Assembly (NCBI RefSeq): GCF_022984075.1
Contig: NZ_JALAAD010000001.1
Coordinates: forward strand, 1,530,455 to 1,594,454
Direction: 5' to 3'
Length of the DNA: 64,000 bases
Source: Synechococcus sp. C9
GTDB taxonomy: Bacteria; Cyanobacteriota; Cyanobacteriia; Gloeomargaritales; Gloeomargaritaceae
This document shows, piece by piece, positions 1 through 64,000 of the stretch; positions within the stretch are counted from its first letter, which is position 1, and the number at the start of each line of letters is the position of its first letter. A program made the translations under genes and the position numbers. A model generated the notes under the pieces. It searched no databases. It had not been told where the DNA came from and saw only the letters and a program-made list of their open reading frames with translations.

Positions 1-7354: not shown

Positions 7355-9871
7355 TCAAACCTCCTGTTGTTCAATGAAATTTTGCAATCGCTGGCGATAT
7401 TCTGACCCCCAATCATTCACCCATTCCCGGGTCAAACCATTCACCACCAAATGTAAAATTGGCTCCGTCGCATCGGGCAAAAACAACACCCAATGATCCG
7501 GGTCGTAACCCTGGGGAAAGAGCCGCACCCCATCGGTCAAATCCAGGAGATTTGGCGGATGAGTTTCCACCAAATGACGCATCCATGCCCCTTTTAACCG
7601 CCAAGGACAATGAATGGGTTGATGTTTCCACGCCACAGTGGGTAAATCGGTGCGAATTTGCGCCAGGGAACGCTCCTGTACCGTCAATAGTTCCAGAATT
7701 TTGGCAGTGGTAAACATGGCATCAAAACCGGGGTGCAGTTGGGGAAAAATAAACCCCAATTCCCCACTTCCAGCGCACAATAACCGGGGTTGCTCCTGCC
7801 CCGCCCGCATCAAGGCTGTGGCATTGGCTTTGGTGCGGATGACCCGCCCCTCATGGTAACGAGCCACCTGCTCCACCAAACTGCTCGTCGTCACCGGCAC
7901 CGCCACCGTCCCCCGGGGTTGCCCCGCCAAAATCAACTCCATCACCACCGCCGTCAGGACTGAACCCTGCATCGCCGTCCCGGTTTCATCCACCAGCACC
8001 AACCGTTCCCCGTTGGCACTCACCTGCACCCCCAAATGCGCCCGCACCGCCTCCACCACCCGCCCCAACTGTTGCAGGAGACTTTCCTTTTCCTCGGAAC
8101 TGAGGGGGGTCTGGCGCAAACTGGCATTCAACACCAAGGGGTCGCACCCATAGCCCACCAGCAATTCCGGTAGCACCGCCCCCGACACCCCGTAGGCATA
8201 GTCCACCACCACCTTCGCCCGGGACTGGCGAATCGCCTCCACCTGGAGTTGTTGCTGAAACGCCCCGCAGTACAGGTCCACCACCCGCCCCGGCACCGTC
8301 ATATCCCCAATGTCCGCCAACGCCGCCCGCCGAAACTCCTCCCGCACCAGGGTCGCCTCAATTTTTTTCTCCAGCGAGGGGGGAATGTTGATCCCCTGGT
8401 GATCCAAAAACTCAATCAAGACGTGCCCCGCCTGATCCGGGTCGAGCCGCACGTGGACTCCCCCGTCCACCCCCAACACCGGCGCCACCAACCGGCTGAT
8501 GGGAATGGCATTCGCCTCCAGGTTTTGCACCTGCACCCCCACGGACATCAGACCCGAAATAATCGAACGGGAAATCATCCGGGAAACCTTGCGCTGATCC
8601 CGGGACACCTGCACCTGCGCCCCTGGCGGTAAACAGGAACCAAAAGCCGCCCCCAACCGAATCGCCAACTCCGGGGTAATGTCCACATTCGCCAACCCCG
8701 ACACCCCCCGCGCCCCGAATAAATGCCTGCGGGCCCCCGTGCCCCAAATCAGATTGGTGCTGACCGTCGCCCCCGGTTCAATATATTTCCCCGGCCAAAT
8801 GCGACAGCCACTTTGCACCTGGGCTTCCTCCCCCACGCTACACAGATGCCCCAGCACCGCCCCCTCCAAAATCTGCACCCGACGACCGAGGCGACTGCCC
8901 CGCCCCACCACACAAGCCCGCAGGTGACTTTCCTCCCCTACCACCACCCCGTTGAGGATCACCGGGCGTTTCAAATCCGCCTGCGCCCCCACCGTCACAT
9001 AATCCCCAATCACCGTCCCCGCCCCCAACCGCACCCCCGCCCCGATCCGACAATAATGACCGATCAATACCGGCGGCTCCCACACCACCGAGGGGTCAAG
9101 GCGCACCTGTTCCCCCATCCACACCCCACTTTGCACCTGGCGATAGGACTCCGCCAACCGCACCCGCCCCGTCAACGCATCCCACTGCACCTGGCGATAC
9201 CGCTCCAAATTCCCCACATCACACCAATAGCCCCCGCTCACAAACCCGTACACCGGTTCCCCCCGGGCGAGCAATTGGGGCAATAAATCCTGGGCAAAAT
9301 CCGCCGGTTGATCCGGGGACAAATACCCTAAAACCTCCGGCTCCACGATGTAGGCACCCATATTCACCCGGTCGGAAAACACCTCCCCCGGCGTAGGTTT
9401 CTCCAACAACCGCACCACCCGCCCCTCCCCATCCGTAATCACCACCCCAAACTCCGCCGGATCGGGCACCTGCGTCAAAATCACCGTCAGTTTCGCCCCC
9501 CGCTCCCGGTGAAAACTAATCGCCGCCTGCAAATTCACATCCGTGATCACATCCCCGCTCACCACCACAAAGGTTTCCGGCAAAAGGGAAGCCACCTGCC
9601 GCACACAGCCCGCCGTCCCCAGGGGTCGCAATTCCTCCACCGCATAGGACACCTGCACCCCAAACTCCCGCCCATCCTGGAAATAGGACTGCACCGCATC
9701 CGGCAAATAATGCAGGGTCATGATCAATTCCGTCAGCCCATGCCCCCGCAACCACGCCAGGGTATGCTCCGCAATCGGACGGTTCAGCACCGGCATCAAC
9801 GGCTTAGGTAAATCGCAGGTCAAAGGGCGCAACCGCGTCCCCGCCCCCCCCGCCATCAGTACCGCCCGCAT
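7355..9871 (-). CDS. Sugar-1-phosphate nucleotidyltransferase fused to a degenerate phosphomannomutase domain
   Basis: An 838-residue fusion. Residues 1-235 are a nucleotidyltransferase with the GTP/mannose-1-P signature (MAGGAGTRLRPLT, KPLMPV) and a substrate loop VVVSGDVITDVN. Residues about 250-370 form a left-handed beta-helix of hexapeptide repeats (e.g. GAGTVIGDYVTVGA). Residues about 385-835 align in pattern with phosphoglucomutase/phosphomannomutase, but the catalytic TASHNP loop is replaced by HVRLDPDQ and the DGDR metal loop by LVDETGTAM. The N-terminal enzyme should make GDP-mannose or a similar NDP-sugar for cell-surface glycans; the C-terminal domain looks inactive as a mutase. 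Cyanobacterial homologs with this architecture are known. Single gene, divergent from the methyltransferase gene. Confidence 0.85.
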   Translation of the reverse strand: MRAVLMAGGAGTRLRPLTCDLPKPLMPVLNRPIAEHTLAWLRGHGLTELIMTLHYLPDAVQSYFQDGREFGVQVSYAVEELRPLGTAGCVRQVASLLPETFVVVSGDVITDVNLQAAISFHRERGAKLTVILTQVPDPAEFGVVITDGEGRVVRLLEKPTPGEVFSDRVNMGAYIVEPEVLGYLSPDQPADFAQDLLPQLLARGEPVYGFVSGGYWCDVGNLERYRQVQWDALTGRVRLAESYRQVQSGVWMGEQVRLDPSVVWEPPVLIGHYCRIGAGVRLGAGTVIGDYVTVGAQADLKRPVILNGVVVGEESHLRACVVGRGSRLGRRVQILEGAVLGHLCSVGEEAQVQSGCRIWPGKYIEPGATVSTNLIWGTGARRHLFGARGVSGLANVDITPELAIRLGAAFGSCLPPGAQVQVSRDQRKVSRMISRSIISGLMSVGVQVQNLEANAIPISRLVAPVLGVDGGVHVRLDPDQAGHVLIEFLDHQGINIPPSLEKKIEATLVREEFRRAALADIGDMTVPGRVVDLYCGAFQQQLQVEAIRQSRAKVVVDYAYGVSGAVLPELLVGYGCDPLVLNASLRQTPLSSEEKESLLQQLGRVVEAVRAHLGVQVSANGERLVLVDETGTAMQGSVLTAVVMELILAGQPRGTVAVPVTTSSLVEQVARYHEGRVIRTKANATALMRAGQEQPRLLCAGSGELGFIFPQLHPGFDAMFTTAKILELLTVQERSLAQIRTDLPTVAWKHQPIHCPWRLKGAWMRHLVETHPPNLLDLTDGVRLFPQGYDPDHWVLFLPDATEPILHLVVNGLTREWVNDWGSEYRQRLQNFIEQQEV

Positions 9872-9970
9872 TCGGTTTCCCCAAACGATAGATTCCTTCC
9901 TTAACTAATTATGACCGCCCCACCCCCTGGACATGGGCTAAACTGAGAAATGTAAAGTTATCTAACAAAA

Positions 9971-10639
9971 ATGTTTAGGTTCTCCCCCGTTCTTAACCCC
10001 CAGCAACGGCAAAAGCTCGACCCCAGCGACGACCATTTATTTTATGATTTCCCCCGTTTTGTGACCCATGTGGACGAGGGGTTTATCCAGAGATTAACCC
10101 AACTCTATCGAGAGCGATTAACCCCAGGGGGAAAAATCCTGGATTTAATGAGCAGTTGGGTCTCCCATTTGCCCCCGGAAATGGAATTTTCCGAAGTCGT
10201 CGGGCATGGCATGAACCAGGAAGAATTATCCAGAAATCCCCGCCTCACCCGCTACTTTACCCAGAACTTAAACCAGGTACAAAAACTACCCTTGGAAGAT
10301 AATTATTTCGATGCGGTTTTGAACACCGTTTCCGTGCAATATCTCCAGTATCCAGAATTGGTATTTCAGGAAATTCATCGGATTCTCAAACCCGGCGGTA
10401 TTGTGATTGTCAGTTTTTCCAATCGGATGTTTTATCAAAAAGCCATCGAAGCTTGGCGGGACGGCACAGAACAAACCCGGATACAACTGGTGAAATGCTA
10501 TCTACAATCCGTGCCTGGGTTTAGCAAACCGGAAGTGATCATCCACAAAAATCTATCCGTCAATCCGGTTTTAGCCCTTATGGGTTTAGGAACCAGTGAC
10601 CCCTTTTATGCGGTTCTAGCCCAGAAAATGGCATCATGA
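9971..10639 (+). CDS. Class I SAM-dependent methyltransferase
   Basis: A 222-residue protein with the pattern of Methyltransf_11: motif I region GGKILDLMSSWVSHLP (somewhat unusual; Asp in LDLMSS), an acidic position GHGMNQEEL, the motif II/III region LEDNYFDAVLNTVSVQYL and HRILKPGGIVIVSFSNR. The last motif is typical for small-molecule methyltransferases. Motif I lacks the usual GxGxG, having only DLMSSW, as in a group of UbiE-like proteins in cyanobacteria and chloroplasts. Substrate is not deducible. It begins about 100 bp from the divergent fusion gene and is followed closely by the Uma2 gene. Confidence 0.82.
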   Translation: MFRFSPVLNPQQRQKLDPSDDHLFYDFPRFVTHVDEGFIQRLTQLYRERLTPGGKILDLMSSWVSHLPPEMEFSEVVGHGMNQEELSRNPRLTRYFTQNLNQVQKLPLEDNYFDAVLNTVSVQYLQYPELVFQEIHRILKPGGIVIVSFSNRMFYQKAIEAWRDGTEQTRIQLVKCYLQSVPGFSKPEVIIHKNLSVNPVLALMGLGTSDPFYAVLAQKMAS

Positions 10640-10678
10640 TCATGTTATGCTTAATCAACCCATTTCCCATTGATCCCG

Positions 10679-11407
10679 ATGATTTCCATCACCCCCACCT
10701 GGAGCGTTCCTACCCAAGATGACCTGCCCTGCGATGACGGTATCCCGATGGAAACCCAGCGTCACAAACTGCAAATGGATTTGCTCATTGATGGGTTGAC
10801 CACCTGGTTAGACCAACGGGACAGTGGCTATGTGAGCGGCAATATGTTTATCTATTTCAGCTTAGAACAGGTACGCAATCAGGACTTTCGAGGACCAGAT
10901 GTATTTGTGGTGCTGGATGTTCCCAAAAAAGAACGCAAAAGTTGGGTGGTTTGGGAAGAAGGAAAAGCTCCAGATATTGTGATTGAACTGTTATCAGAAA
11001 GTACGATGAGCCTAGATAAGGGGATAAAAAAACAAATTTACCAAAATCAAATGCGGGTATCTGAATACTATTGGTATGACCCGTTTAACCCGGCGGATTG
11101 GGCAGGTTTTGTGTTAACGCATGGGGTTTATCAGCCAATGACTGTGAATGATCAGGGTTATTTGGAAAGCCCCTGCACCGGCTTGGTCTTGCGGCAATGG
11201 CTGGGGGATTATCGGGGGGTGCATACCACCTGGTTACGCTGGGCAAATCCCGATGGGCAGGTGCTTCCTAATGCACAGGAGTTAGCCCAACAAGCCCAAC
11301 AGGAAGCTCGCATCGCCCAACAACGGGCAGATTTGGCAGAACAACGGGCGGCACGACTTGCCCAAAAATTGCAAGAATTGGGAATTGATCCGAAGCAATT
11401 TCAGTAA
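10679..11407 (+). CDS. Uma2-family PD-(D/E)XK nuclease-like protein
   Basis: About 242 residues of the DUF820/Uma2 family, which is expanded in cyanobacteria and often linked to mobile DNA, though its role is not established. Core motifs: FRGPDVFVVLDVP (Asp), PDIVIELLSEST (Asp/Glu-x-x), and an IYQNQMRVSEYYWYDP stretch. The C-terminus, from about residue 200, is a coiled coil of AQQA/AEQR heptads ending LQELGIDP, a common Uma2 tail. The ATG at 10679 is used; a TTG at 10670 would add three residues. It follows the methyltransferase gene by 39 bp. Confidence 0.85.
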   Translation: MISITPTWSVPTQDDLPCDDGIPMETQRHKLQMDLLIDGLTTWLDQRDSGYVSGNMFIYFSLEQVRNQDFRGPDVFVVLDVPKKERKSWVVWEEGKAPDIVIELLSESTMSLDKGIKKQIYQNQMRVSEYYWYDPFNPADWAGFVLTHGVYQPMTVNDQGYLESPCTGLVLRQWLGDYRGVHTTWLRWANPDGQVLPNAQELAQQAQQEARIAQQRADLAEQRAARLAQKLQELGIDPKQFQ

Positions 11408-11449
11408 AACCGTCCAACTACTCACGCCATTTAAGCGAATGTGATCCCG

Positions 11450-12088
11450 ATGAATCGAGATGTCGCCGACCTGCGGCTGAATTACACCCAAAATGTTCTA
11501 CTGACGGCTGACCCCGACCCCTGGGTGCAGTTCCAACAATGGTTTAACGATGCCTGCGCCGCCCCGATTCGGGAACCCAATGCCATGACTTTGGCGACGG
11601 TGGATGCCCAGGGGTGCCCGGATGCCCGCATTGTCCTGCTCAAGGGTTTTGACCCCCAGGGGTTGCAGTTTTTTACCAATATGAACAGTGCCAAGGGGCA
11701 GGAATTGGCACACCACCCCCAAGCCGCCCTGGTGTTTTGGTGGGAACCGTTGGAGCGGCAGGTGCGATTCCGGGGTACAGTCACGCCGTTGCCCCCAGAA
11801 CTGTCGGATGCCTATTTCCGGCAACGCCCCCGGGATAGCCAACTGGGAGCTTGGGCATCCCCCCAAAGCCAGGTGATTCCCGACCGCTCGGTGCTGGAGG
11901 AACGGTTTACCCAACTGGTACGGGAGTACGCTGACCGGGAGATTCCCCGCCCGCCCCACTGGGGTGGCTATCGCCTCAGTCCCCATAGCATCGAGTTTTG
12001 GCAGGGTCGCCCCTCCCGCCTCCACGACCGGATTGCCTATACCTGGCAACCCGATGGCACCTGGCGGCAAACCCGTCTGGCTCCCTGA
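11450..12088 (+). CDS. pdxH: Pyridoxamine/pyridoxine 5'-phosphate oxidase
   Basis: A 212-residue FMN enzyme making pyridoxal 5'-phosphate in the vitamin B6 salvage route. Diagnostic stretches: ADLRLNYTQNVLL at the N-terminus, EPNAMTLATVDAQGCPDARIVLLK, GLQFFTNMNSAKGQEL (FMN phosphate site), LERQVRFRGTV, SQLGAWASPQSQ and the C-terminal GGYRLSPHSIEFWQGRPSRLHDR. All are collinear with PdxH. Start ATG at 11450; a GTG at 11441 is three codons upstream. It is 43 bp after the Uma2 gene and convergent with the capA-like gene, separated by 49 bp. Confidence 0.95.
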   Translation: MNRDVADLRLNYTQNVLLTADPDPWVQFQQWFNDACAAPIREPNAMTLATVDAQGCPDARIVLLKGFDPQGLQFFTNMNSAKGQELAHHPQAALVFWWEPLERQVRFRGTVTPLPPELSDAYFRQRPRDSQLGAWASPQSQVIPDRSVLEERFTQLVREYADREIPRPPHWGGYRLSPHSIEFWQGRPSRLHDRIAYTWQPDGTWRQTRLAP

Positions 12089-12137
12089 CCCCCCCTGTTG
12101 CTATTTCCAACGAATAGCGTTGAAACATTTTGACATC

Positions 12138-13553
12138 TTAGGGAACAGCCAGGGGTTGGGTACGGGGGCGCAGTACCCCATCATCCCCCAAAACCCAGCC
12201 GCTCTCCGGCATATCCAAACGGTTTAACTCCTGGATCAGTTTAATCGCGCGGTTTTGGCGATCCGGGACAGGAATGCCCTCCCCTTGAATAATCACCGGG
12301 ATCACCCGTGCCCCCAGCAGTTGCCCATCGGCGGCTAACCGGGTTTCCAAAATCAGCGAATAGCCCAACTCCCCCTGGGTCCCAAGGGTGCGATAGCCAA
12401 TAAAATTGCCCAGGGAATAGGCGATCAATTTGCCCCGATAAACCTCGATGGCACGGGGGACGTGGGGGCCATGTCCCAGCACTAAATCCGCCCCCGCCTC
12501 AACCATCCGGCGGTTAAACACAATCGGATTGCCCCGGGCTTCCCCGAAAAAGACCTCATTGTGGTTGCGGGTACGCAAGGCTCCCGTACCCTCTGCGCCC
12601 AAGTGGCTGGAAATGATCACCAAATCCGCCTGGGCACGGGCTTGTTTCACCAAATTTTGGGCGGTTGTAATCTCCAATACAGAATTGTGGTAATCATAGG
12701 GGCTAAACCCAATCCAAGCCAAACGTACCCCCCGCACGGTTTGATAAAAAATTTCTCCCCGCTTGCCAAAAGACTGTAACCCAGCGGTTTGCAAATGCTG
12801 TACCGTGTCCCGCAGTCCCACATCGCCAAAATCCCCCGTGTGATTATTCGCCAAATTGAAAATCGTAAACCCCGCCTCTTTGAGAAGCTGGGCGTAGCTT
12901 GGGGGCATCCGAAAGGCAAACACCGAGTACCCATTCACATTTTTACTGCTGTAGGGATGGCGGGTGATTGCCCCTTCCAAATTGCCAAACACCACGTCCG
13001 CCCCGCCCAAATCCGCCCGCACCTGCGCCAATAACCGCCGGGGTTCAGGATGCAATCGGTAATCCGGGAAATCCGTCCCCAAAATCACATCCCCCACCGC
13101 TTTGATGGTGATCACCGTTGGCGACGGCGTGGGCACAGGCGTGGTCTGCGGTTCCACAACCTCCTGGGCAATGGTTGCTGGGGTCTGCCACTGGTACGCC
13201 AACCACCCCCCAAACACCAGGGAACCCGCCCCCACCAGCCCCAATATCATGTGGGGCAACCAGGTCGGGGATGCCGGGGTTGTCCCCCCCAAATTCAGCA
13301 CCACCTGCCAATTTCCCCCGTCCAGCCAGATGGTTTGCCGGGAACGATACCCCAACCGCCCTAAACCCCGTTCGATAAACCGAGTCCACCCCTGCGCCGA
13401 AATCCCTGAATGGGCATCACAACGGATCACCAACTGCCGCCACCGTTTCTGCACCCGCACCCGGAAACCCCGGGGACGCAGGGCTTCATTCATCAAGGTT
13501 TCCAATGCCTGAGCCTGCCCCTTCTGCGCCGCATGCCACCGTGAACGCTCCAT
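12138..13553 (-). CDS. CapA/PgsA-family metallophosphatase-like membrane protein
   Basis: A 471-residue protein. A basic N-terminal domain (1-95) of unknown type precedes a transmembrane segment at about 101-120 and a Pro/Thr linker. From about 148 it is a PGA_cap domain: ITIKAVGDVILG, VVFGNLEGAI, TIFNLANNHTGDFG, VIISSHLGAE, LGHGPHVPRAIEVYRGKLIAYSLGNF (written here in overlapping pieces). The family resembles calcineurin phosphoesterases and acts in poly-gamma-glutamate capsule or related envelope processes; exact reaction unknown. The N-terminal extension before the membrane segment is unusual compared with simple CapA proteins. Start is supported by GGGGAA just upstream. Confidence 0.85.
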   Translation of the reverse strand: MERSRWHAAQKGQAQALETLMNEALRPRGFRVRVQKRWRQLVIRCDAHSGISAQGWTRFIERGLGRLGYRSRQTIWLDGGNWQVVLNLGGTTPASPTWLPHMILGLVGAGSLVFGGWLAYQWQTPATIAQEVVEPQTTPVPTPSPTVITIKAVGDVILGTDFPDYRLHPEPRRLLAQVRADLGGADVVFGNLEGAITRHPYSSKNVNGYSVFAFRMPPSYAQLLKEAGFTIFNLANNHTGDFGDVGLRDTVQHLQTAGLQSFGKRGEIFYQTVRGVRLAWIGFSPYDYHNSVLEITTAQNLVKQARAQADLVIISSHLGAEGTGALRTRNHNEVFFGEARGNPIVFNRRMVEAGADLVLGHGPHVPRAIEVYRGKLIAYSLGNFIGYRTLGTQGELGYSLILETRLAADGQLLGARVIPVIIQGEGIPVPDRQNRAIKLIQELNRLDMPESGWVLGDDGVLRPRTQPLAVP

Positions 13554-13662
13554 GAGTTCCCCACCACCACAGTAAGTACAGTAACCGTGAGGAAGTGAAC
13601 CCTGGGTACGTTGAGCAAAGGTAAAGTGATGCCAAAATAAAGCGAATATGATTAAATACTAC

Positions 13663-14943
13663 TTACTTTTGGGACAGATTGTCCAGATAGCGAATAATTC
13701 CCTGGGCAATACCCTGGGCGACCTGCTGGCGATAACTGCTGGAAGCCAACCGGGGGGCATCCTGGGCACCCGTGACGTAACCCACCTCCACCAAACTCGC
13801 CCGCATGGAACTCCGGCGCAGAACATAAAATCGGGCTTGGCGCACCCCCCGGTCGGGAGCATTGGTGGTTTTAAGTACGTTTTTATGAATACTGCGAGCC
13901 AGCCATTGCCCATTTTGGTAGTAGTAGGTTTCCAGTCCATTGACTTCCGGGCGGCTCAGGCTGAGGGCATTGGCGTGGATGCTCACCAACAGGGTGGCAT
14001 TGACCCGCTCCGCTAGGGCGACCCGGGGTTCCAGGTCTAAGGTCACATCCTGGGTGCGAGACAGAACCGTGCGTATCCCCTGGGCTTCCAACAAGCGTGC
14101 CACCCGCCGGGAAATATCCAGCACAATTTCTTTTTCTTGAATGCCGCCCCTGCCAATCGCACCGGGGTCAGAACCGCCATGCCCTGGGTCAATCAGCACC
14201 GTATAGCGGGTTTTGGTTCCTGGGCGAGGTGGAGGGACTGGAGGTGCGGTTTGAGCCGTGCTCGGGGTGGAAGTCGGGCGGGTTAACAGCAATCCTTGGG
14301 GGATCGGGCGCAGTTGCCAATCCGGGTCGCTGGTTTTGACCTCCAGTGCCAAACGTAAGCTGCCCATTGCTCCCGGCTCCACCCGCAGATTGTAGGGACG
14401 GGTTTGGTTTTGGAAACTATTACTGACCGCTGTATTCGGCAGGTCAATGTATAGCCATTGTTTATCTTTAGAGCGAAGCACCCGTCCCACCACCTCAGAG
14501 CCACTCAAGCGCAGGAGAATGCCTGAGCCTTGCCATTGGGCGGATTGGAGAATGGCACTGGCTGGCGCTGGCACACCCCACACCACCGTCCATCCCTGGG
14601 AGCCTTGGGGTTCCAACCGCACCTGGGTTGGGCTGAGCACCTCTGGTACCGCCACCACCAAACGCACCACATCCGGTTGGTATTGGGCGATACGCACCTG
14701 GGTCGTGCCAAAGTCCTGTTGGGTCTGGGGTTGTCGCCAACGGGTATCCGGCAGGTCAATCACCACCCGCTGACCCCCCACCACCCGCAGTTGGGGCTGA
14801 GTCGGCTGATCCGTGCGAAATTCCAAACGCCGCTTTTGGGGGTCAACCCGCCAGGATTCCAAAGTCGCCTGTGCCCAACCCGGCGTTGCCCCCACAAGGC
14901 AACCGATACAGGTCATGCCGAAAAAAAACTGACGAGAGAGCAC
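13663..14943 (-). CDS. amiC: N-acetylmuramoyl-L-alanine amidase with AMIN domain
   Basis: About 426 residues: signal peptide, AMIN domain (about 25-230) thought to target the septum, a Pro-rich linker, then an Amidase_3 zinc domain. Zinc and catalytic motifs: LIDPGHGGSDPGA (His), GIQEKEIVLDI (Glu), LLVSIHANALS (His) and SSMRASLVEVGYVTG (Glu). It cleaves the stem peptide from murein in the periplasm, for cell separation. The GTG at 14943 is favoured because TGAGGAAG lies 7 bases before it and it begins directly with LSRQFFFGMTCIGCLVGATPG, a clean signal sequence; ATGs at 14970 and 14967 add nine polar residues. Divergent from the interrupted pentapeptide gene. Confidence 0.9.
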   Translation of the reverse strand: MLSRQFFFGMTCIGCLVGATPGWAQATLESWRVDPQKRRLEFRTDQPTQPQLRVVGGQRVVIDLPDTRWRQPQTQQDFGTTQVRIAQYQPDVVRLVVAVPEVLSPTQVRLEPQGSQGWTVVWGVPAPASAILQSAQWQGSGILLRLSGSEVVGRVLRSKDKQWLYIDLPNTAVSNSFQNQTRPYNLRVEPGAMGSLRLALEVKTSDPDWQLRPIPQGLLLTRPTSTPSTAQTAPPVPPPRPGTKTRYTVLIDPGHGGSDPGAIGRGGIQEKEIVLDISRRVARLLEAQGIRTVLSRTQDVTLDLEPRVALAERVNATLLVSIHANALSLSRPEVNGLETYYYQNGQWLARSIHKNVLKTTNAPDRGVRQARFYVLRRSSMRASLVEVGYVTGAQDAPRLASSSYRQQVAQGIAQGIIRYLDNLSQK

Positions 14944-15096
14944 ACCCACTTCCTCACACCCTGACATCATGGGATTATTTTTGGGGATAAACTTTGCCGT
15001 TGGGAGCGATAGACGGCGGTGCGACTTACAGTAAGATAGGGACTATTGAGGAAATGTTCCAGTCCACTCAGCCACACGTTCTAAGCGAGGCGCACG

Positions 15097-15260
15097 ATGG
15101 AAGCCGAAGAACTCCTAGAGCTGTATGCCCAAGGGGAACGTAATTTCAGCCGGGTCAATTTGAGCGGGGTGGACTTATCCGGGGTGGATCTGCGGGGTGT
15201 TGACCTGACGGCAGCCAAGCTGAGTGGAGCCTATCTCACTAATGCCAACTTGGATGGGGC
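15097..15260 (+). pseudogene. Pentapeptide-repeat protein, 5' part, split by IS4 element
   Basis: Begins MEAEELLELYAQGERNFSRV and enters A(D/N)LxX repeats (NLSGVDLSGVDLRGVDL). After NLDGA at 15260 the frame runs into the IS end and stops at 15279. Removing the IS and one 9-bp target copy joins GAT GGG GC to A ATT TTG, restoring NLDGAILNQAIL and a 244-codon gene. Pentapeptide proteins form a right-handed beta-helix; the N-terminal cap and short length are typical of cyanobacterial cytosolic members of unknown role. Now presumably non-functional as a whole. Confidence 0.88.
15252..15260. repeat. Target-site duplication, left, of IS4 copy 1
   Basis: GGATGGGGC at 15252-15260 is repeated exactly at 16348-16356 on the other side of the IS. 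A 9-bp duplication is usual for several IS4-family groups. Confidence 0.93.
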
Positions 15261-16347
15261 CAGTAGTGTTGAATGTTAACGAAAGGGTGGAAAAGGGAGA
15301 CTAAAAATGGTATTTTAGATTGGTAGAAACCACGAGTAACAGTATTTTTATGAGACGACAAATTCAGGGACTTATCAAGCCCTTGCTGAACCTTCTTCCC
15401 AAAAACGACTATCCAGTCTTGGATACTCGCTTGTTTGTACTCATATGGATGCACTTCATTTTAGATGCAAGAGTCGCCACCATGCGGGGCTTATTCTTCC
15501 TCTTGAATCATCTCAATTTTAAAGTTGACATATCAACGTTTTCTAAGGCGTGTAAACATCGTAGCACCGAGCCGTTTCAAGTGATCCTAAGAGAACTGCA
15601 AAAACGGCTTAAACATCATCAAGGTGAATTTAAGCACTTATTCCCATTAGATTCTACCATTATCACCCTGACCAGCAAATTATTCTGGCACTACAAGCAG
15701 GTAAAATTGACGCTTGGCCTGGATATAAATGAGGGCAATATCGGTGACGAATCAATTATATTTGGAAAGACTAATGACCATAAAATTGGGCATCTTGTGA
15801 TTGGGACGATACCTGAGAATGCCGTTGGTATCATGGATAGGGGTTTTGCTTCCTGGAAATTAATGGACGAAATGTGTAAACGAAATACATTGTTTATTGT
15901 GCGGATTAGAAATAATATGAAGTTGCAACCTGACAATCCGGATATTCGGGTAATTCAATTTTTTAATGAAGAGGAAAACACAGAATATAGGCTAGCGACT
16001 AACGTGACTTCGATGACGGATGAAGAGATTTGTTCAGCCTATCGTTTGCGCTGGCGAATTGAGTTGCTTTGGAAGGCACTAAAGATGCACTTGAAATTGG
16101 ATAGAATCATTACCAAGAATGAGAATGGTGTGCGGCTACAGATTTATGCCGTATTGATTGGTTATCTAATTTTAAGATTGCTGGAGATAGGTCACAATAA
16201 GACCTATGAATTGATTGACAAGTTGCGATATTTACAAATAGAAATAGGCCGACACTGTAGCTTCATGGAACTCGTAGGGGTAGAGCCGCTCGTAGGATAA
16301 CCCTGACCCCTTATGTTAAGTTTTATTACGGACATTCAACACTACTG
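15261..16347 (+). mobile_element. IS4-family insertion sequence, copy 1 (1087 bp)
   Basis: Bounded by perfect 16-bp inverted ends CAGTAGTGTTGAATGT (15261-15276 and its complement ending 16347) and by a 9-bp direct duplication. It holds one transposase gene. A second copy of the same length at 22832-23918, in the opposite orientation, encodes the same 326-residue reading. The insertion interrupts a pentapeptide-repeat gene. The exact ends, intact gene and matching target copies indicate recent movement. Confidence 0.95.
15350..16300 (+). CDS. IS4-family transposase (copy 1)
   Basis: About 316 residues from the ATG at 15350 (a TTG at 15320 would add ten). DDE residues are visible: LDSTIITL (first Asp), MDRGFASW (second Asp), and the IS4 YREK signature in YRLRWRIELLWKALK (Tyr, Arg, Glu, Lys with the usual spacing). 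This enzyme cuts and joins the element ends. Composition is A+T richer than the neighbouring genes, as expected for an acquired element. It is intact and has the same protein sequence as the copy at 22.9-23.8 kb. Confidence 0.93.
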   Translation: MRRQIQGLIKPLLNLLPKNDYPVLDTRLFVLIWMHFILDARVATMRGLFFLLNHLNFKVDISTFSKACKHRSTEPFQVILRELQKRLKHHQGEFKHLFPLDSTIITLTSKLFWHYKQVKLTLGLDINEGNIGDESIIFGKTNDHKIGHLVIGTIPENAVGIMDRGFASWKLMDEMCKRNTLFIVRIRNNMKLQPDNPDIRVIQFFNEEENTEYRLATNVTSMTDEEICSAYRLRWRIELLWKALKMHLKLDRIITKNENGVRLQIYAVLIGYLILRLLEIGHNKTYELIDKLRYLQIEIGRHCSFMELVGVEPLVG

Positions 16348-16927
16348 GGATGGGGCAATTTTGAACCAGGCGATTCTGCGGGAAACGGATTTGAGTGGGG
16401 CTTCGCTCAAGGGGGCGGGGTTGATGATTGCCAAACTGAGCGGGGCAATTCTCTGGCAAACGGATTTAACCCAGGCGGACTTGGGGGGAGCAAATTTATT
16501 CCAAGGGGACTTGAGCCATGCCACCTTGGTGGAGGCGGATTTGAGCCGGGCTTTGCTCGGGGGTGCCAACCTCACCCAGGCGAACCTCAGCCGCGCCAAC
16601 CTCTGGGATGCGGATTTGAGTCGGGCAAATTTACGGCAGGCGGACTTGACCGAGGCTTCCCTGCGGGGGGCGGATTTATCCCGTGCCGTCTTGCAAGGGG
16701 CGGTGCTGAGTCGAGCCAAACTCTCCAGTGCCATTTTGAATGGTGCCAATTTGCGTTCAGCCAAACTGGACGGAGCCAATCTCACCCAGTGCGACCTGAG
16801 CAGTGCCAATTTACGGGAGGCTAATTTCAGCGGTGCCGACCTGACCGGAGCAATTTTGAACCGGGCGATCCTGACCGGCACGATTCTCCCGGCGACCCAT
16901 GCCCCCAGCGCCGTCCCCCACGCCTAA
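16348..16927 (+). pseudogene. Pentapeptide-repeat protein, 3' part, after IS4 insertion
   Basis: The region continues the repeat gene broken at 15260. It encodes roughly 190 residues of near-continuous pentapeptides such as ADLSRANLRQADLTEASLRG and SAKLDGANLTQCDLSSANL, ending at a TAA at 16925-16927. The central L/F and preceding A/S/V positions fit the beta-helix rule. Within the IS tail an in-frame start-like reading from 16313 exists, so a truncated product could still be made, but there is no sign of a proper ribosome site. Its last 29 bp overlap the yraN start. Confidence 0.85.
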
Positions 16928-17276
16928 CACCGGGCAGGCAGGGGAAGACTGGGTAGCCGAGTGGTTGACCCAGCAGGGATGGCAGATGATCGCCCGTCGC
17001 TGGCGGTGTCCCTGGGGAGAACTAGATTTAGTGATGCAAACCGCCAACACTCTGGTCTTTATTGAGGTAAAAACTCGCCGTCGGGGAAATTGGGACGGGG
17101 ACGGGGCGCAGGCGATTACCCCCCAAAAGCAGGAACGGTTGCGGCAGGCGGCAGCACTGTTTCTCAGTCACCACCCCCAATGGCAAACGACTCCCTGTCG
17201 CTTCGATGTGGCACTGGTGCGATGGGAGCCCACCCACTATCGCCTGCAAGCCTACCTAGTCGGGGCATTCCAGTGA
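16899..17276 (+). CDS. yraN: YraN/UPF0102 family nuclease-like protein
   Basis: A 125-residue protein with the UPF0102 core: GQAGEDWVAEWLTQQGW, RRWRCPWGELDLVM and LVFIEVKTRR. The E...GELD...EVK pattern is that of a PD-(D/E)XK fold related to Holliday-junction resolvases; biological role in bacteria is uncertain. Initiates inside the last codons of the pentapeptide gene, so it may once have been translationally coupled to it. Since that gene is now split by an IS, yraN expression probably depends on a promoter in the IS or within the remaining 3' fragment. Confidence 0.88.
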   Translation: MPPAPSPTPNTGQAGEDWVAEWLTQQGWQMIARRWRCPWGELDLVMQTANTLVFIEVKTRRRGNWDGDGAQAITPQKQERLRQAAALFLSHHPQWQTTPCRFDVALVRWEPTHYRLQAYLVGAFQ

Positions 17277-17280
17277 TCCG

Positions 17281-17309
17281 TTGCTTTAGCTAAAAATTTA
17301 GGTTATGAT
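17281..17309 (+). promoter_or_regulatory. Sigma70-type promoter for rpmG-rpsR (predicted)
   Basis: TTGCTT at 17281-17286 and TATGAT at 17304-17309 are separated by 17 bp. The -10 matches the consensus in 5 of 6 positions, the -35 only in the first half. It lies about 30 bp upstream of rpmG. Confidence 0.45.
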
Positions 17310-17341
17310 TAAAGACCGTCATGTTTTGAGTTTCATCCCTC

Positions 17342-17536
17342 ATGGCTAAAAACAAGGGCGTGCGCCTGGTGATCACCCTGGAATGTACCGAATGTCGCAC
17401 CAACCTGGACAAACGCTCGGCGGGGGTTTCCCGGTACACCACCATGAAAAATCGCCGCAACACCACGGGTCGTCTGGAACTCAAAAAGTTCTGCCCCCAC
17501 TGCAACAAACACACCATTCATAAAGAGACGAAGTGA
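17342..17536 (+). CDS. rpmG: 50S ribosomal protein L33
   Basis: A 64-residue protein matching L33: [39 protein letters not shown] and [14 protein letters not shown]. The two CxxC pairs (C16/C19 and C52/C55) mark the zinc-binding form. It is part of the large ribosomal subunit near the E site. It forms a pair with rpsR through a TGATG stop-start overlap, an arrangement seen in many cyanobacteria and plastids. Confidence 0.97.
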
Positions 17537-17751
17537 TGACTTTTTATCGGCGGCGGGTTTCTCCCCTCAAACCCAGTGAACCCATTGATTACAAAGACAT
17601 TGACCTCCTGCGCAAATTTATTAGTGAACAGGGAAAGATTTTACCTCGCAGGGTAACAGGCTTAACCGCTAAACAACAACGGCGACTGACCCTCGCCATC
17701 AAACAAGCCCGGGTGCTGGCGTTGCTTCCCTTTGTCAACCGGGAAAATTAG
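17536..17751 (+). CDS. rpsR: 30S ribosomal protein S18
   Basis: A 71-residue protein with [37 protein letters not shown] and [19 protein letters not shown], collinear with S18 of cyanobacteria and chloroplasts. Its ATG overlaps the rpmG stop by one base, indicating coupled translation. Small-subunit platform protein, partner of S6. Confidence 0.97.
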
Positions 17752-17847
17752 ATGTTAAGATTAACAACCCTATGTCTGCATGGGCAAACCCAAAGGCATC
17801 GGTTAAAATCTTAGCTATCGCAACCTGTACCCTTTACCGCTGACTTC

Positions 17848-18390
17848 GTGACCGCCACCCCCCCACCCCGCCGTCCTACCAATCGCACGCTACCCAATAT
17901 CAATGAGCGGATTCGCTTCCCCAAGGTGCGTCTGATTGATGTGGATGGCACCCAATTGGGCATCATGTCCCCCCGGGAAGCCCTCGTCCTGGCTCAGGAG
18001 CGGGAACTAGATTTGGTGGTGATCAGCGAAAAAGCCGACCCGCCCGTGTGTCGGATCATGGACTACGGGAAGTATAAATTTCAGCAGGAAAAAAAGGCGC
18101 GGGAAGCCAAGAAAAAACAGCAAACCGTGGAAGTCAAAGAAGTGAAGATGCGTTACAAAATTGACGAACACGACTACCAAGTGCGGGTGAATCAGGCGAA
18201 ACGGTTTTTGAAAGATGGGGACAAAGTGAAGGCAACCATCACCTTCCGAGGAAGAGAATCCCAACACAGTGAATTAGCAGAAGATTTATTGAAACGGTTG
18301 GCGACCGATTTGCAGGACGTGGGGGAGGTGCAACAACTACCTCAAAAAGAAGGACGCAATATGATTATGATTGTCATACCCAAGAAATAG
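17848..18390 (+). CDS. infC: Translation initiation factor IF-3
   Basis: A 180-residue IF-3. Features: [57 protein letters not shown] in the N-domain, a Lys-rich linker, then the C-domain [31 protein letters not shown] and [11 protein letters not shown]. It discriminates initiator tRNA and start codons on the 30S subunit. The start is GTG at 17848; IF-3 genes often use a rare start codon for autoregulation (ATT in E. coli), so a GTG here is a milder form. A longer basic N-terminus of the cyanobacterial type is present. Confidence 0.96.
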
Positions 18391-18412
18391 ACAGGTTTAG
18401 ACAGATTAGAAC

Positions 18413-18514
18413 TATAGCAATCCTAAATGAGAATGGAACAGGGGGTCGCAGGGGCACCGCCCCCGTCCTTGGTTCTGGGGAATTTCCCTTTGTTAATCAG
18501 GTAGGATTGCTATA
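18413..18514 (-). repeat. Short interspersed repeat copy B (complete, inverted-end element)
   Basis: Best preserved copy in the window: starts TATAGCAATCCTA and ends TAGGATTGCTATA, with core GCAGGGGCACCGCCCCCG. It lies 23 bp after infC. The rest of the 18391-18672 gap shows no gene. Ends abut TA, suggesting a TA-targeting MITE. Confidence 0.85.
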
Positions 18515-18672
18515 GATAAATAAACTGGGAACCTCTATTTATTGATTTTTGTGCTTACACAGCAGGGTTGAAAGCCCCATTCTTTCGTTGGCAATTATCA
18601 ACAACCTAGAGGTCATTCGCAATAGCCGTGAATCAATATCTTTACCCTTAACCCTTGCTTTTGGGGAAGTGA

Positions 18673-18939
18673 TCAAGATTTTTGAACCATTTGCCCCCAC
18701 TCCTCCGGGGTTAAAGTTTTCATGGTCAGGGCATGAAGTTCATTACTTTGTAATACACTTTGCAGGGCTTTGTACACCATCTGGTGTCGCTGTACCTGGC
18801 TTTTACCTGCAAACATGGCAGATACAATCACCGCTTGCCAATGGTCGCCCCCACCCGTCAAATCCTGCAATTCCACCTGGGCATCCGTGAGATGGTTTTG
18901 AATCAATTGGGTCAAAGTCTGGGGCGAAAGCATGGGCAT
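18673..18939 (-). CDS. BolA-family protein
   Basis: About 88 residues with the BolA fold pattern: IQNHLTDAQVELQDLTGGGD, HWQAVIVSAMFAGKSQVQRH and QMVYKALQSVLQSNELHALT. The FAGKSxVQRHQMVY stretch with its conserved His is the helix-turn-helix-like face typical of the family; the variable loop lacks the Cys of classical BolA and instead resembles the shorter IbaG/BolA2 type. BolA proteins work with monothiol glutaredoxins in Fe-S sensing or transfer. Start taken at MPMLSPQTL (18939); an upstream ATG at 18960 adds seven residues. Single gene, convergent with the repeat after infC. Confidence 0.85.
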   Translation of the reverse strand: MPMLSPQTLTQLIQNHLTDAQVELQDLTGGGDHWQAVIVSAMFAGKSQVQRHQMVYKALQSVLQSNELHALTMKTLTPEEWGQMVQKS

Positions 18940-19073
18940 CCCTATAACGCTAAACCCCATTATGCCAAAGGGTTGACCGTTCTGGGGGTGGGCAAATCTG
19001 GTGCATTAAAACACACCCCAGGATTTGTAACGTATTATATAAAATTGAAGATTGATGTGTTATTGCAAAGACA

Positions 19074-20927
19074 TTGTTTAAGCAATTCATAACTGCGATT
19101 GTCCGTTGGTGGTCTGATTTCACCCTGCAAACCCGGCTCATGGCGGCGGCGACCTTGGTGGTCTCCCTGTTGATGAGTCTGCTCACCTTTTGGGCGGTGA
19201 ACAGTATTCAGCAGGATGCCCGCATGAATGACACCCGGTTTGGGCGGGATTTGGGGCTATTGTTGGCGGCGAATGTGGCACCCTTGGTCGCCCAGGACAA
19301 TCGCACGGAATTGGCACGGTTATCGGAAAAATTTTACAACAGCACCGCCAGTATTCGTTATCTTTTGTATGCGGACACCCAGGGGGAAATTTATTTTGGC
19401 ATTCCCTTTTCGGCGGTGGAAGTGCAAAATTCCCTCACCCTGCGGCGGCGCATCCAACTCCCGGAATTGGCGGAACCGGATCAACCGTTTGTGCGTCAAC
19501 ATTTAACCCCAGATGGGTTGATCGCCGATGTGTTTGTGCCGCTGGTGCAGGATGATAAATATCTAGGCATTTTAGCGCTAGGTATCAATCCCAATCCCAC
19601 GGTTTTGAGTGCTTCCCTACTCACCCGCAATATCACTTTAGCCGTGTTTATTTCCATTTGGATTTTAGTGATTTTGGGGGGTGTCTTTAATGCGGTCACC
19701 ATTACCCGTCCGATTCGGGAATTATTGGTGGGGGTCAAAAACATAACTTCTGGGAATTTTCGTCAACGGATTGATTTACCCTTTGGGGGAGAATTTGGGG
19801 AATTAATTGTCAGTTTTAATGAAATGGCAGAACGGCTCGCCCATTACGAAGAACAAAATATTGAGGAATTGACCGCCCAAAAAGCCAAACTGGATACCCT
19901 CATGTCCACGATTGCCGATGGTGCCATTCTGCTGGATCGGGAATTAAAAATTGTTTTGGTCAATCCCACCGCCGAGAAAATTTTTGGTTGGTCGGGGCAA
20001 AATGTGTTGGGACAGGTGGTATTTAATGCCCTACCGGCACCGGTTGCCGAAAAACTTGCCCAACCCCTGGAGGAATTAACCCAACGTGGGGAAGCGAATG
20101 GGGAACCCACAGAGTTTTGTATTAACCTTCAGTCTCCTTATAAATGCACGGTTAAGGTGTTATTAACCACCGTTTTTGATCAGGTACGGAATCAATTACA
20201 AGGGATTGCCATCACCGTTCAAGATGTGACCCGGGAGATGGAATTGAATGAAGCCAAAAGTCACTTTATCAGCAACGTTTCCCATGAACTACGCACGCCT
20301 TTATTTAATATCAAATCATTTATCGAAACGCTCTATGAATATGGGCATAGTTTGAATGAGGAACAGAAACGGGATTTCCTGGAAACTGCTAACCGCGAGA
20401 CCGACCGCCTCACCCGTTTGGTGAATGATGTTTTGGACATTTCCCGTCTGGAATCCGGCAAACCCTATCCCATGACCCCCACGTCCCTGAGTGCCATCAT
20501 TGAACAGACCTTGCGGGCGCATCGTCTCACCGCTAAGGATAAGGGCATCCATCTTGCCGCTGTGGTTGAGCCGGATTTACCTGATGTACTAGGGCATTAC
20601 GATTTACTGCTTCAGGTTTTGGCAAATTTGCTGGGGAATGCGCTTAAATTTACCCCCGCTGGCGGCTATGTGATCCTGTGGGCGTACCCCTGGGAGGGGC
20701 GGGTGCGGGTGGAGGTGAGTGATACGGGAATTGGCATTCCGCCGGAGCATCAGGATGCAATTTTTGGTCGGTTTTTCCGGGTGGAAAATCGGGTGCATAC
20801 CCTGGAGGGAACTGGCTTGGGTTTATCCATTGTGCAGAATATTTTGGAGAAACATCATACGGACATTCATCTGATCAGTGAAGTGGGGATTGGGAGTAGT
20901 TTTTGGTTTGATTTAGAGAAGGCTTAG
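19074..20927 (+). CDS. nblS: Sensor histidine kinase NblS/Hik33 (DspA)
   Basis: A 617-residue kinase with the Hik33 layout: TM1 about 22-44 (FTLQTRLMAAATLVVSLLMS), sensor loop 45-186, TM2 187-208, HAMP 210-262, PAS about 270-385, HisKA with His404 in NVSHELRTP, and a HATPase with NALKFTPAGG, SDTGIGIPPEHQ and GTGLGLSIVQNI. The N-terminal RWWSDFTLQTRLM is characteristic of NblS. It senses high light, cold and osmotic stress and works with RpaB to control photosynthesis genes and phycobilisome loss. Start is TTG at 19074; an in-frame stop precedes it by 21 bases, so no ATG is possible before residue 23. Confidence 0.93.
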   Translation: MFKQFITAIVRWWSDFTLQTRLMAAATLVVSLLMSLLTFWAVNSIQQDARMNDTRFGRDLGLLLAANVAPLVAQDNRTELARLSEKFYNSTASIRYLLYADTQGEIYFGIPFSAVEVQNSLTLRRRIQLPELAEPDQPFVRQHLTPDGLIADVFVPLVQDDKYLGILALGINPNPTVLSASLLTRNITLAVFISIWILVILGGVFNAVTITRPIRELLVGVKNITSGNFRQRIDLPFGGEFGELIVSFNEMAERLAHYEEQNIEELTAQKAKLDTLMSTIADGAILLDRELKIVLVNPTAEKIFGWSGQNVLGQVVFNALPAPVAEKLAQPLEELTQRGEANGEPTEFCINLQSPYKCTVKVLLTTVFDQVRNQLQGIAITVQDVTREMELNEAKSHFISNVSHELRTPLFNIKSFIETLYEYGHSLNEEQKRDFLETANRETDRLTRLVNDVLDISRLESGKPYPMTPTSLSAIIEQTLRAHRLTAKDKGIHLAAVVEPDLPDVLGHYDLLLQVLANLLGNALKFTPAGGYVILWAYPWEGRVRVEVSDTGIGIPPEHQDAIFGRFFRVENRVHTLEGTGLGLSIVQNILEKHHTDIHLISEVGIGSSFWFDLEKA

Positions 20928-21241
20928 GTCCGGTAGTAATCCTTCTTATTGGGCACTTCTATTGATATTTATTGCCACCACTGGCAGGCAGATGATTTCG
21001 CTAAAATACTCCGTGCTCAACGCCTTACGGCATCAAAGGAATTGGAACTATAATATTTTAGTTTATTATAAGTTTATCATAATTTTGAGAGTTTCAAGTA
21101 AATAATGATGTCGTATGGTGATCAACGCCCAAAATCCTTTCAGGGAGAGAGGTTTGCTAAAATTATGTCCCATGCCAAAATTAGTAAAGTGAAACTCTCC
21201 ATAAAGTTAAAGATTTCGCCCGTAGATGTTACACAGATGAC
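20928..21241. other. Non-coding spacer after nblS with a decayed repeat
   Basis: No gene is visible between nblS and cobM (20928-21531). Bases 20951-21006 resemble, in reverse complement, 54725-54771 (shared pieces include GCCACTGGCAG and ATTTCGCT), so both are relics of the same repeat. The rest is A+T rich. Another repeat copy follows at 21242. Confidence 0.6.
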
Positions 21242-21364
21242 TATAGCCATCCTACTTGATTTACATTAGCTTGCGTGCCGTAGGCATACAAAAATGTTCC
21301 AGAACCAACGACGGGGGCGGTGTCCCTGCGACCCCCCTTCCATCCTCATTGAAGACTGTTATAT
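21242..21364 (+). repeat. Short interspersed repeat copy C
   Basis: Starts TATAGCCATCCTACTTGATT, carries the GCTTGCGTGCCGTAGGCAT insert and the CGGGGGCGGTGTCCCTGCG core, and ends in a diverged GAAGACTGTTATA. It sits upstream of cobM; from 21365 to 21531 nothing else is recognised except a GAGGAGGC ribosome site before cobM. Confidence 0.78.
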
Positions 21365-21531
21365 TGAGCATCATACGGTAGCGCTATTTTTTCTCATCTT
21401 TTGAATAAATAGAGGTGTCCATAAAGGATTTCAGGCTAGCGACATGAATTTGACTCGATGAGCAATAAGTTAGCACTGTACACCCAGGGTAGGATCGGCA
21501 AGCCAATGGTGAATGAGGAGGCATCTGCCCC

Positions 21532-22293
21532 ATGTCCGATACGCTGAAAACGCCCAAAGTTTACCTGGTCGGTGCTGGGCCGGGGGACCCGGAATTGTTG
21601 ACCGTGCGGGCGGAACGGCTGATTAAAACCGCTGACGTGGTGCTTTATGCGGATTCGCTCATCCCCCCAGGCATTGTGGCGTTGACCCGGGCGGATTGTG
21701 AACGCATTCCCACCAAAAATTTGACCCTGGAAACCATCGTGCCCCTGATGATTGAGCGGGTGCGGGCGGGCAAATTGGTGCTACGGTTGCATTCCGGGGA
21801 TGTGAGTTTGTACGGGGCGATTTATGAGCAAATCCAAGCCTTGCACGGGGCGGGAATTGGCGTGGAAATTATCCCCGGTGTGGGGGCAATGCAGTTGGCG
21901 GCGGCACGATTAACGACAGAATGGACGGTGCCGGAATTGGTACAGACGGTGATCCTCACCCGCACCCCTGGCATCACCCCCATGCCCGAAAATTTGGCGG
22001 ATTTGGCCGCCCACCGGGCCACCCTAGGGCTGTATCTCAGTGCCCGCTTGGTGGATCAGGCGCAGGCAGAATTACAAAAACATTACCCCCCCGATACTCT
22101 GGTGGCGGTCTGTCACCGGTTGGGTTGGCCCCAAGAGCGCATCTGGTTAGTGCCTTTGGCGGAAATGGCCGCTGTGACCCACCGGGAGCATTTGACCCGT
22201 ACCACCCTGTATGTGGTCAGCCCGGTATTTGGGGCGGGGGCGACCCGTTCCCAGTTGTACCACCCACAGCATCGGCATTTGTTTCGGCCTTAA
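21532..22293 (+). CDS. cobM: Precorrin-4 C11-methyltransferase
   Basis: A 253-residue tetrapyrrole methylase. KVYLVGAGPGDPELLTVRA at the N-terminus is the family SAM-binding loop; YADSLIPPGIVALTRADCER, RLHSGDVSLYGAIYEQIQAL and VEIIPGVGAMQLAAARL are typical of CobM/CbiF, with the IPGV(G/T) motif. It methylates C-11 of the corrin ring in cobalamin synthesis. GAGGAGGC precedes the ATG by about 11 bases. No cobalamin riboswitch is evident upstream. Its stop overlaps the convergent DUF3727 stop by 4 bp. No other cob gene is in the window, consistent with dispersed cob genes in cyanobacteria. Confidence 0.92.
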   Translation: MSDTLKTPKVYLVGAGPGDPELLTVRAERLIKTADVVLYADSLIPPGIVALTRADCERIPTKNLTLETIVPLMIERVRAGKLVLRLHSGDVSLYGAIYEQIQALHGAGIGVEIIPGVGAMQLAAARLTTEWTVPELVQTVILTRTPGITPMPENLADLAAHRATLGLYLSARLVDQAQAELQKHYPPDTLVAVCHRLGWPQERIWLVPLAEMAAVTHREHLTRTTLYVVSPVFGAGATRSQLYHPQHRHLFRP

Positions 22294-22831
22294 TCCAAAT
22301 CATTCAATAATTCCGCTTCTAAGCGGGGGCCAATGCGCTCCATTTCTTCGGCGGAGAGGGGTTCTGGTTGGCCTTGGCTGTTCAAACGGGCAAAAAATAA
22401 CAGCGGGTCGAGGGGCGTATAAACCCCGTAGCGGCGGCCTTCGTGGTAAAAGACCCCCAATTCTTGAAATTCCTCCGATTCCACCTCCCCTTCCTGGCCT
22501 TCGTAGTCCAAAAATAGGGTTTCCTGGTCGTCCGGCAGTTCCCCCTGGGCGGTGAGGGTCAGGGCCGTGTCCAACAGGGTGAGGTTCTGCTCCGCCAGAA
22601 TGTCCCGGGCGATGGGCAAAATGGCCTCCATTTCCTCCTCCTCCAAATCCAGTAGGGTGTCTTCCGCCTCATTCCAGGCGAACAGTTCCACCGGCACATC
22701 CACCGGCAGGAGCAGGAGGTAGGGGTGGTTGTCCACCTCCAAGGTGCGATCCACATAGCAGGCCAGGGAGCGACCCCGGTCATCCACCAGCACCACCTGG
22801 GCCGGTAGGTCAAAATTTTGTTGGGAATTTC
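22290..22831 (-). pseudogene. DUF3727 protein lacking its start because of IS4 copy 2
   Basis: The remaining frame carries VVLVDDRGRSLACYVD, HPYLLLLPVDVPVELFAW, an acidic LLDLEEEEMEAILPIAR segment and YGVYTPLDPLLFFARL, which match the DUF3727 family of cyanobacteria (function unknown). Removing the IS restores ATG GGT CGA AAT TCC CAA and MGRNSQQNFDLPAQVVLVDD, so the insertion falls after codon 5. The frame now can start only at an internal GTG (22796), losing about 16 residues. The original start overlapped the ruvX end; the pair was an operon. Confidence 0.85.
22823..22831. repeat. Target-site duplication of IS4 copy 2
   Basis: GGGAATTTC at 22823-22831 is repeated exactly at 23919-23927 on the far side of the element. 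Confidence 0.93.
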
Positions 22832-23918
22832 CAGTAGTGTTGAATGTCCGTAATAAAACTTAACATAAGGGGTCAGGGTTATCCTACGAGCGGCTCTACC
22901 CCTACGAGTTCCATGAAGCTACAGTGTCGGCCTATTTCTATTTGTAAATATCGCAACTTGTCAATCAATTCATAGGTCTTATTGTGACCTATCTCCAGCA
23001 ATCTTAAAATTAGATAACCAATCAATACGGCATAAATCTGTAGCCGCACACCATTCTCATTCTTGGTAATGATTCTATCCAATTTCAAGTGCATCTTTAG
23101 TGCCTTCCAAAGCAACTCAATTCGCCAGCGCAAACGATAGGCTGAACAAATCTCTTCATCCGTCATCGAAGTCACGTTAGTCGCTAGCCTATATTCTGTG
23201 TTTTCCTCTTCATTAAAAAATTGAATTACCCGAATATCCGGATTGTCAGGTTGCAACTTCATATTATTTCTAATCCGCACAATAAACAATGTATTTCGTT
23301 TACACATTTCGTCCATTAATTTCCAGGAAGCAAAACCCCTATCCATGATACCAACGGCATTCTCAGGTATCGTCCCAATCACAAGATGCCCAATTTTATG
23401 GTCATTAGTCTTTCCAAATATAATTGATTCGTCACCGATATTGCCCTCATTTATATCCAGGCCAAGCGTCAATTTTACCTGCTTGTAGTGCCAGAATAAT
23501 TTGCTGGTCAGGGTGATAATGGTAGAATCTAATGGGAATAAGTGCTTAAATTCACCTTGATGATGTTTAAGCCGTTTTTGCAGTTCTCTTAGGATCACTT
23601 GAAACGGCTCGGTGCTACGATGTTTACACGCCTTAGAAAACGTTGATATGTCAACTTTAAAATTGAGATGATTCAAGAGGAAGAATAAGCCCCGCATGGT
23701 GGCGACTCTTGCATCTAAAATGAAGTGCATCCATATGAGTACAAACAAGCGAGTATCCAAGACTGGATAGTCGTTTTTGGGAAGAAGGTTCAGCAAGGGC
23801 TTGATAAGTCCCTGAATTTGTCGTCTCATAAAAATACTGTTACTCGTGGTTTCTACCAATCTAAAATACCATTTTTAGTCTCCCTTTTCCACCCTTTCGT
23901 TAACATTCAACACTACTG
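22832..23918 (-). mobile_element. IS4-family insertion sequence, copy 2 (1087 bp)
   Basis: Same 16-bp inverted ends, same length and same transposase reading as copy 1 at 15261-16347, in the opposite orientation. It lies in the overlap of ruvX and the DUF3727 gene. The 9-bp target copies on its two sides match each other, so no recombination with copy 1 has exchanged flanks since insertion. Confidence 0.95.
22879..23829 (-). CDS. IS4-family transposase (copy 2)
   Basis: Protein reading identical to copy 1, including LDSTIITL, MDRGFASW and the YREK block YRLRWRIELLWKALK. The start is taken at the ATG 23829, with a TTG ten codons earlier as the alternative. The gene is intact, and A+T content is higher than in flanking genes. 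Confidence 0.93.
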   Translation of the reverse strand: MRRQIQGLIKPLLNLLPKNDYPVLDTRLFVLIWMHFILDARVATMRGLFFLLNHLNFKVDISTFSKACKHRSTEPFQVILRELQKRLKHHQGEFKHLFPLDSTIITLTSKLFWHYKQVKLTLGLDINEGNIGDESIIFGKTNDHKIGHLVIGTIPENAVGIMDRGFASWKLMDEMCKRNTLFIVRIRNNMKLQPDNPDIRVIQFFNEEENTEYRLATNVTSMTDEEICSAYRLRWRIELLWKALKMHLKLDRIITKNENGVRLQIYAVLIGYLILRLLEIGHNKTYELIDKLRYLQIEIGRHCSFMELVGVEPLVG

Positions 23919-24364
23919 GGGAATTTCGACCCATAGTTGTCTCCAGAACGAAAGGAATGAGGTTGCTGGTCGAGCCACTGTTGCAGAATCAGCATGGCGG
24001 CCCGTTGGTCCACCGCTTTCCGGTAGTCCACCTCGTGGCGGTAACGGCGGCGATCCAGGGTTTGGGCGGCACTCCAGGACGTGAGGATTTCATCCACATA
24101 CACCACCGGCAGATGGAGATACCGGCCAAGGTAATCCCCCTGCTTTTGGGTGTAGCGGGTTTGGGCACTGGGACGGCCATCGGGATAGCGGGGCAAACCC
24201 ACCACCAAGACCTGGGGCTGGCGTTCCCGGACAATGGCGGCCAGGGCTGGGGGCACCTGGGGCCAGGTCAGAGTCGGCAGACCCGTTGCCACCAACCCCA
24301 GCGGGTCACTGATCGCCACCCCCACCCGTTTCCGACCAATATCCAAACCCAAACCGACTACCAT
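23900..24364 (-). CDS. ruvX: RuvX/YqgF Holliday-junction resolvase-like nuclease, IS-altered C-terminus
   Basis: About 154 residues of the YqgF/RNase H-like family. Motifs: MVVGLGLDIGRKRVGVAISD (first Asp), PQVLVVGLPRYPDG, VVYVDEILTSWSA (Glu) and DQRAAMLILQQWLDQ (Asp). Linked to 16S rRNA 5' maturation and to junction resolution. Start at 24364 is chosen because the domain begins there and it clears the upstream GNAT stop by 22 bp. Natural end was NYGSKFPTKF; the IS now makes it NYGSKFPSSVEC, a change outside the catalytic core, so activity is probably kept. Confidence 0.9.
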   Translation of the reverse strand: MVVGLGLDIGRKRVGVAISDPLGLVATGLPTLTWPQVPPALAAIVRERQPQVLVVGLPRYPDGRPSAQTRYTQKQGDYLGRYLHLPVVYVDEILTSWSAAQTLDRRRYRHEVDYRKAVDQRAAMLILQQWLDQQPHSFRSGDNYGSKFPSSVEC

Positions 24365-24386
24365 CTCTACCGTTGGCACCTTAGGG

Positions 24387-25367
24387 TTATTGTGCCATGT
24401 TCTGATCCCCTGCAAACGAATCCCGGGGGGTGAGGGGGACGGGTTGCAAATGGGGCAAAACCTCTGCCAGATTCGGCAGTTCCTGGAGGTTCAATTTAGC
24501 CTCCCGCAGTTTGTGCCACACGGAACGGGACATCCACAGGGTTTCCCCCTGGGGCACGGCTCCCGCCCACTGGAAACAGGCTTCCCGCTCCGGTTGATAG
24601 TCCATGCAGGCCAAACGCAACCCTGGCTCTGGCGGTACCAGGCGGGTCAAGTGGGAAAGTAACTGGGGGTACAGCCAGGTATAGGCGGGGTGGACGGTCA
24701 AATCCACCGGGTGGGGTTGCGAGGCGTGGGGGTCAAACCACAGGCCAAAATAACCGATTGCCGCCTTCCGTTGGGGTTCAAACACATAGTTGCGAATCCA
24801 CCGGGATTGCCCCTGCCAGGTGCGCCACTGGTGCCACAGGGATTGCCACAGGGGGACGGCAAAGTCTTCAGGATGGCGGTCAAACACCTGACGGACCAAG
24901 GGGGGCATCGCCAGGGTATCCAATTGGTAGCGCAGATAGGCATCCCCATTCCCCACGGGACTGAGGGTGGGGGCTTCCACCGGGGCGTGGGCAAGGGCGG
25001 TGAGGGCAGACCCGTGCAGGTGCCAGTAGGTGCAATGGGCCAGGGGTTGAAAGCCATTTTGCCGGTAAAGCGCCAGGGTGTCCCGCTCCTGGATGGGGAT
25101 TTCTAAAACCCAGGTGCGGGCTTCCAAAACGGTTTCCAGGGCGTACCGCAACAGTTGGGAACCCACCGCCAGGTTGGTGCTGGTCACCCACTTCACCTGC
25201 CAGGTACTGCGACTGCGGTTAAAGGGTACTACATGGATTGCCCCTACCATCTGCCCCGCTTCCAGGGCTACCCAGGTCTGCCCCGGGGGTTCAAACGGGT
25301 CGCCATCCCCCGTGCGGGTCGGGATCGCTTTCCATTCCTGGGGGTGGGGCGGTCGGATGGTCAACAT
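24387..25367 (-). CDS. GNAT-family acetyltransferase-like protein
   Basis: A 326-residue protein. The N-terminal 130 residues follow the GNAT plan: TWVALEAGQMVGAIHVVPF, SQLLRYALETVLEARTWVLE and DTLALYRQNGFQPLAHCTYW (the YxxxGF motif). The second half (LRYQLDTLAMPPLVRQVFDR to GETLWMSRSVWHKLRE) is a further domain that may be a second, decayed GNAT fold. Substrate unknown. It sits between the F420 ligase-like gene, which it overlaps by 77 bp if its first ATG is used, and ruvX, all on one strand, so it is likely part of one operon. Confidence 0.72.
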   Translation of the reverse strand: MLTIRPPHPQEWKAIPTRTGDGDPFEPPGQTWVALEAGQMVGAIHVVPFNRSRSTWQVKWVTSTNLAVGSQLLRYALETVLEARTWVLEIPIQERDTLALYRQNGFQPLAHCTYWHLHGSALTALAHAPVEAPTLSPVGNGDAYLRYQLDTLAMPPLVRQVFDRHPEDFAVPLWQSLWHQWRTWQGQSRWIRNYVFEPQRKAAIGYFGLWFDPHASQPHPVDLTVHPAYTWLYPQLLSHLTRLVPPEPGLRLACMDYQPEREACFQWAGAVPQGETLWMSRSVWHKLREAKLNLQELPNLAEVLPHLQPVPLTPRDSFAGDQNMAQ

Positions 25368-26565
25368 GGTCAGCGTAGGTGGGCTGGGGGGGTTCCGGGG
25401 GCAAGGGACGGATCAGCAACAAAGGAGTTTGTTCCGCCGCATTCCCGGCGGGGTTATCCACCAACACCCGGGTCAACAGGGACGCATCCACATCCGCCGT
25501 CCTGGCTAATATTCTAACCGCTTTCAAGTCGTTCACATCCACAATGGCCGCCCCGAGTCCGGTTTGCTCCTTGACCTCCGCCACCACCGTCTGGGGTCGG
25601 CTCGGCCCCAACACCACGAATTGGTCATAGGGGGGCAAGGTGCCGGTCACGTCATCAATCAGGGCGGCCTGTTCCCCGGCCAACTGGTAAAACACCCCCG
25701 GCTTACCCAGGAGGAGTTTAGCCATGGCTCCGACCAGAAACGCCCCCAACACCCGGGGCGCACCCACTAGGTCGATCAGGGTTTGCAACCCACAGGCGGT
25801 CGCCAGACTGGAGGTGGGCAGAAAAAACGTACAGAGCCGCCGGGCCAACCAACCGGGTTGGATTTGCCGGGGATGCCGCCACCGCCCCTGCATAATCGCC
25901 ACCGGGGTCTCCCCAAGAACCACGATATCCCCAGGGAGGGCGTGGGGTTGGGCATAGCGTTTGATCACGGAAACCGGGTCATCCAGATGGCAGAGCAGAT
26001 GGGTGCGAATCAACAGAATTTCTGCACCTTCCGGGCTACGCCGACTCACCAACGTACGGGTGGGGTCGGGAAACGCCAAGGGCAAAACCACGTGCTGTTC
26101 CCGGGGCACCCAACCCCCTGGCCCGTAGGTGACATACTGCCACCGCACCCAGACCGCCTGCAATCCGGTCACATCCTCCCCCCTAATGTCCAAAGTCACT
26201 TCCAACCCCACCCGTTGCCGGGTTTTGATGATGCAGGCTGCCCAATAGCCATCGGGACGGGAGGGAGCATCGGGGTGATGGGAAATCAACTCAGTTTTTA
26301 CCGTAATTCCAGCGGTATCCTGTTGGGATAAAAGCTGTACGTCCACCGTACATTCTGGGATCATCACCTCGAAGCGGTGGCTGGGATTGACCCATTCCAT
26401 TTGCCCCCGCCAGCGGTAGTGGTCAGATTCCTGGACTTCCATCTGCCAGGTGCCCCGGCTCAGGCGCAACGGATTCTGGGAACGGCGACAGAGCCAGCGA
26501 TCCAGCAACCAGACGCCGAGTCCCCCCCCTAGGAGGAGGAAAAGAATTACCCACCCCAACACCAT
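25291..26565 (-). CDS. F420 gamma-glutamyl ligase (CofE)-like membrane-anchored protein
   Basis: A 424-residue protein. N-terminal transmembrane helix at about 3-22 (LGWVILFLLLGGGLGVWLL), a beta-rich domain (40-190), then a CofE-like core beginning PGDIVVLGETPVAIMQGR and including FVVLGPSRPQTVVAEV and VDVNDLKAVRILA. Cyanobacterial proteins of this sort are usually annotated as F420-0:gamma-glutamyl ligase, but the fusion to a membrane-anchored N-terminal domain and the presence in organisms not known for F420 make that function doubtful. Its 3' end overlaps the GNAT gene by 77 bp in another frame. C-terminal tail is Pro-rich and acidic. Confidence 0.68.
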   Translation of the reverse strand: MVLGWVILFLLLGGGLGVWLLDRWLCRRSQNPLRLSRGTWQMEVQESDHYRWRGQMEWVNPSHRFEVMIPECTVDVQLLSQQDTAGITVKTELISHHPDAPSRPDGYWAACIIKTRQRVGLEVTLDIRGEDVTGLQAVWVRWQYVTYGPGGWVPREQHVVLPLAFPDPTRTLVSRRSPEGAEILLIRTHLLCHLDDPVSVIKRYAQPHALPGDIVVLGETPVAIMQGRWRHPRQIQPGWLARRLCTFFLPTSSLATACGLQTLIDLVGAPRVLGAFLVGAMAKLLLGKPGVFYQLAGEQAALIDDVTGTLPPYDQFVVLGPSRPQTVVAEVKEQTGLGAAIVDVNDLKAVRILARTADVDASLLTRVLVDNPAGNAAEQTPLLLIRPLPPEPPQPTYADHVDHPTAPPPGMESDPDPHGGWRPV

Positions 26566-26610
26566 GACACCTCAGAAGTCGGCTTTGATCTTAGCCTGAT
26601 TCCCAACCGA

Positions 26611-29600
26611 TTAAACCGGCTCCAGAACCGAAGTGGCTGGTTGAGCCTGGGGGGTATCGGCTTCCGAGGGGGGCACCACCTGCCAAAACTGGGGCAGATA
26701 CCGTTCCCACTGGGTCAAAATGGCCTCGGCCTTGCGACTGGCGGTACGTTCCCGGTAGATGGTGATCAGGTCGTGCAACTGGCAGGCACCCGCCGGGCTA
26801 GTCACCCGCTGGATTTTGACAATTTCCGGGTTGACCCGTAGGGGAAAGTCCCCCGTTTCGTCCAAGAAATACGCCAAGCCGCCGGTCATGCCCGCGCCTA
26901 CATTGCGCCCCACCGGGCCAAGTACCACCACTACCCCGCCGGTCATGTACTCACAGCAGTGGTCCCCTGCGCCTTCGATCACCGCCTGCGCCAGGGAATT
27001 GCGCACCGCAAACCGCTCCCCCGCCCGCCCGTAGGCAAACAACCGCCCCCCAGTCGCCCCGTACAGACAGGTATTGCCGATAATCACCTGGGCACTGGGG
27101 TCGCAGGCCAAATCCGGGTCGGGCACCACGATAATTTCGCCGCCGTGCATTCCCTTGCCCACGTAGTCATTGGCTTCGCCGGTCAGGTGTAGGGTCATGC
27201 CGGGGAGGTTAAACGCCCCAAAACTCTGCCCCGCACTGCCTTTGGCGTGGAGGGTGATGTGACCTTGAAACCCATCATCCCCATAACGACGGGCAATTTC
27301 CCCGGCGATCCGTGCCCCCACACTCCGGTCGGTGTTGACCAGGGACACATGTACCATCACCGTTTCCTGGTTTTGGATCGCCCGTTGTACTTCCGGTTTT
27401 TGCAATAGCTCATCATCCACCACCGACCCGTTGCTGTGGACGGGTTCATGGTTGAGCCAATCCCGCTGGGTGCGGGTGTCGGGTAACTGGGTTAAAGCCG
27501 CCAGGTGCAAGCCCTGGGTTTTGCTGACGGTGATCTGCCGGGGTTGGAGCAAATCCGCCCGCCCAATAATTTCACTCAAGGAACGGTAGCCCAATTCCGC
27601 CAAAATCTGCCGCACCTCCTCGGCGATAAACAAGAAGAAATTCACCACCTGCTCCGGCAGACCCGGAAACCGCCGCCGCAAATCCTCCCGCTGGGTTGCC
27701 ACCCCCACCGGACAATTATTCGTATGACACACCCGTGCCATGATACACCCGGCGGCAATCATCGCCACCGACCCAAACCCAAATTCCTCCGCCCCCATCA
27801 GAGCCGCCATCACCACATCCCAGCCGGTTTTTAAGCCCCCATCCACCCGCAAAATCACCCGATCCCGCAGTTGGTTGTGCAAGAGCACCCGATGTACCTC
27901 GGTCAAGCCCAACTCCCAAGGGGTACCGGCGTGTTTGATCGAACTCAGGGGCGAGGCACCCGTCCCCCCATCATGCCCAGAGATTTGGATCACGTCCGCA
28001 TTGGCTTTGGCGACCCCGGCGGCGATGGTGCCGATGCCAATTTCCGCCACCAATTTCACCGACACTTTCGCTTGCGGATTCACCTGATGCAGGTCAAAAA
28101 TCAGCTGAGCTAGGTCTTCGATGGAGTAAATATCGTGGTGGGGCGGCGGCGAAATCAACGACACCCCCGGTTTGGAACGGCGCAACATGGCAATGTAGGG
28201 GCTGACCTTTTTCCCCGGCAGTTGCCCCCCCTCCCCCGGTTTGGCTCCCTGCGCCATTTTGATCTCAATCTGCTGGGCGTGCATCAGATACCCCGGTGTC
28301 ACCCCGAACCGCCCGGACGCCACCTGTTTGATCGCCGAACTCGCCGTATCCCCATTGCGTAGCCCGTTCAGGTGGGGCATGGTGGGAGAATGTCCGGTTT
28401 CATCCACATCTTTTAAGACTTGGAACCGCACCGGGTCTTCCCCCCCCTCCCCGGAGTTGGACTTGCCCCCCAACCGGTTCATGGCAATCGCCAGCACCTC
28501 ATGAGCCTCCCGGGACAAGGCACCCAGGGACATCCCGCCGGTACAAAAACGGGTGACAATCTGACTCGCCGGTTCCACTTCTGCCAGGGGAATGGGGTGG
28601 CGGTCGCTCGCCAGGGTCAACAAATCCCGGGGCGCCGTGGGGGGACGGTGTTCCAAGAATTGCTGGTAGGTGGCAAAGTCCGCCGGTGCCCCCGAACGTA
28701 CCGCCTTGTGCAACAGCTTCGCCATTTCCGGGGAATTCATGTGGTACTCGCCCCGGGGACGGGCTTGGATAAACCCCAGATTTTCCAGCTTCTTCTGGGT
28801 CAACTCCGGGAACGCCCGCTGGTGAATCCGGCAAATTTCCTGGTTCAGTTCCGCCAAATTCAAGCCCCCCAACTGGGAAATGGTGCCCCGGAAGCTCATG
28901 TCCACCACCTCCTCACCCAAGCCCAAAATTTCAAAAATCTGCGCCCCGTGATAACTGGACAACAGGGAAATGCCCATTTTCGAGAGAATTTTCAGCAATC
29001 CCGCCTCCACCGCTGACCGGTAATTCCCCTGGGCTTCCACCAGGGTACAGCGGCTGATCTTGCCCTGCGCCATCAGGGTTTGGGTTTTGCCATCCTGCCA
29101 CCACTGGCGCACCGTCTCCAAAGCCAGGTAGGGACAGACCGCACTCGCCCCGTAGCCAATCAAACAGGCGAAATGGTGCGTACTCCAGCACTGCGCCGTC
29201 TCCACCACCAGGGACACCCGCAGGCGCAACCCCTGGGCAATCAAATGGTGATGCACCGCCCCCACCGCCAACAACGGGGGTATCCAGGTCCGGGTCGCCG
29301 TCAGGGGTTCCAAACGGTCGCTGAGAATGAGAATTTCCGCCCCTTTTTGCACCGCCGCCACCGCCTGGGCGCATAGGGCATCTAAGGCATTTTTGAGCGT
29401 GTCGCAGGCTCCATTCAAGTCAAACAACGTACTAATTTCTACCGCAGTTAACCCCCCGCTTTTCACCCCCTGCAATTCCCGCTCATTCAGCACCGGCGAA
29501 CTGAGCCAAATCTGCCGGGCATCCTCCGGGCGGACTTGTAATAAATTCCCCCGTGCCCCCAACCCCATCTCCAAGGACATAACCAAACTCTCCCGCAGGG

Positions 29601-31170
29601 GGTCAATGGGCGGATTGGTCACCTGGGCAAACCGTTGCTTGAAATAGTCGTAAAGCAGATGGGGCTTTTCCGACAGCACCGCCAAGGGCGCATCATCCCC
29701 CATGCAAAAGGTCGGCTCCTTCCCCGTTGTCGCCATCGGTTCAATCACCATTTCCACATCTTCGGCGGTGTAGCCAAAGGCGGTTTGATACCGGAGCAAT
29801 GTCACTTCATCGTACTGACAAGCATCCCCAAAGGGTTCAGCGGGGAGGTTCTGCCGGTATTGCTTGACCCACACCCCGTAGGGCAGACGTTGCGCCACCT
29901 GTTGCTTGATCGTCCAATTGGTGAGCAATTCCCCTTTGGCTAAATCCACCGCCAGCATTTGCCCCGGCCCCAAACGCCCCTTGGCAATCACCTGCTGGGC
30001 GGGAATATCCACCACCCCCGCCTCCGAAGCCACAATCACCCAATCATCCTGGGTCAACACATAGCGAGCCGGTCGCAACCCATTCCGGTCCAGGGTCGCC
30101 CCCACCACATTCCCATCCCCAAACACAATCAACGCCGGTCCATCCCAGGCTTCCTGCAAACCCGCATAGTACTCATAAAAATCCACCACCTCCGGGTAAT
30201 TCGCCAATTCCGGCTGGTTTTGGTACGCCTCCGGGATCAGCATCATCATCGCCTCCAGGGGACTGCGCCCGGAACGCACCAGCAATTCCAAACTGTTGTC
30301 CAGATTCGCCGAATCGCTGTTTTTCTGATTCACCACCGGCTTGATGTCCGCCAAACGCTCCGCCCACAGGGGATGGGCAAAACTCGACTCCCGCGCCATC
30401 ATCCAGTTGATATTGCCCAGCAGGGTGTTAATCTCCCCGTTGTGCCCCAACAGCCGCATCGGTTGCGCCAAGGGCCATTTGGGCAGCGTATTCGTACTAA
30501 ACCGGCGGTGATAAATGGCAAACGCACTCTGGTACCGCTCATCCTGCAAATCCCGATAAAATTCCCCCAGCACCGCCGAGCGCACCATCCCCTTATAGAC
30601 AATCGTGCGGCAGGACAGGGAACACACATAAAAATCATCCCCCCAGGATTGCTCTGCCACCCGCCGTTCCAACCGCTTACGGGTTAAATACAAATGCTGT
30701 TCCAACGCATCATCTTGTAATTCTGGATGGGTAACAATCACCTGGGCAATCGCCGGGCAATTTTGCCGCGCCTGCACCCCCAAGACCTCCGGGCGCACCG
30801 GCACCTCCCGCCAGCCCAACACCGTCAAGCCCGCCTGTTGCAACCCCTGGGTCAGCCATTCCTGCGCCGCCATCTGCGCCTGCGGGGGCAAAAACACCAT
30901 CCCCACCCCCGTCCGTCCCCGTCCCAAAGGGGGTAACCCCGGCGCCTCCGCCCAAGCCTGCAAAATTCCCCAGGGCAGACCCGTCATCAGCCCCGCCCCA
31001 TCCCCGGAATCCCGATCCGCACTACAGCCCCCCCGATGCTCCAGACAGGTCAGCGCAGCCAGGGCTTGGGTCACCAAATCATGGCTCACCCGGCCACGAC
31101 GGTCAGCGATAAATCCAACCCCACAGGCAGAACGCTCGTCGGTCAACCAGGGCAACAGGGAATGACTCAT
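26611..31170 (-). CDS. glsF: Ferredoxin-dependent glutamate synthase
   Basis: About 1519 residues, the usual length for Fd-GOGAT. Residues 1-20 read [20 protein letters not shown], with Cys16 the nucleophile exposed by removal of a short propeptide. Then come the amidotransferase domain, central domain, FMN-binding domain ([35 protein letters not shown]) and 3Fe-4S cysteines in [16 protein letters not shown], and a C-terminal beta-helix ([11 protein letters not shown]). It transfers glutamine amide nitrogen to 2-oxoglutarate using photosynthetic ferredoxin. The ATG at 31170 is chosen because the Ntn Cys lies 15 residues on; a longer reading adds 35 unrelated residues. Confidence 0.96.
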
Positions 31171-31399
31171 GGTGCAAACAAAAAATAAAGGGACAAAAAT
31201 GGGGCCAACCAAAACACCCCCCCGCCGGTGGCATCCCCAGATGGCCGTGGTTATGGATGTCAGCAGAAAACCCACGCCGATGGAGCGAATGGCACTCCCC
31301 GAACCGTGTTGACATCACAACGCCCAATACTCCGACGACAACCGTTCCCCGACAGGTGCGGCATCCCTTATTATAATGTTTTCCCAAAAACCTGAGCCT

Positions 31400-31573
31400 T
31401 TAACCCCGTTGAAGTTCATCCACCACCAGCGCCATCACGGCGGCAAACAAGGTGATCCCCAGGGCGACCAAAGGGTTTTGCCCCTGGATGACAGCAAAAG
31501 AAGTCGCTACCCCTGCCCCCAAACCCGCTGTGACCAAAGCCGTAGGCCAATCCCGTTGACTCGGACGATACAT
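31400..31573 (-). CDS. Small membrane protein, 57 aa
   Basis: ATG at 31571-31573 begins MYRPSQRDWPTALVTAGLGA and ends VVDELQRG with TAA. Two hydrophobic stretches (ALVTAGLGAGVATSFAVIQG and LVALGITLFAAVMALVV) predict a helical hairpin in a membrane. Short proteins of this kind with a basic-polar head and a VVDELQR tail occur in cyanobacteria, but I cannot name one. It lies between glsF and the fasciclin gene, on the same strand as both. Length is below many annotation cut-offs, so it could easily be missed. Confidence 0.62.
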   Translation of the reverse strand: MYRPSQRDWPTALVTAGLGAGVATSFAVIQGQNPLVALGITLFAAVMALVVDELQRG

Positions 31574-31692
31574 AAGCCCTCAATCTCAAAGTATGGATAT
31601 TGGGTAACGGTATCATTCGCCACCAACGCCCTGGTATGGGAACCTGAGATTCTGCAATTAAACGTTAAATTCCCTCAAGCTCCGTAACATCC

Positions 31693-32160
31693 CTAAAGCC
31701 CCGTCACCGGTTGGGAGTACCAGCCCTTGGTGACATCCCCCGGCACCGGCCCATCACCTCCCATCAAAATCACCCGGTTCAGCACATGGATCACCCCATT
31801 ATCGGCGGCAATATCGGCGGCCAACACCGTCGCATTTTTCACCTCAAATTCCCCCCCTTCCAGATAAATAGGAATCAACGACCCTTCCAAGGATTGCAAA
31901 CGCATCCCACTGTGTAAATCCGCTGTCGTGTATCGTCCCGCCACCACATGGTATTTCAAAATCCGGGTGAGTTGCGGAATATTTTGTAATAAGGTTGTAA
32001 TTGTGCCAGCGGGAAGGGCGGCAAAGGCATCATCATTGGGGGCAAACACGGTAAACGGGCCAGGGCTTTTGAGGGCATCCACCAAATGAGCCGCTTGCAC
32101 CGCCGCCACCAGGGTCTGAAATGCCCCCGCACTCACCGCAATATCCACAATATCTGCCAT
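31693..32160 (-). CDS. Fasciclin (FAS1) domain protein
   Basis: A 155-residue single FAS1 domain. H1 box: [20 protein letters not shown]; middle: [16 protein letters not shown]2 box: [15 protein letters not shown]. No signal peptide is visible at [18 protein letters not shown], so this is a cytosolic or non-classically exported form, which is common in cyanobacteria. FAS1 proteins mediate adhesion or carotenoid-like ligand binding; role here unknown. Monocistronic. Confidence 0.93.
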
Positions 32161-32742
32161 AAATTTTGATGATGAAGGGTTGAGCTTACTTCTGGATTAT
32201 ATCCACATCTGAGTTCATGACTAAAATGACCATTCATTACAATTATCAATGTTTGATATAACCATTTCAGATGTTCCCTGTGGGTCATCAGGTTACACGG
32301 CTATACTACGCAGGCGATGAAAACGAAGGCGGGGATGGTAGCCTGCGACCCCGATTCTATTTGCGTATTGATCTATAAACCAAATATGGGAATGTCCCTG
32401 CTTGGATTGCCGGTCACGGATGCCTGAAATTACCCATAATCCACGAATATTTGAGCAGACTAAAACTACCCTTCCTCAGCACATAACCTGGCACTATGCG
32501 CCGAAATAATCCGGTAAAATAACCTAAGATTTTGCCCGGTGTTATGGAGCATTAGACGTTAGAGCGAACCGGAAAATAATAGCTCAAGATAACACCGGCT
32601 AAATTAATACTAACAATAAAAATTTAATCTGTAAACCCCGTTGCTGTGATCCTAGGGGTGTTGAAAAAATCCCGGTTCCCCCAAAATCATTACAAAGTTA
32701 GTAGGTACAACCCCTGAAGGCATTAAAGGTTAGGTAGCACCG
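32161..32742. other. Long non-coding spacer with a 10-bp inverted repeat
   Basis: No gene was recognised in 32161-33006. CCGGTGTTAT at 32536-32545 is complementary to ATAACACCGG at 32589-32598 around a 43-nt interval, and the nearby CCGGTAAAATAACC and CCGGAAAATAATAG are near-duplicates. This may form a structured RNA. A repeat copy starts at 32743. Confidence 0.5.
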
Positions 32743-32856
32743 TAGCAGTCCAATTCGATTGAGGTTAGCTGGCGTGCCGTAGGGATACAGAAATTTTCCA
32801 GAACCAGGAATGGGGACGGTGCCCACCCGTGTTCTCAATTCATTGAGGATTGCTAT
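32743..32856 (+). repeat. Short interspersed repeat copy D (diverged)
   Basis: Starts TAGCAGTCCAATTCGATT, carries GGCGTGCCGTAGGGAT and a core GGGACGGTGCCCACC, and ends TGAGGATTGCTAT. No further gene lies between it and tRNA-His. Confidence 0.72.
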
Positions 32857-33006
32857 GTTTAATCAACCAACTCGGTCAGCAGGATGGATTCATAAGTAGT
32901 AAAGATGTTTCTACAAGTTATGTCATTCCCTGCTTCCTAGCTCTGGAAAACTCCCGCATAAAGCGTTTTAATCCTGACCAAATCATCGCAAACGGTTGAG
33001 AGGAGG

Positions 33007-33080
33007 GGCGACCGACGGGATTCGAACCCGCGCATAGAGGAGCCACAATCCTCTGCCTTAACCACTTGGCTACGGCCGCC
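33007..33080 (-). tRNA. tRNA-His (GTG)
   Basis: The reverse strand folds as a complete cloverleaf of 74 nt. The acceptor stem GCGGCCG pairs with CGGTCGC, preceded by an encoded G-1 opposite C73, the identity element of histidine tRNA. The anticodon stem-loop AGGATTGTGGCTCCT holds anticodon GTG, and the T loop GTTCGAATC is standard. CCA is not encoded. Confidence 0.97.
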
Positions 33081-33216
33081 ATCGCAAATACTTACATTAT
33101 CAATTTTAGGGGGAGCTTGGCAACTCAGACGAGGAAAAATGCTCCGACCTCCTGATCATCCTTTATTTGACATAAAAATTTACGGAAATTACATACGATT
33201 CATGAGTAATTACCAT

Positions 33217-33316
33217 ACAGCAGTCCTATTTGATTGGCATACAAAAATTCTCCAGAACCAAATCCGGGGGCGGTGCCCCTGCGACCCCTGTTCTATTTTC
33301 ATTCAGGATTGCTATA
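33217..33316 (+). repeat. Short interspersed repeat copy E (complete)
   Basis: From TACAGCAGTCCTATTTGATT to CAGGATTGCTATA with core CGGGGGCGGTGCCCCTGCG. Lies 25 bp from the 3' end of ftn2. The rest of 33081-33216 has no recognisable gene. Confidence 0.82.
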
Positions 33317-33341
33317 GTGTTGGTTTTCATCAAATCAAGGC

Positions 33342-35072
33342 TTAAGGAAGTAGGGAAATTTTGCGAATCCGCCAGCCTTGGGAAGACTTAACTAATTCAT
33401 AACGGGCTTGGTAGGTGCTCCTGCCCGCATCCTCCCCCTGCACCTGCACCTGGTCTTCGATACGGGCTTCCACCACCATTTCCTGGGGATTGACCACCTG
33501 CATCCGTTCGATCTCCAGCCGTTTGAGGGTGTGAATTTCGGTAATGCCTTCCGCATGGGACTGTTGCGCCCGCTCCCGCCACTGGGTTAAGGCCGGGTCA
33601 ACCAGGATCAATGCCAAGCGGTCAATCGCCTGCTGTGGCCCGAAGGCGTCGGCTTTGATTTTTTGCCAGGTGGTCAAGGTCTGGAGTGCCTCGGTGCGGG
33701 GGTCAATGGTAGGGGGGCTGGGGCTGGGAATGGGTACGGGTGGGCGTTCCAGGGTAATGTTCAAGGTCTCCGGGGGCAGGCGTTGCCACCACCACCACAA
33801 TCCCCCCGCCGTCAGCAAAGCCGCCACTCCAGTCACCAACCAACCATAGCCCCGCTCGGGGGGACGCACCGCCCTTTGGGGGGGAGGGGAAATCGGGGTC
33901 AGCCCCACCTCCGGGGTTTGCCATTCCTCCAACCGGGCCACCACCTGGGGGTCGGCAAAATAACTTTGCATATCCAAAGCCGCTGGAGTCACATCCCGCG
34001 CAAAGGGAGCAATTTCCGTCTGCAACCAGGTCTGGGTGTAGCGGTACAAACCCACCAATTCATCGGGAGCCGTGCGGATCACCTGCACCGTCTGGGCATC
34101 CACGTTGGGGCTGGCAAGATACTGTTCCAAAAAATCTAAAGCCAGTTCCGTCTGTCCCAACAGGAGATTGGTCACCGCCAATTCCAGGGGCACCGGCTGG
34201 GTACGATGCAAAAACCGCAACCACCCCTCCGCCTCCCGAATCACCTGGGGCTGATGCCGCAGTACCCCCAATCCCACCGCCCCATAGGCCGCCAGATAGG
34301 CCCCCACCGCCGACGGTCGCCGAGCTTCCCGGCCAAATACTTCGTACTGCTCCCCCAGGGTCATATAAGGGCGCAGTTGTTGGATAAACCGCAGACCCTC
34401 CTCCACCCCCAAGCCCGCCTGGGCATCCCCTGTCCCCTCAATGCCCCCCCGTTCCGTCAGCATCTGGGTCAACAATTCCAGCCCCAAGCGTCGCCCCGGC
34501 TGGTCCTCCAAGGGCAAGGCCACCAGTTCCAAAATCCGGTAAGGGCGCAACCGGGCCAAATCCACCTGCAACTCCGCCAGTAGGTTGGGGAATAACCCCC
34601 CCGTGCGTTGCAACAGCTCCCGCCCCTGCTCCAGATACACCCCCGCCCGTTGATAATTCTGCTGTTGCCATTGCTCCCGCCCCAACTCCAGATAAGCCAG
34701 CACCATGGTTAACACAATATCCCCGTAGGCACTGGGAGCCGTGCCATTTTGACAGGCCGCCTGCCCGGTTTTGAGGATCAGTTCATACTCGCCCCACTCC
34801 AGCCAAAGGGCCAACGCCCCCGGCAGTTCCTCCCCCTCCACCCACAGCACCGGCGGTTCCGTCACCTCCGTATCCGTTTCCTTACTATGGCTGGCTGATA
34901 AAATTTGATAAGCCTGTTCCAATAACCGTTGCCGCGCCGCCACCGCCACCGGGGAATAATCCGCCCGCACCCCCACCTTCAGGCGCTGGGATAACACCGA
35001 ACCCAATTGCGCCACCCCCGTATTGGCAGGCACTCCCAGAACCCGATAACAATCCAAGGAAATTCGTACCAC
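33342..35072 (-). CDS. ftn2: Cell division protein Ftn2/ZipN (ARC6-like)
   Basis: About 576 residues. N-terminal degenerate J-like domain RISLDCYRVLGVPAN with RLLEQAYQIL, a long alpha-helical region (about 80-400), a transmembrane helix YGWLVTGVAALLTAGGLWWW at about 440-460 with a Pro-rich linker, and a C-terminal periplasmic IMS-like domain ending YELVKSSQGWRIRKISL. It anchors FtsZ at the division site in cyanobacteria and is the ancestor of plant ARC6. The start is a GTG at 35072 (VVRISLDCYRVLG); longer frames upstream lack homology. Divergent from the DUF4278 gene. Confidence 0.9.
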   Translation of the reverse strand: MVRISLDCYRVLGVPANTGVAQLGSVLSQRLKVGVRADYSPVAVAARQRLLEQAYQILSASHSKETDTEVTEPPVLWVEGEELPGALALWLEWGEYELILKTGQAACQNGTAPSAYGDIVLTMVLAYLELGREQWQQQNYQRAGVYLEQGRELLQRTGGLFPNLLAELQVDLARLRPYRILELVALPLEDQPGRRLGLELLTQMLTERGGIEGTGDAQAGLGVEEGLRFIQQLRPYMTLGEQYEVFGREARRPSAVGAYLAAYGAVGLGVLRHQPQVIREAEGWLRFLHRTQPVPLELAVTNLLLGQTELALDFLEQYLASPNVDAQTVQVIRTAPDELVGLYRYTQTWLQTEIAPFARDVTPAALDMQSYFADPQVVARLEEWQTPEVGLTPISPPPQRAVRPPERGYGWLVTGVAALLTAGGLWWWWQRLPPETLNITLERPPVPIPSPSPPTIDPRTEALQTLTTWQKIKADAFGPQQAIDRLALILVDPALTQWRERAQQSHAEGITEIHTLKRLEIERMQVVNPQEMVVEARIEDQVQVQGEDAGRSTYQARYELVKSSQGWRIRKISLLP

Positions 35073-35226
35073 CGCCCGTGTGCGCCCATTCCCATCTACA
35101 GGCAACCTACCCAAGACTTTAGACCAGGAAACCCACCCACAGCAAGTCTTGGATGCCTTGCCCCGGTAGTTCACAAAAATTAACTGCTCCATTCGGGCAC
35201 AGTGGCGACTTTTGATCAAAAAACCG

Positions 35227-35232
35227 TATAAT
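35227..35232 (+). promoter_or_regulatory. -10 box upstream of the DUF4278 gene (predicted)
   Basis: TATAAT at 35227-35232 is a perfect -10 hexamer, 82 bp before the ATG; no good -35 is seen at 16-18 bp. Ribosome site GGAGGG lies at about 35300-35305. Confidence 0.4.
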
Positions 35233-35313
35233 TAGATACAGAAAGGAAATTCAGATTATCCATTTGGATAACATTTCTGCCAGACACCCAATTGTTTACG
35301 GAGGGAATCAGCC

Positions 35314-35490
35314 ATGCAATACCATTTTCACGGTGCCACCTACGAGCATGATCCGAGTGTTGTGCCGGTGAGCGAAGGTCAGGTGGGGGGCAAGTATCGG
35401 GGGGCGGAATGGAAAACCCATGTGGCCAATGTTCCCAGTCACCCCCGGGCACCCCGGCAATTGCGTTATCGGGGGGTCATGTACTCCTAA
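35314..35490 (+). CDS. DUF4278 small protein, 58 aa
   Basis: The protein reads MQYHFHGATYEHDPSVVPVS to LRYRGVMYS and TAA. YRGxxY repeats at the end (LRYRGVMY) and a central VGGKYRGAEWKTH segment are the DUF4278 signature found in cyanobacteria, often next to or fused with other DUF4278 units. Function is unknown. A strong ribosome-binding site (GGAGGG) and a TATAAT box precede it, so it is likely well expressed. At 58 residues it is below common length limits. Confidence 0.85.
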   Translation: MQYHFHGATYEHDPSVVPVSEGQVGGKYRGAEWKTHVANVPSHPRAPRQLRYRGVMYS

Positions 35491-35688
35491 GCTCTGTTTA
35501 GGTGATCAATAAAAATTGATGAACCAACTGGGAAATTATCTTTCGCCCCCTGGTACCAACCGGGGGGTTAATTTATGCCGAATTGGGCGATTTTCATACC
35601 AAATGACAAAACCCCCCAATCCCCAGTGCCTTTGTGACCCAAAATTAAATTAGGATAACTGTAGCCATCCTCCTCCGGTGTCCTACCC

Positions 35689-36435
35689 ATGAATCTGAAA
35701 GAACGTGTTGGCGAACTGCCCCAGGTGTTGCTTGGCTTGGTGTCCCTATCGGTGGCACTTGTCGCAGGCAGTCTAATCGGTGCCAGTGCGGTGGGGGAAT
35801 TTACCCATGCCAATAATCTGGTGCAGGTGACGGGTTCGGCGCGCCGGGCGATCACTTCCGATTATATTGTCTGGCAATTTCGGGTCGAAAGCCAAAATCC
35901 TTCCCTCCAGGCGGCGTACAAACAGGTGACTGCCTACACGGAAAAAATCCGTCTGTATCTGCAAAGCCAGGGTATTCCTGAGAATGAAATTGTATTTTCT
36001 GCCCTGGAAAACGTGGCCCTCCAAGAGAATATCAATGGTCGGGATACGGGGCAAATTTTGGCCTATCGTTTGACCCAACGGGTGAAAATCAGTTCCAAAG
36101 AGGTGGATAAAATTGCCGCCCTGGTCAATCGTTCCAACGATTTAATCAATGAGGGCATTCCCATTATTTCCGACCCCCCCCAATATCTTTACACCGACTT
36201 GGCAAAACTGCGGGTGGAAATGGTAGCCGAAGCGGTGCGGGATGCCCAAAATCGTGCCCAAAGTATCGCCCAAGCCACCAACAGCCGGGTGGGGAAAGTC
36301 CGCAATGTGAATACCGGGGTGTTTCAGATTACGTCTCGGTTTTCCACCGATGTGAGTGACTATGGAATTTACGATACATCCTCCAAAGAAAAGGATATTA
36401 CGGCGGTGGTGTCGGTGAGTTTTGGGTTGAATTAG
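35689..36435 (+). CDS. SIMPL-domain (DUF541) exported protein
   Basis: A 248-residue protein with an N-terminal hydrophobic segment (PQVLLGLVSLSVALVAGSLI, possible signal anchor) and a SIMPL domain: VQVTGSARRAITSDYIVWQF, VYxxL-type helix LQAAYKQVTAYTEKIRLYLQ, and RQ(K)RAQSIAQATNSRVGKV-like C-terminal helix followed by ITAVVSVSFGLN. The domain is named from mammalian SIMPL; bacterial members are surface or periplasmic, function uncertain. Alone on the forward strand, followed by a repeat copy. Confidence 0.87.
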   Translation: MNLKERVGELPQVLLGLVSLSVALVAGSLIGASAVGEFTHANNLVQVTGSARRAITSDYIVWQFRVESQNPSLQAAYKQVTAYTEKIRLYLQSQGIPENEIVFSALENVALQENINGRDTGQILAYRLTQRVKISSKEVDKIAALVNRSNDLINEGIPIISDPPQYLYTDLAKLRVEMVAEAVRDAQNRAQSIAQATNSRVGKVRNVNTGVFQITSRFSTDVSDYGIYDTSSKEKDITAVVSVSFGLN

Positions 36436-36444
36436 CGATTGAGA

Positions 36445-36530
36445 TATAGCAATCCTAAATGAGCATAGAATAGGGGTCACAGGGGCACCGCCCCCGGATT
36501 TGGTTTTATGAAATTGCTGTTCGTCAATGC
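36445..36530 (-). repeat. Short interspersed repeat copy F (3' truncated)
   Basis: Begins TATAGCAATCCTAAATGAG with core CACAGGGGCACCGCCCCCGG, but the right end is lost after about 85 bp. Only 24 bp separate it from the kinase start, so it lies in that gene's leader. Confidence 0.75.
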
Positions 36531-36554
36531 CCATTTTGTAAGTGGTAAGGAAAT

Positions 36555-37799
36555 ATGTTTCAACAAATGCGTCGCCGTCTGGCACTTTGGTATGTGGGGG
36601 TGACGGCGGTTTTGCTGTTGGTGTTTGCGTTGGCGGGTTATGGGTACGTGCAAACCACTCTGAGCGAACGAATTGATGACACATTAGACCATGTGGCGGA
36701 GGTGGTGGTGGCAACTTTGCCCAGTGAACCGCCCCAGGGGCCGACGGATGTGGCGGAAGACCGGGTGGCTTTGGAATGGTTTGCCCCGACGGGGGAGCGT
36801 CTCTGGAGTACCTTGGATATGACGGTGGTGCCACGGCTACATCCGGGGGTGTGGCGGGAAACGGTGACCCTGAGCGGGGATGAGGCGATCCGGCAGGTGA
36901 CCCAGCCCGTGTATCGGCAAGGGCAATTGTTGGGGTATTTGCGGGTTAGCCACCCGTGGTTTGAGGTGACCAAACCGGTGCGCCAATTGCTGGTGGATTT
37001 GACAGTGGCGGGGCTGGTGGCGCTGGCATTGGTGGCGGGGGCGGGCTGGTTTCTGTCCGGTTTGGCAATGGCACCGGTGCGGCAGTCCTATCAACGATTG
37101 GAGCAGTTTACCGCCGATGCGTCCCACGAACTGCGGAGTCCTTTGGCGAGTTTACAAATGAATTGGGAGTTATTACATAGTCAGTATCCCCAACACCCCC
37201 AGGTGCAGGCGATGGGCGGCTTGCTCCAACGGTTGAGTCGCTTGGTGGATGATTTGCTCTTTTTGGCACGGCAGGATACCCAGGGGGTGGCGGCGGTGGA
37301 ACCCTGTCCCTTGGATGCCCTGGTAATGGAAGTGACCCAGGAACAGGCGGGGTTGGCGCAGGCGCAAGGGGTGAAGCTCCACCTGGAATTGCCTACCCTG
37401 GAGAATCCCGATACCCTCACGGTCTGGGGAAATTACAGCCAGTTGGGGCGGTTGTTGACCAATGTGATCCGGAATGCCTGGCAATATACGCCGTCCGGGG
37501 GGCAGGTGTGGGTGCGGTTGCAACCCCAGGGGGACAGCCTCACGGTGACCGTGCAGGATACGGGGGTGGGGATTGACCCGGCAGAGTTGCCCCGGGTGTT
37601 TGACCGGTTTTATCGGGTGGATCGGGCCAGGGGTGCCAGTGGGGGCAGTGGGCTGGGGTTGGCGATTGCCCAAAGCATTGTCCAGGCGCACCAGGGAACC
37701 CTTCACCTCACCAGTCAACCCGGCCAAGGCACCTTGGTGACGCTCACCCTGCCCCGGTTCAAAGGGCTAACTCATCAGGGGTCGGCAGACCGGCGGTGA
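36555..37799 (+). CDS. Two-component sensor histidine kinase, RppB/NrsS-like (orphan)
   Basis: A 414-residue membrane kinase. TM1 about 11-31 (ALWYVGVTAVLLLVFALAG), a periplasmic loop 32-148, TM2 about 149-170, HisKA with His191 in ADASHELRSPLASLQ, and a HATPase with NVIRNAWQYTPSGG, QDTGVGIDPAELP and GGSGLGLAIAQSI. The organisation fits the cyanobacterial RppB/NrsS (Hik30) group, which senses redox or nickel, but no response-regulator gene adjoins it here. AAGGAA lies 6 bases before the ATG. Its last 41 bp overlap the convergent HEAT-repeat gene. Confidence 0.82.
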   Translation: MFQQMRRRLALWYVGVTAVLLLVFALAGYGYVQTTLSERIDDTLDHVAEVVVATLPSEPPQGPTDVAEDRVALEWFAPTGERLWSTLDMTVVPRLHPGVWRETVTLSGDEAIRQVTQPVYRQGQLLGYLRVSHPWFEVTKPVRQLLVDLTVAGLVALALVAGAGWFLSGLAMAPVRQSYQRLEQFTADASHELRSPLASLQMNWELLHSQYPQHPQVQAMGGLLQRLSRLVDDLLFLARQDTQGVAAVEPCPLDALVMEVTQEQAGLAQAQGVKLHLELPTLENPDTLTVWGNYSQLGRLLTNVIRNAWQYTPSGGQVWVRLQPQGDSLTVTVQDTGVGIDPAELPRVFDRFYRVDRARGASGGSGLGLAIAQSIVQAHQGTLHLTSQPGQGTLVTLTLPRFKGLTHQGSADRR

Positions 37800-38463
37800 C
37801 CCCCAAATTCAGCAGGGCACTCCAGCTATCATCCCGCACCCCCGCATCCCCGTCCTGCAACCCCTGGCGCAGGGCTTCCACCACTTGCAAATAGAGGTTT
37901 TCCGGTAACTGCTCGGCAGGAATTTGCCCCAACGCCCAGGTACAGTTGCTCCGCACGGCGGCCACCGGGTCCTGTTGCAGGGTATGGCAGAGGGTTTGCA
38001 CCACCTGGGGCAATAGGTCGGGCTGGGCCGGGAGCAGTTGCGCCAAAGCACTCGCCGCCCACAACCGCACCGCCGGAATATCCCACTGGAGGGCATTGAT
38101 CAAGGTAGGCACCGCCTGCGCCGACCGACTGTAGCCCAACGCCCAGACAATCCCCTTGCGGACATACCCATTCGTCTCATGGCGCCACTGCTGGATCAAA
38201 AAGGGCACGGCGGCTGGGGTGGGATTGCGTCCTAGGGCATAGGCGGCACTCAACCGCACCAGGGGACAGGCATCCTGCAATAGGGGAATCAACCGTTCCC
38301 CCACCCGTTCATCCTGCAATTCACAAAACGCCCGGGCGGCCTGCATCCGTTGCAAAGGTTCACTGGCGGTCAACTGCGCCAACATCACCTCCGGGTCCGG
38401 CTCGGGAGTCTCCTGCCAGGTATCCAGAGGGCTGGCCAAATCCGGTTGGTCATCGGTGAACAT
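37759..38463 (-). CDS. HEAT-repeat protein
   Basis: About 234 residues of tandem HEAT-type helical repeats, e.g. RLIPLLQDACPLVRLSAAYA, VPTLINALQWDIPAVRLWAA and QDPVAAVRSNCTWALG. The D/P...VR..A.(W/Y)AL pattern recurs about six times. Such proteins in cyanobacteria include phycobilin lyase-like (CpcE/NblB) and scaffold types; without the lyase motifs I would not assign one. Start at ATG 38463 (MFTDDQPD); ATG 38481 adds six residues. Tail-to-tail overlap of 41 bp with the kinase gene. Confidence 0.83.
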   Translation of the reverse strand: MFTDDQPDLASPLDTWQETPEPDPEVMLAQLTASEPLQRMQAARAFCELQDERVGERLIPLLQDACPLVRLSAAYALGRNPTPAAVPFLIQQWRHETNGYVRKGIVWALGYSRSAQAVPTLINALQWDIPAVRLWAASALAQLLPAQPDLLPQVVQTLCHTLQQDPVAAVRSNCTWALGQIPAEQLPENLYLQVVEALRQGLQDGDAGVRDDSWSALLNLGVTAGLPTPDELAL

Positions 38464-38582
38464 AGCCTGGGATGCCCGCAAACGTCCAGAGATAGGGGTA
38501 ATTAGATAATTTTACTTAGATATGGCCAACCTGATTGAATTTCAGCGTGGAGAACCCTTGAGCAGGTGCCACCCTCATCCCC

Positions 38583-39659
38583 CTAGGAACCCACCAGCCG
38601 CACCGTATCCCGAATGATTAAAAACACCCCCAACCCCAACAGCAGGAGTAACCCGGTTTGCATCACCCCCTCTTGCACCCGTGCCGGTAGCGGTCGTCCC
38701 CGCAAGGCTTCAATGAGTAAAAACACCAATTGCCCCCCATCCAGGGCAGGCAGAGGCAAAATATTGATCACCGCCAAATTGATGCTGATCAGAGCCGAAA
38801 ATTGCAGTAAACTCGCCCAACTCGACCGGGCCAACCCCGCCCCCATCGCCACAATCGCCACCGGCCCCGCCACCTGATCAGCCGTCTCCCGGAAATGTTG
38901 CACCAACTCCCAATACCCCTGCACCGTAGTCGTCAACAGGCGATGAAATTCCTGCGCCCCCAACCCAATCGCCTCCCCAAGATTGCGGGAATGACGGGTG
39001 CCCACACTCACATTGTCCTGCAATTGTACCCCGATCCGTCCCTGCCCATTGGGGGTTGCCTCGGGGATGACCGTCAGTTCAACCACTTGATTTTGCCGCT
39101 GAATTTGTAAGCGCACCGCCTGATTCGGTCGGGATTGAATCGCCTCCACCACCCGATTCACCGCCTCTTTCCCCGGTGCCAAAGCCTGACCATCCACCGC
39201 CAGGATCACATCCCCCGCCCGTAAACCCGCCCGTTGCGCCACCGCACTGGTATCCAGGGCAATTTGGGGAATCCGTACCCCCGGTTGATAAACCAATTGG
39301 GGAATGCCCACGGTCAAGACCTGGGTGGTCAAAATCAAATACGCAAACAGTAAATTCGCCAACACCCCGGCACTGATCACCACCGCCCGGTCAGCAATCG
39401 GACGGTTGCGGAGCAAATTCGGGTCATCCTGGGCAATGCCACTTTCCGGGTCCTCCTCAGGAAAACCCACATAGCCCCCCAGGGGAATCGCTCGGATGGC
39501 GTACTGCACCTCCTTCCCCTGGTACGACCAAAGCGCCGGGCCAAACCCTAGGGAAAATTGACTGACCCGAATCCCCTGCACCCGGGCGGCCAAAAAATGC
39601 CCCAACTCATGAACCGCAATGAGAATCGCTAAAACGCCGACCGCCGCTAAAATGGACAT
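38583..39659 (-). CDS. rseP: Site-2 protease, RseP-type intramembrane metalloprotease
   Basis: A 358-residue S2P protease. The zinc site is ILIAVHELGHFLAAR (HExxH) in the first membrane segment, paired with the NILPLPALDGG segment (NxxPxPxLDGG) in a later one. A PDZ domain (VAQRAGLRAGDVILAVDG) lies between. It cleaves membrane-bound anti-sigma or signal proteins in regulated proteolysis. ATG at 39659; next gene on this strand is 120 bp downstream (HEAT protein). Divergent from petB with about 240 bp between. Confidence 0.93.
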   Translation of the reverse strand: MSILAAVGVLAILIAVHELGHFLAARVQGIRVSQFSLGFGPALWSYQGKEVQYAIRAIPLGGYVGFPEEDPESGIAQDDPNLLRNRPIADRAVVISAGVLANLLFAYLILTTQVLTVGIPQLVYQPGVRIPQIALDTSAVAQRAGLRAGDVILAVDGQALAPGKEAVNRVVEAIQSRPNQAVRLQIQRQNQVVELTVIPEATPNGQGRIGVQLQDNVSVGTRHSRNLGEAIGLGAQEFHRLLTTTVQGYWELVQHFRETADQVAGPVAIVAMGAGLARSSWASLLQFSALISINLAVINILPLPALDGGQLVFLLIEALRGRPLPARVQEGVMQTGLLLLLGLGVFLIIRDTVRLVGS

Positions 39660-39900
39660 AAAAATTTTTTTTGGATAATACCAGTCTGTCTATCTTAACC
39701 TAATTTCAGGAACCCCTACTGATTCAGGACAGACACTCCCAGGGGCGCACCCCCTCACTTGGTTTGCCAATCCCAGGGCAAGGACCTGCTGGCAGTGCCC
39801 ACCGCTGTCGGGATACCAGAACCCCAACATTTGCGATACATTAAAAGATGTAAATTGGTTGGGTATCAGCCCGCCGACATCCATTTGAGAACCCGCACTT

Positions 39901-40569
39901 ATGTTTACCAAACAAGTGTCCGATTCTCCCTTGTACAAGTGGTTCGATGAACGGCTTGACCTGACGGAGATTTCCGATGATATTGCCAGCAAGTATGTCC
40001 CCCCCCATGTCAATATCTTTTACTGCTTGGGTGGCATTACATTGACTTGCTTTTTGATCCAATTTGCGACGGGGTTTGCCATGACCTTCTACTACCGGCC
40101 GACGGTGGCGGAAGCATTTAACTCCGTGTCCTATTTAATGACCCAGGTGAATTTTGGCTGGTTGATCCGTTCGATTCACCGGTGGTCCGCCAGTATGATG
40201 GTGTTGATGATGATTCTGCACGTCTTCCGGGTCTATCTGACCGGCGGGTTCAAAAAACCCCGGGAATTGACCTGGGTGACGGGGGTGGTGCTGGCGGTGC
40301 TGACCGTATCCTTCGGTGTGACGGGCTATTCCCTCCCCTGGGACCAGGTGGGCTACTGGGCGGCGAAAATCGTCACCGGGGTGCCGGAAGCGGTGCCGGT
40401 GGTCGGTTCCCTGGTCGTCGAACTGTTGCGGGGGGGTGTAGCCGTTGGGCAAGGCACCTTGACCCGGTTTTACAGTGCCCATACCTTTGTGTTGCCCTGG
40501 TTGACGGCGGTGTTTATGCTGATGCACTTCCTGATGATCCGCAAACAAGGGATTTCGGGCCCCCTTTAG
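39901..40569 (+). CDS. petB: Cytochrome b6
   Basis: A 222-residue cytochrome b6 of the thylakoid b6f complex. Cys42 in [13 protein letters not shown] binds the covalent haem ci; paired haem histidines are in [20 protein letters not shown] and in [19 protein letters not shown]. Four transmembrane helices. The N-terminus [20 protein letters not shown] is the 7-residue-longer form found in Synechocystis. It passes electrons between plastoquinol and the high-potential chain. petD follows after 44 bp in an operon. Confidence 0.98.
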
Positions 40570-40613
40570 GTTGACGCTGTGTTACCCTGGATTCCATCTG
40601 CGAGGCGAATTTT

Positions 40614-41096
40614 ATGTCCAACATTAAAAAACCCGATTTGTCCGACCCCAAATTGCGGCTGAAGCTGGCCAAGGGTTTGGGGCATAGTTCCTACGGGGAA
40701 CCGGCCTGGCCGAACGACCTGCTGTACATTTTCCCGGTGGTGATCATGGGCACCTTTGCCTGTGTGGTGAGTTTGGCGGTGCTCGACCCCAGTATGTTGG
40801 GGGAACCGGGCGACCCCTTTGCCACGCCCCTGGAAATTCTGCCGGAATGGTACTTCTACCCCACGTTTAATCTTTTGCGGGTTCTGCCCAACAAGTTGCT
40901 GGGGGTTTTGGCCATGGCTTCTGTGCCCCTGGGTTTAGCCTTGGTGCCGTTTATCGAAAACGTGAACAAGTTCCAAAATCCCTTCCGCCGTCCCGTAGCG
41001 ACCACCGTGTTTTTGGTGGGTACGTTTGTGACGATCTGGTTGGGGATTGGGGCGACGATGCCGATTAGCAAAGCCGTGACCCTAGGGCTGTTTTAG
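40614..41096 (+). CDS. petD: Cytochrome b6f subunit IV
   Basis: A 160-residue subunit [22 protein letters not shown] at the N-terminus, [20 protein letters not shown] (the PEWY plastoquinol-site motif) and three membrane helices ending [19 protein letters not shown]. Forms the split cytochrome b with PetB. Co-transcribed with petB; a hairpin follows at 41114-41155. Confidence 0.98.
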
Positions 41097-41113
41097 TCGG
41101 TGGGGCATGGCCG

Positions 41114-41155
41114 ATACCGTGGTGGGTGGGGGTTAACCTCTGACTGCCACGGTAT
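41114..41155 (+). terminator. Hairpin after petBD (possible terminator)
   Basis: ATACCGTGG at 41114-41122 pairs exactly with CCACGGTAT at 41147-41155 around a 24-nt loop that is G-rich. A short T-containing tail TGTGTATTTGG follows, so rho-independent termination is plausible though the U-run is poor. Confidence 0.5.
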
Positions 41156-41283
41156 TGTGTATTTGGGGGTTTCCAGACACCATAAACGCTTTACTTTTAC
41201 GTCAACATTCCCGTTTCACCCAAAAACCTGACTGTCGAAACGCTGGTTTGACCGAATCACAGCAGACCCAAAGGAGTAATGTC

Positions 41284-41526
41284 ATGGAAACAATCAAGAT
41301 TGAAATTTTGGGCACAGGTTGCAAAAAGTGCCAACAGCTTGAGGCAAATGCTAAAGAAGCTGTGGCCAATCTCAATTTAACTGCGGAAATTCTGCACATT
41401 ACTGACCCCATTGAAATCGCCAAACGAGGTGTAATGTCCACTCCCGCTCTGACGATCAACGGCAAAGTCGTCAGCAAAGGTCAAGTCATCAGTCCCGAAC
41501 AAATTCAGCCCTTATTACAGCGTTAA
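41284..41526 (+). CDS. Thioredoxin-like CxxC (redox-active disulfide) protein
   Basis: An 80-residue minimal thioredoxin fold beginning METIKIEILGTGCKKCQQL. Cys13 and Cys16 form the CKKC active site, and VMSTPALTINGKVVSKGQV carries the cis-Pro. This matches the small redox-active disulfide family (TIGR00412), commonly encoded next to YraQ-type permeases. The permease gene follows after 12 bp, so they form an operon. The ATG is preceded by AAGGAG. Likely partner: reduction of the permease CSC motif or of a metal/metalloid substrate; inference. Confidence 0.88.
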   Translation: METIKIEILGTGCKKCQQLEANAKEAVANLNLTAEILHITDPIEIAKRGVMSTPALTINGKVVSKGQVISPEQIQPLLQR

Positions 41527-41538
41527 AAAGTCAAATTG

Positions 41539-42537
41539 ATGTTCGATCCATTTTATCCTTTTGATTGGTTGGCAACCCAGATTGTCACCCAAATCTTCGG
41601 TTTGTCGATTGCATCGCATTTAGGGTCAAGTCTGCACTTCTTTCTTTACGATGTCCCCAAAGTCCTCACCTTGGTGATTGTGATCAGCTTTCTCGTTGGG
41701 ACATTTCAGAGTTTTTTAGAGCCAGAGCGTGTGCGCTTTTTTCTACAAGGAAAGCGTACCCTTGTGGGAAACATTTTGGCGGCACTGGTTGGCATGGTCA
41801 CACCTTTCTGTTCTTGCTCTGCGGTGCCTTTGTTCATTGGCTTCTTAGAAGCAGGTGTCCCGTTAGGCGTGACTTTCTCCTATCTGATCGCAGCGCCGAT
41901 GGTGAATGAGGTGGCTGTGATTCTTTTGTGGGGATTGTTTGGTTTGAAGGTGACACTGATCTACATCGGTTTTGGTGTGGGTTTAGCGATCGTCTCTGGA
42001 TACATCATCGGATTACTAAAATTAGAAAAATGGGTGGAACCCTTCGTCTGGGAACTGCAAAAAGCACGTCAAGTTATGCCGCTAGAGGATACAGACACCC
42101 TGGAACCAGTGGCACTGACTTGGCGGCAACGATTCAAGCAAGGACAGTTTCAAGCCAGCGAAATTGTGCGATCGGTTTGGCTTTATGTGGTGCTTGGCAT
42201 TGCGATTGGGGCGGGGATTCATGGCTATGTCCCGACCGATTTTATTGCCAAATATGCGGGTGTTCAAAATCCTCTCGCCGTCCCCCTCGCCGTCATTTTA
42301 GGTGTACCGCTCTATGCCAACATTGCGGGTGTCATGCCGATTACCGAAGCTTTAGTCCATAAAGGAATGCCGATGGGTACAATTCTAGCGTTCACCATGG
42401 CAGTCACCGCTTTATCGCTACCTGAAATGGTGATTCTCAAGAAGGTGCTACGCCCTCAGCTCTTGGCTGTTTTTGTTGGACTCATGACTGTTGGTATTAT
42501 TAGTATTGGTTACATCTTCAATGCAATTTTACTCTAA
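41539..42537 (+). CDS. YraQ/ArsP-like permease (DUF318 family)
   Basis: A 332-residue polytopic membrane protein with eight or so helices. The family mark VTPFCSCSAVPLFIGFLEAG holds two Cys (CSC) in a membrane loop; GVPLYANIAGVMPITEALVH is a second conserved segment. Related permeases (ArsP and SO_0444 types) export organoarsenicals or heavy metals such as Cu/Zn, but substrate cannot be told here. ATG at 41539 (a TTG at 41536 is one codon earlier). It lies between the thioredoxin-like gene and the P-type ATPase, with gaps of 12 and 6 bp. Confidence 0.86.
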   Translation: MFDPFYPFDWLATQIVTQIFGLSIASHLGSSLHFFLYDVPKVLTLVIVISFLVGTFQSFLEPERVRFFLQGKRTLVGNILAALVGMVTPFCSCSAVPLFIGFLEAGVPLGVTFSYLIAAPMVNEVAVILLWGLFGLKVTLIYIGFGVGLAIVSGYIIGLLKLEKWVEPFVWELQKARQVMPLEDTDTLEPVALTWRQRFKQGQFQASEIVRSVWLYVVLGIAIGAGIHGYVPTDFIAKYAGVQNPLAVPLAVILGVPLYANIAGVMPITEALVHKGMPMGTILAFTMAVTALSLPEMVILKKVLRPQLLAVFVGLMTVGIISIGYIFNAILL

Positions 42538-42543
42538 AAAGAG

Positions 42544-45468
42544 ATGCCGCAATTCCACCGACCCATATGGACTTTGACAATTGAAGAGGTCTATGAATCT
42601 TTAGGCACTACTGCCAAGGGATTATCCCAAAATGAAGCCCAACAGAGATTAAAAAAATTTGGTGCAAACGAATTACCTGAACCGGTGCAACGTCCTTTGT
42701 GGCTGAGGTTTACCGATCAATTGACGCATTTTATGGCTCTGTTACTGTGGGTAGCAGGGATTCTGGCATTTATCTCGCATACACCTGAATTGGGCTGGGC
42801 CATTTGGGCGGTCATTTGGATTAATGCGATCTTCAGCTTTTCGCAAGAGTTTCAAGCGGAGAAAGCCCTATCGGCGTTGAAAAAAGTCTTACCGATGCAG
42901 GTGAAAGTTTATCGAGACGGCGAACTCAAGCAAATTCCCGCCAGAGAACTGGTGCGTGGCGATGTCATCCAATTGGAGGAAGGCGATCGCATTCCCGCAG
43001 ATGCACGGTTAATCTCCGCCGAAAGTTTCTATCTCGATGTATCCGTGATGACAGGGGAATCGTTACCCGTGGCACGAAATCCTTACCCTGTGCGTCTGCG
43101 AGCAACTGTTCCCATGCGTGGCGGTAAAACGATACTGCGTCCAGGCGAACAACCGATGCAGGAAAAAGTCAATCCATCGGAAATTGCCAATCTGGTGTTG
43201 GCAGGTTCGACGGTCGTCGCAGGGAGAGGCGTGGCGGTGGTCTATGCCACGGGTGCGGAAACTGAGTTTGGACAGGTGGCGCATTTAACGACGGCCGTCA
43301 AGCGTGAACCCAGTACCTTAGAAATCCAAGTGGCGCAGATTGTGCGTCTGATTACGGCGATCGCCCTGGGTATGGGTGCCACGGTATTTGCCCTGAGCTA
43401 CTCGCTGATTGGCATGAATGTGATGGAGAGCTTTATTTTTGCGATTGGGATTATTGTGGCGAATGTCCCTGAAGGTTTATTGCCAACCGTCACCCTAGCG
43501 CTGGCTCTCGGTGTCAAGAGAATGGTGCGACGTAATGCCTTAGTGCGGAAACTTTCGGCAGTGGAAACCCTGAGCGCAACTACGGTAATTTGCACTGACA
43601 AGACTGGCACATTAACTAAAAATGAAATGACCGTGCGCTATCTGTGGCTCCCTACCGAACTAACGCCATCGGCTAATGCGCTCACCAACGGGTTAATTGA
43701 AGTGACAGGCGCAGGTTACGATCCGAGTAGTGGCACAGTGCCGATTCCTGCCGATTCGGAAACCGCATGGAAAGCCCAAGTTTTACTAATTGGTTCAGCG
43801 CTTTGTTCAAATGCTAAATTAGTGCATCTGAATTCTCCAAGTCGTTGGCAAGAAATTGGCGATCCCACTGAGGCGGCGCTCTTAGTGGCGGCAGAAAAAG
43901 CAGGATTGAATTTAGAAGCTCTTCAACAGCAATATCCCCGCTTGCGGGAACTTCCCTTTGACTCGCGTCGCTTAATGATGACCGTGGTTGTGCATTGGCA
44001 AGGTTCGGAATTATGGTCAAGTCCATCCCCGCATCTGGCTTTTACGAAGGGGGCACCCTTAGAAGTTCTTAAACACTGCCATTGGATTTTACGTGATGGC
44101 AAACCTCAGGAGTTAACCCATGACGATTGGGATGAAGTCGTCAGGGCTAATGATGACTTGGCAAGACAAGGATTTCGGGTGTTAGGGCTTGCCGCGCGTC
44201 AGGGCGGACAGGAACTGCTCGATCTTAAGGCTCAGGATTTAGAACAGGATTTGATCTTTATTGGCTTGGTCGCCATGTTCGATCCACCCCGTGACGAAGT
44301 ACCCAAGGCGGTCGCCCAATGTCATCAAGCGGGGATCAAAGTGACAATGGTGACGGGTGACTATGGACTAACCGCCGAAGCGATTGCCCGTCAGATTGGA
44401 CTCGTCAGCGATAAAGTGCGGGTGGTCACGGGTGAAGACATGGGACATCTCTCGGACGCGCAACTCAAGCAAGTGCTGAAATATCGTCATGGCTTAGTAT
44501 TTGCGCGGATGTCACCTGAGCATAAATTGCGATTGGTACAGGCATATAAAGATATTGGCGAAATTGTGGCGGTGACAGGGGATGGGGTGAATGATGCTCC
44601 CGCCTTACGGGCTGCGAATATTGGCATTGCGATGGGGCAGAATGGCACGGATGTGGCTCGGGAAGCGGCGGATATTGTGTTAACCGATGACAACTTTGCG
44701 ACGATTGTAGTGGCGATTGAGCAGGGTCGGGCAATTTATCAGAATATTCGCAAGTTCATGACCTATATTCTTGCCTCAAATGTGCCGGAAATTGTGCCAT
44801 TTTTAGCCATGGTCGCTTTCAAGATTCCGCCTGCGCTCACGATTTTACAAATTCTAGCGGTGGATTTAGGTACTGATATGGTTCCCGCCCTGGCCTTAGG
44901 AGCGGAAACACCCGAACCAGGAATGATGAATCGTCCACCCCGTGCGAAACAGGAATTTCTGCTCAATGCTCCCGTAATCATCCGCGCCTATCTATTTCTA
45001 GGTGTAATTGAGGCAGTTCTCTCAATGTTGGGATTCTTTATTGTTTGGTGGAGCTATGGCTACTCGCTGGCAGATTTGCAACAAGTGACACCGATGATTG
45101 TCAACCATACTGCCGATCCCGCAGTGACAGGCATCTATCGCCAAGCAACGACTATGACGCTAGCGGCGATCGTGGCTTGTCAAGTTGGTAATTTATTCGT
45201 TTGCCGTTCGTCGTGGGGTTCTATCTTCCGTCAGTCTTTGTCAAACAACAGTTTGATCTGGTTAGGAATCACGGTTGAATGTGTGGCTCTCTTCGCCTTC
45301 ATCGACTTCGCTCCCTTTAGACAAGTATTCGGAACTGCCCCGTTAGCCAATTGGCATTGGTTGCTGTTGCTGGCTTGTCCAGTAATTTTGATCACTGCCG
45401 AAGAGCTTCGCAAGCTATTACTTCGTCATCGCAGACGAGGCAGTGTTCATTCAAACCACCGACTCTAA
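42544..45468 (+). CDS. P-type cation ATPase of the Na,K/Ca (P2) group, Na,K-ATPase-like
   Basis: A 974-residue pump. N-terminal cation-ATPase domain, TGES at the actuator (DVSVMTGESLPVAR), phosphorylated Asp352 in CTDKTGTLTKNEMTV, hinge VTGDGVNDAPALR. In M4 VANVPEGLLPTVT and in M5-M6 SNVPEIVPFL (Ser745, Asn746, Glu749) and VDLGTDMVP (Asp774, Asp778) repeat the ion-binding residues of animal Na,K-ATPase, so Na+ or K+ is plausible, unlike Ca2+ pumps (usually PEGLPAV). It starts 6 bp after the permease stop. Two HIP1 octamers (42983-42990, 43357-43364) lie in the gene. Confidence 0.92.
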   Translation: MPQFHRPIWTLTIEEVYESLGTTAKGLSQNEAQQRLKKFGANELPEPVQRPLWLRFTDQLTHFMALLLWVAGILAFISHTPELGWAIWAVIWINAIFSFSQEFQAEKALSALKKVLPMQVKVYRDGELKQIPARELVRGDVIQLEEGDRIPADARLISAESFYLDVSVMTGESLPVARNPYPVRLRATVPMRGGKTILRPGEQPMQEKVNPSEIANLVLAGSTVVAGRGVAVVYATGAETEFGQVAHLTTAVKREPSTLEIQVAQIVRLITAIALGMGATVFALSYSLIGMNVMESFIFAIGIIVANVPEGLLPTVTLALALGVKRMVRRNALVRKLSAVETLSATTVICTDKTGTLTKNEMTVRYLWLPTELTPSANALTNGLIEVTGAGYDPSSGTVPIPADSETAWKAQVLLIGSALCSNAKLVHLNSPSRWQEIGDPTEAALLVAAEKAGLNLEALQQQYPRLRELPFDSRRLMMTVVVHWQGSELWSSPSPHLAFTKGAPLEVLKHCHWILRDGKPQELTHDDWDEVVRANDDLARQGFRVLGLAARQGGQELLDLKAQDLEQDLIFIGLVAMFDPPRDEVPKAVAQCHQAGIKVTMVTGDYGLTAEAIARQIGLVSDKVRVVTGEDMGHLSDAQLKQVLKYRHGLVFARMSPEHKLRLVQAYKDIGEIVAVTGDGVNDAPALRAANIGIAMGQNGTDVAREAADIVLTDDNFATIVVAIEQGRAIYQNIRKFMTYILASNVPEIVPFLAMVAFKIPPALTILQILAVDLGTDMVPALALGAETPEPGMMNRPPRAKQEFLLNAPVIIRAYLFLGVIEAVLSMLGFFIVWWSYGYSLADLQQVTPMIVNHTADPAVTGIYRQATTMTLAAIVACQVGNLFVCRSSWGSIFRQSLSNNSLIWLGITVECVALFAFIDFAPFRQVFGTAPLANWHWLLLLACPVILITAEELRKLLLRHRRRGSVHSNHRL

Positions 45469-45494
45469 GCCTCATGAGAACTAAACCTTGGAAA

Positions 45495-45594
45495 TATAGC
45501 AATCCTAAATGAAAATGGAATAGGGGTCGCAGGGGCACCGCCCCCGTCCTTGGTTCTGGAGAATTTCTGCTCACTAATCAAATAGGACTGCTAG
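45495..45594 (-). repeat. Short interspersed repeat copy G
   Basis: Starts TATAGCAATCCTAAATG with core GCAGGGGCACCGCCCCCG, ending GGACTGCTA where a second element has joined (TAGAGTCATTT). Follows the ATPase gene by 27 bp. Confidence 0.82.
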
Positions 45595-45650
45595 AGTCAT
45601 TTCGATTTAGAATACAACACTTTTCAGATATTTGTAATCGCTCTATTTCC
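45592..45650. mobile_element. Half of an IS630-type MITE
   Basis: TAGAGTCATTTCGATTTAGA through AATCGCTCTATTTCC matches, in reverse complement, the right half of the MITE at 7147-7264. It abuts the TA at the end of repeat copy G and its other end is missing. Confidence 0.7.
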
Positions 45651-45679
45651 TGGGCACCTCTACAAATTCAAAGTTAGCA

Positions 45680-45749
45680 GTCGCAGGGGGGCACCCCCGC
45701 CCTTGGTTCTGGAGAATTCTTGTTTGTTAATCAAGTAGGATTGCTATAT
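45680..45749 (-). repeat. Short interspersed repeat copy H (partial)
   Basis: GTCGCAGGGGGGCACCCCCG core with GGTTCTGGAGAATTCTTG and right end TAGGATTGCTATA. Its left end is replaced by a variant tail CTACAAATTCAAAGTTAGC, the reverse complement of sequence also seen near 59550 and 61130. Confidence 0.75.
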
Positions 45750-45790
45750 ATCCTTATCCATATCCTTGGATTTGTGAACAGGCTGTACCG

Positions 45791-45813
45791 ATGTATCTAA
45801 TGTATGTATCTAA
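45791..45813. promoter_or_regulatory. Tandem ATGTATCTAA repeats upstream of mntC
   Basis: ATGTATCTAA occurs at 45791-45800 and again at 45804-45813, a 13-bp period, about 135 bp before mntC. The spacing is near one helical turn and could be an operator (for example for a manganese-response regulator), but no known box is recognised. Confidence 0.3.
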
Positions 45814-45947
45814 CCATTAGCCATCCATTACCTGTGCCAACCGCTTGGTGGTGATATTACAAAAAATTAATAAAAATGAAAAGAGTATGAAAAACACCCT
45901 GTCCCAATGGTATGCTGGTCATTATGAAAACATTATGAAAAGTACCA

Positions 45948-46859
45948 ATGCGGGTTTGGTGGGTTTGGGGGTTGGGACTGCTGGTCTGGGGGTGTCAGGG
46001 GACTTCGCCGCCGCCCCAGGCGCAGGAAAAGGTGATTTTAACTACCTTTACCGTACTGGCGGACATGACCCGGAATGTGGCTGGGGAGCAGGTACGGGTG
46101 GAATCCATCACCAAGCCGGGAGCAGAAATTCACGGGTACGAACCCACGCCGATGGACATTGCCCAGGCCCAAAACGCCAGTTTGATTTTAGAAAATGGTC
46201 TGGGTTTGGAGCGGTGGGCGGAGCGATTTTACAGCAATTTGCGGGATGTGCCCAGGGTGACGGTGAGCCAGGGGATTACGCCGATTCCCATCCGTTCCGG
46301 TGCGTATCAAACCCAACCCAACCCCCATGCTTGGATGTCCCCTAAACTGGCGTTAATTTATGTGGAAAATATCCGCCAAGCTCTGGTAGAATTCGACCCT
46401 AGCAATGAAGCTATTTATACTCAAAATGCCCGACAATATCAACAAAAAATTCAACAATTAGACCAAAAATTACGGCAATCTTTGAGCGTCATTCCTACTT
46501 CCCAAAGGGTTTTGGTTTCCTGTGAAGGGGCATTTAGTTATTTGGCACGGGATTACCAACTCCAAGAAATTTATCTCTGGCCGATCAATGCGGAACAGCA
46601 AGGTACACCCCAACAAATTCGCCGCACGATTGAGCAGGTACGTGCCAGTAAGGTACCGGCGGTGTTTTGTGAAAGTACCGTGAATGACCAGGCGCAAAGG
46701 CAGGTTGCCCGGGAAGCAAAAGTGTCATTTGGAGGGATTTTTTATGTGGATTCCCTAACCCCACCAGGGGGTGCTGCCCCCACCTACTTGCACCTTTTGG
46801 AACACAACATCAATACCCTCATGCAAGGGTTACAAAATCAAGCTAATTCCAGGAGTTAA
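45948..46859 (+). CDS. mntC: Manganese/zinc ABC transporter solute-binding lipoprotein
   Basis: A 303-residue cluster A-I binding protein. Signal MRVWWVWGLGLLVWGCQG with lipobox Cys. Metal-site residues appear in order: His in KPGAEIHGYEP, His in PNPHAWMSP, Glu in CESTVNDQ, and Asp in FYVDSLTPPGG, the His-His-Glu-Asp set of Mn-binding proteins. It delivers Mn2+ (possibly Zn) to the MntAB permease for photosystem II. First gene of an mntC-mntA-mntB operon; the ATPase gene begins 4 bp after its stop. Upstream ATGs in other frames give no related peptide. Confidence 0.92.
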   Translation: MRVWWVWGLGLLVWGCQGTSPPPQAQEKVILTTFTVLADMTRNVAGEQVRVESITKPGAEIHGYEPTPMDIAQAQNASLILENGLGLERWAERFYSNLRDVPRVTVSQGITPIPIRSGAYQTQPNPHAWMSPKLALIYVENIRQALVEFDPSNEAIYTQNARQYQQKIQQLDQKLRQSLSVIPTSQRVLVSCEGAFSYLARDYQLQEIYLWPINAEQQGTPQQIRRTIEQVRASKVPAVFCESTVNDQAQRQVAREAKVSFGGIFYVDSLTPPGGAAPTYLHLLEHNINTLMQGLQNQANSRS

Positions 46860-46863
46860 CCCC

Positions 46864-47604
46864 ATGCGTCAAACCCCAAGTATTGCTTTAGAAAATGTTA
46901 CTGTTACCTATCACGATCAGGTGGCATTACACGGGATTAATTTAGCGCTACCACCGGGAACCATTGTGGGTTTGGTAGGCATGAATGGCAGTGGCAAATC
47001 CACGCTGTTTAAGACGATTATGGGCTTTATGACACCAAAAACCGGGCGGGTGTGGATTGAGGGGTTGCCCATTCATCAAGCACAAAAAAAGGGGTGGGTG
47101 GCGTACATTCCCCAAAGCGAACAGGTGGATTGGCAATTTCCGGTGAGTGTGCAGGATGTGGTGATGATGGGTCGCTACGGCTATATGAATTGGTTGCGAA
47201 TTCCTCGCCCGATTGACCAGCGCATGGTGGAAATGAGCCTGCGACAAGTGGATATGTTACCCCTGAAAGACCGGCAGATTGGGGAACTGTCAGGAGGACA
47301 AAAAAAACGGGCTTTTCTGGCAAGAGCTTTGGCTCAACAGGCGCATATTTTACTGCTCGATGAACCCTTTAATGGGGTGGATATGAAAACGGAACGGGAA
47401 ATCATTCAATTACTGATGGGGTTACGGGATGCGGGGCATACGATTTTGGTTTCGAGTCACGATTTAAGTGGAATTTCCACCTTTTGTGACCAAGTTATTT
47501 TGATCAACCAAACTATTTTGGCTTACGGCGCGACGCAAGAAGTGTTTACCCCCGAAAATCTCAGCCGCACCTTTGGGGTCACATTTCCAGAGATTATTTC
47601 CTAG
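46864..47604 (+). CDS. mntA: Manganese/zinc ABC transporter ATPase
   Basis: A 246-residue nucleotide-binding subunit. Walker A GLVGMNGSGKSTLFK, Q-loop YIPQSEQVDW, signature LSGGQKKRAFLARAL, Walker B ILLLDEPFNGVD and switch His in LVSSHDLSG. The DW after the Q-loop and the MNGSGKST form are usual in the Mn/Zn group. The ATG at 46864 is used since earlier frames overlap mntC. The permease gene follows after 25 bp. Confidence 0.94.
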   Translation: MRQTPSIALENVTVTYHDQVALHGINLALPPGTIVGLVGMNGSGKSTLFKTIMGFMTPKTGRVWIEGLPIHQAQKKGWVAYIPQSEQVDWQFPVSVQDVVMMGRYGYMNWLRIPRPIDQRMVEMSLRQVDMLPLKDRQIGELSGGQKKRAFLARALAQQAHILLLDEPFNGVDMKTEREIIQLLMGLRDAGHTILVSSHDLSGISTFCDQVILINQTILAYGATQEVFTPENLSRTFGVTFPEIIS

Positions 47605-47629
47605 TATCTGTAATCAAAGGCTGGTGTTT

Positions 47630-48469
47630 ATGTGGGATTGGTTGATAGCACCCTTGCAGTATGAATTTATGGTCAAAGCCCTGTTGGTTAGTGGTTTTGT
47701 CGGGGTGGTGTGTGGGGTTTTGTCCTGCTATATGACCCTCAAGGGTTGGGCGTTGATGGGGGATGCGGTTGCCCATGCGGTGACCCCTGGGGTGGTTTTA
47801 GCCTATGTCTTGAATCTGCCTTTGGCGGTGGGGGCGTTGATTTTTGGGGTGGGTTCCGTGTGGTTGATGGGGTGGATTCACAAGCAAACCCGGATTCGGG
47901 AAGATGCGGTGATGGGTGTGGTGTTTACGGGATTGTTTGCTTTGGGTTTAGTTTTAATTTCTAAAACCCCAAGTAATGTGGATTTTTTGCATATTTTATT
48001 TGGCAATGTGCTGGGCATTCCCACTTCAGAAATGGTGCAAACCTTGGTAATTGGCGGGTTGACTTTAGGGATACTTTTGGTGTTTAAGAATGATTTGCTT
48101 TTGTTTTGTTTTGACCCCACCCACGCCCGTTCGATTGGGATCAATATTACGGGGTTACATTATTTACTACTAACGCTGTTATCCCTAACCATTGTGGTGG
48201 CATTGCAGACGGTGGGAATTGTGCTGGTGGTGGCGATGTTGATTACGCCGGGGGCGACGGCTTATTTGCTCACGGATCGCTTTGACCGGATGTTAATCCT
48301 GGCGGTGCTTTCCGGGCTAGGGGCAAGTGGGTTGGGGACTTATTTGAGCTATTATCTGGATGCTTCGACGGGGGGCTGTATTGTATTAGTACAAACGCTG
48401 TTGTTTCTCCTGGCGATGGTCTGGGCACCCAAGTATGGCTGGCTCCGGCGGGGGCAACGCCCGGGTTAA
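47630..48469 (+). CDS. mntB: Manganese/zinc ABC transporter permease
   Basis: A 279-residue FecCD/ZnuB-type permease with eight or nine helices. Family motif: GWALMGDAVAHAVTPGVVLAY and the MLITPGATAYLLTDRFDR segment in the C-terminal half. It starts at MWDWLIAPLQYEFMVKALLV. Last gene of the mntCAB operon; the spacing to glgP is 105 bp. Confidence 0.94.
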   Translation: MWDWLIAPLQYEFMVKALLVSGFVGVVCGVLSCYMTLKGWALMGDAVAHAVTPGVVLAYVLNLPLAVGALIFGVGSVWLMGWIHKQTRIREDAVMGVVFTGLFALGLVLISKTPSNVDFLHILFGNVLGIPTSEMVQTLVIGGLTLGILLVFKNDLLLFCFDPTHARSIGINITGLHYLLLTLLSLTIVVALQTVGIVLVVAMLITPGATAYLLTDRFDRMLILAVLSGLGASGLGTYLSYYLDASTGGCIVLVQTLLFLLAMVWAPKYGWLRRGQRPG

Positions 48470-48574
48470 AAACATTCCGGTTCAAAAGGTCAGGGAATGG
48501 AAATTGGGGTTAAAAAATGTTGCTGATCGGGCGGGGGAGGTTACACTGGGAGCCAATGCACTGTCGGTAAAAGT

Positions 48575-51133
48575 ATGCGCCCAATTCGCACGTTTAAGGT
48601 GTCTCCTGCGCTGCCGCCCCGGTTGGAACCCCTGCGGGCTTTGGCTTACAACCTCTACTGGGATTGGAGCGATGAGGTGAAGGAACTGTTTCGCCGGTTG
48701 GACCCGGATTTGTGGGAACAGAGCCGTCAGAACCCGGTATTGATGCTGGGGACGATCAGCCAGGAGCGGTTGCAGGCGGCGAGTACGGATGATGGGTTTT
48801 TGGCGCACCTGGAGCGGGCAGAACGGGAATTGCAGGACTATTTGCAGGAACGCAGTTGGTACCAGCGGCAACGGGGGACGCATACCCAGGAATGCTATGC
48901 CTATTTTTCGGCGGAATTTGGCTTGACTACGGCACTGCCTATCTACTCCGGGGGGTTGGGTGTGTTGGCAGGGGATCACCTGAAGTCGGCTAGTGATTTG
49001 GGTTTGCCGTTGGTGGGTGTGGGGCTATTGTACCAACAGGGTTATTTTCAACAGTATCTGACGGCGGATGGCTGGCAACAGGAACGTTATCCGATCAATG
49101 ATTTTTACAATTTGCCCTTGCATTTGGAGCGGCAGGCGGATGGGTCGGAACTGCGGATTGAGGTGATTTTTCCCCAGCGGGTGGTGTATGCCCGGATTTG
49201 GCGGGTGGATGTGGGGCGGGTGCCATTGTACTTATTAGATACGAACATTCCCCCCAATAATCCCTATGACCAGGACATTACCGACCAGTTGTACGGTGGG
49301 GATTTGGATGTGCGGATTCACCAGGAGATGATGTTGGGGATTGGGGGGATTAAGGCTCTGCGGGCGTTGGGTCTGCAACCGACGGTCTATCACATGAATG
49401 AGGGGCATTCGGCGTTTTTGTCCCTGGAGCGGATGCGGGAGTTGATGGTGGAGCAGGGGTTGCCGTTTGCGGCGGCGAAGGAGGCGGTACAAGCCAGTCA
49501 GGTGTTTACCACCCATACACCGGTGCCTGCGGGGATTGATCTGTTTCCGCCGGATAAAATTCTCTACTACCTGGGGCGGTATCGGGAAATTTTTGGTCTC
49601 TCGGAGCAGGAGTTTTTGTCCTTGGGTCGGGAGCAGACCGGGGATTTTCAAGCCTCGTTTAATATGGCAATTTTTGCGATTCGGATGGCGAGTTTGGTCA
49701 ATGGGGTAAGTCAACTGCACGCCCGGGTGAGTCGGCAGATGTTTGGCTCCCTGTGGGGGTTGACCCCGGAGGTGGAGGTGCCGATTCGGGGGATTACCAA
49801 TGGGGTGCATGGGCGCAGTTGTGTGGCACCGGCGACCCAGAATCTTTACCAGCGCTATATCAGCCCGGATTGGTGGGCATTGCCTGCGGAAGCCCCGGAG
49901 TGGCAACGGGTGGAGGCGATCCCGGATGAGGAATTGTGGCGCATCCATGACCGGGCGAAGATGCAGATGATCCTCTACGTGCGGGAACGACTGCGGCGGG
50001 CGTTGGAGGAGCGGGGGGCATCCCAGGCGGAAATTCTCAAAACCCGGGAGGTGCTGGACCCGGAGGCATTGACCATTGGTTTTGCCCGGCGGTTTGCCAC
50101 CTACAAGCGGGCGAATTTGTTTTTAGCCCAGCCGGAGCGGTTGTTGAAAATGTTGGCGGACCGGCAACGCCCCATCCAGTTTGTGTTTGCGGGGAAGGCG
50201 CATCCCAAGGACCACCCAGGTAAGGAGATGATCCGGGAGATTATTCATTTTGCCAAGGAACATGGGTTGGAGCGGCAGATCGTGTTTGTGCCCAACTACG
50301 ACATCAATACGTCCCGGTTGATGGTGGCGGGGTGCGATGTGTGGCTGAATAATCCCCGTCGTCCCCGGGAAGCCTCGGGCACCAGTGGCATGAAGGCGGC
50401 GATGAATGGGGTGCCCAACCTGAGTACGCTGGATGGTTGGTGGGCGGAGGCGGATTACCTGCAGACGGGCTGGCCGATTGGTCGGGGCGAAGAGTACACG
50501 GATACCCAACTCCAGGATGAATTGGATGCCAATGCCCTGTACCAAACCCTTGAGGAAGATGTCCTGCCTTTGTACTACCAGCGGGATGCGGAGGGACTGC
50601 CCCGGGGCTGGTTGGCAAAAATGAAGGCGGCGATTCGGATCAATACCCCGTTTTTCAATACGGAGCGGATGGTGCAACAGTACGCCCAGGAAGCCTATTT
50701 CCCGGTGAGTGACCGCTGGAGCCATTTATCAGCCCAGGGCTATGCCAAGGCGCAGGGGTTGGCGGACTGGAAAGCGCGGGTGTTTCACCATTGGTACGAC
50801 ATCAAAATTCGGGAGGTGACGGCGCAAGCCCCCAAGGAGGTGCGGGTGTATGAACCGATTGGGGTGACGGCGCAAATTTACCTGGGAGCCTTGACCCCCG
50901 AGGATGTGCAGGTGCAACTGTACCAGGGGGAGGTGGATGCCACCGGGCATATCCCTGTCGGGCAGGTGGTGCCGATGACCTGTCAAGGACAAACTGGCGA
51001 TGGCAGTTACACCTACACGGGGGAGGTGAGTTACCCCAACAGTGGGCTGCAGGGGTTTGCGGTGCGGTTATTGCCCCATCACCCGGACTTGGCCAATCCC
51101 TTTGAATTGGGCTTGATCCACTGGGGCAGTTAA
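48575..51133 (+). CDS. glgP: Alpha-glucan (glycogen) phosphorylase, short bacterial type
   Basis: An 852-residue GT35 enzyme of the DUF3417 + phosphorylase kind. The N-terminal FKVSPALPPRLEPLRALAYN belongs to DUF3417; then YSGGLGVLAGDHLKSASDLG (glucan loop), MNEGHSAFLSLER, GFARRFATYKRANL, QFVFAGKAHPKDHPGKE and the PLP-phosphate region EASGTSGMKAAMNGVPNLST with the reactive Lys. It degrades glycogen to glucose-1-phosphate at night. Tail-to-tail with surE, stops overlapping by 4 bp. Confidence 0.96.
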   Translation: MRPIRTFKVSPALPPRLEPLRALAYNLYWDWSDEVKELFRRLDPDLWEQSRQNPVLMLGTISQERLQAASTDDGFLAHLERAERELQDYLQERSWYQRQRGTHTQECYAYFSAEFGLTTALPIYSGGLGVLAGDHLKSASDLGLPLVGVGLLYQQGYFQQYLTADGWQQERYPINDFYNLPLHLERQADGSELRIEVIFPQRVVYARIWRVDVGRVPLYLLDTNIPPNNPYDQDITDQLYGGDLDVRIHQEMMLGIGGIKALRALGLQPTVYHMNEGHSAFLSLERMRELMVEQGLPFAAAKEAVQASQVFTTHTPVPAGIDLFPPDKILYYLGRYREIFGLSEQEFLSLGREQTGDFQASFNMAIFAIRMASLVNGVSQLHARVSRQMFGSLWGLTPEVEVPIRGITNGVHGRSCVAPATQNLYQRYISPDWWALPAEAPEWQRVEAIPDEELWRIHDRAKMQMILYVRERLRRALEERGASQAEILKTREVLDPEALTIGFARRFATYKRANLFLAQPERLLKMLADRQRPIQFVFAGKAHPKDHPGKEMIREIIHFAKEHGLERQIVFVPNYDINTSRLMVAGCDVWLNNPRRPREASGTSGMKAAMNGVPNLSTLDGWWAEADYLQTGWPIGRGEEYTDTQLQDELDANALYQTLEEDVLPLYYQRDAEGLPRGWLAKMKAAIRINTPFFNTERMVQQYAQEAYFPVSDRWSHLSAQGYAKAQGLADWKARVFHHWYDIKIREVTAQAPKEVRVYEPIGVTAQIYLGALTPEDVQVQLYQGEVDATGHIPVGQVVPMTCQGQTGDGSYTYTGEVSYPNSGLQGFAVRLLPHHPDLANPFELGLIHWGS

Positions 51134-51810
51134 CACACCCAAATCTGGCTAATGGCAATCTGTCCCCCAAAACACACGGCTACGTCCGCCGCCGGGTCGT
51201 AGGGACGTTGTTGGTACACCCCTTGATAGAGAAATCCCTGGGGGGTCGCTGTGTACCGGATGGGCAGGGGTTGGGTGCAGGGGGGGCAAAAAACTACTTC
51301 CGGTTCCGGGGCGGTGGGGGGTAGGTGGGGAAAATTCACATTCCAAAAACTGCCCGGTGCTGGCTTTTGTAATAAAATCTGCAGGACGTGTTCGCTCCAG
51401 CGTTGGGTGCGTTGCCAGTCAATAGCCTCACCCCGTTGCTGGTACTGGGACAGGGCAATGGCGGGCACCCGATGCAAAGCCGCTTCCCGCACGGCGGCCA
51501 CGGTTCCCGATTGGTAGAGGTCCACCCCCAGATTGGCACCCTGGTTTACCCCGGCGATCACCCAGGCGGTGTCCGGTTGCCAGTGGGCGAGGGTGAGGCG
51601 GACACAATCCACGGGGGTGCCTTGGACGGCGTAGCGGTGGGGGGAACGAAGTTCGACGGGGATGGGGTGTTGGGTGGTGATCTGGTGGCCACAGCCGGAA
51701 AACTGGGTATGGGGAGCGGCCACCAGAGCGTTTGGGAGTACCTGGGTGAGGACGTGCAATCCCGGTGCATCAATGCCGTCGTCGTTGGTGAGGAGGATGG
51801 CCACCGCCAT
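51130..51810 (-). CDS. surE: 5'/3'-nucleotidase SurE
   Basis: A 226-residue SurE phosphatase. Motif LLTNDDGIDAPGLHVL holds the metal-binding Asp pair; then NQGANLGVDLYQSGTVAAVREA with the Ser/Thr-rich phosphate loop, and VIAGVNQG. It hydrolyses nucleoside monophosphates and polyphosphates, linked to stationary-phase survival. The ATG at 51810 starts MAVAILLTNDDG. Convergent with glgP. Confidence 0.95.
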   Translation of the reverse strand: MAVAILLTNDDGIDAPGLHVLTQVLPNALVAAPHTQFSGCGHQITTQHPIPVELRSPHRYAVQGTPVDCVRLTLAHWQPDTAWVIAGVNQGANLGVDLYQSGTVAAVREAALHRVPAIALSQYQQRGEAIDWQRTQRWSEHVLQILLQKPAPGSFWNVNFPHLPPTAPEPEVVFCPPCTQPLPIRYTATPQGFLYQGVYQQRPYDPAADVAVCFGGQIAISQIWVC

Positions 51811-51917
51811 GATTTAATCCTGATAGGGCACCTCTATCCTAATTATTTGCCTTACCAGCAAGTTATCTCGCTGGAATACCCATCCTGAAGCACCCTATAT
51901 TTAACCCTATATTTAAT

Positions 51918-52310
51918 TTAATCCTGGATATAGGGTTCACCCCGCACCAAAGCCATTTCCGCCCGCAGAAATTCCCGACCCAGATAGGCCGCATGGCTGA
52001 GTTGGCTGACCGGCTGAAAGGTTTGGCATTCTTCAAAAATCTGCACACAGAGTTCTTTGGCGGTGCGCCCCCGAAAGATATGGCTGGGTTCCCGTTGGAC
52101 GGCCCCCCGGGCGGGGATGGGTTGGCCGGTATCGGGGTCAACGGCTAAGCCCCGGGCATCAATGGCGGTGGTGAACCATTTGGCGTAGATGTAGCCCTCC
52201 TGGGGGTCAATGTAAATAATGAAATAACCCGCCGGGTCGAGGTCGAGGTGGCGTTTGGAAAGATTTTCATCAATGCAACGGATTTGTTCCGCCCAATCAA
52301 TGGACATCAT
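51918..52310 (-). CDS. DUF4346 cyanobacterial protein
   Basis: A 130-residue protein starting MMSIDWAEQIRCIDENLSKR. Domain motifs: DPAGYFIIYIDPQEGYIYAKW, GLAVDPDTGQPIPARGAV and FRGRTAKELCVQIFEE, with SHAAYLGREFLRAEMALVRG near the end, characteristic of DUF4346 in cyanobacteria. Function unknown; homologs sometimes sit beside pterin or photosynthesis genes. It is divergent from the permease gene with essentially no gap if the permease ATG at 52309 is used. Confidence 0.78.
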   Translation of the reverse strand: MMSIDWAEQIRCIDENLSKRHLDLDPAGYFIIYIDPQEGYIYAKWFTTAIDARGLAVDPDTGQPIPARGAVQREPSHIFRGRTAKELCVQIFEECQTFQPVSQLSHAAYLGREFLRAEMALVRGEPYIQD

Positions 52311-53403
52311 GGCAACAGTTACGGGGACGAAGTTTGGGTATTCTTTCTATTGTGACCTGTTTGGGGTAGTCCTGGTGGGGCGGTGGCAACAGATACGCAA
52401 TTATGTGCTGGTGCGTTTGCTCCTGGCACCGGTGATGCTCTGGACGGTGGTGACGTTGGTGTTTTTGCTATTGCGGGCAACGCCGGGGGACCCGGTGGAT
52501 GCGATTTACGGGGGGCGGGCACCAGCGTCGGTGAAGGAAGCTCTGCGGGTTCAGTTGGGCTTGGATCAGCCCTTGTGGGGGCAATACCTGGCTTATCTGG
52601 GGCAATTGCTCCGGGGGGATTTGGGCACCTCCCTGACCGAACCGGGGCGCTCGGTGGGGGAAATCATTGGGGCGTACCTCCCGGCTACGGTGGAATTGGG
52701 GCTGGCAGGCTTTCTGGTGGCGGCGGGGCTGGGGGTGGGACTGGGGTTAATGACTGGCAGTCGCCCGGAGTCTAGCCCTTTGACGATTGGGGGTAAGGTA
52801 TTTAGTTTGGTGAGCTATGCGGTGCCCCTGTTTTGGCTGGGGATGCTCTTGCAGTTGTGGTTGAGTGTGAATTGGCGGTGGTTTCCCTTGGGGGTGCGGT
52901 TTCCAGTGCAGGAGATGCCCCCGGCGGGAGCGACCGGGTTATATGTGCTGGACAGTCTGCTGGCTGGTAATTGGCGGCAGTTGCGAATTGCCCTGCATCA
53001 CTTAGCCCTACCGAGTCTGACCTTGGGGGTGGTCTTGAGCGGCCTGCTGGAACGGATGGTGCGGGTGCAGGTGCGGGCGCAGTGGCGGGGGGATTACGTC
53101 GAGGCGGCTCGGGCGAGGGGCATTCCCGTCCGGTGGCTGTTGGGGCATCATGTATTACCCAATGCCCTGATTCCGGTGGTTGCTCTGCTGGGATTAACCT
53201 TGGCTTCCCTACTGGGGGGGGCGATTGTTACGGAAGTGACATTTTCCTGGCCGGGGTTGGCGAACCGTTTGTATGAGGCGATCAATCTGCGAGACTATCC
53301 CACCGTGCAGGGAATTGTGGTGTTTTTGGCAGTGGTGGTGGTGGTTTTGAGCATTCTTATTGATGTATTAACCGCCTTTATTGACCCCCGGGTGCAGTTG
53401 TGA
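52309..53403 (+). CDS. Oligopeptide/dipeptide-type ABC transporter permease (DppB-like)
   Basis: About 364 residues from ATG 52309, or 342 from the GTG at 52375, which starts VGRWQQIRNYVLVRLLLAPV like a typical DppB and is equally likely. Six transmembrane helices. Motifs: VFLLLRATPGDPVDA, GLDQPLWGQYLAYLGQLLRG, DYVEAARARGIPVRWLLG (EAA loop) and FSWPGLANRLYEAINLRDYP. It imports peptides together with a DppC, ATPases and a binding protein; none adjoins it. The solute-binding lipoprotein at 2.7 kb is a possible partner. Coding composition is high in Gly/Leu as in the family. Confidence 0.87.
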   Translation: MATVTGTKFGYSFYCDLFGVVLVGRWQQIRNYVLVRLLLAPVMLWTVVTLVFLLLRATPGDPVDAIYGGRAPASVKEALRVQLGLDQPLWGQYLAYLGQLLRGDLGTSLTEPGRSVGEIIGAYLPATVELGLAGFLVAAGLGVGLGLMTGSRPESSPLTIGGKVFSLVSYAVPLFWLGMLLQLWLSVNWRWFPLGVRFPVQEMPPAGATGLYVLDSLLAGNWRQLRIALHHLALPSLTLGVVLSGLLERMVRVQVRAQWRGDYVEAARARGIPVRWLLGHHVLPNALIPVVALLGLTLASLLGGAIVTEVTFSWPGLANRLYEAINLRDYPTVQGIVVFLAVVVVVLSILIDVLTAFIDPRVQL

Positions 53404-53540
53404 TCAGGGTGTATAAATACTCAGAATAATTTCTATTTTTACTTAACAATTCCTTCGGAGCTATTAAGCCTTTTGGTAGAGAATTTCCGCAGGTTCCACT
53501 GAGGTGATTACACTGGATTAAAGACCCCCCCAGGCACATT

Positions 53541-54494
53541 ATGGACGTGACATCTTGTTTGATCAATTGCTTACCGATTGGGGTAGTCCTGACCGAGGAG
53601 GGGGGGCGGATTTTGCATTGCAATCAGGTGATGGCGGATTGGTTTTCCCTTGATCCCCAGCAGGTACAGGGCAATGGGATTACGGAATTTTGGCCGGAGT
53701 TGGCCGCCTATTTGCGGTGGCAGGAATTGGGGGGACGGGTGCGGTTATCCACCCCGGAGGGTTGGCTGATGATGCGGGTGCTGGTGCGGAAGTTAGCCCA
53801 GGGGGCGCAGGGGTGGTTGGTGTGGAGTTTTGTGCCGGAACATAGCCGGGATTTGGAGCAGTCCCAGCAGGAATTTATTGACACCATTAGCCACGAATTG
53901 CGTACCCCGTTGACCAGTATCAAGGGGTTTGTGGATACCCTCTTGGCACCGCAAAATCGTTTTAGCCGTAGCCAGACCCGCCATTTTTTGGAGATTGTCC
54001 AGACCCAGGTGGCGCAACTGTCCGCTTTGGTGGAGGGGGTGTTGGCGGTGTCCCGCTCGCCGGTACTGCCGGGGCATTTTCGGCCGGTACAGGTGGGGGA
54101 TTTGGTGCCCCAGGTGATGCAGGATTTGGCGGTGCGGCATGGGGAGGAGCGGGTCGAGTGGCGCATTCAGGATTTGCCTGCGGTGTGGAGTGACCCGGGC
54201 TTGTTGGTGCCGATTCTGGTGCAGGTGTTGGACTACGCCCTGACCCATACGCCGGTGGATACCCGGGTGCAGGTGCGGGGTTGTCCGGGGGGGACGGGGG
54301 TGCAAATCGGGGTGCCGGAGTTGGATTTGGGGGAACTATGGTATCCCTTTGGGCCGACCCGACCAGGGATGGGGCTGTATGTGGCGCAGATGTTGGTGGA
54401 GCGGTTGCAGGGGCGGTTACTCCTGGGACAGGGACTGACGTTGGAATTGCCCCGGGCGGCTCGAATGACAACACCAGTAGCGGGTTTGTCCTAG
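53541..54494 (+). CDS. Histidine kinase-like protein with PAS domain and eroded ATP site
   Basis: A 317-residue cytosolic protein with no membrane segment. PAS-like domain 1-100 (LPIGVVLTEEGGRILHCNQV), HisKA with His118 in IDTISHELRTPLTSIKGFVD. The HATPase is shorter than normal and lacks standard boxes: the N-box reads LDYALTHTP where NAxKYTP is usual, and the DxGxGI box is absent (GVPELDLGELWYPFG). GMGLYVAQMLV remains of the G2 box. It may be an inactive or phosphatase-biased kinase, or a mutated gene. No response regulator adjoins it. Confidence 0.75.
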   Translation: MDVTSCLINCLPIGVVLTEEGGRILHCNQVMADWFSLDPQQVQGNGITEFWPELAAYLRWQELGGRVRLSTPEGWLMMRVLVRKLAQGAQGWLVWSFVPEHSRDLEQSQQEFIDTISHELRTPLTSIKGFVDTLLAPQNRFSRSQTRHFLEIVQTQVAQLSALVEGVLAVSRSPVLPGHFRPVQVGDLVPQVMQDLAVRHGEERVEWRIQDLPAVWSDPGLLVPILVQVLDYALTHTPVDTRVQVRGCPGGTGVQIGVPELDLGELWYPFGPTRPGMGLYVAQMLVERLQGRLLLGQGLTLELPRAARMTTPVAGLS

Positions 54495-54535
54495 GTCGTG
54501 GTGATCTTGTTATCTTGGGAACCGCTCTTAAAGTC

Positions 54536-54624
54536 TTGAGAATGGAACAGGGGTCGCAGGGGCACCGCCCCCGTCCTTGGTTCTGGAGAATTTCTGTTTG
54601 TTAATCAAGTAGGATTGCTATATT
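54536..54624 (-). repeat. Short interspersed repeat copy I
   Basis: TTGAGAATGGAACAGGGGTC start, core CGCAGGGGCACCGCCCCCG, TTCTGGAGAATTTCTG and right end TAGGATTGCTATA. Left inverted end is missing. Confidence 0.8.
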
Positions 54625-54630
54625 TATTAA

Positions 54631-54716
54631 TTTCTATTTAGGGCATTTCTAAAAATAGGTCGCAGGGGCACCGCCCCCGTCTATGGTTCTCGATAGCCTG
54701 CGTGGCGTAGCCATTA
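54631..54716 (-). repeat. Short interspersed repeat copy J (partial) with GCGTGGCGTAGCC palindrome
   Basis: Core GTCGCAGGGGCACCGCCCC followed by GCCTGCGTGGCGTAGCC. The DNA 54725-54771 then shows another relic shared with 20951-21006. Confidence 0.7.
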
Positions 54717-54780
54717 ATATCGGCATTTCAGCGAAATAATCTGCCAGTGGCGACAATAATACAGAGGTGCCCTTTATCAA

Positions 54781-55851
54781 TTAAACCCGCACCCAAACCC
54801 CCCAGCGGTACAACCCATACAGCGCCACCCACCATAGCCCCACCATTACCAAAGCAAACCCCAGAGACCCCCCCCACGCCCCCGCCCAGGGCACAAAGGC
54901 ATTTTCAAAGACCCAAGTCCCCAAGGGCGTTTCCCCCACCCGATAAAAGCGCAAACTCCGTCCCAACAATCCCGCCCCCACAAACAGGACAATCGCATTA
55001 CGCCCAAACACCAGCCACGGCCAGCACCAGCCCCGTCGCCCCCACACCTCAATCCACTGGTGCAAACCCGCCAGGGCTAACACCGCCCAACCCCCGCTCC
55101 ACAGCACATAGGAACTTGTCCACAGGGGTTTATTCCAGGGCAGTAGCCCCTGCCAGCCATACCCCAACCCCAACAGCACCAACCCGCCCAACGCCAGGGT
55201 TTTCGGCGCACCGCCCTTGTGCAACCACAGCCCCGCCTCCACGCCCAACAGCACCGTGACCAGAGCGGGTAAGGTTCCCAGCAAACTCTCCGGGTCGCCC
55301 TGGCTAAAAAATGGCGCCAACGGGTACAGATGTTGGGTTCCCAGGAGCCAGCGATCCAACCATGCCCCCCAATTTCCCGTCGGAGTCAGCGGGTCAAGCC
55401 CCACCCCTGGCACTGGCACCCATGTTAGTAAAATGGCATAACTAAGTAATATCAATACCATGAGGCTACGGCGTACCCACGGGCGGGTATAATGCAGGAC
55501 AAACATGGCTGTCAGGTAACACAATGCGATCCGTTGCAGTACGCCCAGCAGACGGATGCGTTCCCAATCGTAGGTGGGAAACCCATTCAGCAATAGACCT
55601 AAAGCGATTAAAACCAATGTGCGCCGCCAGATGCGGACCGGGGAAGCCCCCCGCCGGGAAGATAAAGGCAGTGCCGCCCCCATGATGAATAAAAAAAATG
55701 GAAAAATCAAATCCGTAGGGGTACACCCATGCCATTCGGCGTGGCGCAAAGGGGGCAATACATAAGCCCAACTACCGGGATTATTGACCAGGATCATCGC
55801 CGCCATGGTCATGCCCCGCAAAACATCTAAACTTAACCAACGTTGGGACAT
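54781..55851 (-). CDS. NagX/DUF5009-like acyltransferase membrane protein
   Basis: A 356-residue protein of about ten helices. It starts MSQRWLSLDVLRGMTMAAMI and has NNPGSWAYVLPPLRHAEWHG, DLIFPFFLFIMGAALPLS and YxLW SGGWAV motifs, matching the heparan-alpha-glucosaminide acetyltransferase-like (DUF5009/YeiB-like) group. In other bacteria NagX aids uptake or handling of chitin-derived sugars. Substrate unknown here. Monocistronic; purB is upstream on the same strand with 28 bp between. Confidence 0.82.
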   Translation of the reverse strand: MSQRWLSLDVLRGMTMAAMILVNNPGSWAYVLPPLRHAEWHGCTPTDLIFPFFLFIMGAALPLSSRRGASPVRIWRRTLVLIALGLLLNGFPTYDWERIRLLGVLQRIALCYLTAMFVLHYTRPWVRRSLMVLILLSYAILLTWVPVPGVGLDPLTPTGNWGAWLDRWLLGTQHLYPLAPFFSQGDPESLLGTLPALVTVLLGVEAGLWLHKGGAPKTLALGGLVLLGLGYGWQGLLPWNKPLWTSSYVLWSGGWAVLALAGLHQWIEVWGRRGWCWPWLVFGRNAIVLFVGAGLLGRSLRFYRVGETPLGTWVFENAFVPWAGAWGGSLGFALVMVGLWWVALYGLYRWGVWVRV

Positions 55852-55879
55852 GGGTGGTGTCCAAGCAAGTTATGTAATA

Positions 55880-57175
55880 CTAAATATTCAGCCGTTGATA
55901 AATTGCATCTAAATTTTGCAGGTGGGCTTCGGGGTCAAAACAAGCCGCAATTGCTTCAGGGGATAAATACTTTTGAACCGTGGCATCCCGTTCGACCAAA
56001 GCCCGAAAATCCCCCCCCTCCCGATTCCAGGCTTGATGGGCAAGACTTTGCACCAATTGATAAGCATCCTCCCGGCTCATCCCCTTTTGCACCAGGGATA
56101 AGAGGACTTGTTGACTAAAAATCACCCCACCGTAGCGATACAAATTCCGGCGCATATTCTCCGGGTAAATCTGTAGGGTTTGTACCAAATCCGTCAATTC
56201 CACCAGCATAAAATGCGCCACAATACTCGCATCCCCCATCGCCACCCGCTCCACCGCACTGTGGGAAATATCCCGCTCATGCCAGAGGGCAACATTTTCT
56301 AAACCAGCAGTCGCATACCCCCGCAGTAACCGTGCCAACCCGGTGAGCCGCTCGGAACGGATGGGATTGCGCTTGTGGGGCATGGCGGACGACCCCTTTT
56401 GTCCTGGGGCGAAAAATTCCTCCACCTCCAGCACCTCGGTCCGTTGCAAATGCCGAATTTCCACCGCAAACCGCTCCAGGGAAGCCCCCAACAGTGCCAG
56501 TACCTGGAGGTATTCCGCATGGCGGTCCCGACTGATCACCTGGGTCGAGGCACAATCCGGGGTCAAGCCCAAACTCTGGCAGGCCAGTACCTCCACCCGG
56601 GGGTCGAGATGGGCGTAGGTGCCCACCGCTCCGGAGATTTTCCCCACCGCCACCTGGGTGCGTAACCGGGTCAACCGCTCCCGCTGTCTCAATAATTCCG
56701 CCAGCCACCCCGCCAACTTGAACCCAAAGGTGATCGGTTCAGCATGAATGCCGTGGGAACGCCCGACCATCACCGTGTGCCGATGCCGCTGGGCCTGGGA
56801 GCGCACCACCTGGATCAACTGTTCCACCTGCGCCAGGATGACTTCCAAACTCCCCACCATCTGCAACGCCAACCCCGTATCCAACACATCCGAACTGGTC
56901 AACCCCAGATGTACATAACGCCCCGCCTCCCCCAACGATTCATTAAGATTGGTTAAAAATGCGATCACATCATGGCGCACCGTCTGCTCGATTTCCTGGA
57001 TGCGTTGGGGGTCAAACCGAGCCTGTTGGCGAATCTGGGTCATGATTTCAACGGGAATATTGCCCAGGGTGGTTTGGGCTTCACACACCGCCAATTCCAC
57101 GTCCAGCCAGGTCTGAAACTTGGCAGTCTCCGTCCAAAATTTACCCATAGCGGGCAGGGTATAGCGTTCGATCAC
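55880..57175 (-). CDS. purB: Adenylosuccinate lyase
   Basis: A 431-residue fumarase/aspartase-superfamily enzyme. N-terminus MIERYTLPAMGKFWTETAKF; TSSDVLDTGLALQM; GRSHGIHAEPITFGFK with the catalytic His; and the family signature KGSSAMPHKRNPIRSERLTG. It catalyses two steps of purine synthesis (SAICAR and adenylosuccinate cleavage). The next gene downstream on this strand is the NagX-like protein. About 237 bp separate it from the divergent DUF928 gene, including a GCTTGCGTGGCGTCGCC palindrome at 57207-57225. Confidence 0.96.
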   Translation of the reverse strand: MIERYTLPAMGKFWTETAKFQTWLDVELAVCEAQTTLGNIPVEIMTQIRQQARFDPQRIQEIEQTVRHDVIAFLTNLNESLGEAGRYVHLGLTSSDVLDTGLALQMVGSLEVILAQVEQLIQVVRSQAQRHRHTVMVGRSHGIHAEPITFGFKLAGWLAELLRQRERLTRLRTQVAVGKISGAVGTYAHLDPRVEVLACQSLGLTPDCASTQVISRDRHAEYLQVLALLGASLERFAVEIRHLQRTEVLEVEEFFAPGQKGSSAMPHKRNPIRSERLTGLARLLRGYATAGLENVALWHERDISHSAVERVAMGDASIVAHFMLVELTDLVQTLQIYPENMRRNLYRYGGVIFSQQVLLSLVQKGMSREDAYQLVQSLAHQAWNREGGDFRALVERDATVQKYLSPEAIAACFDPEAHLQNLDAIYQRLNI

Positions 57176-57412
57176 GGGGAAGGTTCCAGCACAGCAGTTC
57201 TATCCTATAGCTTGCGTGGCGTCGCCATCGCCCCCGGTGTGCCAAATCACCGCCATTAATTTATCCCCATCACCATCATTTCCAGACCCCTCGGCTAATC
57301 TAGGATCAAGAGCGAATGTGTGGAACATCCAGCCGATGTCCGCCTTCGTAGTATTCAGCAGTTGGAACCAGTCCGGTGTTTAATTTTGTTTCATTTCCTT
57401 AGGAGTATTCCC

Positions 57413-58174
57413 ATGATGGCTCGCCTCCGATCCTTGCTGACTGCCACCACCTTGGCTGTAACTCTAGCGGCGGCTCCCGCCCAAGCCAATCCCCTCCAAA
57501 ATTGGGCTGGTCGTTTGTTGGAATGGGGTCAAAGACGACCCACCCCCAGTACGACGAGTGTGACCGGGTTTGTCCCGCCCGCTGGGGGATTGCCCGCCAA
57601 TCGGGAAGGGGGTGCCGCCCGGGGTGCCGTGTGTCCCTTTAGCAACCAACGGCTGACCGCCCTCCTGCCCAGTTCCAATCTGGGGTTAACCGCCTCGGCT
57701 CGCCCCAGCCTGTTTTTCTACCTGCCTCCCACCGAAGGACGCAGTGTCGAGTTTCTCCTCCAGGACAGCCGGGGGGCGGAACTGTACCAAAGCACCACCC
57801 GAATTAACCAATCGGGGATTGTGCGGATTGACCTGCCCAGCAATGCCCCGGAACTGGAAGTGGGACAGACCTACCAGTGGTACCTGTCCGTGATCTGCGA
57901 CCCGAAAGACCGCACCGCTGATTTGTACGTCCAGGGCTGGGTACAACGGGTGGCCATGCCGGAGAACCTGCAACGGCAACTGCAACAGGCACCTGCTAAT
58001 GAACGCCCCTACATCTACGCCAGCGCCGGTTTGTGGCATGAAACCCTAGCGACCCTGTTCGAGTTGCGCCAAGCTCAACCGGGGAACACCACCTTGCAAG
58101 CTGACTGGATCGCCCTTCTGCGGATGGAAGGACTGGATAAGGTAGCGCAGGAACCCCTGGCTGGTCGGCTCTAG
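57413..58174 (+). CDS. DUF928 exported protein
   Basis: A 253-residue protein with signal peptide MMARLRSLLTATTLAVTLAA ending PAQA. Domain features: LTASARPSLFFYLPP, FLLQDSRGAELYQSTTRI, GIVRIDLPSNAPELEVGQTY and WYLSVICDP, typical of DUF928 in cyanobacteria, which are often next to CHAT-domain or two-component genes. Function unknown. GGAG lies 9 bases before the ATG. A strong terminator follows at 58210. Confidence 0.86.
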   Translation: MMARLRSLLTATTLAVTLAAAPAQANPLQNWAGRLLEWGQRRPTPSTTSVTGFVPPAGGLPANREGGAARGAVCPFSNQRLTALLPSSNLGLTASARPSLFFYLPPTEGRSVEFLLQDSRGAELYQSTTRINQSGIVRIDLPSNAPELEVGQTYQWYLSVICDPKDRTADLYVQGWVQRVAMPENLQRQLQQAPANERPYIYASAGLWHETLATLFELRQAQPGNTTLQADWIALLRMEGLDKVAQEPLAGRL

Positions 58175-58209
58175 GGGGACAAAAAGTTAGCTTAATTTGA
58201 GCGATGGGG

Positions 58210-58240
58210 TTGGGGTCAAAGGCTCCGACCCAATTTTTTT
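58210..58240 (+). terminator. Rho-independent terminator after the DUF928 gene
   Basis: TTGGGGTC (58210-58217) pairs with GACCCAA (58227-58233) with one bulged G, and is followed by TTTTTTT. Textbook stem plus U-run, 36 bp after the stop. Confidence 0.82.
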
Positions 58241-58245
58241 ATCTA

Positions 58246-58276
58246 TACATAGCCATCCTACTTGATTAACAAACAG
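58246..58276 (+). repeat. Short interspersed repeat copy K, left half
   Basis: TACATAGCCATCCTACTTGA followed by TTAACAAACAG, the beginning of the repeat, cut at TA by the IS630 element. The right half resumes at 59238. Confidence 0.82.
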
Positions 58277-58278
58277 TA

Positions 58279-59235
58279 TAGTCATTTTTAATAAAAATGC
58301 AACATTTTATGAGAAGAGGGTGTAAGATAGAAGAGAAGTAGGAATTAAGGAGAAGAATCAGGATGTGTTACAGTCTGGATTTACGGAAAAAGGTGATAAG
58401 TTTCATTGAGAACGGGAATAGTATCACGAAAGCGGCGCGAATCTTCGGCATCAACCGAGCAACCGTGTACCGGTGGCTAGACAGACCCAATCTGGAGCGC
58501 ACGAGAGTAGTGAGAAGGAAGAGGAAAATCGATATTGCCAGACTGAATCAAGATGTGGAGAAATACCCCGATAAGACTCTTCAGCAAAGAGCACAAGAGT
58601 TTGGGGTAGTGCCAAGCTCAATATATTATCAATTGAAGCGGCTAAATATCACGAGAAAAAAAACAGTTTCGCTATCGAGAAAGAAATCATTCCGATAGAA
58701 TATTACACTACCGGACATTGAGAGAATTAATCAAGAAGTATGGGATAGAAAGTCTGCTATTTATTGATGAGACGGGCTTTGAGAGGTTCGTCAGTCTGAT
58801 TTATGGTTGGGCTAAACGGGGAAAAAAGATTTATGGAGAGCGTCAGGGACGGCGGTATAAACGAGAGAATCTCGTAGCGGGTCGGCGCAAACATAGCAAG
58901 GATTTAATTGCTCCCATGCTATTTGACGGCAGTTTAGATGCGGTGACTTTTGAGCGATGGTTAGAGGTGCATTTATTACCAGCATTGACGAGACTATCGG
59001 TGTTAATTTTGGACAACGCACCGATTCATCGTAAGAAACGCATTCGAGAATTAGTGGAAGCGGCGGGGCATATCGTATTATTTTTGCCAACTTATTCCCC
59101 AGACCTCAATGACATTGAGCATGACTTTAGCGCATTAAAAAAATTGAGGATGTACGCTCCCCCTGGTACCACCATTGATGAAGTCATTCGTAATTATTGC
59201 GCAAGTTAGTGTCGCATTCTAAACCGAAATGACTA
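58279..59235 (+). mobile_element. IS630-family insertion sequence inside repeat copy K
   Basis: TA dinucleotides at 58277-58278 and 59236-59237 flank the element as expected for TA-target IS630/Tc1 transposons. Left end TAGTCATTTTTAATAAAAAT and right end (complement) TAGTCATTTCGGTTTAGAAT are inverted repeats. It encodes a two-frame transposase. The repeat copy it broke rejoins as ...AACAAACAG-TA-ATTCTCCAGAACC. MITEs with the same ends lie at 7147 and 45592. Confidence 0.9.
58363..59209 (+). CDS. IS630-family transposase in two frames (frameshift at A8)
   Basis: First frame 58363-58698: MCYSLDLRKKVISFIENGNS with a helix-turn-helix (ITKAARIFGINRATVYRWLD). Second frame from about 58655 to 59209: HSDRILHYRTLRELIKKYG then LLFIDETGFERF (first Asp), LSVLILDNAPIHR (second Asp) and YSPDLNDIEHDFSALKK (Glu), the DDE triad of IS630. 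The frames meet in an eight-A run (58655-58662): moving one base joins TRKK to QFRYRERNHSDRI. In this family such A runs allow programmed slippage, so this may be a working gene rather than a mutation. Confidence 0.85.
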
Positions 59236-59237
59236 TA

Positions 59238-59307
59238 ATTCTCCAGAACCAAGTACGGGGGCGGTGCCCCTGCGACCCCTGTTCCACTCTCATTTAGGAT
59301 TGCTATA
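59238..59307 (+). repeat. Short interspersed repeat copy K, right half
   Basis: ATTCTCCAGAACCAAGTACG, core GGGGGCGGTGCCCCTGCG and right end TAGGATTGCTATA. Confidence 0.82.
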
Positions 59308-59580
59308 ACAATTCTGCTTGATTAACGAATAAAAATTTCCCAAAACCAAGGACGGGGCGGTGTCCCTACGACCCTTAATTTTATGATTGCCATACAACCA
59401 GTGGTAAATCTATTAGGTAAAAAGATAATTTCAAGAACCAAAACCGGTTGGTGTCCCTGTGACTCTTGATTTTATAATTGCCATACAACCAGTGGTGAAT
59501 CTATTAGGTAAAAAGATAATTTCAAGAACCAAAACGGGGCACTGCCCTGCGACCGCTAACTTTGAATTGATAGAGGTACT
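59308..59580. repeat. Tandem variant repeats (91-bp period)
   Basis: ATTGCCATACAACCAGTGGT begins at 59386 and again at 59477, a 91-bp tandem duplication of a diverged repeat unit with AGATAATTTCAAGAACCAAAAC. The last unit ends in CTGCGACCGCTAACTTTGAA, a tail shared with the array at 61.1 kb. Confidence 0.78.
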
Positions 59581-59634
59581 CTCAATTGTATTTTGCCGTG
59601 TGTTTATCGTGACGGTTCCGGCATTGCCGATGGC

Positions 59635-60918
59635 TCAACCGGAGGAATTCACAATTTTCACCGGCGATTTGTCCCGCAGACCATCCCCACCCCGCAGGAC
59701 AATTTTCTGACCAGGACGGAGTTCGGGATGGCGGATCACCACTTGAGTGCCCATATCCATCACCAATTCCACCGGTACGGCTTGGGCTTGGGGGGGGTCG
59801 CCCGTCTGGATCGTAAATACCAACCATTCCTGATTCCGCCTGGTGAGGGCATCCCGGGGAATGACTAAACCGGGAGTACTATTACTTTGTAAATCAGCTT
59901 GTACCGCCATCCCTGGCAATAGTCCGGTTGGGGGGTTGCTCAGGCGAATGCGTGCCTGTTGGCGGCGGGAACTGGGGTCGGTGGCGGGAACTACCGCACT
60001 GATGGAGGCTGTGGTTTGCCAGCCCGGGAGACTGCGGCTGGTGAGGGTGACGCTTTGACCGGGACGGATTTGCCCCGCTAGGGTTTCCGCCAATTCCAGG
60101 TAAATGTCCAGGGCACTGGCATCCACCAGGGTCACCACCGGGTCACCGTTTTCTACGAGACTGCCCACACTCACCGCTCGGGTACGGATGGCACCATCAC
60201 TGGGAGCGGTAATGCGAGTGCGTTGTTTTTGTAATTCTAATTGCTGTACTAGAGCTTGGGCGGTGGCAACCCGTGCCCGTTGGCTGTCCCGTTCTTCTTG
60301 AGTGGCTCCCGCTTGGGCTTCGGCGAGGGCGGCTTGGGCACGCAGGCGATTGCTCCGGGCATCCTCTAAGGCGGTGCGGGCTTCCACCAAGGCTCGTTCG
60401 GCGATGGCTCCCTCTTTGACCAGTTGGGTGTCCCGGTTCAGACGGTCTTGGGCTTCCCGTTCCCGGGCTTGGGCGGCTTTGAGTTCCGCTTGCCGTTGGG
60501 CAATAATCTCCGGGCGGGTGCCAACTTCCAGGCGAGCCAGGGCACTGCGTTCTTCCGCCAGGCGGGCTTGGGCTTGGGCAAGGGCAAGGGTTTGGTCGCT
60601 GTTATCCAAAATGACCAGGGTTTGCCCCCTACGCACCCGGTCCCCCGGTTGTACTAAAATTTCCCGTACCAACCCACTGGTCTGTGCCCGAATGGTGGCT
60701 TGGGTGAGGGCTTCTACCTGTCCCAACAGGGTCGTGCGGGTGACCCCTGTGCCGCTTTGAACTGTGGTCACTTCGACGGGACGGGGGGGTGGGGTTTTTT
60801 TGCCCGCAGGGGGTGTCGGAGGGCGCAACCAAACTGCTATGCCCCAGAGGATGCCCGCCCCAGGGAGCAACCACCATCCGTATTTGAACCATTGGCGAGG
60901 GGAAGCCATAGCCATCAC
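59635..60918 (-). CDS. RND-type efflux periplasmic adaptor (membrane fusion protein)
   Basis: A 427-residue HlyD/MFP protein. Membrane anchor at about 13-30 (GWWLLPGAGILWGIAVWL), barrel-sandwich start VEALTQATIRAQTSGLVREI, a coiled-coil hairpin (about 105-235) rich in AQAR, EAQDRL and RAQAALAEAQ heptads, then RTRITAPSDGAIRTRAVSVG (lipoyl-like) and a beta-barrel with LPGMAVQADL. It links an inner-membrane pump to an outer-membrane channel. No pump or channel gene is adjacent, so partners must be elsewhere. Confidence 0.88.
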   Translation of the reverse strand: MMAMASPRQWFKYGWWLLPGAGILWGIAVWLRPPTPPAGKKTPPPRPVEVTTVQSGTGVTRTTLLGQVEALTQATIRAQTSGLVREILVQPGDRVRRGQTLVILDNSDQTLALAQAQARLAEERSALARLEVGTRPEIIAQRQAELKAAQAREREAQDRLNRDTQLVKEGAIAERALVEARTALEDARSNRLRAQAALAEAQAGATQEERDSQRARVATAQALVQQLELQKQRTRITAPSDGAIRTRAVSVGSLVENGDPVVTLVDASALDIYLELAETLAGQIRPGQSVTLTSRSLPGWQTTASISAVVPATDPSSRRQQARIRLSNPPTGLLPGMAVQADLQSNSTPGLVIPRDALTRRNQEWLVFTIQTGDPPQAQAVPVELVMDMGTQVVIRHPELRPGQKIVLRGGDGLRDKSPVKIVNSSG

Positions 60919-60966
60919 CCTATCTCAGGTTGATAGATTCAATTATCACTATATCTTAAGTTAAGA

Positions 60967-61275
60967 ATTATGTCTTGAGGGCATTTCTAAATAGTAGGGT
61001 TACCCAGAACCAAAACGGGGCGGTGCCCTGCGAACCCTGTTCTAAACTTAGTTAAGACTACTATGGCGATCCTACTTGATTTACAACCAAAAATTCTCCA
61101 GAACCAAGGGCGGGGGTACCCCCCTGCGACCGCTAACTTTGAATTGATAGAGGTGCTTTTAAGTTAAATAAAAATTATGTCTTGAGGGCATTTCTAAACA
61201 TTAGGGTTACCCAGAACCAAAACGGGGCGGCGCCCTGCGACCCCTGTTCCACTCTCATTTAGGACTGCTATATAT
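60967..61275. repeat. Repeat array with 67-bp direct duplication
   Basis: ATTATGTCTTGAGGGCATTT opens at 60967 and again at 61174; both copies run 67 bp through CAGAACCAAAACGGGGCGG to CCCTGCGA with four mismatches. Between them lies a variant unit ending CTAACTTTGAATTGATAGAG, and the array ends with TTTAGGACTGCTATA. No gene is seen between 60919 and 61305. Confidence 0.8.
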
Positions 61276-61305
61276 TTTCCAAAAAATGATTGCCCTGCCA
61301 GGGGG

Positions 61306-62775
61306 TCAGGGTTGGGAGCGCATCATCCGCAGGGGGAGGGTGGGTTGGCGCAGGCGTTCGGGCGAGAGGGCGGGGGCATTCGGGAATAAATGGGTACGGA
61401 AAAATTCCCGGCTCAGGTGGGCGAGGGCATAGGGCAGGGGGGGGAGTCGCTGGGGAGCCAATTGGCGGGCTTCGTCCAGTCCATCAACATGGTTGGCGGT
61501 GGGCAGGATCAGTAAATAATGGTGCTGTCCCCGCAGGCCGGCAAAGGGCTGGATTTGCTCCGGCAAGACGGGGGTGACCCAATCTCCGCCCCCACCAATC
61601 ACCATCACGGGCACGGTGAGGGGAGCCAAACCCTCTGCCCCCAAAATCCCACCAATGGCTGGGTTAATGGCGACCACGGCCCGAATCCGGGGGTCAGGGA
61701 GGGGGGTTGGCCAAGGGTTAATTTCCAGGGCACGGCATTGCAGGAGGAGCAGGGAAAGGTTGAATAATGCCCAATCGCTCTGGCATTGGCGTTGTAACCC
61801 CTGGGCTTGGGGTTGGGCACCGGCGGCCACTAGGACGGTGTAGCCCCCCAGGGAATGCCCTAGCAGACCCACCCGTTCCAGGTTCAGCCGTTTTTTCCAA
61901 GCTTGGTGCGCCGCTAAATGATCCAAAACCCGTCCCACGTCCCGGGGGCGTTCGGTAAACTCCCGGAGGGCGCTTGGGGGGGGGTGGGTGACCACGACGG
62001 CGGCGATGCCCTGGCTGGCTAAATATTCCCCCAGATACATCAAACTGCGCCCGGTTTGACCGATGCCGTGACTGAGTAATACCAGGGGTACTGGCTCCGA
62101 CCCAGGGGGATAAAATAAATGCACCTTGAGGGAACGCTGGGGCTGGTCGGGGGGGGTAAAACTCCAGGCTTGTTCCCGCCAGGTCGTACCCGTAAAAGCG
62201 GGGGTGGTGCCGGTCGGCGGCAGGAGGGGGAGGGCGGCCAGGGCTTGGGCCGTTTGTTGCTGGTGGGTCTGGGCATTGATCAACAAATTGGCTACCGCTA
62301 GGGCATCCACCGCCACGGTTTCCGCAGGCAATGCCTGGAGGAGGTTGAGGGCGGTAATGGGTTGGCGTTGTTGCACCACCAGGGTGAGGGCTTGTTTGAG
62401 GGCTTGGGGGTCAGGGGGGATGAGCAATTGCCCCAGCCGGTACAGGGCTTGACTGGCCGCTTCCGTATGCAATAAACGCTGGCTTTGGCTTGGGGTCAGG
62501 GGTACGGGGTGGGTCAACCAATTGCGTAATTCCTCCAGGGTGGGCGGTGCCAAGAGTTGGGTAAGGGGCGTTAAACTCCCCTGGGGACGACCGGACTGAA
62601 CCCAGGTTGCCACATCCGCCAGGGTGACGCTCCAGGTGGTCTGACCAGCGATCAGATCGATTCGTTCGGCGGCCAGGGCGGCTCGGGGCAGGCAAAACCA
62701 CCCCACCAAGACCCAAAATCCAAAAAATTGCCGACCCCACTGCCAAATCCGTAGGTTTACAGGCATGATAAACAT
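61306..62775 (-). CDS. DUF1400 alpha/beta-hydrolase, exported
   Basis: About 489 residues from ATG 62775 (or 486 from 62766). Signal or anchor NLRIWQWGRQFFGFWVLVGWF, then an N-terminal DUF1400 segment AAERIDLIAGQTTWSVTLAD, found in cyanobacterial lipase-like proteins. The catalytic half has VPLVLLSHGIGQTGRSLMYL (oxyanion), RVGLLGHSLGGYTVLVAAGA (nucleophile Ser) and a later TANHVDGLDEA with the acid/His region. A serine hydrolase in the periplasm with unknown substrate. It is downstream of a repeat array and divergent from the pentapeptide gene. Confidence 0.88.
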   Translation of the reverse strand: MFIMPVNLRIWQWGRQFFGFWVLVGWFCLPRAALAAERIDLIAGQTTWSVTLADVATWVQSGRPQGSLTPLTQLLAPPTLEELRNWLTHPVPLTPSQSQRLLHTEAASQALYRLGQLLIPPDPQALKQALTLVVQQRQPITALNLLQALPAETVAVDALAVANLLINAQTHQQQTAQALAALPLLPPTGTTPAFTGTTWREQAWSFTPPDQPQRSLKVHLFYPPGSEPVPLVLLSHGIGQTGRSLMYLGEYLASQGIAAVVVTHPPPSALREFTERPRDVGRVLDHLAAHQAWKKRLNLERVGLLGHSLGGYTVLVAAGAQPQAQGLQRQCQSDWALFNLSLLLLQCRALEINPWPTPLPDPRIRAVVAINPAIGGILGAEGLAPLTVPVMVIGGGGDWVTPVLPEQIQPFAGLRGQHHYLLILPTANHVDGLDEARQLAPQRLPPLPYALAHLSREFFRTHLFPNAPALSPERLRQPTLPLRMMRSQP

Positions 62776-62876
62776 AGAACGTTTGCTGTTCCCTCCCCAG
62801 CGGTTCCCAATTAATTCTGCGGAACAATCCATTTTTAGACCAGCTTGCGACCTTTGTCCCCTTCCGTCCAGCCGTT

Positions 62877-64000
62877 ATGCCTACCCCCTCCGAACTGCGG
62901 GATGCCTACAATGCCGGTGCCCGGTCGTTCCCCCAGGTGCAATTGGCGGGGCAGATGTTGGAAGGAATCGTCCTGAATGAGGCATTCCTCGCCCGGGCCA
63001 ATCTGCGGGGGGTCTATCTCTGTTATAGCCAGATGGTGGGGGTGAATTTATCCCAGGCCAACCTGCGGCACGGGGAACTGGTGCGGGTGAATTTGAAGCA
63101 GGCCAACCTGAGTGAGGCGGATTTGCGGGGGGCCAATCTCCTGGAGGCCAATCTCACCGAGGCGAGTTTGTTCCGGGCGCAGTTGGACGGTGCCAATCTC
63201 ACCGAAGCCGACCTGGCCTATGGGAATTTACAGCAAGCTAGTTTGAGTGGCGCTATTTTATCCGGGTGCAACCTGCGGGCAGTGGATATGCAGGGTGCCT
63301 ATCTGGCCCGGGTTGCCCTGGCGGGGGCGGATTTGGGGGAGGCTAACCTGGAGGGGGCGGTGTTGACCCAGGGGGAATTGAGCGGGGTGAGTTTGACCCA
63401 GGCCAACCTGCGGGGGGCGGATTTGGCGGGCAGTAACCTCACCCGGGCCGACCTGTACCGGGCGGATTTGACGGGGGCAAACCTGATCCGGGCTAATCTG
63501 ACGGCGGCGGAATTGGGGCGAGCCTGTCTGCGCCAAGCCTGTTTGAGTGCGGCCACCTTGAACCGAGCCATGTTGCAGGGGGCGGACCTGAGTGGTGGGG
63601 AGGAATGGACCGATTTGAGTTCCGCCATCTTGACCGATGCCAATCTCACGGATGCGGACCTGCGCCGGGTCAACCTCACCCGTGCCAATTTGAGTGGTGC
63701 CGTGCTCATGGGGGCGGATTTGCGGGGGGCGCAACTGTGGGGCACCAATCTCACCAATGCCAACCTGGTGGGGGTCACCTTGGCGGGCACGGATTTACGC
63801 ATGACCACCCTGACCGATGCCAAAATGCACCGCTGTGACCTCTCCGGCTGTAATCTCCAGGGGGTGGATTTGAGTCGGCGGGAATTGACCGGCGTGAATT
63901 TTCACCAGGCGGATTTGCGGGGAGCCAATCTCAGCCGCACGGTTCTGACCCAGGCGGACTTGATGGATGTCCTGCTGGCGGGAGCGGACCTGAGCGAAGC
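62877..64000 (+). CDS. Long pentapeptide-repeat protein, start (partial)
   Basis: ATG at 62877 opens an uninterrupted frame of at least 374 codons to the window edge. It begins MPTPSELRDAYNAGARSFPQ and is then nearly all A(D/N)LxX repeats: NLSEADLRGANLLEANLTEA, TQANLRGADLAGSNLTRADL and so on, with one break LSGGEEWTDLSSAILT near residue 240. The fold should be a long right-handed quadrilateral beta-helix. Function not assigned; cyanobacteria have many. It is much longer than the interrupted pentapeptide gene at 15.1 kb, whose N-terminal cap (ELLELYAQGERNF) is similar in form (ELRDAYNAGARSF). Confidence 0.9.
   Translation, partial: MPTPSELRDAYNAGARSFPQVQLAGQMLEGIVLNEAFLARANLRGVYLCYSQMVGVNLSQANLRHGELVRVNLKQANLSEADLRGANLLEANLTEASLFRAQLDGANLTEADLAYGNLQQASLSGAILSGCNLRAVDMQGAYLARVALAGADLGEANLEGAVLTQGELSGVSLTQANLRGADLAGSNLTRADLYRADLTGANLIRANLTAAELGRACLRQACLSAATLNRAMLQGADLSGGEEWTDLSSAILTDANLTDADLRRVNLTRANLSGAVLMGADLRGAQLWGTNLTNANLVGVTLAGTDLRMTTLTDAKMHRCDLSGCNLQGVDLSRRELTGVNFHQADLRGANLSRTVLTQADLMDVLLAGADLSE

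Follow-up and report, generated by a model that had tools for sequence, protein, structure and literature searches.

The closest known counterpart of the thioredoxin–permease part of the locus described here is the ars operon of Pseudanabaenaceae (arsR / GAPDH-arsJ-thioredoxin-ArsP permease). In five loci of this family (L202, L203, L204, L207, and L210), the genes of the ArsJ-associated GAPDH and of ArsJ lie upstream of the pair on one strand, and a divergent ArsR-type regulator was in view in four of them. The L204 representatives scored above the NCBIfam cut-offs for both GAPDH (578 against 450 bits) and ArsJ (584 against 400 bits). The third gene of the locus resembles those of the alpha subunits of P2C (IIC) Na,K-/H,K-ATPases and of their homologues in prokaryotes, the latter in general lacking the beta-subunit assembly motif (PMC9609216). 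The literature surveyed contained one purification of a Na+-stimulated ATPase from a cyanobacterium, and that enzyme was classed as F-type (PMC2928168). The locus lies in a 64-kb stretch of DNA from Synechococcus sp. C9, which was analysed as a whole (the window). Its thioredoxin and permease genes follow each other in the same order and with the same spacing as in the Pseudanabaenaceae operon, and the permeases are 86–88% identical, but the regulator, GAPDH, and ArsJ are missing and a P2C-like pump has been added behind the pair. The block thus appears to be a known kind of arsenic/thiol efflux pair in a rare chimeric form, and we consider it likely that it is a horizontally acquired chimeric operon composed of a putative efflux pair for arsenic or another thiophilic metalloid and a putatively Na+-exporting pump. 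This interpretation retains the foreign origin, the pairing, and the unusual pump proposed in an earlier note made from the sequence alone, while its proposals of a unit from one donor and of an ion load shared by permease and pump were not supported.

The 4.2-kb block contains three ORFs on the + strand (41284–41526, 41539–42537, and 42544–45468) with spacers of 12 and 6 bp, and the ORF and Pfam analyses bore out the previously described order of a CKKC thioredoxin, a CSC permease, and a P-type ATPase. The first gene encodes an 80-residue protein with a CKKC active site, which matched Thioredoxin_3 (PF13192) and the MTH895 structure 1ilo (E 1e-13), and its CxxC motif and TIGR00412 score (93.4 bits, curated cut-off 62) assign it to the MTH895/ArsE thioredoxin-like family. 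The second gene starts with ATG at 41539 (TTG at 41536 is a possible alternative) and its product belongs to the ArsP_1 permeases (PF03773, 234.7 bits against the gathering cut-off of 32.3). The permease has only two cysteines, Cys91 and Cys93 of the CSC motif, both being near-invariant across 31 relatives; sequence search found no solved structure for this family. The SaoE and SO_0444 efflux transporters (NCBIfam) belong to the same ArsP_1 superfamily, but membership in either family was rejected by the scores (128 and 87 bits against the cut-offs of 325 and 300, respectively), and the literature searches on MTH895 and on SaoE found nothing on point. The leader preceding the thioredoxin gene (41155–41283, + strand) differs from the region downstream of petD in the host genus. 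The last ~45 bp of the leader showed a weak likeness to that of the G466 pair (46 bp directly before the thioredoxin gene, 78% identity to L199/L183). Promoter and terminator scans of the block gave results at the chance level.

The pairing of the first two genes, which the earlier note had called known, proved near universal among close permease loci: a thioredoxin gene was found 5′ of the permease gene in every one examined, including L201 (= L182), where the ORF caller alone had missed it. The surroundings of the pair differ among lineages. Outside the five GAPDH-arsJ loci, the usual genes upstream of it are those of a MerR-type regulator, seen at 13 of 30 loci, and of a sulfur transferase of the Blh type, seen at 8 of the 30, and some loci also carry persulfide dioxygenase, rhodanese, TauE, or DsbA-like genes. 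The pair-associated MerR is closest to the types for Hg, Cd/Pb, and Zn, yet it scored under every cut-off. The pairs of these lineages sit with MerR, Blh, and persulfide genes and not with arsenic genes, which speaks against the arsenic reading and, together with the Blh-type genes that adjoin the pump at seven loci, would suit a pair handling reactive sulfur (persulfide, sulfite) or soft heavy metals instead of arsenic. We regard this alternative as possible but clearly the less probable one, as ArsJ and its associated GAPDH, whose genes precede the pair in five loci, have a dedicated arsenic role and the thioredoxin belongs to an ArsE-like family. Judging from the gene neighbourhoods, the common denominator of all these contexts would be thiophilic toxic species, for which arsenic is the best single guess, and the window pair represents a known, probably arsenic-exporting type of thioredoxin–permease pair. 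In such an arsenic-exporting pair, the CKKC thioredoxin would keep the CSC cysteines of the permease, or the thiol-bound substrate, in reduced form and the permease would export a trivalent arsenical or a similar thiophilic metalloid. The host genome possesses its own Acr3 (as does G239, a genome of the same genus) and lacks ArsJ. The second pair of genome G072 (L173) forms a thioredoxin–permease operon that is followed on the same strand by the genes of a rubrerythrin-like protein and of a different P-type ATPase, which is 34% identical to the window pump (span +1236 to +4986 from the permease start), and may be a parallel case.

The third gene encodes a 974-residue P2-type cation ATPase according to Pfam, and its fold is clear from the sequence. 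The best PDB matches were Na,K-ATPase alpha chains (543 bits), with the bacterial Ca-ATPase (452 bits), SERCA (417 bits), and H,K-ATPase behind them, and the likeness of the M4–M6 residues to those of the animal Na,K-ATPase, pointed out earlier, was upheld by the VPEGLL, SNVPE, and DLGTD motifs. All residues of the P2C ion site (M4 PEGL, M5 SNxPE, M6 DxxTD) are present (E310, S745, N746, P748, E749, D774, T777, and D778). Among the cyanobacterial orthologues, E310 of M4, S745, N746, and E749 of M5, and D774, T777, and D778 of M6 are kept in 72–77 of 77 sequences, and a proline at position 748 occurs in just 28 of them. The pump shares the fold, the catalytic motifs, and these M4–M6 residues with the P2C alpha subunits and differs from them in three respects. 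The site-III Asp of M8 in Na,K-ATPase is replaced by Asn at position 883 (Asn in 72 of 77 orthologues), the SYGQ/E beta-subunit assembly motif before M8 is absent at the aligned place, and the score for TIGR01106 (IIC) was 618 bits against a cut-off of 946, although this model was still the top one among all P-type models. For these reasons, the enzyme is designated here as P2C-like and not as a demonstrated Na,K-ATPase. The missing Asp and the score below the cut-off count against the Na+-pump reading and, like the lack of the beta motif, would be compatible with a Ca2+ (P2A-like) pump or a pump for some other cation. This alternative seems unlikely to us, since the M5 proline and the first Asp of M6 are of the Na,K type and the Na,K chains were the top PDB matches. 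The host encodes two further P2-type paralogues with 39% identity, one of which is Ca-pump-like (P2A-like) and has SNIGE and NLATD, while the other has NGGE and NMVSS. As a Na+ pump, the ATPase would be produced from the same transcript as the pair and would export Na+ at the expense of ATP, K+ or H+ serving as the counter-ion. Among cyanobacterial proteins, this pump family is a candidate for Na+ export powered by ATP.

The foreign origin suspected in the earlier note was confirmed by synteny, composition, and the distribution of the permease. The block is located downstream of petBD, and synteny with the same-genus genome G239 breaks at 41154 and 45856. The flanking segments 38590–41154 and 45856–54495 are both collinear with G239, but at two distant places of that genome, thus the foreign segment lies where the host chromosome has been rearranged. 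The permease was not found in any of seven other genomes from the genus and family of the host, and no pump orthologue was found in G239, the one genome of the seven that was searched for the pump. At its end, the foreign segment borders on a ~99-bp repeat that is dispersed in the host genus (45495–45593, with a partial second copy at 45652–45717), which had 58 matches in G000, 53 in G239, and none in lw0831. Copies of this intergenic repeat, some of which are in tandem, also occur in the window at 18411–18514, 33215–33318, 54545–54625, 59237–59307, and 61093–61167. As reported earlier, the HIP1 octamer GCGATCGC occurs exactly twice in the 64 kb, both times inside the block (42983–42990 and 43357–43364). 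It is rare genome-wide as well (20 copies in 2.96 Mb), which gives a Poisson probability of 4e-4 for two sites within 4.2 kb, while the count alone is weak, two sites being reached in 7 of 100 shuffles. The 7-mer half sites (GCGATCG/CGATCGC) were found seven times in the block and never in the other 59.8 kb. The reported scarcity of G/C runs also held, as runs of at least four bases had a frequency of 4.3/kb in the block against 17.5/kb outside, and none of 207 same-size windows had a lower value. Codon usage was shifted likewise: GC3 of the block genes was 0.46–0.50 compared with the mean of 0.64 (SD 0.09) for the other genes of the window, which formed the whole comparison set. The plasmid search returned only matches of 60–80% and the trio was not found on any plasmid. 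The remaining HIP1 sites of the genome are mostly clustered in islands (G000:C1 45–52 kb, 801–805 kb, and 1732–1739 kb; L181, L162, and L163), whose genes, judged by eye, resemble defence-type genes (restriction, helicase, methylase), therefore HIP1 may mark other imported DNA, too.

The same three-gene order was found in Pseudanabaena sp. lw0831 (L044), which shows 84% DNA identity over exactly 41284–45445 and has unrelated flanks. The permease–pump junction is near-identical in the two loci (6 or 7 bp), and both HIP1 sites occupy the same positions in the ATPase gene of lw0831 (nt 440 and 814). The dS values to lw0831 were 1.74 for the thioredoxin, 1.39 for the permease, and 0.62 for the ATPase. 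In the ATPase tree, the window pump fell within the Pseudanabaena group with lw0831 and its relatives (SH-aLRT 100). In the DNA tree of the first 870 nt of the permease gene, the window sequence grouped with the non-Pseudanabaena genomes G294/G466/G433 (100/100), while the lw0831 permease grouped mainly with its own family (95/90). Forcing the window and lw0831 permeases together was rejected at the DNA level (AU test, p = 7e-34), the rejection being stronger with more taxa, and was not rejected at the protein level (p 0.125). Informative sites supported the G294/G466 side up to 42441 with scattered exceptions and the lw0831 side in eight of nine cases from 42501, which places the inferred crossover in the 42441–42501 interval of the permease gene. 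The NAILL* end of the permease and the short junction behind it are common to the window and lw0831. The block consequently combines at least two foreign cyanobacterial sources: the thioredoxin gene and the permease gene over its 5′ 0.9 kb descend from one lineage, and the last ~0.1 kb of the permease gene with the ATPase gene derives from a Pseudanabaena-type cassette. The thioredoxin and permease body of lw0831 belong to a lineage different from that of the window and are native to the lw0831 family.

Movement of the trio as one preformed functional unit from a single HIP1-rich cyanobacterium, as the earlier note had suggested, could account for the common gene order, the identity over the whole block, and the common HIP1 sites, and it is possible that an unsampled donor already carried the complete chimera and transferred it in one piece. 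Nevertheless, we consider such a transfer improbable. The lw0831 type was not the source of the permease body, the dS values differ more than twofold between the genes, the lw0831 pair is native to its own family, and no single closest relative was common to all three genes. A HIP1-rich source is supported for the pump and not for the block as one donation. The chimeric operon would rather consist of two pieces that were united by a homologous crossover within the permease gene. One would comprise an ArsE-type thioredoxin gene and the body of an ArsP-type permease gene, both from a cyanobacterial lineage other than Pseudanabaena, and the other a permease tail followed by the P2C-like ATPase gene, from a cassette like that of lw0831. 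According to the simplest history, a Pseudanabaena-type genome would have acquired the pump gene behind the pair in a single event, and a later homologous crossover in the permease 3′-end may have exchanged the thioredoxin gene and permease body for divergent versions, before or after entry into the host, the genus of which otherwise lacks the pair. The lw0831 locus also contains a decayed second permease fragment 3′ of the pump and, 5′ of the thioredoxin gene, a sequence that matches a DsbA-like protein at its end, which fits recombination between operon copies. The block can be regarded as a clear example of an operon built through intragenic recombination, where a pump was appended behind a conserved resistance pair.

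In a comparison of 80 named loci with the pump and about 35 with the pair, the three genes were adjacent only in the window and in lw0831. The addition of this pump to the pair is indeed unusual, as had been remarked, while a conserved functional unit of three genes is not shown, because the trio is rarely adjacent elsewhere; the earlier note itself had named such rarity as refuting a transferred cassette. A monovalent or metal ion load shared by permease and pump found no support either, as the genes around the pair suggest arsenic and thiol chemistry. It appears fairly probable that the pump is a passenger, which is transcribed with the pair and has no function in common with it, given that the trio was found in only one other genome and that, among the 80 pump loci, the pump orthologues had no arsenic gene near them but hox, PFK, and PEP synthase genes. 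On the other hand, Blh-type genes adjoin both modules elsewhere, and the 6-bp spacer and the low dN/dS of the pump (0.046/0.62 vs lw0831) show that the pump has been kept intact in the operon. That the pump and the thioredoxin-linked permease form one efflux unit, in which the ion gradient of the pump drives the permease, is hardly probable. If true, a transferable resistance module would combine a primary Na+ pump with a metalloid exporter under redox control.

Pump orthologues were present in ~30 of 386 sampled cyanobacterial genomes. Their neighbour families were named by Pfam matches of representatives and recognisable sequence. Standalone pump genes had hox-type hydrogenase genes within 10 kb in 8 of 80 loci (L052, L055, L068, L079, L083, L104, L112, and L121), which belong to several separate branches and show differing gene orders. 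PFK or PEP synthase genes were found near the pump in 9 of 80 loci and Blh/persulfide genes in 7 of 80. These neighbours point to a role in ion homeostasis during dark or low-oxygen metabolism, and their recurrence makes this a testable hypothesis; we found no paper on the pump together with hox. One pump gene without the pair, at L042:10001-12925 in a MAG labelled Microcoleus, starts with MPQSHQPLWA and has the AAAAAGATG junction, as does the cassette version, and its tree neighbours L043/L053 differ from it in starting with MASLHQPLWA, thus L042 may represent the cassette after the loss of the pair.
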